A stretch of 64,000 nucleotides of DNA from Alteriqipengyuania flavescens (GTDB taxonomy: Bacteria; Pseudomonadota; Alphaproteobacteria; Sphingomonadales; Sphingomonadaceae): NCBI RefSeq assembly GCF_030406725.1, contig NZ_CP129107.1, forward strand, positions 2,088,501 through 2,152,500, read 5' to 3'. The notes under the pieces were generated by a model. The model did no database searches. It was given only the letters and a program-made list of their open reading frames with translations, and was not told the DNA's origin. A program made the position numbers and the translations under genes. Shown in pieces: positions 1-64,000 of this stretch (positions within the stretch are counted from its first letter, which is position 1; the number at the start of each line of letters is the position of its first letter).

Positions 1-826
1 CGAGCGACTGCCGGGCATCACCGAAAGCGGCAAGATCTTCGCCGGCGTCGACCTGACGCGCCAGCCGCTCCCGGTCACGCCGACGGTGCATTACAACATG
101 GGCGGCATCCCGACCAACTTCCACGGCGAGGTCGTGACCATCGACCAGTCCGGCAATCCGGACGCGGTGGTCCCGGGCCTGTTCGCCGCGGGCGAGGCGG
201 GCTGCGTGTCCGTCCACGGCGCGAACCGCCTCGGCTCCAATTCGCTGATCGACCTGGTGGTGTTCGGCCGGGCCATCGGTCACCGCCTGCGGGACACGAT
301 CAAGCCCGGCGCGAAGCAGGACGAATTGCCGCAGGCCGGCACCGACTTCGCGCTGGAGCGGCTCGACCATTTCCGCAACGCCGATGGCGGCACGCCGACT
401 GCGGAGCTGCGCAGCGACATGCAGAAGACGATGCAGCGCCATGCCGCCGTGTTCCGCGACAGCAAGCTGATGTCCGAAGGCGTGGAGCAGCTGGCCGAAA
501 TCAACAAGCGCATGGCCGACATCAAGGTCTTCGACCGCTCGCTGATCTGGAACAGCGACCTCATCGAAACGCTCGAGCTCGACAATCTGATGGCGCAGGC
601 CGTGGTCACGATGGCGAGCGCGGAAAACCGCAAGGAAAGCCGCGGGGCCCACGCGCACGAAGACTTCCCCGAGCGTGACGATGCCAATTGGATGAAGCAC
701 ACCGCTGCGTGGCTCGAAGGCTGGGGAGGCAGCGGCGGCGAGGTGAAGATCGATTACCGCCCGGTCCACGAATACACGCTGACCGACGACATCGCTTACA
801 TCGAACCGAAGAAGCGGGTGTACTAG
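1..826 (+). CDS. sdhA: Succinate dehydrogenase flavoprotein subunit, C-terminal part (5' end outside window)
   Basis: This frame is open from base 2 and stops with TAG at 824-826, giving about 274 residues, somewhat under half of a typical SdhA of about 600. The fragment holds the conserved substrate/FAD region (HYNMGGIPTN, then HGANRLGSNSL) followed by the helical capping domain and the usual SdhA ending (DIAYIEPKKRVY). SdhA oxidises succinate to fumarate in complex II of the TCA cycle and respiratory chain, on the cytoplasmic face of the inner membrane, and passes electrons through covalent FAD to SdhB. The covalent-FAD histidine lies upstream of the window. sdhB is usually downstream, but here an unrelated small gene follows, so the sdh operon order cannot be read. 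Confidence 0.96.
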   Translation, partial: ERLPGITESGKIFAGVDLTRQPLPVTPTVHYNMGGIPTNFHGEVVTIDQSGNPDAVVPGLFAAGEAGCVSVHGANRLGSNSLIDLVVFGRAIGHRLRDTIKPGAKQDELPQAGTDFALERLDHFRNADGGTPTAELRSDMQKTMQRHAAVFRDSKLMSEGVEQLAEINKRMADIKVFDRSLIWNSDLIETLELDNLMAQAVVTMASAENRKESRGAHAHEDFPERDDANWMKHTAAWLEGWGGSGGEVKIDYRPVHEYTLTDDIAYIEPKKRVY

Positions 827-828
827 AT

Positions 829-1128
829 TTGGGAATTCTGACGATCGCCCGCCAGAAGAAGGGGTGGCGCGATCTTTTGAGGGCCTATTGTGTCGAGGTT
901 GACGGTGAGGATGTCGGCAAGGTCCGGCGCGGGGAGACATTCCGTGTCGATCTTCCTGCCGGCTCGCATTCCGTTCGCCTGAAGATCGATTGGTGTTCGT
1001 CCCAGACCATCGAAGTGGACGGTGAGGCGGACACGCTGCTGCATTGCGCTCCGGGTGGTACGGCGCTGACGGCTCTTCCGGATATCATGGTCTTTACCGA
1101 TCATTATATCACGCTGGTCCGCGGTTAA
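829..1128 (+). CDS. Small conserved hypothetical protein, beta-rich
   Basis: A 99-residue frame starts at a TTG three bases after the sdhA stop; no ATG or GTG is available nearby, so the start is uncertain and initiation could be coupled to sdhA termination. The product has a basic start, then alternating short strands with the pattern VEVDGEDVGKVRRGE, followed by LPAGSHSVRLKIDWC, and a hydrophobic end. This resembles small bacterial beta-sandwich or PEGA-like proteins with a glycine turn and a paired-strand repeat; no catalytic motif is visible. There is no signal peptide. Function is unknown. The coding call rests on good codon bias, close packing behind sdhA and a family-like sequence pattern. 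Confidence 0.6.
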   Translation: MGILTIARQKKGWRDLLRAYCVEVDGEDVGKVRRGETFRVDLPAGSHSVRLKIDWCSSQTIEVDGEADTLLHCAPGGTALTALPDIMVFTDHYITLVRG

Positions 1129-1136
1129 GCAGCGCT

Positions 1137-1164
1137 TTCGCGGCCGCGCCGCATTCGCTAGAGC
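1137..1164 (+). promoter_or_regulatory. Possible leaderless promoter of the GT2-GtrA gene
   Basis: A -10-like element GCTAGAGC (1157-1164) ends seven bases before the ATG at 1172, close to the alphaproteobacterial -10 GCTANAWC. The -35 candidate TTCGCG (1137-1142) is weak, with a 16-base spacer. No Shine-Dalgarno sequence precedes the ATG, which fits a leaderless transcript. It is inferred only from pattern and spacing. Confidence 0.3.
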
Positions 1165-1171
1165 AGCAGGT

Positions 1172-2272
1172 ATGGACAGGACGGGGCAGCAACTGGCGCT
1201 GGCGGTGGTGGTGCCCGTCCTCAACGAGGCGGCAAACGTCGCGCAGTTGCGCACGCGGCTGGCGGCGGCGCTGGCGGAAATCCCGCACGAGGTCATCTTC
1301 GTCGACGACGGATCGACCGACGGGACGCAGGGCGTGGTCGAGGCGCTTGCGCTGGGCGATCCGTCCACGCGGCTGATCCGGCGGCACGGACGGCGCGGGC
1401 TTTCGTCCGCCGTGGTGGAGGGGATGTGCGCCACGGTCGCGCCGGTGGTCGCGGTGATCGACGGCGACTTGCAGCACGACGAGACCATCCTGCCAGCGCT
1501 CTACCGCGCGATTGCCACGGATGGCGCGGAACTGGCGGTCGGCACGCGTTACGGCGCGGGCGGATCGACCGGCGCATGGGACCCGCGCCGCGCCGCTATC
1601 AGCCGCTATGCCACGAGGCTGGCCGCGGTGGTGATGAAGACGCGGCTGTCCGACCCGCTGAGCGGCTTCTTCGCCATCCGCCGCGACGTGCTGCTCGGCC
1701 TGGTGCCGCGCCTGTCACTGGTCGGCTACAAACTGTTGCTCGATATCGTCGCCAGCGCCGGACGGCCGCTGGACCTCGCCGAAGTGCCGTACACATTTGC
1801 CGAACGTAGCGCGGGCGAGAGCAAGCTCGATAGCGCGGTGGCGATGGATTACGTCGAGCTGCTGGTGGAAAAGACCGTCGGCCGGTGGATCCCGGCGAAG
1901 CTGGTGCTGTTCAGCGCGGTCGGATCGACCGGCGTGATCGTCCACATGGCGGTGCTCGCGCTGCTCGGGTTGCTGGGCGCGGATTTCACTGCGGCGCAGG
2001 CGGGAGCGGTGGGCGTGGCGATGATCTACAACTTCACGCTCAACAACCGGCTGACCTATCGCGACCGCCGCCTGACCGGCGCGGCATGGTGGACGGGCCT
2101 GGCAAGCTTCATCGTGCTGTGCAGCATCGGCGCTTTTGCCAATGTCGGGGTCGGCAGCTTCATCTACGACCTCAGCGGCGGGGGCTGGGTGCTGGGCGGC
2201 CTCGCCGGGATCGCCGTGGGCACGGTTTGGAACTTCGTCGCCACCAGCTGGCTGACCTGGCGGCGGCGGTAA
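1172..2272 (+). CDS. Polyprenol-phosphate glycosyltransferase (GT2) fused to a GtrA-like membrane domain
   Basis: The protein has 366 residues. Residues 1 to about 230 form a GT2/DPM1-like glycosyltransferase: VVVPVLNE at 12-19, the nucleotide-binding DDGSTDG at 45-51 and the metal site DGDLQHD near 96-102. Residues about 235-366 are hydrophobic with four predicted membrane segments and match the GtrA/DPMS family (YNFTLNNRLTYRD). The family moves a sugar from a nucleotide donor to undecaprenyl phosphate on the cytoplasmic face, and GtrA-like domains help anchor or flip the lipid-linked sugar. Single-chain GT2-GtrA fusions are known. Which sugar is used and which glycan (O-antigen, exopolysaccharide or protein) is modified cannot be told here. 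It is a stand-alone gene convergent with the metallopeptidase. Confidence 0.88.
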   Translation: MDRTGQQLALAVVVPVLNEAANVAQLRTRLAAALAEIPHEVIFVDDGSTDGTQGVVEALALGDPSTRLIRRHGRRGLSSAVVEGMCATVAPVVAVIDGDLQHDETILPALYRAIATDGAELAVGTRYGAGGSTGAWDPRRAAISRYATRLAAVVMKTRLSDPLSGFFAIRRDVLLGLVPRLSLVGYKLLLDIVASAGRPLDLAEVPYTFAERSAGESKLDSAVAMDYVELLVEKTVGRWIPAKLVLFSAVGSTGVIVHMAVLALLGLLGADFTAAQAGAVGVAMIYNFTLNNRLTYRDRRLTGAAWWTGLASFIVLCSIGAFANVGVGSFIYDLSGGGWVLGGLAGIAVGTVWNFVATSWLTWRRR

Positions 2273-2288
2273 CGGCGGCGCTGCCCCC

Positions 2289-3128
2289 CTAACGGATGTT
2301 GGTGATCTCGTCGCAGGCGCGATCGTCGCCCTGAAGGCCCAGGCGCAGCGCCTCGCTGCGCTGGCGGCTGGTGCCGTGGGTGAAATTCTCGCTGCTGACG
2401 CGCCCGCCTGTCAGGCGATCGTCGCCGATGGCTGCGGCAGCGCGAAGGCCTTCTTCGAGGTCGCCCGGTTCGATCAGGTTGCGGTTCTTGGCCGCCCAGA
2501 CACCGGCATAGCAATCCGCTTGCAATTCCATCCGCACTTGCAGCTGGTTGGCAGCGCGCGGGTTCTGGCCCTGTGCGCTGCGGATCGAATTGGCGATGCC
2601 GGTGATGTTCTGGATGTGGTGCCCGTATTCGTGCGCCATGACGTAATAGCGCGCGAAATCGCCCGGCGCGCCCAGTTGGCGGTCGAGTACGTCGTAAAAG
2701 CCTGTGTCGATATAGATGCCGCCGTCGGCCGGGCAGTAGAACGGACCGGCGGCAGACGATGCCGCGCCGCATCCGGAGCGGACCCGGCCCGAATAGAAGT
2801 TCAGGAAGGGCTGCTGAAAGTCATAACCCTGCTGCGCGAACACGCGCGACCAGGTTTCGTTAAGGCTGCCGAGCGCCGCGCAGCTTTCCTGCGCATACTG
2901 GTTGGCGCTGCACAGCTCTTCCTCGGTGGCGCTGCTACTGGTTTCCGGGGCGCTGGATGTCCCGCCGACCGTGGACAGGGTCGTCATCGGGTCGATGCCG
3001 AACACGACTGCGCCGACCAGCGCGATCACGATCGCCCCGCAACCCAGCTTGCCGCCACCGCCCAGTCCACCGCCGCCACCGCCGCCGCGGACATCGATAT
3101 TGCCGGTGTTGAACGGATTGAGCCGCAT
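2289..3128 (-). CDS. ypfJ: Neutral zinc metallopeptidase, YpfJ family
   Basis: The product has 279 residues from the ATG at 3128, chosen because AGGGGG lies directly upstream and the family starts here; an upstream in-frame ATG at 3173 has no such support. It begins with a short segment and a glycine run (residues 15-26), then a single membrane helix (28-44), then an extracytoplasmic domain with the zinc motif HEYGH at 166-170. This is the arrangement of the putative neutral zinc metallopeptidase family (PF04228, YpfJ). The usual paired cysteines are visible in the soluble part. It is probably membrane-anchored with its catalytic domain in the periplasm. Its substrate is unknown. It is divergent from bdhA across a 77-base gap. 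Confidence 0.88.
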   Translation of the reverse strand: MRLNPFNTGNIDVRGGGGGGGLGGGGKLGCGAIVIALVGAVVFGIDPMTTLSTVGGTSSAPETSSSATEEELCSANQYAQESCAALGSLNETWSRVFAQQGYDFQQPFLNFYSGRVRSGCGAASSAAGPFYCPADGGIYIDTGFYDVLDRQLGAPGDFARYYVMAHEYGHHIQNITGIANSIRSAQGQNPRAANQLQVRMELQADCYAGVWAAKNRNLIEPGDLEEGLRAAAAIGDDRLTGGRVSSENFTHGTSRQRSEALRLGLQGDDRACDEITNIR

Positions 3129-3205
3129 GGTATTCCCCCTGAAATCGAGACGCGTCTGTGTGCGTCTACGCATTGTGTTTCAATCCCAACCCGCAGGAGG
3201 CCGGT

Positions 3206-3964
3206 TTGTTTCTAAAAGGAAAGCGCGCATTGGTGACGGGGTCAACCTCCGGCATCGGCCTCGCGGTGGCGCGGGCGCTCCACGCCGAAGGGGCCGAGAT
3301 CGTCCTCAACGGCTTCGGCGATGCGGAGGAGGTCGCCGCGCTGCAGGCCGAGCTTGGCGATGCGGCGTGGTCCGATGCCGATCTCACCGACGTGTCCGCG
3401 ATCGAGGCGATGATGGCGAAGGCGGGCGGGATCGACATCCTCGTCAACAATGCCGGGATGCAGCACGTATCGCCCGTGGCCGAATTCCCGCCGGCGAAGT
3501 GGGATGCCATCATCGCGCTCAACCTGTCGGCCGCGTTCCACACCGCGCGCCTCGCCATCCCGCACATGAAAGCGGCCGGGTGGGGCCGGATCATCAACAC
3601 GGCGAGCGCCCATTCGCTCGTCGCCTCGCCATTCAAGAGCGCCTATGTCGCGGCAAAGCACGGGATCGCGGGCCTGACCAAGACGCTCGCGCTGGAGCTG
3701 GCGCAGGACGGGATCACCGTGAACGCGATATCGCCGGGCTATGTGTGGACGCCGTTGGTCGAAAACCAGATCCCCGATACGATGGCCGCGCGTAACCTGT
3801 CGCGCGACGAGGTCATCAACGATGTGCTGCTGGCAAAGCAGCCGACCAAGTCGTTCGTCCAGCCGGAAGACATCGGCGAACTCGCCGTCTTCCTGTGCCG
3901 CGATGCCGCGCGCAACGTGAACGGGGCGAACTGGAGCATCGATGGCGGCTGGACCGCCGAATGA
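3206..3964 (+). CDS. bdhA: 3-hydroxybutyrate dehydrogenase (short-chain dehydrogenase)
   Basis: The product has 252 residues. The TTG at 3206 is taken as start because AGGAGG sits at 3195-3200 and it gives the family N-terminus (LKGKRALVTGSTSGIG). Rossmann motif TGSTSGIG is at 11-18, NNAG at 81-84, and the catalytic triad Ser134, Tyr147, Lys151 has the standard YxxxK spacing. The C-terminal part (LLAKQPTKSFVQPEDIGELA, GANWSIDGGW) is characteristic of D-3-hydroxybutyrate dehydrogenase rather than a general SDR. It converts (R)-3-hydroxybutyrate and NAD+ to acetoacetate in the cytoplasm, linking polyhydroxybutyrate or ketone-body use to acetyl-CoA; a thiolase lies at 30.2-31.4 kb. The stop overlaps an ATG at 3961, so it may be cotranscribed with the M28 peptidase. 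Confidence 0.93.
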   Translation: MFLKGKRALVTGSTSGIGLAVARALHAEGAEIVLNGFGDAEEVAALQAELGDAAWSDADLTDVSAIEAMMAKAGGIDILVNNAGMQHVSPVAEFPPAKWDAIIALNLSAAFHTARLAIPHMKAAGWGRIINTASAHSLVASPFKSAYVAAKHGIAGLTKTLALELAQDGITVNAISPGYVWTPLVENQIPDTMAARNLSRDEVINDVLLAKQPTKSFVQPEDIGELAVFLCRDAARNVNGANWSIDGGWTAE

Positions 3965-3990
3965 ACGGGACACGAAGGGGCCTTGAGCAC

Positions 3991-5475
3991 ATGATTACGA
4001 AGACTTTCCGCCGCGCGCTAACGGGCGCGCTTTCGCTTTCCGTGCTGCTGGGCACCACCGCGCTTTCCGCGCAAGACTATCCCATCGCGCCCGACCGCGC
4101 AGCGACGGAGACCATCCTGCTCGACCATATCAAGGTGCTGGCAAGCGACGAATACGGTGGCCGCCTGCCGGGCACCGAAGGCGGGCAGAAGACGCAGGCC
4201 TACATGATCGAGAAGCTGGAAAGCTATGGCTACCAGCCCGGTTACAAGGGCGAATGGCGCCAGCAGGTCATGCTGGAAGGGCAGGTGCCCGGCGCGCTGG
4301 CCATGAAGATCGGCGACACCGAGATTGCGGGGGACGATGCCTTCGCCCTCTCGCTATCCGACAGCCCGCTGATGGCATCGGGCGCGGAGCTGGTCGCGCT
4401 CGGCAGTGCGGAAGACATCGCGGCGACGCAGGGCAAGGTTGCCGTAATCACCAATCCGATGGGGGCACAGTCCCTGCTCGGCCCGGCGATGGAAGGCGGC
4501 GCGCTGGGCGCGCTCGTCCTCGTCGAGCAGGAGCCGATCTGGAACCAGTTCCGTTCCTTCGCCTCCCGTCCGCAGTGGAACCTCGCCGGCGGCGACATGG
4601 AAGAGGAAGACGAGCAGCCCCTCGTCGCCCTCGTCGGGCCGACCACCAGCGCCGCCATCCTCGCCGCCCTCGGCACCGACAGCGCCGCTCTCGGCGAACG
4701 GTCGGGCGAAGTCATCGGCACATCGACCTTTTCCAGCGATGCGGAGAGCCTGACGGCGGAAAGCGCCAACGTGGTCGGCATGCTGCCCGGCACGAAGCCC
4801 GGCAGCGGCGCGATCATCATGATGGGCCACTGGGACCACCTGGGTTCGGACTGCGCGCCGGAAACGGAGGAAGACCGCATCTGCAACGGCGCGGCGGACA
4901 ACGCCAGCGGCATTGCGGCCATCCTTGAGACCTCGCGCCGCCTTGCCATGGGGCCGCGGCTCGAACGCGACATCTACATCATGGGCACCACGGCAGAGGA
5001 AATGGGCCTGCTCGGCGCGCGCTATTTCGCCGACAACCCGCCGATCCCGCTGGAAGACTTCCAGGCCGCGCTCAATATCGACATGATCTCGATCGCGCCC
5101 GCCGGTACGCCGCTGACCGTCATCGGCTGGGGCGAGACGCCCATGGACGCGCCGATCAAGCTGGCCGCAGCGGCGCTCAACCGCACGATCGACGTGGGCG
5201 AGGAATCGGCCAAGTACGTGCGCCGGCAGGACGGCTGGGCGCTGATGAACAAGGGCGTGCCCGCCGTGCTCGTCTCCGGCGCCTTTGCCGACGACGACAT
5301 CCTCGATGCCTTCATGGGCACGCGCTATCACAAGCCGAGCGACCAGGTGCATGACGAGCTGGAAATCAGCGGGATGGCCGAAGACGTACCGCTGTACGTC
5401 GTGCTGATGGCGATGCTTGCCAATCCGGACCGCTACGAGAAGCCGGAAGGCTGGGAATTCGACCGCGGCGAATAA
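3991..5475 (+). CDS. Secreted M28-family zinc peptidase with PA domain
   Basis: The product has 494 residues. I chose the ATG at 3991 because it opens a clean signal peptide (residues 1-27, cleavage after TTALSA); an ATG at 3961 overlapping the bdhA stop would add ten residues before it. Expected di-zinc ligands of the M28 aminopeptidase family are present: His280 in GHWDHLG, Asp303 in GAADNASG, Glu336-Glu337 in TTAEEMGL, Asp364 in NIDMIS and His447 in YHKPSD. A protease-associated (PA) insert occupies roughly 120-250. It should act in the periplasm or outside as an aminopeptidase or carboxypeptidase; specificity is not readable. A GC hairpin terminator follows. Confidence 0.9.
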   Translation: MITKTFRRALTGALSLSVLLGTTALSAQDYPIAPDRAATETILLDHIKVLASDEYGGRLPGTEGGQKTQAYMIEKLESYGYQPGYKGEWRQQVMLEGQVPGALAMKIGDTEIAGDDAFALSLSDSPLMASGAELVALGSAEDIAATQGKVAVITNPMGAQSLLGPAMEGGALGALVLVEQEPIWNQFRSFASRPQWNLAGGDMEEEDEQPLVALVGPTTSAAILAALGTDSAALGERSGEVIGTSTFSSDAESLTAESANVVGMLPGTKPGSGAIIMMGHWDHLGSDCAPETEEDRICNGAADNASGIAAILETSRRLAMGPRLERDIYIMGTTAEEMGLLGARYFADNPPIPLEDFQAALNIDMISIAPAGTPLTVIGWGETPMDAPIKLAAAALNRTIDVGEESAKYVRRQDGWALMNKGVPAVLVSGAFADDDILDAFMGTRYHKPSDQVHDELEISGMAEDVPLYVVLMAMLANPDRYEKPEGWEFDRGE

Positions 5476-5500
5476 CCGCCCGCGCGATTTACCGAATGGA

Positions 5501-5533
5501 GGGCCGGGGCATCCAGCGCGGGTGTCCCGGCCC
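5501..5533 (+). terminator. Hairpin terminator after the M28 peptidase
   Basis: GGGCCGGG (5501-5508) pairs with CCCGGCCC (5526-5533), extended inward by about four more pairs and followed by TTT. It sits 26 bases after the peptidase stop and upstream of guaB, so it probably ends the bdhA-M28 transcript. Confidence 0.65.
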
Positions 5534-5575
5534 TTTGCCGCCATGGGGCACAGGCGGTGGGCGGCCCCTAGCTAA

Positions 5576-8271
<2,696 letters not shown>

Positions 8272-8353
8272 GCTCGCCCTCATGGCAGACGCGCTACCAG
8301 CCGACCCGATGGCCGAAGAAAGCCCTGCTAACGGTTCGCTCAAGGAGTTTGTA

Positions 8354-8857
8354 ATGCGCTACACCCCCGCCGCCCTCGCACTTGCCGCTCTCGTGGCGAT
8401 CCAGTCGAGCGTGGGGATGGCGGCGCAGGAACCTGCCGATCCGCGCGCGGCCGCGCTCGTGACGCAAGGGGAAGCATCGCTTGCGGCCGGCGAAACGCAG
8501 AGCGCGATCGATGCGTTCGAAGCGGCGCTGGTGATCGATCCCGCCTACAGCGACGCTTACGTGCACCTGGCCGACGTGGCCCGGGCCGAAGGGCTGCAGG
8601 GCAAGGCGATCCATTATTACCGCATGGTGCTGGAACGCGAGCCGCGCAATTTCGCCGCCATGGCGGGCGAGGGCGCGGCGCTGGCGGAAAAGGGCGCGAC
8701 CGAGCGTGCGCGCCGGACGCTCGCCCAGCTGGAATCGCTGTGCGGTGCGGATTGCGCGGAAACGCGCGAGCTCGCCGCCCTGATCGAGGCCGGCTCTGCC
8801 GAGCCGGTGCTGGCGGCCGAGGACGTGATGCCGGACATGACCGTCCAGCAGAATTGA
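8354..8857 (+). CDS. Exported tetratricopeptide-repeat protein
   Basis: The product has 167 residues from the ATG at 8354, supported by AGGAG at 8343-8347 and by a signal peptide (residues 1 to about 23, ending GMAAQ). The mature part holds about three TPR-like helical pairs: AALVTQGEASLAAGETQSA, then AFEAALVIDPAYSDAYVHLA, then a third around 80-110. Two cysteines near the C-terminus (CGADCAE) may form a disulfide, consistent with a periplasmic location. TPR proteins are binding scaffolds; the partner is unknown. The stop codon lies within the first copy of a 15-base tandem duplication. Confidence 0.8.
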   Translation: MRYTPAALALAALVAIQSSVGMAAQEPADPRAAALVTQGEASLAAGETQSAIDAFEAALVIDPAYSDAYVHLADVARAEGLQGKAIHYYRMVLEREPRNFAAMAGEGAALAEKGATERARRTLAQLESLCGADCAETRELAALIEAGSAEPVLAAEDVMPDMTVQQN

Positions 8858-8877
8858 GGCCGGCAGAATTGAGGCCG
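8848..8877. repeat. 15-base tandem duplication across the TPR gene stop
   Basis: The 15-mer GCAGAATTGAGGCCG occurs at 8848-8862 and again, perfectly, at 8863-8877. The first copy contains the gene's last codons and TGA stop, so the duplication adds a second in-phase stop and leaves the protein unchanged. It looks like a recent slippage event. Confidence 0.85.
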
Positions 8878-8880
8878 ATT

Positions 8881-8946
8881 CCCCGCGCAGGCGGGGACCT
8901 CGGTCAACTTGGCGCGAACATCCTGAGACCCCGGCCTACGCCGGGG
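8881..8946. repeat. Paired-hairpin dispersed repeat, copy 1
   Basis: Two perfect short hairpins are separated by about 30 bases: CCCCGC/GCGGGG (8881-8896, loop GCAG) and CCCCGGC/GCCGGGG (8929-8946, loop CTAC). The same two-hairpin layout with a related spacer recurs at 30141-30209. It lies between convergent genes (TPR gene and rppH), where it could also act as a transcription end or mRNA 3' stabiliser. Confidence 0.7.
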
Positions 8947-8954
8947 ATCCTCGC

Positions 8955-9449
8955 TCAAATGCGGTCGCGGAATTCCGCCACGACGGCGCGATAGATCTCT
9001 TCCTTGAATGGCACGATCAGCTTCGGCAGATCGTCGGGATCGACCCATTTCCACTCGCAGAATTCGGGGTGCTCGTGCGCTTCGAGGTCGATGTCCGCGT
9101 CCTCGCCGGTGAAGCGGGCGAGGTACCAGACCTGCCGCTGGCCGATGAACTGCCCCTTCCAGAGCTTGCCTTTCAGTTCATCCGGCAGGTCGTAGAAAAG
9201 CTCACCCGGCAGGCGGCCGACGATCTCGACCTTGTCAGCGGACAGGCCCGTTTCCTCGCCCAGTTCGCGCAGCATCGCCGCGTCAAGATCCTCGCCATCA
9301 TCGACACCGCCCTGCGGCATCTGCCAGCGGTCCCCTTCGCGGTTGTCGATGCGCTGGCCGACGAAGGCCTTGCCGTGCGCGTTGACCAGCATCACGCCGA
9401 CGCAGGGGCGATACAGCGCCCGGTCGCGGCCCAGATCGGCGTCGCTCAT
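8955..9449 (-). CDS. rppH: RNA pyrophosphohydrolase (Nudix)
   Basis: The product has 164 residues, typical for RppH. A complete Nudix box spans residues 47-69, beginning GGVDDGEDLDAAMLRELGEE and ending TGL, with all catalytic glutamates. WQMPQGG before the box, GQRQVWYLARF after it and the WKWVDPDDLP end match RppH/NudH rather than other Nudix enzymes. It removes pyrophosphate from the 5' triphosphate of mRNAs, which stimulates decay by 5'-end-sensing RNases; RNase E and RNase J are both encoded in this window. It is the second gene of a minus-strand pair, overlapping the upstream esterase by ATGA. Confidence 0.93.
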   Translation of the reverse strand: MSDADLGRDRALYRPCVGVMLVNAHGKAFVGQRIDNREGDRWQMPQGGVDDGEDLDAAMLRELGEETGLSADKVEIVGRLPGELFYDLPDELKGKLWKGQFIGQRQVWYLARFTGEDADIDLEAHEHPEFCEWKWVDPDDLPKLIVPFKEEIYRAVVAEFRDRI

Positions 9450-10396
9450 GCGGCGCGCCCCAGCATCAGCTTCACAGCGGCAAGGAAAGCATCAACATCT
9501 GCCTGCCCGCTCGGCAGCGCTTTTCGGAGCGTGGTGAAGCCGTGGATGATCCCGGGAAATTCGAGATAGGCGACTTGCGTCCCCTGCTGGATCAGGTGCG
9601 CGGCATAGTTGCGCCCGGAATCGCGCAAGGGGTCGAGCCCCGCCGTGCAGACCACGGTCGGCGGCGTGTCGGTGCAGGTGCCCAGCATCGGCGTGACGCG
9701 CGGGTCCGCCCCGTCGCCGGCATACTGTTCCGTAAACCAGGCCATCGCGGCTTTCGTCAGCAGGAACCCTTCGCCGAACAGCGATGTGCTTTCATGCTGG
9801 GAAACATCGTCCGCCACCGGATAGATGGGGGCTTGCACGATCACGGGGACGTCCGCGGGATCGGCGCACAGCTGGTTGGTGGTGACGATGGTGAGGTTGC
9901 CGCCCGCACTGTCGCCCGTCAGGACCAGGCCCGTGACCTCGCGGCCCAGCGCTTCGGGCGACGTCGCCACCCAGCGCGCCGCGGCCTCGCAATCGTCCGG
10001 CGCGGCGGGGAAGGGGTGTTCGGGCGCCAGGCGATAGGCGACCGAGACCAGCGGCAGATCCAGCGTTGCCGCGATATGCGCGCACAGCGAATCGTAGACG
10101 TCGAGATCGCCGATCACGAACCCGCCGCCGTGGAAGAAAACCACCGCCGGGCCGGCCCCGCGCGTGGCCTTCGCGTCGTAGAACCGCAGGGGGATGTCGC
10201 CCGCGGGGCCGGGGCAGGTGAGGTCCTTCTTTACCGCAAGGTCGGGCGCGGGCGCCTCCGCCATCTGCGCCATCACGCGCATCTGCTGGCGCCCCTCGAC
10301 CGCGCCGACTTCCTCCACGCCCTTGCCGCCCATGGCTTCCAGCATGGCAAGGAAAGCGCGCACATCTTCGCGCACGGGATGTTCGGTATCGGCCAA
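9446..10396 (-). CDS. Alpha/beta hydrolase, hormone-sensitive-lipase (HSL) family esterase
   Basis: The product has 316 residues from the TTG at 10396, which has GGAGAG six bases upstream; a second in-frame TTG at 10414 would add six residues. HSL-family oxyanion motif HGGG is at 89-92, the nucleophile elbow GDSAGG places Ser163, and the acid and base are Asp255 (GLDPLRD) and His285 (IHGF). There is no signal peptide, so it should be a cytoplasmic carboxylesterase for short-chain or aryl esters. It is cotranscribed with rppH through a four-base overlap, though no functional link is evident. Confidence 0.87.
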   Translation of the reverse strand: MADTEHPVREDVRAFLAMLEAMGGKGVEEVGAVEGRQQMRVMAQMAEAPAPDLAVKKDLTCPGPAGDIPLRFYDAKATRGAGPAVVFFHGGGFVIGDLDVYDSLCAHIAATLDLPLVSVAYRLAPEHPFPAAPDDCEAAARWVATSPEALGREVTGLVLTGDSAGGNLTIVTTNQLCADPADVPVIVQAPIYPVADDVSQHESTSLFGEGFLLTKAAMAWFTEQYAGDGADPRVTPMLGTCTDTPPTVVCTAGLDPLRDSGRNYAAHLIQQGTQVAYLEFPGIIHGFTTLRKALPSGQADVDAFLAAVKLMLGRAA

Positions 10397-10476
10397 GGTC
10401 TCTCTCCACTGCAATTGTCGCCCGGCGTCTTAGGCCGCGCGCCGCGAAGCCGCAATTCCCGCGCAAACGGAAAAAC

Positions 10477-10509
10477 TTGATTGCCGCGGCCCGCGGGCGC
10501 ACCTAGGTC
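10477..10509 (+). promoter_or_regulatory. Possible promoter of korAB
   Basis: TTGATT (10477-10482) and CCTAGGTC (10502-10509) resemble -35 and -10 elements, the latter near alphaproteobacterial GCTANAWC. The 19-base gap is slightly long. Pattern evidence only. Confidence 0.3.
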
Positions 10510-10550
10510 GCGAGCCAACGACAAGCCGACAAGCAAATGCAGGACGAATT

Positions 10551-12491
10551 ATGGCCAGCCAGGTGGCGGATGCTCCCGCCGAGAACACTTCCCCCGAAGC
10601 GGTCGTGGTCCGTTTCGCCGGGGACAGCGGCGACGGGATGCAGCTGACGGGCGGGCAGTTCACGCTCTCCACCGCGCTGGCGGGCAACGACCTTGCCACC
10701 TTCCCCGATTTCCCCGCCGAGATCCGCGCGCCGCAGGGCACGCTGTTCGGCGTGTCAGCATTCCAGATCAACTTCGGCAGTCGCGAGATCAACACGGCGG
10801 GCGATGCGCCGGACGTGCTGGTGGCGATGAACCCGGCGGCGCTGAAAGTGAACATCGCGGCGCTGAAGCCCGGCGGCCTGATCATCGCCGATACGGGCGC
10901 CTTCACGAAGCGCAACCTCGACAAGGCGAAATACGACACCAACCCGCTGGAAGACGGCAGCCTGGCGAAATACGACGTGCTGGCCTTCGACATCAGCGAA
11001 AAGACGATCGAGGCGGTGAAGCCCTTCGGCCTCGGCAACAAGGATGCGCTGCGGTCCAAGAACATGTGGACGCTGGGGCTGGCGCTGTGGATGTTCGACC
11101 GTCCGCGCGACCCGATCCACGACTGGCTGAGGGCCAAGTTCAAGTCCAAGCCCGATATTGCGGACGCGAATATCGCGGCGCTGGATGCAGGCCATGCCTA
11201 TGGCGAAACGGCCGAGCTGGCGGGGCCCCAAGGCCATGTGTTCCGTCAGGTCCATCTGGACCCGGTGCCGAGCGAGGCGGGCCTGTACCGCACGATCACG
11301 GGTGCGGAGAGCGTAAGCCTCGGCCTCGTCGCGGGGGCGCAGCTGGCGGAATTGCCGATGTTCTTCGGCGGCTATCCCATCACGCCCGCCAGCGCGATCC
11401 TGCACCACCTTGCGCGGTTGAAGGAATACGGCGTCACGACCTTCCAGGCGGAAGACGAGATCGCCGCGATCTGCGCGGCCATCGGCGCGAGCTATGCTGG
11501 CCAGCTGGGCGTAACCAGCTCGTCCGGCCCCGGTATCGCGCTGAAGACGGAGGCGATGGGCCTCGCCATCATGACCGAGCTGCCGCTGGTCATCGTCAAC
11601 AGCCAGCGCGGCGGCCCGTCCACCGGCCTGCCGACCAAGACCGAGCAGAGCGATCTCTACCAGGCCGTCTATGGCCGCAACGGCGATGCGCCAATGCCGG
11701 TGATCGCCGCGCGCAGCCCCGGCGATGCGTTCGAATGCGCCATCGAGGCGTGCCGCATCGCGGTGGAATACATGACCCCGGTGATGCTGCTGACCGACGG
11801 CTATATCGCCAATGCGGCGGAGCCGTGGAAAGTGCCGGACCCGGCCAGCTACACACCGTTCCCCGCGAAATTTCTCGAAGAAAAGAACGGTGAGGAATTG
11901 CTGCCCTACACGCGCGATGCGAAGGGCGCGCGGCCGTGGATCAAGCCCGGCACGCCCGGCCTGATGCACCGCATCGGCGGGATCGAAAAGGCGGTCGACA
12001 CCGGCCACATCGACTATGCGCCCGACAACCACCAAGCCATGACCGACGCGCGCCGCGACAAGGTGCTGGGCATTGCCGTGCCGGACCAGGAAGTCGATCT
12101 GGGTGAAGCGGGCGGCAAGCTGGCGGTGGTCGGCTGGGGCAGCACTTACGGCCCGATCCACCAGGCGGTGGTGCGTTCGCGGCGCAAGGGCTTCGACGTC
12201 AGCCAGATCCACGTTCGTCACATCTGGCCGCTGCCCGCCAACCTTGGCGAGCTGCTGCACGGATACGACCATGTGCTGGTGCCGGAAATGAACACCGGCC
12301 AGTTCAAGACCGTGCTGCGCGACCAGTTCCTCGTCGACGCGCAGCCGCTCACCAAGACCAGCGGCCAGCCCTTCCAGATCGCCGAACTGGAAGAAGCGAT
12401 CGCGAAGTATTTCGACGGCGTGGCCGGCAACGAGGGCGGGCAGGTCCCGGCCAACGACCAGCAGCTTCCGAGCACGGAGACGGACGCATGA
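10551..12491 (+). CDS. korA: 2-oxoacid:ferredoxin oxidoreductase, fused gamma-alpha subunit
   Basis: The product has 646 residues. Residues about 20-210 are the gamma domain (VVRFAGDSGDGMQLTGGQFT, characteristic of KorA/OorC-type subunits), followed by the alpha pyrimidine-binding domain from about 220 (GGYPITPASAILHHL, SSGPGIALKTEAMG) and the transketolase-C-like domain after about 520. With KorB it forms a TPP enzyme that oxidises a 2-oxoacid, most likely 2-oxoglutarate, to the acyl-CoA and reduces ferredoxin. The fused gamma-alpha layout is the common aerobic two-subunit KGOR form. An AGGAC precedes the ATG. The pair may work beside, or instead of, the lipoate-dependent 2-oxoglutarate dehydrogenase; that cannot be decided from this window. 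Confidence 0.9.
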   Translation: MASQVADAPAENTSPEAVVVRFAGDSGDGMQLTGGQFTLSTALAGNDLATFPDFPAEIRAPQGTLFGVSAFQINFGSREINTAGDAPDVLVAMNPAALKVNIAALKPGGLIIADTGAFTKRNLDKAKYDTNPLEDGSLAKYDVLAFDISEKTIEAVKPFGLGNKDALRSKNMWTLGLALWMFDRPRDPIHDWLRAKFKSKPDIADANIAALDAGHAYGETAELAGPQGHVFRQVHLDPVPSEAGLYRTITGAESVSLGLVAGAQLAELPMFFGGYPITPASAILHHLARLKEYGVTTFQAEDEIAAICAAIGASYAGQLGVTSSSGPGIALKTEAMGLAIMTELPLVIVNSQRGGPSTGLPTKTEQSDLYQAVYGRNGDAPMPVIAARSPGDAFECAIEACRIAVEYMTPVMLLTDGYIANAAEPWKVPDPASYTPFPAKFLEEKNGEELLPYTRDAKGARPWIKPGTPGLMHRIGGIEKAVDTGHIDYAPDNHQAMTDARRDKVLGIAVPDQEVDLGEAGGKLAVVGWGSTYGPIHQAVVRSRRKGFDVSQIHVRHIWPLPANLGELLHGYDHVLVPEMNTGQFKTVLRDQFLVDAQPLTKTSGQPFQIAELEEAIAKYFDGVAGNEGGQVPANDQQLPSTETDA

Positions 12492-13522
12492 ACGCACCCG
12501 CAAAGATCGAAACCACGCTCAAGGACTGGGAAACCGACCAGGAGGTGCGCTGGTGCCCCGGGTGCGGGGACTATGCGATCCTGAAGGCGGTGCAGCGCAC
12601 CTTGCCGCAGCTGGGCGCGGATCCGGCGAACACCTGCTTCATCAGCGGCATCGGCTGCTCCAGCCGCTTTCCCTATTACATGGAATCCTATGGCTTCCAC
12701 ACGATCCACGGCCGCGCGCCGGCGGTGGCGACGGGGGTGAAGCTCGCCAACCCCGACCTCGACATCTGGCTGGTGACGGGCGACGGCGACGGGCTTTCCA
12801 TCGGCGGCAACCACCTCATGCACGTGCTGCGGCGCAACGTGAACATGCAGATCATGCTGTTCAACAACGAGATTTACGGCCTCACCAAGGGCCAGGCATC
12901 GCCCACCAGCCGGGAAGGGACCAAGTCGCCCTCCACGCCCATCGGCAGTTACGACCATCCCGCACGCCCCGCCGCTTTCGCGCTGGGCGCAGGTGCGCGT
13001 TTCGTGGGGCGCGGTTTCGACGTGTCGAAGAACCTGCCCGACGTGCTGAAAGCGGCCCATGCCCACCAGGGCGCGGCGTTCATCGAGATTTTCCAGAACT
13101 GCATCGTCTATAACAAGGACGTGTTCGACGATTTCGCCGCCCCGAAGGGCGCGGAGGATCGGCAGCTGTGGCTGGAAAACGGCGAACCGATGCTGTTCGC
13201 AAACGGCACCAAGGGGCTGACGCTGGACCGCGATGCGCTGCAGCTGAAAGTCGTCGACGTGACCGATGGCGACTGGGAGGCCGCCGGCGTGATCCGCCAC
13301 GACGTCACCAATCGCAGCGTGGCGCACATGCTGGTGGAAATGCCCTTCGGCCCGTTCCCGATGGCGCTGGGCGTGCTGTACGACGATCCGCGCCCGACGT
13401 TCGAGGCGGCGGTGATCGAGGAGCGCAAGAAGGCGAGCGAGGGCAAGACCGCCAACCTCGCGAAGCTGCTCGCCAGCGGGCAGACCTGGACGGTGGACGG
13501 GACCGCGCAGGACCCCGTCTGA
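12488..13522 (+). CDS. korB: 2-oxoacid:ferredoxin oxidoreductase beta subunit
   Basis: The product has 344 residues and overlaps korA by ATGA. It carries the TPP-binding motif GDGD at 98-101 with NNEIYGLTKGQ at 126-136. Candidate [4Fe-4S] ligands are Cys23 and Cys26 (CPGCG), Cys57 (GIGCSSR) and the cysteine in QNCIVYN. There is no additional ferredoxin domain, so an external ferredoxin must receive the electrons. GxGCSSRFPYYM and HGRAPAVATGVK are typical of the KorB/OorB group. It is convergent with the PAP2 gene across only 12 bases. Confidence 0.92.
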   Translation: MNAPAKIETTLKDWETDQEVRWCPGCGDYAILKAVQRTLPQLGADPANTCFISGIGCSSRFPYYMESYGFHTIHGRAPAVATGVKLANPDLDIWLVTGDGDGLSIGGNHLMHVLRRNVNMQIMLFNNEIYGLTKGQASPTSREGTKSPSTPIGSYDHPARPAAFALGAGARFVGRGFDVSKNLPDVLKAAHAHQGAAFIEIFQNCIVYNKDVFDDFAAPKGAEDRQLWLENGEPMLFANGTKGLTLDRDALQLKVVDVTDGDWEAAGVIRHDVTNRSVAHMLVEMPFGPFPMALGVLYDDPRPTFEAAVIEERKKASEGKTANLAKLLASGQTWTVDGTAQDPV

Positions 13523-13534
13523 CCCGACCGGCCG

Positions 13535-14278
13535 TCAACGCTTCAGCGGCGCTCCCTGTTCGCGGATGACGTTGTCGCCTTCGGGCTGCTCTATCTGGTG
13601 ATCGCGTTGCAGCGCGCTGGCGATCAGGCCCATCAGCAGTGCCCATGCCGCGCCTACGCTCCATCCTGCCAGCACATCGCTGGGGAAATGGACGCCGAGG
13701 TAAACGCGGCTGAAGCCGATCGTCAGCACCAGCAGCACCGCAATGCCGATCACGAAGGCGCGTAGTCGGCTCTCCGCCAGGCCTCGCGCCAGCAGCACCG
13801 CGATGGTGAGATAGACGATGGCGCTGTTCATCGAATGGCCGCTGGGAAAGCTGAGCGAGGTCACCTCCACCAGGTGCGGCACGATCTCCGGCCGCTCCCG
13901 CGCGAAGAGACTTTTCAGCAGCTTGCCGACGATTGATCCGCCACCGGTCGCTACGGCGGTCAGCAGCGCCTGCCGGTAACGGCCGAGCAGCAGCAGGAAC
14001 GCCACCGCCAGCACCGACACCAGCGTCAGCACGGTCACGCCGCCCAGCGCGGTGATATCGACCATGGCGGTGTGCAGCCATTCCGGCCCGATGGGCGTGG
14101 CGAGGTCGCCCGGCACGCGCAGCCCGGTCAGGATCGCGCGGTCGAACGCCTCCGTATCGCCTTCCGCCATCTCGCTCGCCAGCTTCCAGAATGCGAAGCC
14201 GAGCGCCGCTCCGCCGAGAAACAGGGCGAGCAGCCGCTGCTCGCGGCGCAGGAACGTGAGGACGCGGGGAAGGTGCAT
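13535..14278 (-). CDS. PAP2-family membrane phosphatase
   Basis: The product has 247 residues from the ATG at 14278, with about six membrane segments. The three-part phosphatase signature is complete: KSLFARERP (KxxxxxxRP), FPSGHS (PSGH) and SRVYLGVHFPSD (SRxxxxxHxxxD). Such enzymes remove phosphate from phosphatidate, phosphatidylglycerol phosphate or undecaprenyl pyrophosphate at the periplasmic face; the exact substrate cannot be read. The C-terminus is a short polar tail. It is divergent from the DUF457-like gene with 72 bases between the starts. Confidence 0.88.
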   Translation of the reverse strand: MHLPRVLTFLRREQRLLALFLGGAALGFAFWKLASEMAEGDTEAFDRAILTGLRVPGDLATPIGPEWLHTAMVDITALGGVTVLTLVSVLAVAFLLLLGRYRQALLTAVATGGGSIVGKLLKSLFARERPEIVPHLVEVTSLSFPSGHSMNSAIVYLTIAVLLARGLAESRLRAFVIGIAVLLVLTIGFSRVYLGVHFPSDVLAGWSVGAAWALLMGLIASALQRDHQIEQPEGDNVIREQGAPLKR

Positions 14279-14316
14279 GATGCCGCAATGCACGATGGCG
14301 GGCGAAGTTTCGCGCT

Positions 14317-14344
14317 TTGCCGAATGGCGCGCGCTGGCTAGGCT
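14317..14344 (+). promoter_or_regulatory. Likely leaderless promoter of the DUF457-like gene
   Basis: TTGCCG (14317-14322), a 16-base spacer and TAGGCT (14339-14344) end six bases before the ATG at 14351. There is no Shine-Dalgarno sequence in the gap. The same geometry recurs at 24879-24906 and 29631-29658. Confidence 0.45.
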
Positions 14345-14350
14345 CGCCGC

Positions 14351-15316
14351 ATGGACAATCTCACCCATTCGCTGGTCGGCGCATTGCTGGGACAGGCGGG
14401 GCTGAAGCGCAAGACCGGCCTTGCGATGCCCGCGCTGATCATCGGCGCGAACCTGCCCGATGTGGACGCGGCGTGCTTCTTCTGGCTGGAGGGGGTGGAG
14501 CACCTGGGCTTCCGGCGCGGCATCACCCACGGCCCGCCCGCGCTGGCGCTGCTGCCGCTGGTGCTGGCGGGATTGCTCTACGGGTTCGACCGCTGGCAGG
14601 CGAGCCGAGGCAAAAGGCCGGAGGGGCGATTGCCCGTCCGCTTCGGCTGGCTTTACGCGCTCGCCTTCCTCGGCTGCCTGACCCACCCGGCGCTCGACTG
14701 GCTCAACGTCTACGGCATCCGGCTGCTGGAGCCGTTCTCCAGCCAGTGGTTCTACGGCGACACGCTGTTCATCATCGACGTGTGGCTGTGGGCGTTGATG
14801 GGTTTTGCTTGCGTGTTCTCGCTGCGGCGGGAGAAGCGGGGCGGGGAGTGGAAGCGGCCCGCGCGCGTGGCGATTGCGGTGGCGCTGGCGTATATCGGGA
14901 TGAATGGTGCGGTCAGCCTTGAACAAGAGCGGATCGCATTCATCCACGTGCCAGACGCCCGAAATTTTATTGCTTCTCCACTACCTTTGTGGCCCCTTCA
15001 ACGCGAAAGCATCGTACAAGCTGCTGACGGGCGATGGATGTCGTCAAGTGGCGAAGGCTTTCGGGCCGTCTATCCGTATAGCTATATCACATCACAGCAA
15101 TGCAAGATGCCGGACGTTAAGGCCATGCGCAGCTTGGATGACGAACTCGATGCCTTCCTCTTCTGGTCCCGTGCGCCGTTTGCCGAGCGGGCGGCCGATG
15201 GCTCCGTCCTCCTGCGCGATGCGCGCTTCTACGATCCGCGCGCGCGGGATCGCTTCACGGTCGCCTTGCCGGATGTGAAGTGTGATCCGATCCCTCCGGA
15301 ACCGTCCCAGCGTTAG
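14351..15316 (+). CDS. Integral membrane metal-dependent hydrolase-like protein (YdjM/DUF457 type)
   Basis: The product has 321 residues. The N-terminus MDNLTHSLVGALLGQAGL and the motifs NLPDVD and RRGITHGP, plus THPALDWLN near 118, match the YdjM/LexA-regulated DUF457 membrane family with conserved histidines and aspartates that could bind metal. Four or five membrane segments cover residues about 1-200; the rest is a soluble, periplasmic-looking domain. Biochemical role in the family is unproven. From about 14940 to 15110 the DNA is visibly richer in A and T than its surroundings, within the soluble domain. It precedes the photolyase gene by 30 bases. Confidence 0.75.
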   Translation: MDNLTHSLVGALLGQAGLKRKTGLAMPALIIGANLPDVDAACFFWLEGVEHLGFRRGITHGPPALALLPLVLAGLLYGFDRWQASRGKRPEGRLPVRFGWLYALAFLGCLTHPALDWLNVYGIRLLEPFSSQWFYGDTLFIIDVWLWALMGFACVFSLRREKRGGEWKRPARVAIAVALAYIGMNGAVSLEQERIAFIHVPDARNFIASPLPLWPLQRESIVQAADGRWMSSSGEGFRAVYPYSYITSQQCKMPDVKAMRSLDDELDAFLFWSRAPFAERAADGSVLLRDARFYDPRARDRFTVALPDVKCDPIPPEPSQR

Positions 15317-15346
15317 ATCGCTTCCCTCTCAACGGGGGAGGGGTAT

Positions 15347-16747
15347 ATCTCGCAAGTCCAAATCGTCTGGCTGCGGCGCGACTTGCGCCTGAAGGACCAG
15401 CCTGCGCTGCATGCCGCGGCAGGGGCGGGGCCGGTCATCCCCGTCTACATCCTCGACGACGAGCGTGCCGGGGATCGAGCCTTGGGCGGGGCGCATCGCT
15501 GGTGGCTGCACCACTCGCTGGAGGACCTTGCGAAAACCTATGGCCGCCGCAATGCGAAGATCGTGCTGCGCCGGGGCGACAGCATCTCCGTGCTGCAGGG
15601 CATCGCGCAGGAAACGGGCGCTGCGGCGATTCACGCCAACCGCCATTACGAGCCGTGGCACCGCGAAGCCGAGGAAGACCTGCACGACGCGCTGAAAGAC
15701 AGCGAGTGCGAGCTGGTCCTGCACGACGGGAATTACCTGCTGCCCCCCGGCACTGCGACGACCGGCAGCGGCGATCCCTACAAGATCTACACTCCCTTCA
15801 TGCGCGCGGTGAAGGACCTGCTGCCCCCGCGCGACGAATTGCCCGCGCCGGAAACGATCTCGCAGCCATCGAGCCTGCCCGAAAGCGACGAGCTTGCCGA
15901 TTGGGACCTGCTGCCGACGAAGCCCGACTGGGCCGGGGGCCTGCGCGATTTCTGGACCGTGGGCGAGGATGCAGCGCACGAGCGACTGGAGTGGTGGGCG
16001 GACGAGGTCGGCAAGTACGACGATGGCCGCAACCTGCCGTCGAAGGACGAGACATCGAAGATGTCGCCGCACCTGCACTGGGGCGAGATTTCGCCCGTAA
16101 CCATCTGGCACCGGCTGAAAGACAAGCGCTCCGACGGATGGCAGACCTATGAAAAGGAACTGATCTGGCGCGATTATGCCCAGAACGTGATCTACCAGTT
16201 CCCGAAATATCCCGAGGAAAGTTACCGCGATTACGACGAGCAGGTGCTGTGGCGGAACCTCAATCGCGGGCATCTGATCGAAGAGGACCTGGAAGCGTGG
16301 CGGCGGGGGCGGACCGGCTATCCCATCGTCGATGCGGGCATGCGGCAGCTGTGGCAGACCGGCTGGATGCACAACCGCGTCCGCATGATCGCGGCCAGTT
16401 TCCTCATCAAGCACCTGCTGATCGACTGGCGCCACGGCGAACGCTGGTTCTGGGATACGCTGGTCGATGGCGACTATGCCAGCAACGGCACCAACTGGCA
16501 GTGGGTCAGCGGCACCGGCGTGGACAGTAACATGTTCCCGCGCATCATGGCGCCGCTGAGCCAGAGCGAGAAGTTCGATGCGGCGGGCTATATCCGCAAA
16601 TATGTGCCCGAACTCGCCGACCTGGACGACGCGCAGATCCACGATCCCGACGACGAGCACCGGCCGGGCGATTATCCCGTCAGGCTGATTGGTCACAAGG
16701 AAGCGCGCGAGCGGGCCCTGCAGGCCTATCGCGACAGCAAGGGGTGA
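15347..16747 (+). CDS. phrB: Deoxyribodipyrimidine photo-lyase, apparently starting at ATC
   Basis: The product has about 466 residues. The family start (QIVWLRRDLRLKDQPAL) requires translation from about 15347, where the only candidate is ATC, preceded four bases earlier by GGGGGAGGGG (15334-15343). The next ordinary start, TTG at 15383, would delete the conserved first beta strand WLRRDLR. The rest is a complete class I photolyase/cryptochrome: an N-terminal antenna-binding alpha/beta domain (to about 140) and a helical FAD domain (about 200-466) with HLHWGEISP, YPIVDAGMRQLWQTGWMHNR and the DGDYASNGTNWQW motif. It repairs UV-induced cyclobutane dimers using light, which fits a surface-water lifestyle. 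Confidence 0.9.
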   Translation: MSQVQIVWLRRDLRLKDQPALHAAAGAGPVIPVYILDDERAGDRALGGAHRWWLHHSLEDLAKTYGRRNAKIVLRRGDSISVLQGIAQETGAAAIHANRHYEPWHREAEEDLHDALKDSECELVLHDGNYLLPPGTATTGSGDPYKIYTPFMRAVKDLLPPRDELPAPETISQPSSLPESDELADWDLLPTKPDWAGGLRDFWTVGEDAAHERLEWWADEVGKYDDGRNLPSKDETSKMSPHLHWGEISPVTIWHRLKDKRSDGWQTYEKELIWRDYAQNVIYQFPKYPEESYRDYDEQVLWRNLNRGHLIEEDLEAWRRGRTGYPIVDAGMRQLWQTGWMHNRVRMIAASFLIKHLLIDWRHGERWFWDTLVDGDYASNGTNWQWVSGTGVDSNMFPRIMAPLSQSEKFDAAGYIRKYVPELADLDDAQIHDPDDEHRPGDYPVRLIGHKEARERALQAYRDSKG

Positions 16748-16768
16748 CGCGGCAGTAAGCCGAAACGA

Positions 16769-16796
16769 AAAGGGCGGCCCGCGAGGACCGCCCTTT
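16769..16796. terminator. Bidirectional terminator between phrB and rne
   Basis: AAAGGGCGG (16769-16777) pairs perfectly with CCGCCCTTT (16788-16796) across a ten-base loop. Lying 21 bases after the phrB stop and 18 bases after the rne stop, it can serve both convergent genes; A/T flanks supply short U runs on both transcripts. Confidence 0.75.
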
Positions 16797-16814
16797 CATG
16801 TATCTGCCCCCGGC

Positions 16815-19649
16815 TCAGTTGCCGAAGGTGCGCTGCCACCAGCCGCCGCGGCGGGGCGCGTCGTCATTGTCCGGCTTGGCATCGCTTAACTTGGCTTCGT
16901 CGGCCTTGGCTTCGTCGGCCTTGCCGGCCGCATCGCCCGAAGGAACCGTATCCTCGCCCGAGAGGACCTTGGCGAGGGCAGGCTTGTCACCGGCCACCGC
17001 ATCGGCCTTCTTCGCACGCGACCGCTTTGGCTTGGCGTCCGCTTCCGGCGTGTCGTCGGTGGCGGCGGCCTTTTTCGCCCGCGGCTTGCGCTTCGGCTTC
17101 TCGGCTTCGGCTTCCGGAGCCTCGGCATCTTCGGCCTTCTTTGCACGCGAGGCGCGCTTGGGCTTCGGAGCGGCATCGGCAGCCTTGGCAGCTTCGTCCG
17201 TATCGGCCTTCCTGGCCCGCGACTTGCGCTTGGGCTTCGGCACGTCTTCCGCGTTTTCGTCCGTTGCGGGGGCATCGCCGTGTGTGTCGGCCTTCTTCGC
17301 GCGGCTGCGGCGCTTCTTCGGCTTCTCGTCCTTTTCGGCAGCCTCTTCCGGATCGACCGGCATGTCGTCCGGGCCGGAAGCGACCGGGATGTCCGCGACC
17401 ATCTGCTCCGACACGGCATCGAGATTGGCGGCGTCCTGTGCCGTCACCTCGGTGTCGTCGCCGCGGTTCTCGCCCGCGCCGCGACCACCGCGACCGCGCC
17501 GGCCACGGCCGCCACGGCGACGCCGCTTCCTGGGCTTGCCTTCGCCGTTATCGTCGTCGCTGTCGCCATCTTTATCGCCTTCGTCGGAACGGGCGTTATC
17601 GCTGTCTTCGTCGGCATCGTTGCGATCGTCGCCGTCGGAGCCGCGCTTCTTGTTGCGGCCGCGACCGCCACGGCGACGGCGCTTGCGGTTGCCCTGGCGC
17701 TCGTCGCTGTCGTCCTCGTAACTGTCTTCGGCGACTTCGTCCTCGTCGTCATCGTCGATGATGGCTTCGAACGTGGGGCGGTTGGCGGGCTTGGGACCGT
17801 GGCTGGACACGCTCATCTTCGCGCCTTCGTCCTCGCCTTCCGGCACGACTTCCACGCTGACGCCATAACGCTGTTCGATCTCGACCAGGTCGGCGCGCTT
17901 CTCGTTGAGCAGGTAGACCGCCGCTTCGGTGCTGGCAGCCAGCTTGATCGTGGTGCCCTTGCCCTTGGCCGCTTCGTCCTCGATCAGGCGCAACGCGGAA
18001 AGGCCGGCGCTGGATGCGGTGCGGACGAGGCCGGTGCCGTCGCAATGCGGACATTCGCGGGTCGTCGCCTCCAGAACGCCGGTGCGCAGGCGCTGGCGGC
18101 TCATTTCCATCAGGCCGAAGCTGGAGATGCGGCCCACCTGGATCCGGGCGCGGTCGTTCTTCAGCGCGTCCTTCATGCAGCGTTCGACCTTACGGACGTT
18201 GGAGTTGTACTCCATGTCGATGAAGTCGATCACGACCAGCCCGGCCATGTCGCGCAGGCGCAGCTGGCGGGCGATTTCCTTGGCCGCTTCGAGGTTGGTC
18301 GCCGTCGCGGTTGCCTCGATCCCGTGTTCCTTGGTGGAGCGGCCGGAGTTGATGTCGATCGACACCAGCGCCTCGGTCGGGTTGATGACGAGATAGCCGC
18401 CCGACTTCAGCTGCACTACGGGATCGTACATCGCTTTCAGCTGGTCTTCCGCGCCATAGCGCTGGAACAACGGCACGGGATCCGCATACTGCTTCACGCG
18501 CCGGGCATGGCTCGGCATCAGCAGCTTCATGAAGGCCTTGGCGGACTTGTAGCCCTCGTCACCTTCGACCAGCACTTCCTCGATCTCGCGATTGTAGATG
18601 TCGCGGATCGCGCGCTTGATGAGGTCGCTGTCCGAATGGATCTGCGCCGGCGCGCTGGATGCCATGGTGCGTTCGCGGATCTCGTCCCACAGGCGGGCCA
18701 GATAGTCGAAGTCGCGCTTGATCTCGGTCTTGGTGCGGCTGAGGCCGGCGGTGCGCACGATCAGGCCCATCGACTTCGGCAGGCTGAGATCGCCGACGAT
18801 CTGCTTCAACCGCTTGCGGTCGCTGGCGGAGCTGATCTTGCGGCTGATGCCGCCGCCGTGGCTGCTGTTCGGCATCAGCACGGTGTAGCGCCCGGCGAGG
18901 CTGAGGTAGGTGGTGAGCGCCGCGCCCTTGTTGCCGCGCTCTTCCTTCACGACCTGGACCAGCAGCACCTGCCGGCGCTGGATGACGTCCTGGATCTTGT
19001 AGCGGCGGCGCAGGTTCAGGCGCTTGGCGCGAACTTCGTCGGCCTTCTTGGCCTTGCCGCCCTGCTTGCCGGAGCCCTTGCCCTGACGGCGCCCGCGACC
19101 GCGGCGGCCGCGACCGCGCGACTTGTCGTCGCTCTCGTCGCTGTCTTCGCTGTCGTCTTCATCGTCGCCATCGTCGTCGTCGTCGGAAGCACCATCGACA
19201 TGGCCTTCCTCGATCGTGGCGACGTCGTCCTTTTCCGACGTGTCGATTTCTTCGAGCTCTTCCCCGGCAAGATCGTCGGCGAGGGCTTCGCCGCTCTCGT
19301 CGTCTTCCGGCTCGTCGACGATGTCGTCGTCGCTATCGCGCAGGGCTGCTTCCTCGGCTGCGGCCTCGGCCTCTTCGGCCAGCAGGCGATCGCGATCGTC
19401 CTTGGGGATCTGGTAGTAATCGGGGTGGATTTCGCTGAAGGCGAGGAAACCGTGCCGGTTGCCGCCGAAATCGACGAATGCCGCCTGCAGGCTGGGTTCG
19501 ACCCTGGTTACCTTGGCAAGGTAGATATTGCCCTTGATCTGCTTGTGTTCGGCAGATTCGAAATCGAATTCCTCAATCCGGTTACCTTGCTGAACCGCCA
19601 CCCGGGTTTCTTCCGGGTGGCGCGCATCGATTAGCATGCGCGTTGCCAT
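16815..19649 (-). CDS. rne: Ribonuclease E/G, full-length RNase E with long C-terminal tail
   Basis: The product has 944 residues. The N-terminal half is catalytic: an S1 domain (about 35-230) split by a long acidic then RG-rich insertion (about 90-190), the DNase I-like site with Asp432 and Asp475 (43 apart, as in E. coli D303/D346) and the zinc-link Cys533/Cys536 (CPHC, again 58 after the second aspartate). The C-terminal half (about 640-944) is disordered, with acidic blocks, RRRRGGRGR stretches that should bind RNA, and about six repeats of a KPKRxSRAKKA motif. It ends GGWWQRTFGN, like the GWW PNPase-binding tail described in Caulobacter. It initiates mRNA decay and rRNA processing and scaffolds the degradosome. 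Confidence 0.97.
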   Translation of the reverse strand: MATRMLIDARHPEETRVAVQQGNRIEEFDFESAEHKQIKGNIYLAKVTRVEPSLQAAFVDFGGNRHGFLAFSEIHPDYYQIPKDDRDRLLAEEAEAAAEEAALRDSDDDIVDEPEDDESGEALADDLAGEELEEIDTSEKDDVATIEEGHVDGASDDDDDGDDEDDSEDSDESDDKSRGRGRRGRGRRQGKGSGKQGGKAKKADEVRAKRLNLRRRYKIQDVIQRRQVLLVQVVKEERGNKGAALTTYLSLAGRYTVLMPNSSHGGGISRKISSASDRKRLKQIVGDLSLPKSMGLIVRTAGLSRTKTEIKRDFDYLARLWDEIRERTMASSAPAQIHSDSDLIKRAIRDIYNREIEEVLVEGDEGYKSAKAFMKLLMPSHARRVKQYADPVPLFQRYGAEDQLKAMYDPVVQLKSGGYLVINPTEALVSIDINSGRSTKEHGIEATATATNLEAAKEIARQLRLRDMAGLVVIDFIDMEYNSNVRKVERCMKDALKNDRARIQVGRISSFGLMEMSRQRLRTGVLEATTRECPHCDGTGLVRTASSAGLSALRLIEDEAAKGKGTTIKLAASTEAAVYLLNEKRADLVEIEQRYGVSVEVVPEGEDEGAKMSVSSHGPKPANRPTFEAIIDDDDEDEVAEDSYEDDSDERQGNRKRRRRGGRGRNKKRGSDGDDRNDADEDSDNARSDEGDKDGDSDDDNGEGKPRKRRRRGGRGRRGRGGRGAGENRGDDTEVTAQDAANLDAVSEQMVADIPVASGPDDMPVDPEEAAEKDEKPKKRRSRAKKADTHGDAPATDENAEDVPKPKRKSRARKADTDEAAKAADAAPKPKRASRAKKAEDAEAPEAEAEKPKRKPRAKKAAATDDTPEADAKPKRSRAKKADAVAGDKPALAKVLSGEDTVPSGDAAGKADEAKADEAKLSDAKPDNDDAPRRGGWWQRTFGN

Positions 19650-20169
19650 TGTATATTCTCCGTGCGCGCAGGCGCGGTGCGACCCAGGCCGCCCGTTCGC
19701 GCATTATCTGGTGGGTAGGTGTCCGCCGGTGGCGAAGCGCCGCCGGCTGGAATTGCGTTGTCATGAAAAACGTGTCTGCACCCGCGCCAAGCGGCCCGCC
19801 ATGGGCATGCTCCGCCGCGCCAACCCATGCCGCGGCCCGCGAGCGGGGCACCTGCATGGAAAGCGGAAGCGGAATTGGCATCGAGGCATCAACCTGTGTC
19901 TGCCGGGATAATGCGAACGAATGCCGCACGTCCGGTCGGTCCCCGGATCGGGGCCCCGGAAACCGGTTGCTTTGGCAGCCGCGCCTGCCCGGTGGGCGGC
20001 GCTCGGCGCGAAGGACAACGGATGTCTCGGGGCGGAACGCCCGGGTTGCCGCAGCGCTAGCACCGCGCCGGATTCCAAGCAACCATATTGCGCGGAACGG
20101 CAGTTTTCCCACACACTTGCCGCCCTTTTCGCTTGTCGGCGCGGCGTCCGGACGAATAGGCATGCACCC
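19650..20169. other. Divergent intergenic region between rne and the amidase gene
   Basis: About 520 bases hold no convincing gene. At 19725-19747 there is a ten-pair hairpin with the very stable GCGAAGC-type loop, 76-98 bases upstream of the rne ATG; if transcribed it could be part of an RNase E autoregulatory leader. ATTATC at 19703-19708 reads GATAAT on the rne strand and could be a -10, but I find no matching -35. No clear promoter for the amidase was found. Open frames running into the amidase gene from upstream lack family similarity. Confidence 0.5.
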
Positions 20170-21042
20170 ATGTCCGACCGGCTCCAGATCGGCCTCTTGT
20201 TCCTTGCCCCGGTGGCCCTGCTGGCGGCGTTGTATGCTTTGGGCCTGTCGATCCCCGTACCCTCGCTGGGACGGGGCTACGTCGTGAAGCTGCAGCTGCC
20301 GGGTGCGGGCGAGCTGCGCGACCTGCCCGAAATCCTTGGCCCGGAAGACAATTCGCGCCCGCTGGTGGTGATCGATGCGGGACACGGCGGCCCGGACGGC
20401 GGTGCCAGCGCGTCGGGCTATGTCGAAAAGGACATCGTCCTCGGCCTCGCGCTCGCCCTGCGCGACCGCTTGCTGGAGGATGGCGGCGTACGCGTGGCGC
20501 TGACCCGGTCGGACGACAGCTTCGTTGTCCTGCAGGAACGCGTGGCGGTGGCGCAGAAACTGGGCGCCGACGTGTTCGTGTCGATCCACGCGGATTCCGC
20601 CGCCAATGTCGATGCCACCGGGGCAACGATCTATACGCTGGACGACGAGGCGAGCGATGCGGTCGCCGCACGCTTCGCCGAGCGGGAGAATGCGGCCGCC
20701 ACCCTCAACGGCGTGCAGCTGGGCACCCGCGGCGACGCGGTCGATTCCATCCTCGTCGACTTGTCGCAGCGGCGGGTGAAGGGCGACAGCCTGCGCCTTG
20801 CCCGCCTTGTCCTGCGCGAAGGGGAGGGGCGCATCCGCTTCCATCCCGCGCCGCTGCGCGCGGCGGACCTCGCCGTCCTCAAGTCGCTCGAGATGCCGTC
20901 CATCCTGTTCGAAAGCGGGTACATCACCAATGCCGCCGATGCCGAGCGACTGGCAAGCGCGGCCAACCGCCGCGCCACCAGCGATGCCATCGCCCGGGCG
21001 CTGCGCATCTACCTCGCCACCGAACAGGTCGAAGGCAGCTGA
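20170..21042 (+). CDS. N-acetylmuramoyl-L-alanine amidase (Amidase_3)
   Basis: The product has 290 residues from the ATG at 20170, the start that puts one membrane anchor or uncleaved signal (residues 6-30) at the N-terminus. Zinc ligands and catalytic glutamate of the Amidase_3 fold are present: His72 (IDAGHGGPDGG), Glu86, His140 (SIHADS) and Glu248 (LFESGYITN). No separate AMIN or LysM domain is seen. It cleaves the amide bond between MurNAc and the peptide stem in the periplasm, usually during septum splitting. It is followed after 66 bases by PBP1A, a common alphaproteobacterial pairing of wall hydrolysis and synthesis. The EnvC/NlpD-blocked loop that would reveal activator control could not be placed. 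Confidence 0.9.
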   Translation: MSDRLQIGLLFLAPVALLAALYALGLSIPVPSLGRGYVVKLQLPGAGELRDLPEILGPEDNSRPLVVIDAGHGGPDGGASASGYVEKDIVLGLALALRDRLLEDGGVRVALTRSDDSFVVLQERVAVAQKLGADVFVSIHADSAANVDATGATIYTLDDEASDAVAARFAERENAAATLNGVQLGTRGDAVDSILVDLSQRRVKGDSLRLARLVLREGEGRIRFHPAPLRAADLAVLKSLEMPSILFESGYITNAADAERLASAANRRATSDAIARALRIYLATEQVEGS

Positions 21043-21108
21043 ACCCAAGGGCGCGAGCGATTTCGCTGTGGCGCGGTTCATAAACCGCGTGCTAAGGCCC
21101 CGCGCACG

Positions 21109-23634
21109 ATGGCCGATACGCAGACGACCGAGAGTTTCACCTATCGCATTCGCCGTGACGCGGGCTCCCTGTGGGCCCGCATGCGCGAGCTTTGGCGCGG
21201 CAACAAATGGGTCCGCAGGCTCGGCATCCTCGTGGGGGCGGGGTTGCTATTGCTCGGTGCGTTCTGGATCTGGCTCGCGCACGACCTGCCGGATGCGGAA
21301 AGCCTTGCCGAATACGAGACGTCGCTGCCCACCATGGTGCGCGGGGTCGATGGCGAAATCGTCGGCACCTATGCCCGCGAACGGCGCGTGCAGCTGGAAT
21401 TCGTCGATTTCCCGCGCCCGCTGATTAACAGCTTCCTCGCCGTCGAGGACGAGACCTTCTGGACCCATGGCGGCGTCGACCTGACCGGTACGATCAACGC
21501 CGCGCTCGATTATGCGACGAAAATGGGCAGCGGCACGCGCGCGGTGGGCGGATCGACCATCACCCAGCAGGTCGCGAAGAACATCCTGCTGGGCGACGAA
21601 TATTCGGTCACCCGCAAGCTGAAGGAAATGATCCTCGCCCGGCGGATCGAAAGCGTCCTGACGAAGCCGGAAATCCTGACGCTTTATCTCAACGAAATCC
21701 CGCTTGGCCGCCGCAGCTTCGGCGTACAGGCCGCCGCACGGGCCTATTTCGACAAGGACGTGGCGGAGCTCGACCTCCATGAAATGGCGTTCCTCGCGAT
21801 CCTGCCCAAAGCGCCCGAACGCTATGGCCGCGCGGCGAACGAGAAGCAGGCAATCGCCCGGCGCAATTTCGTGCTCGATGCGATGGTCGACAACGAATAC
21901 GCCACGCCGGAAGCTGCGGCGGAAGCCAAGCGCAAGCCGCTCGGCCTGGTGCGTAGCGCGAAATCGCAATACGCCACTGCGGACGCGGGTTATTTCATGG
22001 AAGAGGTACGCCGCCAGCTGATCGAGCAATTCGGCGAAACCAGCGAGTCAGGCCCGAACAGCGTCTATGGCGGCGGACTGTGGGTGCGCACCTCGCTCGA
22101 CACCGAATTGCAGACGGCGGCGCGGGATTCCCTGCGCGCGGGCATGATGCGCTATCACAGCGGCAAGGGCTGGCGCGGGCCGATCGCGACGGTCGATGTC
22201 GCCGCGGGCAACTTGACCGGGCAACTGGCGAGCTCCAACCTCGGCATCAATTACAAGGACTGGCGCGTCGGCGTGGTGACCGAGCGTAACGGCAGCAACG
22301 CCACGATCGGTTTCTCCAATGGCGACACCGCGCCGCTTTCCAACCTGCCCAATGCGCTGAAAGCCGGCGATGTCATCGCCGCCTCGCCCAGCGGCAGCGG
22401 CTGGCGGACCGAAACGGTACCTGAAGTGTCGGGCGGCTTCGCGGCGATTCAGCCATCGTCGGGCCGTGTCCTTGCCATGCAGGGCGGTTTCGACAGCCGG
22501 CTGGGCAGCTTCAACCGGGCCACGCAGGCGCAGCGCCAGCCGGGCTCCACCATCAAACCGTTCGTTTATTCGACCGGCCTCGACCAGGGCATGACGCCTG
22601 CCAGCGCGGTGATGGACGGCACTTTCTGCGTCTACCAGGGCGCGGAGCTCGGCCAGAAATGCTTCCGCAATTTCGGGGGCGCGAGCGGCGCGGGCGAAAA
22701 GCCGATGCGCTGGGGGCTGGAACAGTCGCGCAACCTGATGACCATCCACATCGCCAACGATGCGGGGATGGAGAACGTCAACAAGACCTTCGAGCGGGTC
22801 GGCATCGGCAGTTACGAGCCCTATCTCTCCTTCGCGCTCGGCGCAGGGGACACGACCGTTGTGAAAATGGTCAACGCCTATGCCGCGCTAGCCAACCACG
22901 GGCGGCAGTTCGCGCCGACCACGATCGACTACGTGCAGGACCGGTCCGGCAAGGTCATCTGGCGCGCGGACAAGCGCCGCTGCGACAACTGCAACATGGC
23001 GCAATGGGATGGCAAGCCGATGCCGCGACTGGAATTGGGCGGGCGGCAGGTGATGGACGCGCGCACGGCCTTCCAGACGCAGCACATGCTGACCGGCGTG
23101 GTCCAGCGCGGCACCGCCACCACCCTGCGCGATCTCGGCATCCCGCTGTTCGGCAAGACGGGCACGACCACCGGCCCCACCAACGTATGGTTCGTCGGCG
23201 GCTCGCCCGATGTGGTCGCGGGCGTCTATCTCGGCTTCGACCAGCCGCGCAACATGGGCGGCTATGCCCAGGGCGGCAGCTTGGCCGCGCCCATCTTCAA
23301 GCAGTTCGTGCAGGAAAGCCGTGACCGCTGGAGCGGGCGGCCGTTCGTGGCGCCCAAGGGCATCCGGATGGTCAAGATCGACCGCCGCACCGGCCGCCGC
23401 GTATTCGAAGGCACGCCGAGCGAGGATGCGCAGGCTGCGGTCATCTGGGAAGCGTTCAAGCCCGACACCGAACCGCGTCGCCAGGCCCGCTCGGACGAGC
23501 TCGACGCGCTGCGCCAGACGCTGATTGCCGAATTGCGGTCCGCCAACACCACGCCGCGCCAGCGCATCCGGCAGGAACGCAGGCAGGAAGAGGAGCTGAT
23601 GGACTTCGTCGAATCGCAGGGCGGCATCTACTAG
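21109..23634 (+). CDS. mrcA: Penicillin-binding protein 1A, bifunctional transglycosylase/transpeptidase
   Basis: The product has 841 residues. A cytoplasmic tail and one membrane anchor (36-57) lead into the GT51 transglycosylase with catalytic Glu in EDETFW (113-118) and GGSTITQQ near 150. An OB-like linker is followed by the transpeptidase with Ser480 (STIK), Ser540-Arg-Asn (SxN) and Lys683 (KTG). All active-site motifs are intact. It polymerises lipid II and cross-links peptidoglycan in the periplasm. The basic, glutamine- and arginine-rich end (about 790-841) is an extra tail of unclear role. A TAAGGC ten bases upstream of the ATG may be a -10 but has no good -35. Confidence 0.97.
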   Translation: MADTQTTESFTYRIRRDAGSLWARMRELWRGNKWVRRLGILVGAGLLLLGAFWIWLAHDLPDAESLAEYETSLPTMVRGVDGEIVGTYARERRVQLEFVDFPRPLINSFLAVEDETFWTHGGVDLTGTINAALDYATKMGSGTRAVGGSTITQQVAKNILLGDEYSVTRKLKEMILARRIESVLTKPEILTLYLNEIPLGRRSFGVQAAARAYFDKDVAELDLHEMAFLAILPKAPERYGRAANEKQAIARRNFVLDAMVDNEYATPEAAAEAKRKPLGLVRSAKSQYATADAGYFMEEVRRQLIEQFGETSESGPNSVYGGGLWVRTSLDTELQTAARDSLRAGMMRYHSGKGWRGPIATVDVAAGNLTGQLASSNLGINYKDWRVGVVTERNGSNATIGFSNGDTAPLSNLPNALKAGDVIAASPSGSGWRTETVPEVSGGFAAIQPSSGRVLAMQGGFDSRLGSFNRATQAQRQPGSTIKPFVYSTGLDQGMTPASAVMDGTFCVYQGAELGQKCFRNFGGASGAGEKPMRWGLEQSRNLMTIHIANDAGMENVNKTFERVGIGSYEPYLSFALGAGDTTVVKMVNAYAALANHGRQFAPTTIDYVQDRSGKVIWRADKRRCDNCNMAQWDGKPMPRLELGGRQVMDARTAFQTQHMLTGVVQRGTATTLRDLGIPLFGKTGTTTGPTNVWFVGGSPDVVAGVYLGFDQPRNMGGYAQGGSLAAPIFKQFVQESRDRWSGRPFVAPKGIRMVKIDRRTGRRVFEGTPSEDAQAAVIWEAFKPDTEPRRQARSDELDALRQTLIAELRSANTTPRQRIRQERRQEEELMDFVESQGGIY

Positions 23635-23671
23635 CCACCGCTCCCGACGTCGGCATCTCGCGCCGCACCCT

Positions 23672-23700
23672 TTGACGCTGCCGCCGGTATCGCCTAGCGC
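23672..23700 (+). promoter_or_regulatory. Promoter of prfB
   Basis: TTGACG (23672-23677), a 17-base spacer and TAGCGC (23695-23700) fit the alphaproteobacterial housekeeping -35 TTGACG and a GCTANAWC-like -10. A short leader with CGGAG precedes the ATG at 23728. Confidence 0.5.
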
Positions 23701-23727
23701 GCAGCCTTTCTTGATCGGAGACATCCC

Positions 23728-24855
23728 ATGCGTGCCGAAGGGCAGGCCCATATCGAACGGATCGAAGCCGCGCTGGCGCTGGTACGCCAGTCGCTGGACT
23801 GGGAGCATGCGCTGCGTCGCCTCGACGAGCTCGACGCACGTGTGCAGGACCCGACGCTGTGGGATGATCCCAAACAGGCGCAGGCGATCACGCAGGAACA
23901 GAAGCGCCTCGAAAGCGCGGTCAAAACCGTGCGCGAGATCGAAAGCGAGATGTCCGACGCCATCGAATTCGTCGAGATGGGCGAGGACGAAGGCGATGAC
24001 GAGGTGGTCGCCGACGGATTGGCGAGCCTTGCCGCGCTCGCGACCCGCGCCGATGCGGACAAGGTGCAGGCGCTCCTGTCGGGCGAAGCCGACGCCAACG
24101 ACACTTATATCGAAATTCACGCCGGGGCCGGCGGCACCGAAAGCCAGGACTGGGCGGAAATGCTGCTGCGCATGTACGCCCGCTGGGCCGAACGGCGCGG
24201 CTTCAAGGTCGAGACGGTGGAATACCAGGCAGGCGAAACGGCAGGTATCAAGTCCGCCACCCTGCTGGTGAAGGGCGAGAACGCCTATGGCTACGGCAAG
24301 ACCGAAAGCGGCGTCCACCGGCTTGTGCGGATCAGCCCCTACGACAGCTCCGCCCGGCGTCACACCAGCTTTTCCAGCGTCTGGGTCTATCCCGTGATCG
24401 ACGACGATTTCGAGATCGAGATCAACGAAAGCGACCTCAAGATTGACACTTACCGCGCCTCGGGCGCGGGCGGGCAGCACGTCAACACGACCGATTCCGC
24501 GGTGCGCATCACCCACCAACCGACCGGCATCGTCGTCGCCAGCCAGAACGACCGCAGCCAGCACAAGAACCGCGCCACCGCGATGAACATGCTGAAGGCG
24601 CGGCTGTACGAGCGCGAGATGGCCGAACGCGAGGCCGCGGCGGGGAGCGAATACGAAGCGAAGACGGAAATCGGCTGGGGCCACCAGATCCGCTCCTACG
24701 TCCTCCAGCCGTACCAGATGGTGAAGGACCTTCGCACCGGCACCACCAGTACCAATCCCGATGCCGTGCTCGACGGCGCGATCGACGAATTCATCTCCGC
24801 CGCACTCGCCCAGCGGGTGACGGGCGAGACCGTCGATATCGAGGATGTGGACTAG
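23728..24855 (+). CDS. prfB: Peptide chain release factor 2
   Basis: The product has 375 residues in one uninterrupted frame, so the programmed +1 frameshift that controls prfB in many bacteria is absent. The start has CGGAG upstream. The GGQ motif is at 248-250 (SGAGGQHVN). The stop-recognition tripeptide aligned with SPF reads Ser203-Pro204-Tyr205, followed by the conserved DSSARRHTSFSSV. RF2 reads UGA and UAA and triggers peptide release in the ribosomal A site. The absence of the frameshift implies no stop-codon-dependent autoregulation of its own synthesis. Confidence 0.97.
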   Translation: MRAEGQAHIERIEAALALVRQSLDWEHALRRLDELDARVQDPTLWDDPKQAQAITQEQKRLESAVKTVREIESEMSDAIEFVEMGEDEGDDEVVADGLASLAALATRADADKVQALLSGEADANDTYIEIHAGAGGTESQDWAEMLLRMYARWAERRGFKVETVEYQAGETAGIKSATLLVKGENAYGYGKTESGVHRLVRISPYDSSARRHTSFSSVWVYPVIDDDFEIEINESDLKIDTYRASGAGGQHVNTTDSAVRITHQPTGIVVASQNDRSQHKNRATAMNMLKARLYEREMAEREAAAGSEYEAKTEIGWGHQIRSYVLQPYQMVKDLRTGTTSTNPDAVLDGAIDEFISAALAQRVTGETVDIEDVD

Positions 24856-24878
24856 CGCAGGGGCAGCCGGCGGGCGCT

Positions 24879-24906
24879 TTGCCTGACCGGCGAAACCGTC
24901 TAACGA
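24879..24906 (+). promoter_or_regulatory. Likely leaderless promoter of the lipoprotein methyltransferase
   Basis: TTGCCT (24879-24884), a 16-base spacer and TAACGA (24901-24906) end eight bases before the ATG at 24915. This supports the ATG over an upstream TTG, which lies inside the -35 element. Confidence 0.4.
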
Positions 24907-24914
24907 ACCAGGCG

Positions 24915-25670
24915 ATGGGCATTTCTTCACGCGTTTGCGCCGTTACGGCATGCTGCGCCGCGCTGGCGCTTTTGGCCGCTTGCAAGCCTGCGGGCGAGGG
25001 CGAGCGTCCGGAAAGCGCGCTCGAATTCCCGCTGCCGATCCGCCCGGTGTCCGACCTTGGCGCCAACCAGTTTTCGACCGAAGTCGCGCGCGACAACCGG
25101 CGCGAGGCGCAGATCGTGATGGACCTGGCCCGGATCGAACCCGGCATGACCGTGGCCGATATCGGTGCGGGCGAAGGCTATTACACCGTGCGTCTCGCAG
25201 AGCGGGTCGGTGAAAACGGCCGCGTCCTGGCGCAGGATATCGATGCCGGCGCGCTCGGCCGGCTGGCCCGGCGGGTAGAGCGCGAGCGGCTGGACAATGT
25301 CTCCATCAAGCTGGGCGCGGCGGACGATCCGCGCCTTCCGGCGGATAGTTTCGACCGGGTGTTCCTGGTCCACGTATACCACGAGGTTTCGGAACCTTAT
25401 GCGCTTTTGTGGCGGCTCTATCCCGCCGTGCGCGAAGGCGGGCAGGTCATCGTGGTGGAGACCGACCGGCCGAGCGACCAGCACGGCATTTACCCGAAAC
25501 AGCTATTCTGCGAATTCGATGCGGTGGGCTTCCGCCTCGTCGAATTCGTCCGCAAGCCGGAACTGGCCGGCTATTACGCGCAATTCGAGAAAACGGGGAA
25601 CAGGCCGGAGCCCGGGGCCATTGAGCCTTGCGAAGTACCGGTGAGGGACACGGGCGAGCAGGTGCAATAG
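24915..25670 (+). CDS. Putative lipoprotein with class I SAM-methyltransferase fold
   Basis: The product has 251 residues. Its N-terminus is a lipoprotein signal with the lipobox LAAC placing Cys at residue 23. The mature part is a Rossmann methyltransferase: motif I VADIGAGEGYYTV near 80-92, an acidic strand end (AQDIDAG) and DRVFLVHVYHEVSEP as motif IV/post-motif. Methyltransferases exported to the periplasm are unusual, since SAM is cytoplasmic; close homologues are found widely in sphingomonads and are annotated only by fold. It may therefore bind SAM poorly or act on something else. It follows prfB by 59 bases with its own promoter-like sequence. Confidence 0.75.
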   Translation: MGISSRVCAVTACCAALALLAACKPAGEGERPESALEFPLPIRPVSDLGANQFSTEVARDNRREAQIVMDLARIEPGMTVADIGAGEGYYTVRLAERVGENGRVLAQDIDAGALGRLARRVERERLDNVSIKLGAADDPRLPADSFDRVFLVHVYHEVSEPYALLWRLYPAVREGGQVIVVETDRPSDQHGIYPKQLFCEFDAVGFRLVEFVRKPELAGYYAQFEKTGNRPEPGAIEPCEVPVRDTGEQVQ

Positions 25671-25701
25671 GCGCCGCATCCCCCGCACGAGAGGAAATAC
25701 A

Positions 25702-27108
25702 ATGAGTTTCAAGGGGCTGCAGCCGATTACTTACGGCGGACACGAGGTCTGGCCGCTGATCGAGGGCGGCAAAGGCGTGTCCGCCACCAACCACATGTCG
25801 AGCGGTGCCTGGGCGGCGGCGGGCGGCATCGGCACGGTCAGCGCCGTCAATGCCGACAGCTATGACGAGGACGGCAATCCGATCCCGCAAATCTACCCCC
25901 AGGCGACCCGCAAGGAACGGTTCGAACAGCTGGTCCGCTATGCCATCGACGGGGCGACCGAGCAGGTGAACCGCGCTTACGAAATTGCGGACGGCAAGGG
26001 CGCGATCAACATCAACGTGCTGTGGGAACAGGGCGGCGCGCAGCAGGTCCTCGAAGGCGTGCTGGGCAATTGCGCCGACAAGATCACCGGTGTCACCTGC
26101 GGTGCCGGCATGCCTTACAAGCTGGCCGAGATCGCCCAGCGCTTCAACGTGCATTACCTGCCCATCGTGTCTTCCGCCCGCGCTTTTCGCGCCCTGTGGA
26201 AGCGCAGCTATTCCAAGGTGCCGGACCTGCTGGCGGCGGTTGTGTACGAGGACCCGTGGCTTGCGGGCGGGCATAACGGCCTGTCGAACGCGGAAGACCC
26301 GACCAAGCCAGAAGCCCCCTATCCCCGCGTGAAAGCCCTGCGCGAAACCATGCGCGCCGAAGGCGTTTCCGAGGACACCGCCATCGTCATGGCCGGCGGC
26401 GTGTGGTTCCTGCGCGAATGGGAGGAGTGGATCGACAATCCGGAGCTGGGCAAGATCGCCTTCCAGTTCGGAACCCGGCCGCTGCTGACCGAGGAAAGCC
26501 CGATCCCGCAGGTGTGGAAAGATATGCTGCGAACGGTCGAGCCGGGCGACGTGCTGCTGCACAAGTTCAGCCCCACCGGCTTCTATTCCAGCGCGGTGAA
26601 GACGCCTTTCCTCTACGACCTCATGCATCGCAGCGAGCGGCAGATCCCGATCTTCAAGCGTGACGAGGAAGACGGGACCATCCCGCTGATGGACCACGGC
26701 AAGGCGAAGTATTTCTTCGTCCACCCCGGCGACCAGCGCAAGGCGCAAAGCTGGATGGCCGAAGGTTTCACCGAAGCGATGAAGACGCCCGACGATACGG
26801 TCGTCTTCGTGACCCCGGAAAGCGCCGAGCGTATCCGCACCGACCAGCAGGAATGCATGGGCTGCCTGTCGCACTGCCAGTTTTCGAGCTGGAAGGACCA
26901 CGACAACCACACCACCGGCCGCCTGGCCGATCCGCGCAGTTTCTGCATCCAGAAGACGTTGCAGGATATCGCCCATGGCGGCGACCCGGACGACAACCTG
27001 GCGTTCGCTGGCCACGCAGCCTACCGATTCAAGCAGGACCCGTTCTATTCGAACAACTTCACCCCCACGGTGAAGCAGCTTGTCGACCGTATCCTGACGG
27101 GGGACTAA
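25702..27108 (+). CDS. Nitronate-monooxygenase-like FMN protein
   Basis: The product has 468 residues with AGAGGAAA before the ATG. The fold signature is that of 2-nitropropane dioxygenase/enoyl reductase TIM barrels: VSATNHMSSGAWAAAGGIGT at the start, VTCGAGMPYKLAEI in the middle, and the MAGGVWF and FGTRPLLTEESP loops that hold the FMN phosphate. It is about 100 residues longer than typical bacterial nitronate monooxygenases, with a C-terminal segment containing ECMGCLSHCQFSSW (C-x2-C-x3-C). Activity on nitronates is possible but unproven; a different flavin-dependent oxidation or reduction is equally open. It is convergent with the ammonium transporter. Confidence 0.75.
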   Translation: MSFKGLQPITYGGHEVWPLIEGGKGVSATNHMSSGAWAAAGGIGTVSAVNADSYDEDGNPIPQIYPQATRKERFEQLVRYAIDGATEQVNRAYEIADGKGAININVLWEQGGAQQVLEGVLGNCADKITGVTCGAGMPYKLAEIAQRFNVHYLPIVSSARAFRALWKRSYSKVPDLLAAVVYEDPWLAGGHNGLSNAEDPTKPEAPYPRVKALRETMRAEGVSEDTAIVMAGGVWFLREWEEWIDNPELGKIAFQFGTRPLLTEESPIPQVWKDMLRTVEPGDVLLHKFSPTGFYSSAVKTPFLYDLMHRSERQIPIFKRDEEDGTIPLMDHGKAKYFFVHPGDQRKAQSWMAEGFTEAMKTPDDTVVFVTPESAERIRTDQQECMGCLSHCQFSSWKDHDNHTTGRLADPRSFCIQKTLQDIAHGGDPDDNLAFAGHAAYRFKQDPFYSNNFTPTVKQLVDRILTGD

Positions 27109-27136
27109 CCCCCTCCGTCAGGCCCCCTCCGTCAGG
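27093..27136. terminator. Hairpin plus 14-base tandem repeat at the convergent gene ends
   Basis: CCTGACGG (27093-27100) pairs with CCGTCAGG (27115-27122), with GGG/CCC inside, across the flavoprotein stop. The right arm unit CCCCCTCCGTCAGG (27109-27122) is perfectly duplicated at 27123-27136, and the second copy contains the stop of the transporter gene on the other strand. It probably terminates both genes. Confidence 0.55.
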
Positions 27137-28421
27137 TCTGGTGCGCGGCGTCGAGCCCGTCCGCTTCGTCGCTCTCGCTCACCCGCATGGGGAAGAAGAG
27201 CGACACGGCGGTGGCGAGTATGCCGGTTGCAAAGACGCTCCACACGGTCACCGCGGCGAGGCCGATGGCCTGTGCGGCCAGTTGCCCCGCGACGCTCTGC
27301 CCGGGCGGCAGGCCGGTTCCGCCCCATTCTACAGCCATGAACAGGCCGGCAAGAAGGGTGCCGGTGATGCCGCCGACGCCGTTGATCGCAAACACGCTCA
27401 GCGTGTCGTCGATACGCAGCGAATTGCGGATGAAGTGCGCGGCATAGCGGCAGGCGAGGGCGGCAACCGCGCCGATGACGATGGCGGCACCGGTAGAGAC
27501 GAAGCCCGCGGCAGGCGCGATGGCGACGAGGCCGACGAGCGCTCCGCTGGCAAAGCCGTTGGCGCTGACATGCCCTGCACGCAGGCGGTCGACCGCGTGC
27601 CACACGAGGACGGCTGTGGCGGCAGAGGCTTGCAGGTTGATGAGCGCGGCGGCGGTCTCGTCCGAGGCACCGAGCAGCAGGCCGCCGCCCGTCACACCGA
27701 AAAGGCCGAGCCACAGCAGCGGGATGCCGAGCAGGCGCAGGTAATCGGTTTGCGGCTCGTCCGCCGTGTCTGGAAAGCCGTTGCGGCGGCCCATCAGCAG
27801 TGCGGCGACCAGCGCCGAAACGCCGGCGGTGGTGTGGATCACCAGGCCGCCGGCAAAATCGACCGTGCCGATGCGCAGGGCCAGCCAGCCGCCGCCCCAT
27901 AGCCAGTGGGCGACCGGCGCATAGACGACGAGGCTCCAAAGCCCGGCAAAGATGACGACCCACCCGAACCGCCCGCGCTCCGCCCATGCGCCGACCATCA
28001 GCGCAGTGGCGAGTACGGCGAGCATCGTGTGGAACAGGGCGAAGGCGCTTTCGGGCACGGTGGTGCCGAACCGCACGGCCTCGATCTGCAGCAGCATCCA
28101 GCGCGAGCCGCCGCCGATCCAGCCGCCGGTCGTCTCCGCAAAGGCGAGCGTATAGCCGACCATGATCCACAGCAAAGAGACCACCGCGGCGATCACGCCG
28201 ACTTGCAGTGGGACGGAGATCGAGTGCTTGTAGCGCGCCGGGCCGCCGTAATAGAACGCGAGGCCGGGCAGGGCGAGGAAGACCAGCGCCGTCGCGGTCA
28301 GCAACCACGCAGTGTCGCCCGGCAGCGCCTGTTCCACGACGACCGCCGCCGCGTGTGCAGGCGATGCCATGGCAGCCATCCATGCAGCCGAAATGGCGGC
28401 GAGAATCACGGCAGGACGCAT
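27132..28421 (-). CDS. Amt/Mep-family ammonium transporter with substituted pore residues
   Basis: The product has 429 residues from the ATG at 28421 (GAGGGGA upstream), with an N-terminal signal-like segment and about eleven membrane helices. Asp188 and the first twin histidine, His196 (DFAGGLVIHTTAG), are conserved. The second twin-histidine position is Asn347 (FAINGVGGITG instead of VHG), and the outer gate normally read as WFGFNxGS is LFGVTGGG. The fold and helix pattern are clearly Amt, but these changes affect residues known to deprotonate and conduct ammonium. It may be an altered transporter or a sensor. No glnK/glnB gene is adjacent, unlike most amtB loci. Confidence 0.85.
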   Translation of the reverse strand: MRPAVILAAISAAWMAAMASPAHAAAVVVEQALPGDTAWLLTATALVFLALPGLAFYYGGPARYKHSISVPLQVGVIAAVVSLLWIMVGYTLAFAETTGGWIGGGSRWMLLQIEAVRFGTTVPESAFALFHTMLAVLATALMVGAWAERGRFGWVVIFAGLWSLVVYAPVAHWLWGGGWLALRIGTVDFAGGLVIHTTAGVSALVAALLMGRRNGFPDTADEPQTDYLRLLGIPLLWLGLFGVTGGGLLLGASDETAAALINLQASAATAVLVWHAVDRLRAGHVSANGFASGALVGLVAIAPAAGFVSTGAAIVIGAVAALACRYAAHFIRNSLRIDDTLSVFAINGVGGITGTLLAGLFMAVEWGGTGLPPGQSVAGQLAAQAIGLAAVTVWSVFATGILATAVSLFFPMRVSESDEADGLDAAHQT

Positions 28422-28507
28422 CGAATCCCCTCGAACAATCAGGCGGCCGCTATGGCACGAACCGATTGCGAAAGGGTGAAAGTGCCGTTCACCTTGCCGG
28501 AGTGGCT

Positions 28508-29524
28508 TCAGACGAGGCCGGTGAGCACCTGGTCTGGCGGGCGGTGGCCGTCGGCCCAGAAGCGGATATTGGCGATGACCTTTTCGCCCGCAGCGACGCG
28601 GCCTTCCCATGTGGCGCTGCCAAGATGGGGCAGGGGCGTGACGTTGGGCAGCGCGACCAGCGCGGGATCGACGTCCGGCTCCCCGCGATAGACATCGAGC
28701 CCGGCGCCGCCCAGCTTGCCGGATTGCAGGGCCGCCAGCAACGCGTCCTCGTCGACGAGCTCGCCGCGCGCGGTGTTCACCAGGTAGGCGCCGTCTTTCA
28801 TGCCCGCGATGGCATCGGCGTCGATCAACCTTCGGGTCTGCGGCGTGGCGGGGCAGTGGAGCGTGACGATGTCGCTCTGCGCCAGAAGTTCCGACACGTC
28901 GGCAGCGTAACGCACGACCAGCATGTTCTCGACCGCTTCGGGCAGGCGGTGGCGGTTATGGTAGAGGATATCGAGGCCGAACGCGCGGGCGCGGTGGGCG
29001 ACCGCCTGGCCGATGCGGCCCATACCGACGATGCCGAGCGTCTTGCCGCGCAGGCTGCGGCCTAGCAGCGCGGAAGGGGTCCACCCGTTCCACTTGCCGG
29101 CGCGCATCATCGTCGCCCCTTCCGACAGGCGGCGCGGCGCGGCAAGGATCAGGGCGAGCGTGATGTCGGCAGTATCCTCGGTGAAGACGCCGGGCGTGTT
29201 GGTCACGATGATCTTGCGCCTTCGCGCCGCATCTAGGTCGATGTGGTCGGTGCCCGCACCGAAATTCGCGATCAGTCCCAGCCGATCGCCGGCCTGCTCG
29301 ATCAGTTCGGCGTCGATGCGATCGGTGACCGTGGGGACGAGCGCGTCGCAGCTGCGCATCGCCTCGGCCAGTTCGTCGCGGGTAAGGGCGCGGTCCTCGT
29401 CGTTGAACCTAGCGTCGTAGAGTTCGGCCATGCGCGGTTGGACGCCGGGCAGGGCGCGGGTGACGTGGACGCGGGGCTTGCCCTCGACGCGGCGGGTGGG
29501 CGGTGCGGGATCGGAATGCGGCAT
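28508..29524 (-). CDS. D-2-hydroxyacid dehydrogenase (glyoxylate/hydroxypyruvate reductase type)
   Basis: The product has 338 residues. The NAD(P)-binding motif GMGRIG is at 167-172, and the catalytic Arg253 (NTARGE), Glu282 and His300 (PLPHLGSAT) are all present, as in the 2-hydroxyacid dehydrogenase superfamily. GAGTDHIDLDAARRR and FTEDTADITLALIL fit the glyoxylate/hydroxypyruvate reductase branch, which reduces glyoxylate to glycolate or hydroxypyruvate to glycerate. HN at 189-190 (YHNRHRLPE) after the second strand lacks the acidic residue that favours NADH, so NADPH may be used. The first 16 residues are poorly conserved and the start may be further in. Confidence 0.85.
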   Translation of the reverse strand: MPHSDPAPPTRRVEGKPRVHVTRALPGVQPRMAELYDARFNDEDRALTRDELAEAMRSCDALVPTVTDRIDAELIEQAGDRLGLIANFGAGTDHIDLDAARRRKIIVTNTPGVFTEDTADITLALILAAPRRLSEGATMMRAGKWNGWTPSALLGRSLRGKTLGIVGMGRIGQAVAHRARAFGLDILYHNRHRLPEAVENMLVVRYAADVSELLAQSDIVTLHCPATPQTRRLIDADAIAGMKDGAYLVNTARGELVDEDALLAALQSGKLGGAGLDVYRGEPDVDPALVALPNVTPLPHLGSATWEGRVAAGEKVIANIRFWADGHRPPDQVLTGLV

Positions 29525-29630
29525 GGTTTCCGATTGGCGGGGCGCTTGGCCCGGGTCAAGAGGATGGGGTCAAGGGGAGCGGGCAGCGCATAGAGCGACG
29601 ACGTGCCTGTGCAGCCGATGCCACTGCCCC

Positions 29631-29658
29631 TTGAAGTCGCTGAAGGGAAAGCGATAAT
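29631..29658 (+). promoter_or_regulatory. Likely leaderless promoter of the SH3-domain gene
   Basis: TTGAAG (29631-29636), a 16-base spacer and GATAAT (29653-29658) end eight bases before the ATG at 29667. The only Shine-Dalgarno-like AGGGA lies about 20 bases upstream, too far to be used, so a leaderless mRNA is likely. Confidence 0.5.
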
Positions 29659-29666
29659 GCACCGCC

Positions 29667-30131
29667 ATGCGCACCGCTTTCGCCTGTTTCCTCGCCGCTT
29701 TCGCTCTTGCCGTCCCGGCAGCTGCGCAGGATGACGACGTGCCCTATTGGGCCGCCATCAACGTGGACGAAATCAACATGCGCAAGGGTCCGAGCACGAC
29801 CTATCCGATCGACTGGGTCTACACGCGCAAGGGCCTGCCGGTGAAGGTGCTGCGCAAGCGCGAAGGCTGGCGCTATGTCGAGGACATGGACGGCACGCGC
29901 GGCTGGTTCCTGGGCCGGATGCTGACCCGCACGCGCACTGCCATCGTCACCGGCGAAGGCGTGGCGCCGATGCGTGCGGAGCCCGATGCCGGCGCCTCGC
30001 TCAGCTGGAACGCGGAGCCGGGCGTTGTCGGCAAGCTGGGCGAGTGCGAAGCGGGCTGGTGCGAATTCGACGTCGAAGGACGCGCCGCGTGGATCGAAGC
30101 CGACCGCATCTGGGGCGACGGCGAACCCTGA
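29667..30131 (+). CDS. Exported bacterial SH3-domain protein
   Basis: The product has 154 residues: a signal peptide (1 to about 20, ending VPAAAQ) then two SH3-like repeats. The first is well formed (INMRKGPSTTYPIDWVYTRKG, followed by GWRYVEDMDGTRGWFLGRML); the second (about 95-150) is weaker, with EAGWCEFDVEGRAAWIEADR. Two cysteines (CEAGWC) may form a disulfide. Such SH3b modules usually bind peptidoglycan or other envelope ligands. The coding frame ends just before a paired-hairpin repeat. No enzymatic domain is present, so it is probably an accessory wall-binding protein. Confidence 0.83.
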   Translation: MRTAFACFLAAFALAVPAAAQDDDVPYWAAINVDEINMRKGPSTTYPIDWVYTRKGLPVKVLRKREGWRYVEDMDGTRGWFLGRMLTRTRTAIVTGEGVAPMRAEPDAGASLSWNAEPGVVGKLGECEAGWCEFDVEGRAAWIEADRIWGDGEP

Positions 30132-30140
30132 GAGATGCGA

Positions 30141-30209
30141 GTCCCTGCGTAGGCGGGGACCCCAGTCGAACTAGCGCTTCGCCGACCGAGACCCCCGCCT
30201 TCGCGGGGG
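30141..30209. repeat. Paired-hairpin dispersed repeat, copy 2
   Basis: GTCCCTGC/GCGGGGAC (30141-30160) and CCCCCGC/GCGGGGG (30192-30209) are separated by about 30 bases beginning CCCAGTCGAACT, related to the CTCGGTCAACTT spacer of the copy at 8881. It lies between the convergent SH3 and thiolase genes. Confidence 0.7.
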
Positions 30210-30220
30210 CTCACGGCAAG

Positions 30221-31411
30221 TCAGAGCATTTCCACTGCGACGGCCGTGGCCTCGCCGCCGCCGATGCACAGCGTGGCGATACCCTTGCTCTTGCCCTGTT
30301 CCTTCAGCGCATTGAGCAGCGTCACGATGATCCGCGTGCCGCTTGCGCCGATCGGGTGACCGAGCGCGGTCCCGCCGCCGTTGACGTTGATCCTGTCGTG
30401 CGGGATGCCGATGTCGCGCATGGCGAACATGGCGACGCAGGCGAAAGCCTCGTTCACTTCCCACAGGTCGACCTCGTCCTTCGACCAGCCGGCTTTTTCG
30501 AGCACCTTCTCGATCGCGCCGATGGGCGCGGTGGTGAACTTGGCCGGCTCGTGCGCATGGGCGGCGGTCGCCACGATCTTCGCCACCGGCTTGCGATCGC
30601 CGGCCTTACTCTGCCGGGTCAGCACGATGGCGGCCGCGCCGTCGGAAATGGAGCTGGAGGTCGCGGCGGTAATCGTGCCGTCCTTGGCGAAGGCGGGGCG
30701 CAGCGTCGGGATCTTGTCCGGGCGACCCTTGCCGGGCTGCTCGTCATGCTCGACCGTCACGTCGCCCTGCCGCGTCTTGACCGTCACCGGCACCACTTCG
30801 CCCGCAAAGGCGCCGCTTTCGATGGCGGCATTGGCGCGGCGCAGGCTTTCGATGGAATATTCGTCCATGTCCTCGCGCGTCATCTGGTATTCGTTGGCGG
30901 TTTCCTGCGCGAAAGTGCCCATGGCGCGGCCTTCCTCGTAGGCATCTTCCAGCCCGTCCAGGAACATGTGGTCGTAGGCCGTGTCGTGCCCGATCCGCGC
31001 GCCGCTGCGGTGCTTCTTGAGGAGGTAGGGCGCGTTGGTCATGCTCTCCATCCCGCCTGCGATCACCGTGTCGACCGTGCCCGCGGCAAGCGCCTCGCTG
31101 CCCATGATCACGGTCTGCATGCCGCTGCCGCAGACCTTGTTGACGGTGGTCGCCTCGACCGAGTTCGGCAGGCCTGCCTTCAGCGCCGCCTGGCGCGCCG
31201 GGGCCTGGCCGAGGCCGGCGGGCAGCACGCAGCCCATGTAGATACGGTCGATATCCTCGCCGCTCACGCCCGCGCGCTCCACCGCCGCCTTCACCGCGGT
31301 CGCGCCCAGTTCGGTCGCGCTCACGTCCGCCAGAGCGCCCTGCATCCCGCCCATGGGGGTGCGGGCATAGCTCAGGATAACAATCGGGTCTTGTTCGTTG
31401 AACTGGGGCAT
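30221..31411 (-). CDS. Acetyl-CoA acetyltransferase (thiolase II)
   Basis: The product has 396 residues. The catalytic pair and histidine are present: Cys94 (VNKVCGSGMQ), His352 (GGGTALGHPIGASG) and Cys382 (LCIGGGEA). The pentaglycine-like end is usually CIGGGxG; here a Glu follows the glycines, which is unusual but may be tolerated. The biosynthetic thiolase joins two acetyl-CoA into acetoacetyl-CoA for polyhydroxybutyrate, or runs in reverse in ketone and fatty acid degradation. With bdhA at 3.2 kb this suggests acetoacetate/3-hydroxybutyrate metabolism. Whether it is the phaA, atoB or a degradative paralogue cannot be decided. Confidence 0.92.
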   Translation of the reverse strand: MPQFNEQDPIVILSYARTPMGGMQGALADVSATELGATAVKAAVERAGVSGEDIDRIYMGCVLPAGLGQAPARQAALKAGLPNSVEATTVNKVCGSGMQTVIMGSEALAAGTVDTVIAGGMESMTNAPYLLKKHRSGARIGHDTAYDHMFLDGLEDAYEEGRAMGTFAQETANEYQMTREDMDEYSIESLRRANAAIESGAFAGEVVPVTVKTRQGDVTVEHDEQPGKGRPDKIPTLRPAFAKDGTITAATSSSISDGAAAIVLTRQSKAGDRKPVAKIVATAAHAHEPAKFTTAPIGAIEKVLEKAGWSKDEVDLWEVNEAFACVAMFAMRDIGIPHDRINVNGGGTALGHPIGASGTRIIVTLLNALKEQGKSKGIATLCIGGGEATAVAVEML

Positions 31412-31524
31412 GGCGTCTGATTGCCTTTCGTCTGGGAAGGTGAGAAATTGCCCCCGACCTAATGCTGCGGCGCGGCGATATCAAACCGCAAACCCAAGAA
31501 AACGAATTTCCAGGAGAGACCGTA

Positions 31525-32955
31525 ATGGCACACCCCGACCGCGACGAACTGATGACGATGCTGGACCGCCAGCGGAACGACTTCATGGCGAAGCGGCCGG
31601 AATCGCTGAATGTCCGGCGCGACCGGATCAAGCGCATGATCGGCCTGATGAAGGATCACGGTGACGCGTTTTCCAAGGCGATGAGCGCGGATTTCGGTAA
31701 CCGCAGCTGGGAGCAGTCGATGCTGACCGACATCGCCCCGACGATCAGCCTGGCGAAATATTGCCTCAAGAACCTCGACAGCTGGGCGAAGCCCGACAAG
31801 CGCAAGGTGCAGTTCCCGCTGAACCTGCTGGGCGCCAAGGCGGAGGTCCGGTACGAACCGCTGGGCGTCATCGGCATCATCGCGCCGTGGAACTTCCCCG
31901 TCGGCCTGGCCTTCAGCCCGCTGCTGCAGGCCTTCGCCGCCGGCAACCGCGCGATGATCAAGCCGAGCGAGTTTACCGAGAAGACCAGCCAGTTGATGAA
32001 GGAGCTGGTGGAAGAGGCCTTCACGCCGGAAGAATGCGTGGTCGTTACCGGGCCGCCGGAAGTGGCGCAGGCATTCAGCAGCCTGCCGTTCGACCACCTG
32101 CTGTTCACCGGCTCCACCGCGACCGGCCGCAAGGTCATGCAGGCAGCGGCGGAAAACCTCGTCCCTGTGACGCTGGAGCTGGGCGGCAAGAGCCCGGTGG
32201 TGCTGGGCCGCGAAGCGGACTTCAAGCGCGCGGGCGAACGGATCGCGATGGGCAAGATGATGAACGCGGGGCAGATCTGCCTAGCGCCCGATTACATGTA
32301 CGTGCCGGAGGACAAGGAAGTCGAGGCTATCGGCGCAGTCAGCGACGGGGTGCACGCGATGTATCCCAAGCTCCTGGAAAACGACGACTACACCAGCGTC
32401 GTCACCGACAAGCATTTCGACCGGCTGCAGACACTGGTGAAGGATGCCCGCGACAAGGGCGCCGACGTGATCGAGATCAATCCGGGCGACGAGGATTTCT
32501 CAAACACCAACGCCCGCAAGATGCCGCTCACCATCATCCGCAACCCGACCGACGACATGGAGGTGATGCAGGACGAGATTTTCGGCCCCGTGCTTCCCGT
32601 CAAGACCTACAAGGCGGTGGACGAGGCGATCGACTACATCAACGACCACGACCGCCCGCTCGGCCTCTATTATTTCGGCGATAACGGGGAGGAACAGGAG
32701 CAGGTTCTCGGCCGCACGATATCGGGCGGGGTGACGGTCAATGACGTCATCTTCCACGTCTCTGCAGACGACTTGCCGTTCGGCGGGGTCGGCCCGTCCG
32801 GCATCGGGTCCTATCACGGGCCGGAAGGCTTCCGGACCTTCAGCCATGCCCGCGCCGTCTACACCCAGCCGAAGATCGACATTGCCGGCATGGCCGGTCT
32901 CAAGCCCCCCTATGGCGACAAGGCGGCCAAGACGATCAAGTCGATGCTGAAATAG
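31525..32955 (+). CDS. Aldehyde dehydrogenase, coniferyl-aldehyde type
   Basis: The product has 476 residues from the ATG at 31525, supported by CAGGAGAG upstream. Catalytic Cys252 (NAGQICLAP) and Glu218 (LELGGKSP) and the NAD loop FTGSTATGRKVM are intact. The short N-terminus and FGGVGPSGIGSYHG with a C-terminal membrane-proximal stretch match coniferyl aldehyde dehydrogenase/long-chain ALDH (class 3-like). It oxidises an aldehyde, aromatic or aliphatic, to the acid with NAD(P)+. Substrate is not readable; no aromatic degradation genes are next to it. It ends about 158 bases before nuoA. Confidence 0.88.
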   Translation: MAHPDRDELMTMLDRQRNDFMAKRPESLNVRRDRIKRMIGLMKDHGDAFSKAMSADFGNRSWEQSMLTDIAPTISLAKYCLKNLDSWAKPDKRKVQFPLNLLGAKAEVRYEPLGVIGIIAPWNFPVGLAFSPLLQAFAAGNRAMIKPSEFTEKTSQLMKELVEEAFTPEECVVVTGPPEVAQAFSSLPFDHLLFTGSTATGRKVMQAAAENLVPVTLELGGKSPVVLGREADFKRAGERIAMGKMMNAGQICLAPDYMYVPEDKEVEAIGAVSDGVHAMYPKLLENDDYTSVVTDKHFDRLQTLVKDARDKGADVIEINPGDEDFSNTNARKMPLTIIRNPTDDMEVMQDEIFGPVLPVKTYKAVDEAIDYINDHDRPLGLYYFGDNGEEQEQVLGRTISGGVTVNDVIFHVSADDLPFGGVGPSGIGSYHGPEGFRTFSHARAVYTQPKIDIAGMAGLKPPYGDKAAKTIKSMLK

Positions 32956-33006
32956 GGGCAGGGCGGGCTTCACGCGAAATGCACCGAAAAAGGCCCCTCG
33001 CGGCCC

Positions 33007-33035
33007 TTGCGATTGGCTGCCCACGGGACTAGTGC
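33007..33035 (+). promoter_or_regulatory. Possible promoter of the nuo operon
   Basis: TTGCGA (33007-33012), a 17-base spacer and TAGTGC (33030-33035) resemble the prfB promoter geometry. The 78-base leader to the GTG at 33114 includes a GCGGGC/GCCCGC hairpin (33053-33069). Pattern evidence only. Confidence 0.35.
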
Positions 33036-33113
33036 GCCGGGGTAATCCGTGTGCGGGCGCTTTGCCCGCCGCAAGGCCGTGGCGGGCAACCGCCGCTTCA
33101 ACGAGAGAGCGCC

Positions 33114-33488
33114 GTGATCGACCTGCTCGAATACCTGCCCATCCTGATCTTTCTCGGCATCGCCGTGGCGCTGTCGTCGCTGTTCGTGTTCCTGCCGATG
33201 GGCGTCTCGCGCCTCACCGGCACGCACCAGCCGACAGCCGAAAAGGTCAGCGAATACGAGTGCGGCTTCCCGGCGTTCGAGGATTCGCGCAGCCGGTTCG
33301 ACGTGCGCTTCTACCTCGTGGCCATCCTCTTTATCATCTTCGACCTCGAAGCGGCGTTCCTGTTTCCCTGGGCGGTCAGCCTCGACATGACCGGCTGGGC
33401 CGGGTGGACCACTATGATGATCTTCCTCGGCGAACTCGCCATCGGCCTCGCCTATGCCTGGAAACTCGGCGCGCTGGAGTGGGACTGA
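33114..33488 (+). CDS. nuoA: NADH-quinone oxidoreductase subunit A
   Basis: The product has 124 residues from the GTG at 33114 (GAGAGAG upstream), giving the usual start [15 protein letters not shown]. Three membrane helices are present and the conserved loop [20 protein letters not shown] between TM1 and TM2 carries the glutamate and cysteine typical of NuoA/ND3. It is a membrane-arm subunit of complex I at the junction with the quinone site. First gene of the nuo array. Confidence 0.96.
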
Positions 33489-33492
33489 CACG

Positions 33493-34041
33493 ATGAACGA
33501 CCAGAGCACCATTCCCGCCGCAAAGCCCGGCGACGTCCGCCAGCCCGACGCGGACTATTTCAACGCCCTTCAGACCGAGGTGAACGACAAGGGTTTCCTC
33601 GTCACCAGCACGGAGGAACTGTTCCATTGGGCGCGCACCGGCAGCCTGTGGTGGATGACCTTCGGTCTCGCCTGCTGCGCGGTGGAGATGATCCACGTCA
33701 ACATGCCGCGTTACGACATGGAGCGCTTCGGCGTCGCCCCGCGCGCATCCCCGCGCCAGAGCGACGTGATGATCGTTGCCGGCACCCTGTGCAACAAGAT
33801 GGCCCCGGCGCTGCGCAAGGTCTACGACCAGATGTCGGAGCCGAAATACGTGATCAGCATGGGTAGCTGCGCGAACGGCGGCGGCTATTACCACTACAGC
33901 TATTCCGTGGTGCGCGGCTGCGACCGCATCGTGCCGGTCGACATCTACGTCCCCGGATGCCCGCCGACTGCCGAAGCGCTGTTGTACGGCGTGATGCAGC
34001 TGCAGCGGAAGATCCGCCGCATCGGGACGGTCGAGCGATGA
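33493..34041 (+). CDS. nuoB: NADH-quinone oxidoreductase subunit B
   Basis: The product has 182 residues from the ATG at 33493, four bases after nuoA. The N2 [4Fe-4S] ligands are visible as the adjacent cysteines in GLACCAVEM, then GSCANGGG and [12 protein letters not shown]. It carries the terminal cluster that reduces quinone. It is slightly longer than E. coli NuoB at the N-terminus (residues 1-20), as in mitochondrial-type enzymes. Its stop overlaps the next ORF by ATGA. Confidence 0.97.
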
Positions 34042-34577
34042 AGCCCGCTTTCGCCGCCATCCTGCTGGCGCTGGCGGGCGGCGGCCTCATATCGCCCGCG
34101 GCGGCGCAGGATGCGTGGCACAATCACTGGTCGCCCGGCGGCGTCGGGAGTTTCGACCTGCCGTGCGATACGGACACGTTTCAGCGGATGGAGAGCGAGG
34201 AGAGCATCCTCGCGATGTGCGAAACCGACACGCTCCTTTACGGCGCAGCCCTGGTTCCGCTGGCTGTCATGGCGCTCGACGATGCCTCGGCGGAGGAGCG
34301 CGCGGCCTACACGTTCGACGAGCTGGCTGCAGAGGCTGCCTCGGATGAGAACACGATCGATTTCCTCGCGGTCGAATACGGCCCTTACGCCGGTTTCTAC
34401 GGGGCGGCGGCAGCGCCCGAACCGTTCCAGCGCTCCGTGATGCTCGACCTCGGCAACGGGGAAATCATGATCCTCATCGCCCTGTCCGACACCGCGACCG
34501 AGGCCGATGCCGAGGCTGCCGAACTGCGCAAGCTGGCCGACCGCTACCTTTCCTCCTTCAAGTTGACGCCGCAATGA
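34038..34577 (+). CDS. Exported hypothetical protein inserted between nuoB and nuoC
   Basis: The product has 179 residues with a signal peptide (1-24, LISPAAAQ). The mature protein is acidic, with two cysteines (LPCDTD, MCETDT) that may pair. Overall pattern is mixed alpha/beta, with a hydrophobic strand MILIALSDT near the C-terminus. I do not recognise a family. It overlaps nuoB by ATGA and nuoC by ATGA, so it is translated as part of the operon. As a periplasmic protein it could not belong to the peripheral arm of complex I, but could contact the periplasmic side or be an unrelated passenger. Confidence 0.75.
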
Positions 34578-35443
34578 CCGTTCTTCATTCCGCACCCCGT
34601 TTCACCCGGATCGACGGGCTTACCGCCACGCTGGGCGAGGCGCTGGGCGATCACCTGCTCGATACGCTGGAAGCACACGGCGAGCTGGTGCTGACCGTCA
34701 GGCGCGAGAGCATCGCCGCCGCGCTGGAGATGCTGCGCGATCAGCATGGCTACCAGCAGCTGATGGAAATCGCCGGGGCCGACTACCCCGATCGCGACGA
34801 GCGGTTCGAGGTCGTCTACATGCTCCTCAGCCTCACGAAGAACAGCCGGATCATGGTCAAGGTCTCCACCGACGAGGCAAGCACCGTGCCCACGGTCACG
34901 CATCTGTGGCCCAACGCCGGCTGGCTGGAGCGCGAGGTCTTCGACCTTTACGGCGTGATCTTCGAAGGCAACCAGGACCTGCGCCGCATCCTGACGGACT
35001 ATGGCTTCGAAGGCCATCCGTTCCGCAAGGACTTCCCGATGACCGGCTATACCGAGCTCCGCTATTCGGAAGAGGAGAAGCGGGTCGTCTACCAGCCGGT
35101 CGAGCTGGCGCAGGAAATGCGCACCTTCGATTTCCTCAGCCCGTGGGAAGGTGCCGATTACGTGCTGCCGGGCGATGAAAAGGCGATGCCGGCAGACGGC
35201 GGCGCGCCGGGTGAACCGCCGGTCAGCGATCCGAAGACCACCGAAAGCCCCGAGCAGACCGGCGCCGGCGCGAAGACGGACGCAAAGGCCGCCGAACGCG
35301 TCAGCGCCGCTGCCCCGGCGGAAGAGGACAGCAGCGTCGAAACCGACGCGCCGAAGCCGACCGAGGACGAACCCGGCCGGGCGAAGCGCGACGGCAAGAC
35401 GGCAGACACCAAGGCCGCGACCGAGCCGAAGGACGCGGACTGA
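34574..35443 (+). CDS. nuoC: NADH-quinone oxidoreductase subunit C with acidic disordered tail
   Basis: The product has 289 residues. Residues 1 to about 205 match NuoC/30-kDa subunit (ERFEVVYMLLSLTKNSRIMV, then TVTHLWPNAGWLEREVFDLY, EGHPFRKDFPM). It lies in the hydrophilic arm between NuoB and NuoD. After the family end (SPWEGADYVLPGDEKA) comes an extra tail of about 80 residues rich in Ala, Lys, Glu, Pro and Thr, without structure. Separate nuoC and nuoD, as in alphaproteobacteria. It overlaps the preceding ORF by ATGA and the next by TGATG. Confidence 0.96.
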   Translation: MTVLHSAPRFTRIDGLTATLGEALGDHLLDTLEAHGELVLTVRRESIAAALEMLRDQHGYQQLMEIAGADYPDRDERFEVVYMLLSLTKNSRIMVKVSTDEASTVPTVTHLWPNAGWLEREVFDLYGVIFEGNQDLRRILTDYGFEGHPFRKDFPMTGYTELRYSEEEKRVVYQPVELAQEMRTFDFLSPWEGADYVLPGDEKAMPADGGAPGEPPVSDPKTTESPEQTGAGAKTDAKAAERVSAAAPAEEDSSVETDAPKPTEDEPGRAKRDGKTADTKAATEPKDAD

Positions 35444-36054
35444 TGGCCGCAAGGCATATCTTTCTTCCGGCAATCGCCCTGCTAGTCCTTGCGGCGTGCG
35501 ACGAATCCTCGCGGACCAATGCGGCAAGCTCGACCGAAGAGTTCGCCAGCCGCGTCGGCGGCCCTGCGGCGGGGCCGGGCAAGCGCTTTACCGGCAGCGA
35601 GGCTTGGCTTCCCCGCGCGGCGGCTGCCGGCGCCCGTGCCGCGCCCGTAGGCCGCGCGGATAATGACGCCGCGCCCAAGCTGCAGGTGATCGATTACGCC
35701 TCCCAGCCGGTCGATATCGGCCCGACGCAAGGTGGCTGCGCGTTCTCGATCGATGACCAGGTCATGCTGATCGCGGGCGCGCCCGACACGATGGACAGCG
35801 CCGGTCGCGGCGTGCTGCAACTGGGCGGCCAGCGCCGCTCCGTCGTGGGCGCGATGGCGGGCGGCCCGTCCTACATCGAAAGCGGCCCGACCATGGGCGA
35901 CGGCACCTATATCGCGGAAGTCGTCCGCGAAGCCGGCGACCCGGTGGAAGGCGACGACGGTACTTTCCAGTGGAGCGCCACGATGACGGTGCGCGAGGGG
36001 ACGGACGGTCCGCTGCGCACCTATGGCCCCGGCAAATGGACATGCGGAACATGA
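35443..36054 (+). CDS. Hypothetical lipoprotein inserted between nuoC and nuoD
   Basis: The product has 203 residues. The N-terminus is a lipoprotein signal with lipobox LAAC (Cys19, followed by DESS, which may favour inner-membrane retention). The mature part starts with a flexible Ala/Ser/Gly segment, then a beta-rich domain ([41 protein letters not shown]) ending with a C-terminal cysteine (WTCGT). The family is not recognised. Start overlaps nuoC (TGATG) and stop overlaps nuoD (ATGA), so expression is tied to complex I. Codon use looks like the neighbours. Confidence 0.75.
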
Positions 36055-37268
36055 GTAGCGCAATTCAACTCGACCACTCGCCGACGACCGAAGGCGAGGA
36101 GATCACGAACTACACGATCAACTTCGGCCCGCAGCATCCCGCCGCGCACGGCGTGCTGCGCATGGTGATGGAGCTGGACGGCGAAGTGATCGAGCGGGTC
36201 GATCCCCACGTCGGCCTGCTCCACCGCGGCACCGAGAAGCTGATCGAGCAGAAAACCTACCTGCAGGCGCTGCCCTATTTCGACCGGCTGGATTACTGCA
36301 GCCCGCTGGCGCAGGAATACAGCTACGTCCTCGCCATCGAGAAGCTGCTCAACGTCGAGGTGCCGGAGCGCGGGCAGTACCTGCGCGTGCTGTTCGCGGA
36401 GCTGACGCGCATCTGCAACCACATGCTCAACATCGGCAGCCACGTGATGGACGTGGGTGCGATGACGCCGAACCTGTGGGTGTTTGAGCTGCGCGAAGAC
36501 TGCATGAACTTCTTCGAGCGGGCGAGCGGCGCGCGCATGCACAGCGCGTATTTCCGCCCCGGCGGCGTTCACCAGGACGTGCCGCTCAAGCTGCTGACCG
36601 ACATCGGCGACTGGCTCGACAACCGCCTGCCCGAATTGTTCGGCGACGCGATGAGCCTGGTGCTCGACAACCGCATCTTCAAGCAGCGCAACGTCGATAT
36701 CGCCGTGGTGAGCAAGGACGATGCGATCGCCTGGGGCTTCTCCGGCCCGATGATCCGCGCCGCCGGCGTGCCATGGGACCTGCGCAAGTCGCAGCCCTAT
36801 GACGTCTACGACCGCATGGAATTCGACATTCCGGTGGGCACGAATTCCGATTGCTACGACCGCTTCGTGGTCCGCGTGAAGGAAGTCTACGAAAGCGCGA
36901 AGATCATCAAGCAGTGCATCGCGCAGATGCCGGATGGCCCTGTCGCCAGCGACGACCGCAAAGTGGTGCCGCCCAAGCGCGCCGAGATGAAGCAGTCGAT
37001 GGAAGCGCTGATCCACCACTTCAAGCTGTACACCGAAGGCTTCCACGTGCCCGCGGGCGAAGTCTACGTGGCGACCGAAAGCCCCAAGGGCGAATTCGGC
37101 GTCTACCTCGTCAGCGACGGGACCAACAAACCCTATCGCTGCAAGATCCGCCCGACCGCCTTCAGCCACCTCCAGGCGATGGACTTCATGTGCAAGGGCC
37201 ACATGCTGCCCGATGCAACCGCCATCCTCGGCGCAATCGACGTGGTGTTCGGGGAGTGCGACCGGTGA
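36051..37268 (+). CDS. nuoD: NADH-quinone oxidoreductase subunit D
   Basis: The product has 405 residues from the ATG at 36051. The quinone-site motifs are clear: [15 protein letters not shown] near the N-terminus and [14 protein letters not shown]. It is the 49-kDa subunit forming the quinone-binding cavity with NuoB. The C-terminus ends DVVFGECDR as in alphaproteobacterial and mitochondrial homologues. Overlaps the lipoprotein gene by ATGA and the next ORF by GTGA. Confidence 0.97.
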
Positions 37269-37705
37269 TAGCGCTACTAGGTTCGTTGATCCTCGCGGTC
37301 TCAGTTCAGCAAAAAGGAATCGATAGCCCCGCACCGGTTGAATCCGAGGCGGCGCATGTAGTCATAGAATTTCTCGATGCCGCTACCTCCGGTCAGGACT
37401 ATTCAGAATACGTGACGACCGATTTTTCCATGTCCTGGATGGGACTGAGTGGGGAAACGACTTCAGAGGAAATAAGCGAGCTGCTTAGCCCGTGCTATCT
37501 AGGAGCGCTTCTGGGAAGCCAGCCTCTGGAAAGCAATGATACCGCGAAATATCTTTGGGCAATCATGGTATGTGACGACGGCGCACAACAGATGCGTATG
37601 CCGCTTGGATTTGCTGTGCGCGAAGAGAAAATTTTCCAGATCGAGTTACAATACGCCACGCCGCTGGGAGTGACGGCGGATGACTCTGACGTTGAGGCGA
37701 ACTGA
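37265..37705 (+). CDS. Hypothetical protein inserted between nuoD and nuoE, atypical base composition
   Basis: The product has 146 residues from the GTG at 37265, which overlaps the nuoD stop; the stop overlaps nuoE by TGATG. The N-terminus ([16 protein letters not shown]) looks like a short signal or anchor. The remainder is acidic, with two cysteines (LSPCYLG, MVCDDG) and the pattern of an alpha+beta cone fold, reminiscent of NTF2-like secreted proteins, but this is only an impression. The DNA is visibly richer in A/T and uses codons such as AAA, GAA and AAT far more than adjacent nuo genes, suggesting recent acquisition or relaxed selection. Confidence 0.7.
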
Positions 37706-38373
37706 TGGCTGACCGTACCCCGCATCCCGATACGCCGGAACTGCGCGCGCAGTATGCCGACTGGGCTTTCGACGAGGAGCACAAGGCGAAGGCGGATCGC
37801 GCCATCGCGCGTTATCCCGAAGGGCGCCAGAAATCCGCGGTGATGCCGTTGCTGGATCTTGCTCAGCGGCAGGTCGGCAAGGAAACCGATACGCAGGGCT
37901 GGCTGCCGCTGCCGGTGATCGAATATGTCGCGGGCTACCTCGACATGCCGGTCATCCGCGTGCTGGAAGTGGCCACCTTCTATTTCATGTACAACCTCAA
38001 GCCCGTGGGCAAATTCCATGTCCAGGTGTGCGGCACCACGCCGTGCATGCTGCGCGGGAGCGACGCGATCATGGCGGCGTGCAAGGCGCGCGGAATGAAG
38101 AAGGGCGAGGTTTCGGAAGACGGTTTGTGGACCCTCACCGAGGTCGAATGCATGGGCAATTGCGCGACCGCGCCGATGGTCCAGATCAACGACGGCAATT
38201 ACGAGGACCTGACGCCGGAGCGGCTCGACGCCGTGCTCGATGCGCTGGCCGCGGGCGAGCAGCCGAAGGAAGGTACGCAGGAGCCCGGCCGCCACACCAG
38301 CGAACCGAGCGGCGGGCCGACCACGCTCAAGGAAATGGTGGACGCCAACCATGATTACCGGGGCGAGTGGTGA
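37705..38373 (+). CDS. nuoE: NADH-quinone oxidoreductase subunit E
   Basis: The product has 222 residues. The thioredoxin-like [2Fe-2S] protein (24-kDa subunit, cluster N1a) has its four cysteines in CGTTPC and, after a gap, in ECMGNC. ATFYFMYNLKPVGKFH precedes the first pair. The C-terminal 45 residues (TQEPGRHTSEPSGG) are a flexible tail common in alphaproteobacteria. It works with NuoF to bind NADH and FMN. Overlaps the next small ORF by GTGA. Confidence 0.96.
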   Translation: MADRTPHPDTPELRAQYADWAFDEEHKAKADRAIARYPEGRQKSAVMPLLDLAQRQVGKETDTQGWLPLPVIEYVAGYLDMPVIRVLEVATFYFMYNLKPVGKFHVQVCGTTPCMLRGSDAIMAACKARGMKKGEVSEDGLWTLTEVECMGNCATAPMVQINDGNYEDLTPERLDAVLDALAAGEQPKEGTQEPGRHTSEPSGGPTTLKEMVDANHDYRGEW

Positions 38374-38543
38374 GGCCTGTCGCCACCTGGCTGATTTCCG
38401 CGCTCGGCTTCGGAGGGCTGGCGGTGGCGATGTTCGTCACCGGCAAGACGCTGCTGGGCGCGGCCTTCGCGTTCCTCGCCGTGTCGATGCTCGCCGGCGC
38501 GGTCGGCAAGAACGCGCAAAAGGGCAAGGAGCCGTTGGGCTGA
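38370..38543 (+). CDS. 57-residue membrane protein after nuoE
   Basis: A GTG at 38370 overlapping the nuoE stop opens a 57-codon frame with two predicted membrane helices (about 5-22 and 25-43), a glycine/lysine turn and a basic tail (GKNAQKGKEPLG). Its stop overlaps the ATG of the next tiny gene (TGATG). The tight coupling on both sides and good codon bias support real translation. Family unknown. Confidence 0.6.
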   Translation: MRPVATWLISALGFGGLAVAMFVTGKTLLGAAFAFLAVSMLAGAVGKNAQKGKEPLG

Positions 38544-38680
38544 TGGAAATCACCACCATCATCGTCGCACTCGTGCTCGTCTTCATCGCCTGGAAGGTGC
38601 TGAAAGGCATGATCAAGACCGTGGCGCTGGTCGGGATACTGATCGTCGCCGCGCTCATCGTATTCGGGGGCGGGTCGTGA
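38543..38680 (+). CDS. 45-residue membrane protein before nuoF
   Basis: An ATG at 38543 overlapping the preceding stop gives 45 residues with two short hydrophobic helices (TTIIVALVLVFIAWKVLKG and VALVGILIVAALIVF). It resembles small single-domain membrane peptides; no family is recognised. It is followed by the dispersed repeat and nuoF. Could be a complex I accessory peptide or a passenger. Confidence 0.6.
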   Translation: MEITTIIVALVLVFIAWKVLKGMIKTVALVGILIVAALIVFGGGS

Positions 38681-38701
38681 TCCGCATACATTACATTCTC
38701 G

Positions 38702-38769
38702 CTCACCCTGAGCCTGTCGAAAGGTGCGAGCGCAGCGCCTGCATGCTTCGACAAGCTCAGCATGAGCGG
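38702..38769. repeat. Dispersed inverted repeat upstream of nuoF
   Basis: Arms at 38702-38723 and 38745-38766 are 22-base imperfect inverted repeats built on CCTGAGCCTGTCGAA and TTCGACAAGCTCAG. This motif is a dispersed repeat frequent in Sphingomonadales genomes. The right arm continues ATGAGCGG and abuts the nuoF ribosome-binding site (CAGGGGAG, 38771-38778). A single right arm recurs at 45587-45612. Confidence 0.8.
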
Positions 38770-38786
38770 GCAGGGGAGTTCACTTC

Positions 38787-40079
38787 GTGAGCCTGCAAGA
38801 CAAAGACCGCATTTTCACCAATCTCTACGGCTTCCAGGACTGGGGGCTGAAGGCGGCGCAGGCGCGTGGGGACTGGGACGATACCAAGGCCCTGATCGCG
38901 CGCGGGCAGGATTCGATCATCGACGAGATGAAGGCATCGGGCCTGCGCGGCCGAGGCGGGGCGGGCTTCCCCACCGGCATGAAATGGTCCTTCATGCCCA
39001 AGGAATCGAAAGACGGCCGGCCGAGCTTCCTGGTCATCAACGCAGATGAATCCGAACCCGGTTCGTGCAAGGACCGCGAGATCATCCGTCACGATCCGCA
39101 CAAGCTGATCGAAGGCGCGCTGGTCGCGGGTTTCGCGATGCGCGCACGTGCCGCCTATATCTACATCCGCGGCGAATATATCCGCGAGGCGGAAACGCTG
39201 CAGGCCGCCATCGACGAGGCCTATGACGCGGGTCTGCTCGGCAAGAACGCCGCCAAGTCCGGCTACGATTTCGACGTCTTCCTCCACCGCGGTGCCGGCG
39301 CCTACATCTGCGGCGAAGAAACCGCGATGATCGAAAGCCTCGAAGGCAAGAAGGGCCAGCCGCGCCTGAAGCCGCCGTTCCCGGCCGGCGCGGGCCTCTA
39401 TGGCTGCCCGACCACGGTCAACAACGTGGAATCGATTGCGGTCGTCCCCACGATCCTGCGGCGCGGCGCCGCGTGGTTCAGCAGTTTCGGGCGCGAAAAC
39501 AACAAGGGCACCAAGCTGTTCCAGATCAGCGGGCACGTCGAAAATCCTTGCGTGGTCGAGGAAGCCATGAGCATTCCCTTCCGCGAACTGATCGAAACGC
39601 ATTGCGGCGGCATTACCGGCGGGTGGGACAACCTCCTTGCCGTGATCCCGGGCGGTTCATCCGTCCCGCTCGTCCCGGCAGAGCAGATCATGGACTGCCC
39701 GATGGATTTCGACGGGCTGAAGGAAGTCGGCAGCGGGCTCGGCACCGCGGCGGTGATCGTGATGGACAAGTCCACCGATATCGTGCGCGCGATTTCCCGC
39801 ATCAGCTATTTCTACAAGCATGAAAGCTGCGGCCAGTGCACCCCGTGCCGTGAAGGCACCGGGTGGATGTGGCGCGTGATGGAACGCCTGCGCACCGGTG
39901 ATGCGGCAATCGAGGAAATCGACATGCTGCACGAAGTGACCAAGCAGGTCGAAGGCCACACGATCTGCGCGCTGGGCGATGCGGCGGCATGGCCGATCCA
40001 GGGCCTGATCCGCCACTTCCGGCCGGAGCTGGAGCGACGCATCGCGGAAGCCGGCAACTATGCCGAGGCTGCCGAATAA
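38787..40079 (+). CDS. nuoF: NADH-quinone oxidoreductase subunit F
   Basis: The product has 430 residues from the GTG at 38787. FMN/NADH-binding [13 protein letters not shown] near 53-65 and the second glycine-rich loop [12 protein letters not shown] are intact, and the N3 [4Fe-4S] motif [11 protein letters not shown] is near 348 with a fourth cysteine near 394. It is the NADH-oxidising 51-kDa subunit in the peripheral arm. Length is normal. Confidence 0.97.
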
Positions 40080-40141
40080 AGCTTGCGTTCAGGCGGACTT
40101 GTCAACACCCTGCGGTCACGATTTTCCAGGGGACCGTTCCG

Positions 40142-40822
40142 ATGACCAAATTCCTTCTGTCCGCCGCAGCCGTCGCTGCCTTTGCCATGCCGTCGATGGC
40201 GGCGGCCCAGCAGGCGCAGCCCAGCGCCGCTGACCTGCGACCGAACTCCGATTTCAAGCAGCAGTTCGAAGAGCGGCAGCTTTTCGCACAGCCGGAAAAG
40301 GCAAGTGATGCGTACCAGGAGTCGCAGAAGATCGCGCGCTGCCTGAACGGTCGCGGCGTGTCCGACGACATCATCGGCGGGGCACTTTCCGACGACACAG
40401 ACTATACGGCGCTTACGACCTCCCTAAGGGGTGATAGCCGCGCATGCCTGCGCGACACCATGGGTGGACTGCCGATGATGGTTTCGTCTTCGCTCGCGGA
40501 AGAGCGCTTGAAGACAATGACCTTCGAAGATCGCGCGCTCGAAATGGACATGTCGGTTGCGGAGCCGTTCTACACCCCGGCCGATGGTGTCGCGACCATC
40601 GACCATATCGGTCGCTGCATGGCAGTCTATTCGCCCGGCCTGACGAAAAAGGTTTTCGCCACCCGCCCAGGCAGCGATGCAGAAATGGAAGCTATGGCGC
40701 TGCTCTATCGTGTGACCTGGGAATGCGGTGTTTCGGAAGTGCCGGAAGGCGTGCCGACAGCGTTCCAGCGGGTGGCATTGGCACACGCGCTCTACGACTG
40801 GTCTATTCTCAACGGCGATTGA
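40142..40822 (+). CDS. Exported hypothetical protein inserted between nuoF and nuoG
   Basis: The product has 226 residues from the ATG at 40142 (AGGGGACC upstream). The signal peptide spans 1-22 (FAMPSMAAAQQ). The mature part is helical, with four cysteines (IARCLNG, RACLRD, GRCMAV, WECGV) that could form two disulfides. Two repeats of a C-L/M pattern suggest an internal duplication. Unlike the other inserted ORFs it is not overlapped by neighbours: 62 bases separate it from nuoF, and a terminator-like hairpin follows. Family unknown. Similar secreted four-cysteine proteins are common paralogues in sphingomonads. Confidence 0.78.
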   Translation: MTKFLLSAAAVAAFAMPSMAAAQQAQPSAADLRPNSDFKQQFEERQLFAQPEKASDAYQESQKIARCLNGRGVSDDIIGGALSDDTDYTALTTSLRGDSRACLRDTMGGLPMMVSSSLAEERLKTMTFEDRALEMDMSVAEPFYTPADGVATIDHIGRCMAVYSPGLTKKVFATRPGSDAEMEAMALLYRVTWECGVSEVPEGVPTAFQRVALAHALYDWSILNGD

Positions 40823-40828
40823 GCGGCC

Positions 40829-40860
40829 AACTCGCCTGTATGGCAAAAACGGGCGAGTTT
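40829..40860 (+). terminator. Terminator-like hairpin inside the nuo array
   Basis: AACTCGCC (40829-40836) pairs perfectly with GGCGAGTT (40852-40859), followed by TT. The remaining bases to nuoG (40861-41110, about 250) hold no convincing gene. This implies that nuoG-N may need read-through or an internal promoter. Confidence 0.55.
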
Positions 40861-41110
40861 CAGGGCAAAACGCCTTGCCTTCGCGCGCTCGGTGGACCAT
40901 TGGGGCACCGAGTCCAGCGCGGCCCGTCTCGCGCCGATGCATGACCCGCTGGCAGGCCCGCAAGCCTGCATCCAAGGCGGAGCGATTGCCCGGCACCGAA
41001 ACGGATAGCGCGCCCGGCCCGGCACCCGCCCGGCCTGGCGCGCTTTCCCGCATCACGGACCGCCGAATTCACCCAAGGTCCGCAGCGCGGGCCGCGACGC
41101 GGATGCAGCG

Positions 41111-43138
41111 ATGCCCAAGGTCACAGTAGACGGACAGGAAACGGAAGTTCCGGACGGCGCGACCGTCCTCCAGGCGTGCGAGATCGCCGGCAAGGAAATT
41201 CCGCGCTTCTGCTATCACGAAAGGCTCAGCATCGCCGGCAACTGCCGCATGTGCCTTGTCGAGGTGAAGCCCGGGCCGCCCAAGCCGCAGGCCAGCTGCG
41301 CGCTGCCGGCCACCGAAGGCCAGGAAATCCGCACCGACAGCGAAATGGTCAAGAAGGCGCGCGAGGGGGTGATGGAGTTCCTCCTCATCAACCACCCGCT
41401 CGATTGCCCGATCTGTGACCAGGGCGGCGAATGCGACCTGCAGGACCAGGCCATGACCTATGGCCGCGGTGCGTCGCGCTATGACGAGAACAAGCGCGCG
41501 GTCACGTCCAAGAACATGGGTCCGCTGATCAAGACGATCATGACCCGCTGCATCCACTGCACCCGCTGCGTGCGCTTCTCCGAAGAGATCGCCGGGGTCG
41601 ATGAAATCGGCGCGCTGTATCGCGGCGAGGACATGCAGATCACCACCTACCTCGAACAGGCCGCGCGGCACGAACTCTCCGCCAACGTGATCGACCTGTG
41701 CCCGGTCGGCGCGCTGACGAGCCGGCCCTATGCCTACGAAGCGCGTCCGTGGGAGCTGAAGAAGACGCTCAGCATCGATGTGTCGGACGCGGTGGGGGCG
41801 AACATCCGCCTCGACAGCCGTGGGCGCGAGATCCTGCGCGCCCTTCCACGCGTCAACGACGACGTGAACGAGGAGTGGCTGTCCGACAAGGGGCGCTACA
41901 TGGTTGACGGGCTGGCCCGTCGCCGCCTCGACAAGGTGTGGATCCGCCAAAAAAGCGGCAAAGGGCAGGGCAAGCTGGCCGAGGCGAGCTGGGACGATGC
42001 GTTCAAGGCCATCGCCAAGCCGTTGAAAGGCAAGGACAAATCTAGCATCGCCGCCATCGCCGGCGACCTCATCGATTGCGAGACGATGTTCGCCGCTAAG
42101 GCGCTACTGGGCGCGCTCGGCAGCGACATGCTGGAAGGCCGACAGACCGGCATGGACTACGACGTGTCCAGCCTCTCCGCCGTCGCTTTCAACACCACTT
42201 TTGCGGAGATCGAGAACGCCGATGCGATCCTGATTGTCGGCAGCCAGGTCCGTGACGAGGCCCCGCTGGTCAACGTTCGCCTGCGCAAGGCGGCAAAGCG
42301 CGGGGCGAAGGTGTTCGTGGTCGGGCCGGAGTGGGAAACGACCTACCCGGCGGAATTCCTCGGCGACGATGCGGGCATGCTGCACGACCTGCCGGGCCAT
42401 GTTGCCGATGCGATGAAGGCGGCCGAAAGGCCTGCGATCATCGTCGGCGGGGCAGGGCTTGCCAAGGGCGCGCTCGCCCCCGCGCTGGCGTTGGCCGAGA
42501 CTTTCGGCGTCGTGAAGGACGGCTGGAATGGTTTCAACGTGCTGCACATGGCCGCCAGCCGCATGGGCGGGCTGATGCTCGGCTATGCGCAGAAAGGCGG
42601 TATTGCCGATATTGCAAAGGCGGCGCCGAAAGTGCTGCTGGCGCTGGGCGCAGACGAGGTCGACTTCGCACCGTTCGCGGACAGTCTGAAGGTCTATATC
42701 GGCCATCACGGCGACAAGGGTGCGCATGCGGCGGACATCATCCTGCCGGCGGCCTCCTACGCCGAAAAGGACGGCACTTACGTCAACACCGAAGGCCGCG
42801 TGCAATATGCGGAAAAAGCGGTGTTCGCGCCGGGCGATGCGCGCGAGGACTGGACGATCCTGCGCGCGCTGGCCGATGCACTGGGCGTCGATGTCGGCTT
42901 CGACACGTTCGGGCAATTGCAGTCCGCGATGATCAAGGCGGTGCCGGCGTTGGGGCAGGAAGGGCTGGCCGATTACGGCGCTCTCCCCAAGGCGGACGGC
43001 AAGGCGAAAGCTTCGGGCCAGATCGCCTATCCGATCGCCGACCACTATCTCACCAACCCGATCGCGCGCGCCAGCGCGGTGATGCAGCAGTGCAGCGCCG
43101 AGCTGCGCGGCGCCGACCTGGCGGAGGCGGCGGAATGA
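41111..43138 (+). CDS. nuoG: NADH-quinone oxidoreductase subunit G
   Basis: The product has 675 residues, the short alphaproteobacterial/mitochondrial form. N-terminal [2Fe-2S] ligands ([15 protein letters not shown]), the [18 protein letters not shown] cluster N5 region and the N4 ligands (TRCIHCTRC, later CPVGAL) are present. The C-terminal molybdopterin-like domain lacks cofactor ligands, as usual. It carries electrons from NuoF toward NuoI. There is a GGAT-type weak ribosome site. Its stop overlaps the next ORF by ATGA. Confidence 0.96.
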
Positions 43139-43404
43139 GCTTCTATCGCGCCGTCGCGGGCAAGGCCGGAATGATTCTGGTGCGGATCGCGCTCATCCTG
43201 TTCGTCGCCACCTTCGTCCTCGGCGTTCTCACCATGCGCGACACGGCGGCCATGAGCACGCAGTTCGGCGGGGAAAGCGGGCTGGCGCCGCAGTCCCTGA
43301 TCGTCACGCTGGTGCAGGCGCTCAACTCCGCAGTCTGGCCGCTGGTCGGCGCGGGCATCATCTTCGCCCTCGAAGCGCGCAGCGGCGGGAGCACGTTCGA
43401 ATGA
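43135..43404 (+). CDS. 89-residue membrane protein inserted between nuoG and nuoH
   Basis: ATGA overlaps on both sides (with nuoG and nuoH) enclose an 89-residue frame. Two membrane helices are predicted (about 13-33 and 58-80) separated by a polar loop ([20 protein letters not shown]). No family is recognised; a small Tim/DUF-like membrane protein is possible. The position before NuoH, a membrane subunit, makes a complex I assembly or stabilising role conceivable. Confidence 0.7.
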
Positions 43405-44453
43405 CCGAGACCTTCATCTCCTGGGGCATGGACCCGAACTGGGCATGGGCCGTCGCGACCATTGCTGGCATCCTGCTGATTGCCTTGCCGCTGTTGCTGA
43501 GCGTGGCGATGATCATCTATGTCGACCGCAAGGTCTGGGCATCTATCAACCTGCGCCGCGGGCCCAATGTGGTCGGGCCCTTCGGCCTGCTGCAGAGTTT
43601 TGCGGACGGGTTGAAGGTGTTCCTGCAGGAAACCATCATCCCGGCGGCTGCGAACAAGGGCATGTTTCTGCTCGCGCCGATCATCACCTTTAGCGTGGCC
43701 CTGCTCGCCTGGGCGGTGATCCCGTTTAATTCGGGCGCGGTGCTGGCCGATATCAACGTCGGGCTGCTCTATATCTTCGCGGTCAGTTCGCTGGGCGTGT
43801 ACGGCGTGGTCATCGCGGGCTGGGCCTCCAATTCGAAATACCCGTTCTTCAGCTCGATGCGGGCAGCCGCGCAGATGATTTCTTATGAGGTCTCGATCGG
43901 CTTCATCCTGATCTGCGTCGTCCTTTACGCCGGCACGTTCAACATGAACGAGATCATCGAAAGCCAGCGCGGCCATGGCCTCGGCATCGTCAACGGCTAC
44001 TGGTTCAATTTGCTGCTGTTCCCGATCTGGGTGATGTTCTTCATTTCCAGCCTGGCCGAAACCGCCCGCGTTCCGTTCGACCTGACCGAGGCGGAAAGCG
44101 AGCTCGTCGCCGGGTACCAGACCGAATATTCCTCCATGAGCTTCGCGCTGTTCTGGCTCGGCGAGTATGCCAACATCCTCCTGATGTGCTCGCTCAACAC
44201 GATCCTGTTCTTCGGCGGCTGGCTGCCCCCGATCGACTGGGCTCCGCTGTACGAGGTCCCCGGCTTCATCTGGTTCCTGCTGAAGACGTTCTTCTTCTTC
44301 TTCATGTTCAGCTGGGTGATGGCGACCGTGCCGCGCTACCGCTACGACCAGCTGATGCGGCTGGGCTGGAAAGTCTTCCTGCCGATGAGCCTGATCTTCG
44401 TCGCCGTGATTTCCGGCTGGCTGATGTTTACCCGATATGGAGGTGCGGCATGA
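43401..44453 (+). CDS. nuoH: NADH-quinone oxidoreductase subunit H
   Basis: The product has 350 residues with eight membrane helices. Conserved loops include [20 protein letters not shown] and [20 protein letters not shown], which line the quinone channel. It couples quinone reduction to proton pumping at the arm junction. Length is normal. Confidence 0.97.
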
Positions 44454-44935
44454 CCGTCGCCCAGCTCGTCAAGTCGTTCACCCTCTGGGAGTTCGTGAAG
44501 GCGCACGCCCTCACGCTGAAGTATTTCTTCAAGCCCAAGGTGACGATCAACTACCCGTTCGAAAAGAACAAGCTGAGCCCGCGTTTCCGCGGCGAGCATG
44601 CCCTGCGCCGCTATCCCAATGGCGAGGAACGCTGCATCGCGTGCAAGCTGTGCGAAGCCGTATGCCCGGCGCAGGCCATCACCATCGACGCCGAACCGCG
44701 CGAGGACGGCAGCCGCCGCACCACGCGTTACGACATCGACATGACCAAGTGCATCTACTGCGGTTTCTGCCAGGAAGCCTGCCCGGTCGATGCCGTGGTC
44801 GAAGGGCCCAATTTCGAATACGCGACCGAAACGCGCGAAGAACTCCTCTACGACAAGGCGAAACTGCTGGCAAACGGGGACAAGTGGGAGCGGGCGATCG
44901 CCGCGAACCTTGAAGCCGACGCGCCCTATCGCTAG
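44450..44935 (+). CDS. nuoI: NADH-quinone oxidoreductase subunit I
   Basis: The product has 161 residues. Two ferredoxin-type [4Fe-4S] motifs hold clusters N6a and N6b: [12 protein letters not shown] and [12 protein letters not shown]. It hands electrons to NuoB. ATGA overlap with nuoH. The N-terminal amphipathic helices match the family. Confidence 0.97.
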
Positions 44936-44962
44936 GCGGCGCGCGAGACCACACGGGGCATC

Positions 44963-45586
44963 ATGATCCAGACCTTAGCCTTTTACCTGTTCGCCTTCAT
45001 GGTGATCGCGTCGGCGACGCTCGTCATCATGGCGCGCAACCCGGTGCATTCGGTCATGTGGCTGATCCTCGCCTTCTTCAACGCCGCGGGATTGATGGTC
45101 ATCGCCGGCGCGGAATTCATCGCGATGCTGCTGGTCATCGTCTACGTGGGCGCGGTCGCGGTGCTGTTCCTGTTCGTGGTGATGATGCTCGACATCGATT
45201 TCGCGGAGCTTCGCGCTGGCTTCATCCGCAACTTCCCGCTGGGCATCGCGATTGCCGCCGTGCTGCTGGCGGAACTGGTGCTGGGCATCGGTGCCTATCG
45301 CGCCGGCGCGCTTGAACTCGGCGCGCCGAGCGGTGCTGCGGCTCCGCTGGCAGGCCAGAGCAATATCGAGAACGTCGGCGTACTGCTCTACACCCGCTAT
45401 CTCTTCCTGTTCGAACTGGCCGGCATCGTCCTGCTGGTGGCGATGATCGGCGCGATCGTGCTGACCCATCGCAAGCCTGCGACCGAGCGCCGCGGCCACC
45501 AGAACATCGCGAAGCAGAACGCGCGCAATCCGAACGAGGCGACCGTGATGAAGCAGCCGCAAGTGGGCGAGGGGGTCGAACTGTGA
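44963..45586 (+). CDS. nuoJ: NADH-quinone oxidoreductase subunit J
   Basis: The product has 207 residues with five membrane helices (ND6). The first helices and AGAEFIAMLLVIVYVGAVAV with its pi-bulge helix are conserved. The C-terminal 40 residues form a basic cytoplasmic tail (RKPATERRGHQNIAKQNA). A repeat starts on the base after its stop. Confidence 0.96.
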   Translation: MIQTLAFYLFAFMVIASATLVIMARNPVHSVMWLILAFFNAAGLMVIAGAEFIAMLLVIVYVGAVAVLFLFVVMMLDIDFAELRAGFIRNFPLGIAIAAVLLAELVLGIGAYRAGALELGAPSGAAAPLAGQSNIENVGVLLYTRYLFLFELAGIVLLVAMIGAIVLTHRKPATERRGHQNIAKQNARNPNEATVMKQPQVGEGVEL

Positions 45587-45612
45587 CCCTTCGACAAGCT
45601 CAGGATGAGCGG
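45587..45612. repeat. Dispersed repeat half-copy upstream of nuoK
   Basis: The 26 bases immediately after the nuoJ stop match the right arm of the repeat before nuoF in the same orientation (TTCGACAAGCTCAG then ATGAGCGG). The nuoK ribosome-binding site AAAGGAG (45616-45622) follows directly. No left arm is present. Confidence 0.8.
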
Positions 45613-45632
45613 ACCAAAGGAGCTACGCGCTC

Positions 45633-45938
45633 ATGATTGGCATCGAACATTATCTCGTCGTCAGCTCGATCCTGTTCGTGCTCGGCGTGCTCGGCATCTT
45701 CCTCAACCGGAAGAACGTGATCGTCATCCTGATGGCGATCGAGCTCATCCTGCTGAGCGTGAACATCAACCTCGTCGCCTTCAGCGCCTTTCTCGGCGAC
45801 CTGACGGGCCAGGTATTCGCCATGTTCGTGCTGACCGTTGCTGCGGCCGAGGCCGCCATCGGTCTTGCCATCCTGGTCATCTATTTCCGCCGCCGCGGCA
45901 CGATCGCGGTCGACGATGTCAGCCAGATGAAGGGCTAA
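45633..45938 (+). CDS. nuoK: NADH-quinone oxidoreductase subunit K
   Basis: The product has 101 residues with three membrane helices (ND4L). The proton-channel glutamates lie in [16 protein letters not shown] and in [19 protein letters not shown] precedes the ATG. Normal length. Confidence 0.97.
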
Positions 45939-45944
45939 CGCGCC

Positions 45945-48005
45945 GTGCAATCGATCCTGATCATCGTCTTCCTGCCCTTGCTCGCGGCCATCGTCGCCGG
46001 GTTGGGCAACCGGATGCTCGGCAACACCGTCGCCAAGTCGATCACGACCGGCGCGCTGCTGGTCGCGTGCGGCCTGAGCTGGCCGATCTTCCTCGGCTTC
46101 CTTGGCGGGAGCGCGGAGGCGACTGTCGTCCCCGTGCTCCAGTGGGTGCAATCGGGCGACCTGACCTTCGACTGGGCGCTGCGTGTCGATACGCTGACTG
46201 CCGTGATGTTGGTGGTGATCACCACGGTCTCCGCATTGGTCCACGTCTACAGCTGGGGCTACATGGAGGAGGACCCGGACCAGCCGCGTTTCTTTGCCTA
46301 TCTCAGCCTCTTCACCTTCGCCATGTTGATGCTGGTGACCGCCGATAATTTGGTCCAGATGTTCTTCGGCTGGGAAGGGGTGGGCCTGGCATCGTATCTC
46401 CTCATTGGCTTTTGGTTCCGCAAGCCGAGCGCCAATGCCGCGGCGATCAAGGCTTTCGTGGTCAACCGCGTCGGCGACCTCGGTTTCATGCTGGGTATCT
46501 TCGGCGTGTTCCTGGTGTTCCAGACCACTTCCATTGCCGAGATCAATGCGAACGCCGCAGGCATGGCGGGCAGCACGATCGGTTTCCTCGGCTACCGCGT
46601 CGACACGCTGACGGTGCTGTGCATCCTCCTGTTCATCGGGGCGATGGGCAAGTCGGCGCAGCTCGGTCTGCACACCTGGCTGCCCGACGCGATGGAGGGG
46701 CCGACGCCCGTTTCCGCGTTGATCCACGCTGCTACCATGGTCACCGCCGGCGTCTTCATGGTCTGCCGCCTGTCGCCGTTGTTCGAAACCTCGCCCATCG
46801 CGCTCGGCTTCGTGACCACCATCGGCGCGGCCACCTGCCTGTTCGCCGCCACGGTCGGGACCACGCAGTGGGACATCAAGCGGGTCATCGCCTATTCCAC
46901 CTGTTCGCAGCTCGGCTACATGTTCTTTGCCGCCGGCGTCGGCGCTTACGGCGCGGCGATGTTCCACCTGTTCACCCACGCTTTTTTCAAGGCGCTGCTG
47001 TTCCTCGGCGCGGGCAGCGTGATCCACGCGATGCACCACGAACAGGACATGCGTTATTACGGCGGCCTGCGTAAGGAAATCCCGCTTACCTTCTGGGCGA
47101 TGATGGCCGGTACGCTGGCGATCACCGGGGTCGGCATTTACGATCTGCACGTCGGTTTCGCAGGGTTCTGGTCCAAGGACGCGATCCTCGAGGTCGCCTA
47201 CGCCCGTGGCGGCAATTTCGGCACCGGCGCGTTCTGGGTCGGCGCCTTTGCCGCCCTGCTGACCAGCTTCTACAGCTGGCGCCTGATGTTCCTGACCTTC
47301 TGGGGCGAGCCGCGCTGGGCGCAAAGCGAGCACATCCAGCACGCAGTCCATCACGGGCACGACGAGCCCGACGAGCACAATCCGCCCGTCCAGGAAGACG
47401 CCGGCCAGCTTCACGACCATCACGTGCCCGCTGCCGACCAGAAGGACGGCACTGGCGGCTATCACCCGCACGAAAGCCCGTGGGTCATGCTGGTGCCGCT
47501 TGCCGTGCTGGCACTGGGCGCTGTGTTCGCGGGACAGGTGTTTGCCGGCAACTTCCTCGACGAGGCAGGCTTCTGGAACGGCGCGATCGCCTACAACGCA
47601 GAGCTGATGCATGCGATGCACGAGGTGCCGAAGTGGGTTAAATACACCGCCTTCGTCGTCATGCTGCTCGGCTTGCTGGGGGCCTGGTATGCCTACATCC
47701 GCAACACCGACGTGCCCGAAGAAGCGACGCGCCAGCTAGGCCCGATCTACAAGTTCGTGCACAACAAGTGGTATTTCGACGAGCTATACGCCCTGCTGTT
47801 CGTGAAGCCGGCGTTCTGGCTCGGCCGCAAGCTGTGGATCATCGGCGACAAGGGCATCATCGACCGCTTCGGCCCCGATGGCGCGGCATGGGCCGTGTCG
47901 AAGGGTAGCGGGGTCGCCTCGCGCGTCCAGTCGGGCTCGCTCAACGCCTATGCGCTGGTGATGCTCCTCGGCCTTGTCGCCGCCGTGACGTGGGTGCTTT
48001 TCTGA
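45945..48005 (+). CDS. nuoL: NADH-quinone oxidoreductase subunit L with histidine-rich loop
   Basis: The product has 686 residues from the GTG at 45945. It is an antiporter-like proton-pumping subunit: [18 protein letters not shown], the channel lysine region [21 protein letters not shown], and the long lateral helix at the C-terminus. Residues about 462-510 form an unusual histidine- and acid-rich loop ([23 protein letters not shown]) before TM14. Its stop overlaps nuoM. Confidence 0.96.
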
Positions 48006-49564
48006 TGGGGAGCTTTCCGATCCTTTCCGTAATGCTCCTCGTGCCGCTCGCGGCTGCGATCGCATGCCTGTTCCTCGACGCGAAAGCCGCGCGGATGACG
48101 GCGCTGGTCGCCACGCTCATCGACCTTGCGCTCGGCATCGCGCTGTGGGCCAATTACGATATCGGCGGTGCGCAGTGGCAGTTCGTGGAAAGCGCGCCGC
48201 TGTTCGCAGGCTTCTCCTACGCGCTCGGTATCGACGGGATCGCGCTACTGCTGATCGTGCTCAGCGTGTTCCTGATGCCGCTCTGCATCCTCGCCAGCTG
48301 GGAAGCCATCGACAAGCGCGTCGGCGAATACATGGCCGCCTTCCTTTTCATGGAAGTGCTGATGATCGGCGTGTTCGCCGCGCAGGACATCTTCCTGTTC
48401 TACATCTTCTTCGAAGCCGGCCTGATCCCGATGTACCTGATCATCGGGGTGTGGGGCGGGGCCGACCGGATCTACGCCAGCTACAAGTTCTTCCTCTACA
48501 CGCTGCTCGGCTCGGTGCTGATGCTGGTGGCGATGCTGTGGATGGTGAATACGGCGGGCACCACCGACATTCCCACGCTTATGCAGTTCGATTTCGCGCC
48601 GGAAGCGCAAACGTGGCTGTGGCTCGCCTTCTTCGCCAGCTTCGCGGTGAAAATGCCGATGTGGCCGATCCACACCTGGCTGCCCGACGCGCACGTCCAG
48701 GCACCAACGGCGGGCTCGGTCATCCTGGCAGGCGTGCTGTTGAAGATGGGCGGCTACGGCTTCATCCGCTTCAGCCTGCCGATGTTCCCGGAAGCTTCCG
48801 CGCAGTTCACGCCGCTGATCCTGGGCCTGTCGATGGTCGCGGTGGTCTACGCCAGTCTCGTCGCGCTGGTGCAGAGCGACATGAAGAAGCTGATCGCCTA
48901 TTCCTCGGTCGCCCACATGGCGATCGTGACGGCGGGCCTGTTCGCCTTCAACGTCCAGGGACTCGAAGGCGCGATGATCATGATGCTCAGCCATGGTCTC
49001 GTCTCGGGCGCGCTGTTCCTGTGCGTCGGCGTGATCTACGATCGGCTGCACACGCGCGAGATCGACCGGTACGGCGGGCTCGCGATCAACATGCCGTATT
49101 ACGCGCTGTTCTTCCTGCTGTTCACCATGGCCAGCATCGGCCTGCCGGGTACCAGCGGCTTCGTCGCCGAATTCCTCAGCCTTGCGGGTGTGTACGAGGT
49201 CAGCAGCACGGCGACTTTCGTGCTGACGACCGGCATCATCCTGGGCGCCGGCTACATGCTCTATCTCTATCGCCGCGTCGCATTCGGCGGACAGGTGAAC
49301 GAGGATGCGGCCGCCATGCACGACATGAATGCGCGCGAATGGATCATCATGGCGCCCATCGCGGCCGCCGTGCTGTGGATGGGCGTTTATCCCGAAAGCT
49401 TCCTTGCACCGATGCGCAGCGACATCGCCGCGCTGGAAGCCCGCGTCGCGCGCGCCGCGCCGCAAGGCGACGCGAAACTGACCGCGCCGGACCCGGAAGC
49501 GGTCGCGGCATTGCAGGCAAAGGCCGAAGCGGCCGCAGAGCACGGTTCTGAGGGGGACCACTGA
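48005..49564 (+). CDS. nuoM: NADH-quinone oxidoreductase subunit M
   Basis: The product has 519 residues from the ATG at 48005, which overlaps the nuoL stop; an in-frame ATG 15 bases earlier is inside nuoL. Antiporter-like subunit with [19 protein letters not shown] and the channel lysine motif. An alanine/glutamate-rich tail (about 485-519) is extra. Overlaps nuoN by TGATG. Confidence 0.97.
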
Positions 49565-51030
49565 TGGAACTCAAGACCTCCCTCCTGCTGATGCTGCCCG
49601 AGCTGGTATTCAGCGTCTCGGGCCTCGTCCTGCTGTTGATGTGCGCCTGGATGGGCGACAGGGCCGCGCGCCTCATCTCGATCCTGACTGCCGCCGTGCT
49701 CGGCGCCGGTTTCGCCATGGTCCTGCCGCTCGCGATCGGCGGGGCGTCGGGTCCCGACACGATCGCCTTCTTCGGCCAGCTGCGCGCCGATGCCTTCGCC
49801 AGCTTTGCCAAGCTGCTGATCTACCTGTCGGGCATTGCCGCGCTGATGATCGCGCCGAAGTTCTTCGGCCGCATCGGCGCCATGCGCGGCGAATATGCTG
49901 TGCTGATCCTCTTCGCCACGCTGGGCATGAGCGTGATGGTGTCGGCGACCGACCTCGTTTCTCTCTACATCGGCCTCGAACTCAACAGCCTCGCGGCTTA
50001 CGTGATGGCGGCGTTCCTGCGCGAGGATGACCGTTCCGCCGAAGCCGGCCTGAAGTATTTTGTCCTCGGCTCGCTCGCCAGCGGCATCCTGCTGTTCGGC
50101 ATGAGCCTGACGTACGGCTTCACCGGCACGACGAATTTCGCCGGCATCAGCGCGGCGATGGGGACGGACCTGTCCACCGGGGCGCTGTTCGGCCTGATCT
50201 TCGTGCTGGCGGGCCTCGCCTTCAAGATCAGCGCGGTGCCGTTCCACATGTGGACGCCCGACGTATACGAAGGCGCGCCCACGCCGGTGACGACCTTCTT
50301 CGCGACCGCTCCCAAGGTTGCTGCCATCGCGTTGCTGACCCGCGTGTCGATCTCCGCCTTCGGCAGCGTTGCGACCGCGTGGCAACAGGTCGTGATCATT
50401 GCGGCGCTCGCCTCGATCGTCTGGGGCGCGCTCGGTGCCATCGGCCAGTCGAACCTGAAGCGACTGCTCGCCTATTCCTCGATCAACAACGTCGGCTTCA
50501 TCCTGATCGGCCTCGCCGCGGCGACTGTCGCCGGGGTGAGCGGCGTTCTGGTCTATCTCGTCATCTATGTCGCGATGTCGATCGGCAGCTTCGTGGCCGT
50601 GCTGATGCTGCGCGATGCAGAGGGTGCGCCGCTGGAACGTGTGTCCGACATCGCCGGTCTCAGCCGCACGCGGCCGATCCTCGCCCTGTGCCTTGCCGCG
50701 CTGATGTTCAGCTTGGCCGGCATCCCGCCGCTGTTCGGGTTCTGGGGCAAGTTCGTGGTGTTCCAGGCCGCGGTGGAGGCCGACATGCTCGCGCTCGCCG
50801 CCATCGGTATCGCCGCCAGCGTGATCGGCGCGTTCTATTACATCAAGATCGTGAAGGTCATGTATTTCGACGATCCCGCGGGGACCGCAACGGGCGAGGC
50901 GGAGACCTCGCAATGGGTCCTGCTTGGGCTGAGCGCGCTGTTCATCTCGCCGCTCGGCTACCTGCTCACGCCGTGGCTGGGCCAGATGGCGGACAAGGCG
51001 GCAGCCGTGCTGTTCGCAACCATCGGCTGA
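49564..51030 (+). CDS. nuoN: NADH-quinone oxidoreductase subunit N
   Basis: The product has 488 residues, about fourteen membrane helices, with LYIGLELNSLAAYVMAAF and FHMWTPDVYEGAPTPVTTFF conserved. It is the third antiporter-like pump subunit. Last complex I gene; birA starts one base after its stop. Confidence 0.97.
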   Translation: MELKTSLLLMLPELVFSVSGLVLLLMCAWMGDRAARLISILTAAVLGAGFAMVLPLAIGGASGPDTIAFFGQLRADAFASFAKLLIYLSGIAALMIAPKFFGRIGAMRGEYAVLILFATLGMSVMVSATDLVSLYIGLELNSLAAYVMAAFLREDDRSAEAGLKYFVLGSLASGILLFGMSLTYGFTGTTNFAGISAAMGTDLSTGALFGLIFVLAGLAFKISAVPFHMWTPDVYEGAPTPVTTFFATAPKVAAIALLTRVSISAFGSVATAWQQVVIIAALASIVWGALGAIGQSNLKRLLAYSSINNVGFILIGLAAATVAGVSGVLVYLVIYVAMSIGSFVAVLMLRDAEGAPLERVSDIAGLSRTRPILALCLAALMFSLAGIPPLFGFWGKFVVFQAAVEADMLALAAIGIAASVIGAFYYIKIVKVMYFDDPAGTATGEAETSQWVLLGLSALFISPLGYLLTPWLGQMADKAAAVLFATIG

Positions 51031-51031
51031 T

Positions 51032-51757
51032 TTGAACCCACGTATCGAAATACTGGCGGAAACCGGCTCTACCAATGCCGACCTTGCCGCGCGCCTCGCT
51101 TCCGGCGAGCATGTCGCCGAAGGCGCGTGGCTGGTGGCCGATCGCCAGACGGCGGGGAAGGGCAGGCAGGGCCGCGCCTGGTCCGATGGCAGCGGCAATT
51201 TCATGGGTTCGACGATCGTACGGCGCGGACCGAACGATCCTGCCGCGCCCACGCTGGCCCTGCTGGCGGGGCTCGCCCTCTATGAAACGGTTTCGCCGGT
51301 GGTCGCAGGTGCCGCCCTGCTGGCGCTGAAATGGCCCAACGACCTGCTGCTCGGCGGCGCTAAGCTCGCCGGCATCCTGCTGGAAGGCGTCGGCGATGCG
51401 GTGATCGTGGGCATCGGCGTGAACCTCGCGCAGGCTCCCGACCTGCCCAACCGGCGGACCGCCGCACTGTCCGACCTCGGCCCCGCTCCCGACCGGGACC
51501 TGTTCGCCCGCGAACTTGCGAGTAACTGGATCGTCGAGCTTGATCGCTGGCGCCAGTTCGGGCTCGATCCGGTCCTGCGCCGCTGGACAGCGCTGGCCCA
51601 CGCCGCCGGCAGCAGTCTGACCGTTCACGAACCCGATGGCACGACCGTATCCGGCGCATTTGCAGGGCTGGCGCAGGACGGGGCGTTGCAGCTAAGGCTG
51701 GTGGATGGAACCACCCGCATCGTCCACGCCGGCGATGTCCACTGGGAAGGACGCTGA
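51032..51757 (+). CDS. birA: Biotin--[acetyl-CoA carboxylase] ligase
   Basis: The product has 241 residues from the TTG at 51032. Catalytic-domain motifs are [24 protein letters not shown] (biotinyl-AMP loop) and [19 protein letters not shown], followed by the small C-terminal SH3-like domain. No N-terminal winged helix is present, so it is a pure ligase without repressor function. It activates biotin and transfers it to carboxyl carrier proteins. Position after nuoN and before coaX is standard in alphaproteobacteria. Confidence 0.94.
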
Positions 51758-51759
51758 CC

Positions 51760-52536
51760 ATGCTGCTCGCCGCCGATGTCGGAAACACAAACGTCGTCTT
51801 CGCCCTGTTCGACGGCGAAACGCTGCGCGGCCGCTGGCGGATTGCGACCGATCCGCGCCGCACGGGGGACGAATACGCCGTGTGGCTGCTCCAGCTGCTC
51901 GAGATCGAGGGCGTGGGCCGCGACGCGATCGCGCAGATCGTCTTCGCCTCGGTCGTCCCGCGCGCCGATCACAACTTGACCGTGCTGTCGGAAAAATACT
52001 TCGGCATCACCCCCATCTTCGCTGGGCAAGGCGATGCGGCCTGGCGGTTCCAGATCGATGTCGACCAGCCCAGCTCGCTCGGCGCGGACCGCGCGCTCAA
52101 CATCCTTGCCGCGCACCAGAAATACGGGGGCGACCTGATCGTGATCGACTTCGGCACCGCGACGAAATTCGAGGCGATCGATTTCGACGGCGCCTACAAG
52201 GGCGGCAGCATTGCCCCCGGGATCAACCTCTCGCTCGATGCATTGGTGGGCAAGACGGCCAAGCTGCCGCGCATCGCCATCCGTGCCCCCAAAAGCGATA
52301 CCGTGATCGGAAAGAACACGGAAGAACAGATGCTTATCGGGGTATTCTGGGGCTACGTCGCAATGATGGAAGGCATCGTTGCGCGGATGAAGGCGGAAAT
52401 CGGCCGGCCTGCGAAAGTGGTCGCCACGGGCGGTCTCGCCATCCTGTTCGACGAGGCGACCGATATTTTCGACTACGTCGACGCCGACCTTACCATCGAA
52501 GGGCTGCGCATCGTGGCCCGGCAAGCGAGTTCATGA
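51760..52536 (+). CDS. coaX: Type III pantothenate kinase
   Basis: The product has 258 residues. The ASKHA fold motifs are DVGNTN near residues 6-11, SLGADRA near 109 and DFGTATKFE near 132, with TGGLA near the end. CoaX phosphorylates pantothenate in the first step of CoA synthesis and needs a monovalent cation. Its stop overlaps rnj by ATGA. Confidence 0.96.
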
Positions 52537-54179
52537 AAACAGATTACACGCCGGAAAACGAACTTCTCTTCCTCGCGCTGGGCGGGTCGGGCGAGATCGG
52601 TATGAACGTCAACCTGTACGGCTGCGACGGCAAGTGGCTGATGGTCGACTGCGGGATGACTTTCAGCGGGGGCGAATATCCCGGCGTCGACCTCGTGTTC
52701 GCCGAAATAGACTTCATCGAGGACCGACGCGACGACCTGCTCGGCATCGTCCTCACCCACGCGCACGAGGACCACATCGGGGCGCTGCCGTACTTTGCGG
52801 AAGAGCTCGGCGTGCCTCTCTATGCCACGCCTTTCACCGCGGACCTGATCGAGCGCAAGCTGCAGGAAGCCGGCATCGCGGGCGATATCGAACTCAACAT
52901 CATCCCCGACGATCATGGCAATTTCGACCTGGGCCCGTTCAGCATCACCTACATCCCGCTTGCCCACTCGATCGCGGAAGGCAACGCGCTGCTAGTCGAT
53001 ACGCCTTACGGCCGCATCTTCCACACGGGGGACTGGAAGCTGGACGAGGAGCCGGTGATCGGCGAGCCGGCGACCGAAGAAGAACTGCAGGACATCGGCG
53101 ACGAGGGTGTGCTGGCGCTGGTGTGCGATTCCACCAACGTCTTCAACCCGAACCCTTCTGGCAGCGAAGGCGCGGTCTATCGCGGCCTGCTGGACGAGGT
53201 GCGCAAGCATTCCGGCAAGCGCGTGCTCGTCACGACCTTCGCTTCCAACGTGGCGCGGTTGCAGACGCTCGGCGCGGTGGCGGAGGAAACGGGGCGCAAG
53301 CTCGTCGTCGCCGGGCGCTCGCTCGACCGGATGATCGATGCGGCGCAGAACAACGGCTATCTCGAAGACCTGCCCGACATCGTCGATTTCGACACCGCGA
53401 TGTCCCTGCCGCGCGGCGAGGTCATGATCATCGCGACCGGCGGGCAGGGCGAACCGCGCGCCGCCTTGTCGCGGATCGCTGAGGAGAACCACCCGCTCGA
53501 GCTTACGCGCGGCGACGTGGTGCTGTTTTCCAGCCGCCAGATCCCGGGGAACGAGATTTCCATCGGCAAGGTGCAGAACCGGCTTGCCGAGCGCGGGATC
53601 GTGATGATCACCGACCGGCAGAGCATGATCCACGTGTCCGGCCATCCCGGCCGGCCCGAGCTGGAAGCGCTCTATTCCTGGCTTCGGCCCGACATCCTGG
53701 TGCCCGTCCATGGCGAGCGGCGGCACATGGAGGAACAGGCGCGGCTGGGCTTGGCATCGGGCATCGAGCACAACGTTGTGCAATCCAACGGCGACATCGT
53801 TCGCCTCGCACCGGGCCGGCCGGGCCGGATCGGGCAGATCGAAACCGGGCGCCTCGTGCTGGATGGCGACATGATCGTGCCCGCCAACGGCGAAGCGATC
53901 ACCATGCGACGCCGGATGGCAGCCGATGGCGTGCTGCTGGTTGCCTTGTTCAACCACGGCCCGCAGATCGAGGGCATCGGCCTCCCGCTTGACGAGGATT
54001 ACGACGCCTTCATCGACGAGGCGAAGGCCGATGTGACCAAGGCGCTCGCCAAGCTGAAGGGCGCGGCCCGCCGCGACCGTGACCAGATCAGCGAGACGGC
54101 ACGCCTCGCCGCCCGCCGCTGCGCCCAGCGCTGGACCGGCAAGAAGCCCCAGACGCGCGTGATGCTGCCGGAGGGGTAG
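52533..54179 (+). CDS. rnj: Ribonuclease J
   Basis: The product has 548 residues from the ATG at 52533. Metallo-beta-lactamase/beta-CASP core: GSGEIGMN, the metal motif [23 protein letters not shown], then the beta-CASP region and the final histidine motifs [10 protein letters not shown] and [11 protein letters not shown]-terminal domain of about 100 residues follows. It is a 5'-3' exonuclease and endonuclease of RNA. RNase E is also encoded in this window, so this species carries both decay systems. It belongs to the birA-coaX-rnj-DUF1467 run shared across alphaproteobacteria. Confidence 0.95.
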
Positions 54180-54183
54180 GGCG

Positions 54184-54492
54184 ATGGGCTGGATTTCCAT
54201 GCAGTGGACTTCGGTCCTCGCGATCTACGTCCTCTTCTGGGCGCTGACCGCTTTCGTCCTGCTGCCCTTCGGGATTCGCGCGGCCTCCGACCGGGGAGTC
54301 GATCCCGAAGACCGTATCCCCGGCCAGGCGGACAGCGCGCCGGTCAATTTCCGGCCCGGCAGGCTGATCCTTCGCGCGACCATCATCGCGGCGATCCTGT
54401 GCGCGCTCTATATCGCGAATTACGAGGCGGGCTGGATCACCGCCAGCGACCTCGACATGACGCAATACCTCCTGCCGGAAGGCAAGCACTAG
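54184..54492 (+). CDS. DUF1467 membrane protein
   Basis: The product has 102 residues starting four bases after rnj. Two membrane helices (about 8-30 and 62-82) flank a loop ending FRPGRLILRATIIAA. The length, helix layout and position after rnj match the DUF1467 family of alphaproteobacteria, for which no function is known. The gene ends six bases from the convergent tipN-like gene, with no clear terminator between them. Confidence 0.85.
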   Translation: MGWISMQWTSVLAIYVLFWALTAFVLLPFGIRAASDRGVDPEDRIPGQADSAPVNFRPGRLILRATIIAAILCALYIANYEAGWITASDLDMTQYLLPEGKH

Positions 54493-54498
54493 ACCGCA

Positions 54499-57051
54499 TC
54501 AATCGCGCAGGCGGTCGATAGCCTGGGCCAGCGCGACGTAGAGCTTGCCCATGTCGGACGAAAGCATCGTGACCGACAGCGCATTGCCGTCCCGCGTCGA
54601 CAGAAGGATGCGCAACATCGCTTCGAAGTCGTGGATGTAGCGGTTCACATGCTCGCGGAAATCGCTGTCTTCCTCGTAGATGTCGGCGATCGCGCGGGTT
54701 TCCTGGCTGTCCAGCAGGCGCACCGCGCGCCGGGTGAAGATACCGCGGTCGCCCTTGAGATAGGCGGCCCAGGCCGTGTCGCTGACTTCGTTCGAAAGCG
54801 CTTTCGACAGGTCAATGGCGTTCGAATTGAGGCTCTCGGTGATAAGCGCAACGCGGCGCGAAAAATCGTGGTCGACCTGCTCTTCCGCCCGGCCGCGCGC
54901 GTCCGCCACGCGGCGTTCGAGGTTGCCGGTCAGCTCGTTCACCATTGCAAGTTGATCGCGCAGCTGGGCTGCCGCCTCGCGCCCGCCTTCGGCCGCCGCG
55001 GCGGCTGCCGCATCGAGCGAGGCGATGGCCGCGCTGCTGCTGTCCTGCATCGCGCGTTCGATAGCCTTCGCGCTGCGTTCGCCGATCTTGCCAGCGTATG
55101 AGGCGACGGCATCTTCGCCGCCTTCACGCAGGTGGACGATGCTGTTCCTGACCGCCTCGTCGAGTTCTTCGAGAGCCTTGGTAATCCGGTCGCGCGCCGC
55201 TTCGCCTTCTGCCACGCTTTCGCCCAGGCGCTCGCGCAGGAGCGATAGCTGCTCGCCGGTCTTCTCCGTCTCCCCGCGCGCGTTGATGACATAGTCGCTG
55301 ATGCTGGACCCGGTCCGTTCGACCTCGGCCATCTCGTCTTTCAGGGCTTCGCTTTCGCCGCGCAGGGCCTGAAGGCGCCCTTCCGCCACGGAAATCGCCT
55401 TGGGCAGGATCACCTGCGAATGCTCCGACCCCGCCTGGATCAGCTCGAGCAGGCGCACGCTGGCATCGGTGAGCTGCTCCACCGAGACGCCGGTGCTTTC
55501 GAGCATCTCGCGACTGCTGGTGAGCCGCGCGACCAGCGCATCGCTGGAAGAAGAGAGTTTGGCCGCTACCGCATCGTCCTCGCTGCGCAGCGCGGTGAGG
55601 CGCCTGTCCAGTTCCTCGATCCGGTCGGTCAACAATTCGCCCTGGGCGGTGAGCGATTCGATCCGGCCGAGATGCGCCGCCTGCCGCGTTTCCAGCGCAC
55701 CGTCGAGCGCGGCCAACTTCTCCGCGAGCGTATCGCTCGCTTCGCCTGCCGAGGTGGCCATGCGCTGGCGTCGTGTCGCAAGGTCTTCTTCGAAGGCCCT
55801 GTTGCGCTCGACGATGGCGGCATCGACCCGCTCGGCCTCGTCGCGCAGCTCTGCAAGGCGCAAGTTTGCGGCTTCCAGGGCCTGCTGATCGATCCGGTCG
55901 ACCTCAGCGATGGCGGTACGCAACCGGTCTTGCAACGCGGCGATGGTGGCGCCGAGATGGGCGGCCGCTGTTTGCTCGCTGTCGCGCACGTTTTGTGCGG
56001 TGGCGGCGGCGTTTTCCTGCAAGGCCGCAACCCGCCGCTCCAGCGCGGCGATGGCCTCGGCTTCGTCGGCGGCGAGTTGTTCGCGCGTTTCGTCGAGCCC
56101 GGCTTTCAGCACATCGGCACGGCGATGGATCGCGGCCAGCGCTTCCACTTCGTTGCTGTCGAGTTCCCCGCGGAAGGCTTTGCTCCGTTCGCGCAGGGCG
56201 ACGAAACGCTCTTCGGACAGGGCCTCGATCTGGCCGGCGCGCAATTCGAGTTCGGCCAGCACCGCGCCCACTTGGTCGCGCAGGCCGTCGACCTGGCGCT
56301 CGCTGGCGGTGCCGAAATCGTTGAGACGGCGGAAACCGGCGACCAGCGTTTCCAGCTGCTCCTGCGCGCCTTTGCCGGCGGCACCGATCTGGTTGGCGAC
56401 ATCGCGGGCGGAATTGGCGACGACGGGTAAGTCGCCGCGCAGCCGCTCCATGTTGTCGAGCGCGGTCGTGCTGACTTCCGCGATGCGGTCGACATTGCGC
56501 TGGTTCTCGCCGATCAATTCCTCGATCCGCGCCGCGTTCTCGGACAGGCGCTGGGCGGCCACGCGGCCGAGATGTTCGAGGTCGCGGCTTTGCGCGGCGA
56601 TGAATTCGCGCGCCAGGCTGAGCTCGCGGTTGGTGGCGGTGAGCCGCGTTTCGAGCTGGGCCGATTCGTGGGAAAGCGCAGCCGCGGCCGCGCCATAGCG
56701 CCGCGCCTCGACCCGCGAGTTTCGCAGGGCGAGGAACCATACGGCGAGGGTGAGTACGACGGGCACGGACCAGCTGACGATCATGTCCGCCCATTCGGCA
56801 GGGGCAGCGCCGTCCAGGAAAGCGGCGCGGTTGACCCAGCCGAAAAAGCCGGTCCAACCGGCAATGGCGAGCAAGGCCAGGGTCGGCGCGATCCAGCTGC
56901 GGCGCATCGCCGGCCTTTCGCTTTCTTCCTCGTCCCAATCCTCGTATTCCGCCTCCGTTTCGTCGGCCAGGCGGTCGGTATCGGCAAGCTCGAGCGTGCC
57001 GTCGGGCTGGTGTTCCGTGTCGACCGGAACGAGGTGGGAACCGTTGCTCAT
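54499..57051 (-). CDS. Two-TM coiled-coil protein, candidate TipN-like polarity factor
   Basis: The product has 850 residues. An acidic cytoplasmic N-terminus (1-50) is followed by two membrane helices (53-73 and 91-109), then a very long coiled coil (about 115-780, rich in Ala, Glu, Leu, Arg with heptad spacing) and a conserved-looking globular end (FEAMLRILLSTRDG, then SSDMGKLYVALAQAIDRLRD). TipN of Caulobacter, the new-pole landmark, is about 880 residues with the same two-TM plus coiled-coil plan, and the C-terminus looks similar from memory. I cannot run an alignment, so a methyl-accepting or other coiled-coil scaffold remains possible. A CtrA-like box lies in its promoter. Confidence 0.8.
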   Translation of the reverse strand: MSNGSHLVPVDTEHQPDGTLELADTDRLADETEAEYEDWDEEESERPAMRRSWIAPTLALLAIAGWTGFFGWVNRAAFLDGAAPAEWADMIVSWSVPVVLTLAVWFLALRNSRVEARRYGAAAAALSHESAQLETRLTATNRELSLAREFIAAQSRDLEHLGRVAAQRLSENAARIEELIGENQRNVDRIAEVSTTALDNMERLRGDLPVVANSARDVANQIGAAGKGAQEQLETLVAGFRRLNDFGTASERQVDGLRDQVGAVLAELELRAGQIEALSEERFVALRERSKAFRGELDSNEVEALAAIHRRADVLKAGLDETREQLAADEAEAIAALERRVAALQENAAATAQNVRDSEQTAAAHLGATIAALQDRLRTAIAEVDRIDQQALEAANLRLAELRDEAERVDAAIVERNRAFEEDLATRRQRMATSAGEASDTLAEKLAALDGALETRQAAHLGRIESLTAQGELLTDRIEELDRRLTALRSEDDAVAAKLSSSSDALVARLTSSREMLESTGVSVEQLTDASVRLLELIQAGSEHSQVILPKAISVAEGRLQALRGESEALKDEMAEVERTGSSISDYVINARGETEKTGEQLSLLRERLGESVAEGEAARDRITKALEELDEAVRNSIVHLREGGEDAVASYAGKIGERSAKAIERAMQDSSSAAIASLDAAAAAAAEGGREAAAQLRDQLAMVNELTGNLERRVADARGRAEEQVDHDFSRRVALITESLNSNAIDLSKALSNEVSDTAWAAYLKGDRGIFTRRAVRLLDSQETRAIADIYEEDSDFREHVNRYIHDFEAMLRILLSTRDGNALSVTMLSSDMGKLYVALAQAIDRLRD

Positions 57052-57057
57052 GGCCCG

Positions 57058-57114
57058 AGCATAGCACCATCGGGGGCAGGATAAACCACGTCTTAACCAC
57101 CGCTGCCCTAGAGC
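57058..57114. promoter_or_regulatory. CtrA-like box in a divergent, leaderless promoter pair
   Basis: TAAA-N7-TTAACC at 57082-57098 differs from the CtrA consensus TTAA-N7-TTAACC at one base. On the plus strand it covers the -35 position of a -10-like CCTAGAGC (57107-57114), which ends eight bases before the ATG at 57123. On the minus strand TATGCT (57063-57058) ends six bases before the ATG at 57051, with the box over its -35 region. Confidence 0.6.
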
Positions 57115-57122
57115 CCTGCGTC

Positions 57123-57425
57123 ATGGCGTTTGAATCAGGCGATCTCGATGCGACACTGGCAGCGGCGGCGGGCGACGATCCGGCGCTGTTTGCCGAGCTG
57201 CGCACCGCGTTTTTCGAAAGCGTGGAGCGGCAGGTGGACTTGCTTTCCCGCGCCCGCTGCGACGGCAACTGGGCCGTTTCCGCAATGCGACTGAAAGGCC
57301 TTGCCGCCAGCTTCCAGGCCGATGACCTAATGCTGCTGGCCGAAGAAGCGCTCGACGCGGCACCGGGAGAACCGGGCGTCGTTCGCCGCCTGAAAGCCTA
57401 TCTGACGGATTTTCCGCAGGCCTGA
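57123..57425 (+). CDS. Hpt-like protein lacking the phosphorylated histidine
   Basis: The product has 100 residues and is predicted to be an all-helical four-helix bundle. The core AVSAMRLKGLAASFQADDLM (51-70) lines up with the Hpt signature AHxLKGxAxxxGAxxL, including Leu57, Lys58, Gly59 and the alanines, but the histidine is Met55. Without the histidine it cannot relay phosphate in the standard way. It could bind a kinase or response regulator as a decoy or adaptor. It is divergent from the coiled-coil gene and shares its CtrA-like promoter. Confidence 0.75.
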   Translation: MAFESGDLDATLAAAAGDDPALFAELRTAFFESVERQVDLLSRARCDGNWAVSAMRLKGLAASFQADDLMLLAEEALDAAPGEPGVVRRLKAYLTDFPQA

Positions 57426-57506
57426 CCGCTTCCGGCGCCACACTGCGCTTGGCTTGAAACCGCACCTCGCTTAAGTCCCGCAGCGCAATTTCGGGAGGTT
57501 TCGCAC

Positions 57507-58649
57507 GTGCGCATCGCATTGCTGACATTGCCTGTGGAGGAGGCGGGGACGGTCCATGTCCTTGGCCGCGCATTGGCGGAATGGCAGTGCGAAATGGCGC
57601 TGGCGCTGGGTTGTGAGCGCATCCTGCTCGTCGCGCCTGCGCTGACCGAACCTGCGCTCGACATACAGCACCAGGCGGAAGCGGGCGGGGCGAAGTTCCA
57701 GATCGTCCCCCACGCGCACCGCTTGCTCGGCCAATTGAAGACGGACGACGAGCTGCTGATCCTCGACCCGGCATTGCTGGTGCGGGGCGAGGCCGCGCGC
57801 GAGATGCTCGATACACCGCGCCGCATTTTCGTGATGCCGGAAACGGCGGGCGAGAGCGGCTTCGAGCGGCTCGATCGCGAAACACTCTGGGCCGGGGCTG
57901 CATGGCTTCCGGGCGCGATGGTCGAGCGGCTCGCCGATCTCGACAGCGATGCCGAGCCCGCCAGTGCCCTCCTGCGCATCGCGGCCGGCCTTGGTGTGCG
58001 GCGGCAGCATCTGCGCGATGAAGCGCTCGACAAGGCGGACTGGGCTGCGCTCCATTCGCAACAGGACGGCTTGGAAGTGGGGCGCGAGATCACGACCGAC
58101 CGTCTGGGCGCGGCGCCCGTCTCGCCCGGCGATTGGCTCGCGCATCGCCTCGTGCGCCAATGGCTGGTGAATGGGCAAGCGGCGGGCAGGGTGGGCCGGA
58201 TTGCCGCAGGCGCCGGAGCGGTTTTCCTGGGGGGAGCGATCGTGCTGCTGGCGCTCGGCTATGCGCTCTATAGCGTGCCGCTTGCGGGGCTGTCTTGGTT
58301 TGCCGGTACGATCCTGGCCCATTCGGGCAAGGTTTCCGGGTGGAAGCGAGGCGCGATGCTGATCGTACCGCTCGCATCGCTGGGGGCGCTCGCCGCTGCA
58401 CTGGCGGTGATACTGGCGCGCAGCTGGACGTGGACGATTGCAGGGTTCGTGATCGCGATGGTCGTCGCTTGGGCTATCGAGGCCGTGCGCGGCGCAGGAT
58501 CGAGCGGCAGCTGGCTGCGCGACGGCGTGTTCCTTGCGGTGGTGATCGGAGTGACCGGAGCGCTCGATATCGCATTCCTCGGTGCGACGGGGCTGATCGC
58601 GCTGGCCATCGGTGCCATCTGGACCGCGCGCCTGCGTACGCGTTCCTAA
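57507..58649 (+). CDS. Membrane protein with nucleotidyltransferase-like N-terminus
   Basis: The product has 380 residues from the GTG at 57507 (GGGAGG upstream). Residues 1 to about 190 have an alpha/beta pattern like sugar-nucleotide transferases (EMALALGCERILLV, DDELLILDPALLVRGEAA), but no canonical G-G-x-G-T-R-L motif. Residues about 230-380 are five or six membrane helices. The layout recalls bifunctional inositol-phosphate cytidylyltransferase/CDP-alcohol phosphatidyltransferase, but the CDP-alcohol motif (DGxxAR) is absent, so it may be a degenerate relative. Function unknown. Confidence 0.65.
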   Translation: MRIALLTLPVEEAGTVHVLGRALAEWQCEMALALGCERILLVAPALTEPALDIQHQAEAGGAKFQIVPHAHRLLGQLKTDDELLILDPALLVRGEAAREMLDTPRRIFVMPETAGESGFERLDRETLWAGAAWLPGAMVERLADLDSDAEPASALLRIAAGLGVRRQHLRDEALDKADWAALHSQQDGLEVGREITTDRLGAAPVSPGDWLAHRLVRQWLVNGQAAGRVGRIAAGAGAVFLGGAIVLLALGYALYSVPLAGLSWFAGTILAHSGKVSGWKRGAMLIVPLASLGALAAALAVILARSWTWTIAGFVIAMVVAWAIEAVRGAGSSGSWLRDGVFLAVVIGVTGALDIAFLGATGLIALAIGAIWTARLRTRS

Positions 58650-58677
58650 CGCGGAATTAACCAGAACCGCATATGGC
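58646..58677 (+). promoter_or_regulatory. CtrA-like box before the helical-protein/pseudo-kinase pair
   Basis: CTAA-N7-TTAACC at 58646-58662 differs from TTAA-N7-TTAACC at one base and overlaps the stop of the preceding gene. At the spacing seen in the other CtrA-like promoter, TATGGC (58672-58677) would be the -10. That would favour leaderless initiation at the ATG at 58685 rather than at 58673. Confidence 0.5.
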
Positions 58678-59632
58678 CGGGCACATGACATCTTCGGGCG
58701 AGGAGAACGCGCGCGGCACCGCCGACGCGCAGGAGCTGGCCAGCCGGCTCGCGCGCGGTGACGCGATGCGCGCCAGCGTCACGCCGATCCTGCGCCATAT
58801 GCTGCTGCATGACGACAACGCCCTGTTCTCCGACGAGATCATGGCCCGTGTCCACGGCTTCGTCTGGCATATCGCCGTCCAGCTTCTCACCGCCTACGCG
58901 CGGGCCGACGGTGTCGCGGATGCGGAAGACTACGCCGCCGGCAATGCCGAGATGCTGACCGAGTATCTGTGCGCCGACGAGGGCTTGCTCGGCCATCTCC
59001 ACGCGCTCGCACTGGAAGCTCGGCTCTCGGAACGGCTGGGCGAGCGCGGGATCGTCGACCCCATCGTCCCGCCGTTGGTGCAGGGACTGGTCGCCGCCAA
59101 GGACGAGACGGTCGCCGAAATGGCCATGGGCCTCATCGCCGCGCAGGCCCGTTTCCTGGAACAGGCGCGGCGCATGGAATTGCCGCTGGCCCAGTTGCCG
59201 GCAGACCATTTCGGCAAGGCGCTCGATATCCTCAAGTTGTGCGCGGGAGATGCGGCGGCTGGATCGGGCGCAAAGGCTTCGGACAAGCTGCGTGCGGATT
59301 ACTCCGAAGCGCGTTCGCGCCTCGGCCTTGCCTCGCGGCTGGTGACCGGGCTCGGCCAGAATGCCCGCGCCGCATTGACGGTCGACCAGTCGGGCGCGGC
59401 GTTGTTCACGACCGCGATAGCCATGGCATCCCGCCAGACCCGCGACGTGATCGTCGTGTCCTGCAACGACCGCCGCGCTTCGCGCCTGGGCCTCGCCCTG
59501 AAAGCGGCAGGCCTGAAACAGCGTGATGTCGAGGCGCAGTTCGCCTATCTCGAGATCGATCCGGCACTGGCCGAGGATTTCGAGGCGGTTAGTGCTGCGA
59601 TGGCTGCGCAAATGATCGGCGGCGCAGACTGA
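58673..59632 (+). CDS. Uncharacterised helical protein upstream of the pseudo-kinase
   Basis: The product has 319 residues from the ATG at 58673, or 315 if the ATG at 58685 is used; neither has a Shine-Dalgarno sequence. It is predicted to be almost entirely alpha-helical, with no membrane segment or signal peptide; paired helices around 80-160 and 190-300 suggest a repeat-type scaffold (for example HEAT-like or DUF2336-like). I cannot assign a family. Its stop overlaps the kinase-like gene by TGATG, which implies the two products work together. Confidence 0.75.
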   Translation: MAGHMTSSGEENARGTADAQELASRLARGDAMRASVTPILRHMLLHDDNALFSDEIMARVHGFVWHIAVQLLTAYARADGVADAEDYAAGNAEMLTEYLCADEGLLGHLHALALEARLSERLGERGIVDPIVPPLVQGLVAAKDETVAEMAMGLIAAQARFLEQARRMELPLAQLPADHFGKALDILKLCAGDAAAGSGAKASDKLRADYSEARSRLGLASRLVTGLGQNARAALTVDQSGAALFTTAIAMASRQTRDVIVVSCNDRRASRLGLALKAAGLKQRDVEAQFAYLEIDPALAEDFEAVSAAMAAQMIGGAD

Positions 59633-61014
59633 TGGCCGGCATCGGCCCCGAATTCATCGCCCGCGGTTTCACCGACGGTTCGGACACGCTGGTCAGCGCG
59701 GACGAGCCGCTCGCCTCGCTGCAGCTTGCGTGCGGCGGCGAATTGCCGGGAAAGCTGGCGGTTCCGGCCCTGCTCGAACTGGTGCGCAAGGCGCGCAGCT
59801 ACGACCTCAAGCTCGCCCGGGCAATCACCGCGCAGGACGAGGACGACACGATTACCGCATGGGCCGAAGTCACTCCGGAACGCGCGAGCGGCGGCTGTGC
59901 GATCGGGCTTGCCAATTGGCAGACCGTACCGCGCGCCGAGAACGACGGTGCGGAGGCAGGCGCACGGCGCGAAATCATCGAGCGGCAGGCTGCCGAACTG
60001 ACCGCGCGGCTCGACAAGGACCAGAACGTGCTGGCCGCTTCGGCAAACGGGCCGGCGCTGGCATCGCTGGCGCGGGCGATGCAGGCCGGCGCCGGACGCG
60101 CGTGGACGCAGTTCGCCCGTGTCGCGGGCAGCGCTCATGACCAGCCGCTCCACTGGCGCCTGCTCGACGGCGCAGAAATCGCTATCGATGGCGACCCGCG
60201 TAGCTGGCAGGCGACGCTGATCCCCGTGGGGAAGGGGCGCCCCGGCAGCGAAGGATTCGAACTGTTGCTTGGCAGCTTGCAGGCTCCGCCGCGTATCGAC
60301 CCGGCCGCTGGCGCACAGACCGCGACGTCCGCCGACCGGCTCGAAGCGACCGTCGGGCGGGAAATCGCCCCCGTGCTGCGCCAACCGATCGCCCGCATCA
60401 TCGCGAATGCGGAGACTATCCGCACGAAGCTCGCCGGTCCGCTCGCCGACGAATACAGCGACTACGCCGCCGATATCGCGGCAGCGGGTCAGCACCTGAT
60501 GGCACTGCTCGACGATCTCGCCGATCTCGAAGTGGTGGAGAACGAGAAATTCACCACCGCGCCCGACCAGATCGACCTCGCCGATGTCGCGCGCCGCGCG
60601 GTCGGCATCCTCGGCGTACGCGCCCGCGAGCGGGGCATCGTGATCGAAGGGCCGCCGGAAGGCGAGACGGCGCCGGCAACCGCAGAATTCCGGCGGGTCC
60701 TGCAGATCCTGCTCAACCTGGTCGGCAATGCGATCCGCTATTCGCCCGAAGGCGCGACCATCCGCCTGTCGTTGCAGGGCGACGCGCGCATGGCCCGCAT
60801 CACCGTGGCCGACGAGGGGCCGGGAATTTCACCGGAGGACCAGGCGAAAGTGTTTAGCAAGTTCGAACGCCTGGGCCGCAGCGGCGACGGCGGATCAGGC
60901 CTCGGCCTTTATATCTCACGCAGGCTGGCCCGTGCGATGGACGGCGATATTGCCGTCGAAAGCGAAGCCGGGAAAGGCGCGCGCTTCACCCTGTCGGTGC
61001 CCGCGCGCGCCTGA
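59632..61014 (+). CDS. Histidine-kinase-like protein without H-box histidine
   Basis: The product has 460 residues. Residues 1 to about 225 are a variable sensory region without membrane helices. The dimerisation domain (about 235-300) has the HisKA pattern (LRQP, then EYSDYAADIAAAGQHLMALL), but HELRTP reads PVLRQP, so the histidine position is Pro247. The HATPase domain is complete: N-box Asn366 (NLVGNAIRYSP), G1 (DEGPGIS), F-box and G2 (GSGLGL near 421). It therefore may bind ATP and partners but should not autophosphorylate on histidine. It recalls DivL of Caulobacter, where the histidine is a tyrosine. Confidence 0.85.
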   Translation: MAGIGPEFIARGFTDGSDTLVSADEPLASLQLACGGELPGKLAVPALLELVRKARSYDLKLARAITAQDEDDTITAWAEVTPERASGGCAIGLANWQTVPRAENDGAEAGARREIIERQAAELTARLDKDQNVLAASANGPALASLARAMQAGAGRAWTQFARVAGSAHDQPLHWRLLDGAEIAIDGDPRSWQATLIPVGKGRPGSEGFELLLGSLQAPPRIDPAAGAQTATSADRLEATVGREIAPVLRQPIARIIANAETIRTKLAGPLADEYSDYAADIAAAGQHLMALLDDLADLEVVENEKFTTAPDQIDLADVARRAVGILGVRARERGIVIEGPPEGETAPATAEFRRVLQILLNLVGNAIRYSPEGATIRLSLQGDARMARITVADEGPGISPEDQAKVFSKFERLGRSGDGGSGLGLYISRRLARAMDGDIAVESEAGKGARFTLSVPARA

Positions 61015-61020
61015 CGCGGA

Positions 61021-62304
61021 TCAGCGCTTGTCGACCGGCACGTAGTCGCGCTGCACCGGACCGGTGTAGAGCTGGCGCGGGCGACCGATCTTCTGGCCGG
61101 GGTCGGAGATCATCTCGTTCCACTGCGCTACCCAGCCTACCGTGCGGGCCAGCGCGAACAGGGCGGTGAACATGGTCGTCGGGAAGCCGATGGCGGACAG
61201 GATGACGCCCGAATAGAAATCGACGTTGGGGAACAGCTTCTTTTCGCGGAAATAGTCGTCGTTCAGCGCCATTTCTTCCAGTTGCAGCGCGGTCTCGAAG
61301 ACCGGATCGGTCACCTTCAGCGCATCGAACACCTCGCGCACGGTCTTCTGCATCACCGTCGCGCGCGGGTCGTAGTTCTTGTAGACGCGGTGGCCAAAGC
61401 CCATCAGGCGGAACGGATCGTTCTTGTCCTTCGCCCGCTCGATATAGTGCGGGATCTTGTCCGGCGTGCCGATCTCGCGGAGCATGTTGAGCGCCGCTTC
61501 GTTAGCGCCGCCATGCGCCGGGCCCCACAGGCAGGCGATGCCCGCCGCGATACAGGCGAACGGGTTCGCGCCCGAAGAGCCGGCCAGGCGCACCGTGCTG
61601 GTCGAGGCGTTCTGTTCGTGGTCCGCATGCAGGATGAAGATGCGGTCCATTGCCTTTTCGACCGCCGGGATCACCTCGTATTCCTCGGCCGGCACGCCGA
61701 AGGTCATGCGCAGGAAATTGCCGGTGTAGCTGAGCGAATTGTCAGGCTGCAGGAAGGGCTGGCCGATCGAGTACTTGTAAGCCCACGCCGCGATGGTGGG
61801 CATCTTGGCAATCAGGCGATGGCTCGAAATCTTCCGGTGCTCGGGGTCGGAGATGTCCGTGCTGTCATGGTAGAACGCGGACAGCGCGCCGACCACGCCG
61901 CACATGATCGCCATCGGGTGCGCGTCGCGGCGGAAGCCCTGGTAGAACTGGCGCAGCTGGTCGTGCAGCATCGTGTGGCGCGTGATCGTGTAGGTGAACT
62001 CGTCCAGCTCTTCCTGGCTCGGCAACTCGCCGTTCAGCAGGAGATGGGAGACTTCCATGAAGCTGGAGTGTTCCGCCAGCTGGCCGATCGGATAGCCGCG
62101 GTGGAGGAGAACGCCTTCCTCGCCATCGATATAGGTGAGGCCGCTCTCGCAGCTGGCGGTGGAGGTGAAGCCGGGGTCGAAGGTGAACGCGCCGGTCTGG
62201 CCGTAGAGCTTGCGGATATCGACCACGTCCGGGCCGCAGCTGCCCTGCAGTACGGGGTAATCATATTCGTTTCCGGCGAGGTGGAGTTTCGCGTTGTCGG
62301 CCAT
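61021..62304 (-). CDS. gltA: Citrate synthase
   Basis: The product has 427 residues from the ATG at 62304 (GAGGAGA upstream). Catalytic motifs: [46 protein letters not shown] and FPNVDFYSG. It is the hexameric (type II) form with the N-terminal extension. It condenses oxaloacetate with acetyl-CoA in the TCA cycle. It lies 25 bases downstream of gltX on the same strand and is convergent with the pseudo-kinase gene, 6 bases apart. Confidence 0.98.
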
Positions 62305-62329
62305 TGTGGTTCTCCTCAAATTTGCCCGT

Positions 62330-63751
<1,422 letters not shown>

Positions 63752-63836
63752 TACGCCCGCTTTCCTTTCCACTGTGCCGATGGCCGGTAATGCCTCACGC
63801 CACGTGCCCATCGGGGAGGGAACCGGCAATGCTGCA

Positions 63837-64000
63837 ATGCAGCGCTCGCCTTGGCGAATGCGGGCTGCCTTGTCCAGTATCCTCGACCGCGGCGAAGCGT
63901 TCCTCGACCAAGCCGGTTTCGACCGAGCCCCGTGGCTAACGGTGGCCTTGGCGGTGGGCATCGCCAGCTGGTTTGCGCTGCCGAGCGGCGAGTGGTGGAT
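63837..64000 (+). CDS. comEC: ComEC/Rec2 competence protein, N-terminal fragment
   Basis: An open frame from the ATG at 63837 (or in-frame GTG at 63804) runs off the window after about 54 codons. The sequence [20 protein letters not shown] followed by a hydrophobic stretch ([10 protein letters not shown]) matches the start of ComEC, whose N-terminal membrane segment and OB domain precede the channel. ComEC forms the inner-membrane DNA-uptake channel. GGGGAGGGA (63812-63820) lies upstream of the ATG. The divergent location from gltX supports the call. Most of the gene is outside the window, so integrity is unknown. Confidence 0.72.

Follow-up and report, generated by a model that had tools for sequence, protein, structure and literature searches.

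The locus at positions 54499 to 61014 of the DNA analysed here raises the question of whether five neighbouring genes form a signalling module connecting cell polarity with the cell cycle. This DNA, called the window below, is a stretch of 64,000 nucleotides from Alteriqipengyuania flavescens (contig NZ_CP129107.1). The original prediction, made from the letters alone, placed in this interval genes for a TipN-like coiled-coil protein with two transmembrane (TM) helices, an Hpt-like protein without its histidine, a membrane protein with a nucleotidyltransferase-like domain (NT), an uncharacterised helical protein, and a histidine-kinase-like protein (HK) without its histidine, together with two CtrA-like boxes.

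Gene content and conservation of the locus

All five genes were found in this interval at the predicted coordinates with intact open reading frames, the TipN-like gene on the minus strand and the remaining genes on the plus strand (Table 1). Comparison of the five proteins with Pfam and NCBIfam models supported the kinase assignment clearly (HATPase_c and HisKA) and the Hpt assignment weakly; the helical protein, identified below as a divergent DUF2336 protein, matched no Pfam or NCBIfam family.

Table 1. Genes and CtrA-type boxes of the five-gene locus, in window coordinates
Feature	Position	Strand	Description
TipN-like putative polar scaffold gene	54499..57051	-	850 aa; two predicted N-terminal TM helices, putative long coiled coil, strongly conserved C-terminal domain (~residues 678-850)
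CtrA-type box TAAACCACGTCTTAAC	57082..57097	+	inside the divergent TipN/Hpt gap
Hpt-like protein gene	57123..57425	+	100 aa; Met55 in SAMRLKGLAASF at the phospho-histidine position; family-specific RxRCDxNW stretch
Membrane protein (NT) gene	57507..58649	+	380 aa; nucleotidyltransferase-like N-domain, then helical membrane domain; AF2299-like architecture without catalytic motifs
CtrA-type box CTAACGCGGAATTAAC	58646..58661	+	left half overlaps the NT gene stop codon
Divergent DUF2336 protein gene	58673..59632	+	319 aa, all-helical
Pseudo-histidine kinase gene	59632..61014	+	460 aa; Pro247 for His; ATP-binding residues of the N, G1, F and G2 boxes retained; 1-base overlap with the DUF2336 stop codon

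When 151 genomes of the order were searched with the fourth, DUF2336-type protein, homologues were found in 47, all of them in Sphingomonadaceae. Forty loci selected by the presence of this homologue had the same arrangement, TipN-like, Hpt, NT, DUF2336, HK. The TipN-like and kinase genes were present in 40/40; NT was retained in 39/40 and Hpt was found in 31/40. The 40/40 for DUF2336 itself holds by construction, because the loci were chosen for it. Where the locus lacked Hpt, in nine genomes, the Hpt profile search matched nothing genome-wide. Because Hpt was gone from these nine genomes and NT from one locus, not every part of the module is essential. Wider sampling found the locus in other Sphingomonadaceae genera (L076, L077, L081, L126, L127, L128, L130 and L133); in some of these, DUF2336 was either missing or escaped the profile. 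At a locus of genus g6 (L129), TipN-Hpt alone was seen.

The locus is flanked by nuoN-birA-coaX-RNase J on one side and gltA-gltX on the other. In most loci these housekeeping flanks are conserved, to roughly the same degree as the five-gene module. The five genes could thus be unrelated and merely held in place between their neighbours, a reading also favored by several genomes of genus g2 in which the block is split, with the TipN-Hpt half next to RNase J and the NT-DUF2336-HK half next to citrate synthase. Against it, locus L048 retains all five genes with both flanks gone, and four others (L051, L060, L063 and L068) lack the RNase J side. Furthermore, the two conserved CtrA-type boxes described below serve both halves of the block, the kinase and the Hpt protein lost their histidine on the same branch, and the TipN-Hpt and DUF2336-HK pairs recur in distant families. 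We consider such passive retention unlikely. Gene losses aside, the order was the same in all 40 Sphingomonadaceae loci, which bears out the expected co-localisation and confirms a five-gene block of conserved order in this family. The author of the original prediction knew of no described system with this gene set, and none was found in the literature searched: searches for DUF2336, and for TipN combined with Sphingomonadales, returned no papers.

The five proteins and their relatives

Hydropathy analysis of the TipN-like protein predicted TM helices at residues 53-71 and 91-109, and a match to an SMC model (1.4e-6) over residues 463-726 gave an indirect sign of a coiled coil. Of 289 genomes of the class, 104 encoded its C-terminal domain, in one copy each with one exception, and all 16 proteins with this domain that were read had two N-terminal membrane helices. 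With a class-wide profile of the domain, a single homologue was recovered from most genomes of f59, a family with relatives named Caulobacter and Phenylobacterium, to which a DivJ-model search for Caulobacteraceae had also pointed. Alignment of the window protein with the Caulobacter homologue by hhalign gave E=1.4e-5 and a probability of 80. Judged by its size and architecture, this homologue is very probably TipN. The proposed kinship with TipN was thus upheld by both architecture and C-terminal domain. The window protein resembles this Caulobacter polar scaffold in its two N-terminal membrane helices, putative coiled coil, length of about 850 aa, single copy, and homologous C-terminal domain. 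The difference lies in the surroundings of the gene, which in the window adjoins the gene of the Hpt-like protein lacking the histidine and is linked to the NT, DUF2336 and pseudokinase genes, whereas no adjacent Hpt gene was found in the Caulobacteraceae loci read.

The Hpt-like protein matched the Pfam Hpt model at E=0.0025, below the gathering score, and 14 of 32 members matched the Hpt profile at E values up to 1. A search of solved structures with the Hpt profile returned only noise. In the alignment, the histidine position was occupied by M, Q, L, E or G, and by His in 0/32; the Met in the window protein agrees with the predicted absence of histidine. Nine further Sphingomonadaceae members likewise had no His, and the deepest-branching genus, g8, has kept it. 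In families f10, f11, f16 and f110, from other orders of the class, a His-intact Hpt gene either adjoins the TipN-like gene divergently or lies no more than 1.1 kb away. Because His-bearing Hpt genes accompany TipN-like genes in these other families, the TipN-Hpt pair appears to predate the Sphingomonadaceae, and the histidine was lost inside the family.

The kinase-like protein matched HATPase_c at 1.1e-27 and HisKA at 8.3e-6 (Pfam). The predicted lack of its histidine held throughout the alignment, in which 35 of the 38 pseudokinases had Pro at the H-box position and the other 3 had Ser; relatives in genera g2 and g14 had Arg, Val or Glu. Kinases adjoining DUF2336 genes in f4, f6 and g8 had an intact SHELRTP. 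In the kinase tree the pseudokinases formed one clade (100/100), which grouped with these three DUF2336-linked canonical kinases of g8, f4 and f6 (90/80).

A kinase-fold protein without the phospho-histidine has a precedent in DivL, a Tyr-bearing pseudokinase with weak ATP binding that binds DivK~P, acts on CckA, and shows that a pseudokinase can serve as a sensor (PMC4211667). Like DivL, the window protein occurs in an organism with the CtrA pathway. The window kinase is not DivL itself: it has Pro247 where DivL has Tyr, and the same genome contains a separate Tyr-bearing DivL-like gene (L109). Among the 12 HisKA matches in this genome, the His was absent only from these two proteins. The window kinase differs further from DivL in its conserved ATP-site residues and in its different docking residues. 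Positions H+3, H+7, H+12 and H+29 of DivL matter for DivK binding (PMC4211667). At the presumed response-regulator docking face, position H+8 is Arg and position H+12 is Asn in all 38 pseudokinases, unlike in DivL and canonical kinases. Because of this changed face, which argues against assuming DivK as the partner of the pseudokinase, DivK need not be that partner. The window protein also recalls the PleC/DivJ-type (PdhS) kinases, sharing the DHp helix features GP..Y..Y..DI..AG.HL and matching the NCBIfam DivJ model at 4.2e-32, short of its cut-off. It differs from them in lacking the histidine and the acidic residue after it, and in belonging to the separate clade with DUF2336-linked kinases.

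The ATP-site residues (N362, N366, D394, G396, G398, G420, G423 and G425) were invariant in 38/38 pseudokinases, beyond the need of mere scaffolding. This would suit a kinase that acts in trans, with its ATP domain phosphorylating the histidine of a heterodimer partner such as another kinase of the cell, so that the module would still be a phosphorylating one. The genome also encodes L114, a kinase that has the His and an FGP..Y-type DHp, and g6 has a relative of L114 close to TipN-Hpt (locus L129). However, no partner kinase gene was consistently linked in the module genomes, and the Hpt histidine was lost on the same branch, in keeping with a loss of phosphotransfer overall. A trans-acting kinase appears unlikely, and we favor a pseudokinase within a phosphate-free module.

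The fourth protein was, as predicted, all-helical in its structural model, for which no neighbour was found among the solved structures (PDB). It no longer stands unassigned. Neither the window protein nor any other in its genome matched PF10098 above gathering, but three module members matched the DUF2336 model (best 1.1e-6), and genus g2 and other genera have recognisable DUF2336 genes in the same slot. These kin in the same gene position ruled out a helical protein without relatives, and by these comparisons the protein is a divergent DUF2336. It shares with PF10098 proteins the adjoining kinase gene and the slot occupied in g2 by recognisable members, and differs from them in matching no Pfam family.

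The model of the membrane protein (pLDDT 88) comprised an N-terminal nucleotidyltransferase-like fold followed by helices. Foldseek matched it at E=3.2e-6 to 4o6m and at 3.9e-6 to MurU 4y7v; the fold match extended over the full length to CDP-alcohol phosphotransferases with a cytidylyltransferase-like domain, and to MurU. The predicted fold was thus recovered. The catalytic motifs were not: neither a nucleotidyltransferase G-loop nor a CDP-alcohol phosphotransferase motif was present in the alignments inspected. The protein therefore has the predicted two-domain architecture of AF2299/PIP-synthase-type CDP-alcohol phosphotransferases and of MurU but not their catalytic motifs, and it is probably a pseudo-enzyme of the AF2299/CDP-alcohol phosphotransferase type. 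The full-length fold match, and the retention of NT in all but one of the 40 loci, could place this protein at the core of a membrane or envelope module that acts at the pole on a nucleotide-linked or lipid substrate, either sensing or handling it, with the kinase and Hpt remnants serving only as its gate. The missing motifs speak against such a module, as do the sequences: NT diverges more than any other member (17-29% identity), with a weak NTP_transf_3 match in just 3 of 36 members. We regard an envelope module as quite unlikely, and NT is treated below as an added partner of a signalling complex.

Predicted CtrA control

Dyads of the TTAA-N7-TTAAC type are known CtrA sites (PMC9437464). 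Nine bases of this consensus were scored, and imperfect dyads were counted in comparison with random regions. Both window boxes were imperfect dyads with 8/9 consensus bases; no perfect TTAA-N7-TTAAC was found in the genome. Boxes with at least 8/9 bases were present in 27/41 TipN/Hpt gaps and at 25/36 NT/DUF2336 junctions, vs. 0.3-0.7% of random regions (about 0.3% for the junction box), counts that come from related loci and hence are not independent. At a threshold of at least 7/9, the gap box was present in 31 of 32 Hpt-containing loci, the window included, vs. 2.7% of random regions. Both dyads occupy fixed positions across the loci, and the left half of the junction box is often the stop codon. 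Although the bare TTAACC hexamer showed no excess in the window (4 seen, 4.7 expected), the imperfect dyads are conserved in position far above chance. This agrees with the two boxes anticipated in the control regions, and we infer that the module is controlled by CtrA at these two predicted sites.

The Sphingomonadales are reported to retain CckA-ChpT-CtrA, with DivJ-PleC-DivK degenerate or lost (PMC2877005). By eye, from their motifs, DivK-like (L148), CpdR-like (L152), CckA-like (L115) and DivL-like proteins were recognised in the window genome.

History and possible function of the module

The tree of the TipN C-terminal domain placed g8 outside all other sampled Sphingomonadaceae (97/89; 100/98 for the rest). 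Within this sampling, loss of the Hpt histidine, loss of the kinase histidine, and linkage of the two gene pairs fall on the same branch. Genus g8 is represented by one draft genome with the TipN-Hpt and DUF2336-HK pairs on different contigs, which leaves the spacing between them in g8 uncertain. The anatomy and history of the module are well supported. The shared branch of the histidine losses suggests the conversion of an old signalling relay into a complex that works without phosphate and is controlled by the cell cycle.

The explanation that we propose is a CtrA-controlled cell-pole module of the Sphingomonadaceae, to which we give an even chance of being correct. The TipN-like scaffold gene and a divergent Hpt gene would have been one older alphaproteobacterial pair, and the DUF2336 and histidine kinase genes another; the two pairs would have been joined, and a membrane pseudo-enzyme added to them. 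On the family stem, after the g8 split, the kinase and Hpt lost their phospho-accepting histidines, yet both have been kept, with many invariant residues. The TipN-like protein would anchor the complex at the pole; the pseudo-Hpt, pseudokinase, DUF2336 protein and membrane pseudo-enzyme would be binding partners without phosphoryl transfer, as DivL is in Caulobacter. The signal that these partners may take up or report could come from ATP bound to the pseudokinase, from a ligand in the membrane, or from a response regulator. The outcome would be a tuning of CtrA/DivK-type signalling, or of polar assembly, while CtrA is active during the cell cycle. From these sequence comparisons we infer an adaptor role in the CtrA/DivK network.

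DivL has been the main known example of a pseudokinase in bacterial cell-cycle control. In the present module the histidines of a kinase and of an Hpt protein disappeared on one branch, and both genes are linked to that of a putative polarity scaffold. Living relatives exist on both sides of this loss, because g8 and other families keep the histidine, which makes the change from relay to noncatalytic complex directly testable. The undescribed DUF2336 family gains a plausible context as partners of kinases. For the Sphingomonadales, given the reported state of DivJ-PleC-DivK, the module offers candidates for an organiser of CtrA signalling.

Gene content at other loci

At locus L046 (genome G109), the NT gene, for the membrane protein with a nucleotidyltransferase-like domain, was not found, and the DUF2336 gene starts within approximately 90 bases after the Hpt-like gene. 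Locus L129 of the Sphingomonadaceae genus g6 has the TipN–Hpt pair; no NT, DUF2336, or pseudokinase gene was found there. A His-bearing kinase near this pair (L129:4687-6330) resembles the L114 protein of the window's genome. Families f2–f8 of the order had up to 10 DUF2336 copies per genome; in most Sphingomonadaceae sampled, DUF2336 was a single weak copy or none was recognizable.

L114 and citrate synthase

Because the score of L114 against the kinase profile was very low, its ATPase domain may be degenerate.

Features in the window and its genome
Feature	Position	Description
L114	G000:C1:2684900 (window's genome)	kinase-like protein, 559 aa, intact His
Citrate synthase (gltA)	window 61021-62307	directly after the pseudokinase gene, convergent with it

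In nearly all loci, gltA was the convergent neighbor of the pseudokinase gene. A Caulobacter study that made use of tipN mutants found that the citrate synthase CitA controls CtrA and the G1-S transition independently of its catalytic activity (PMC7083601). The gltA–pseudokinase adjacency may be mere synteny.
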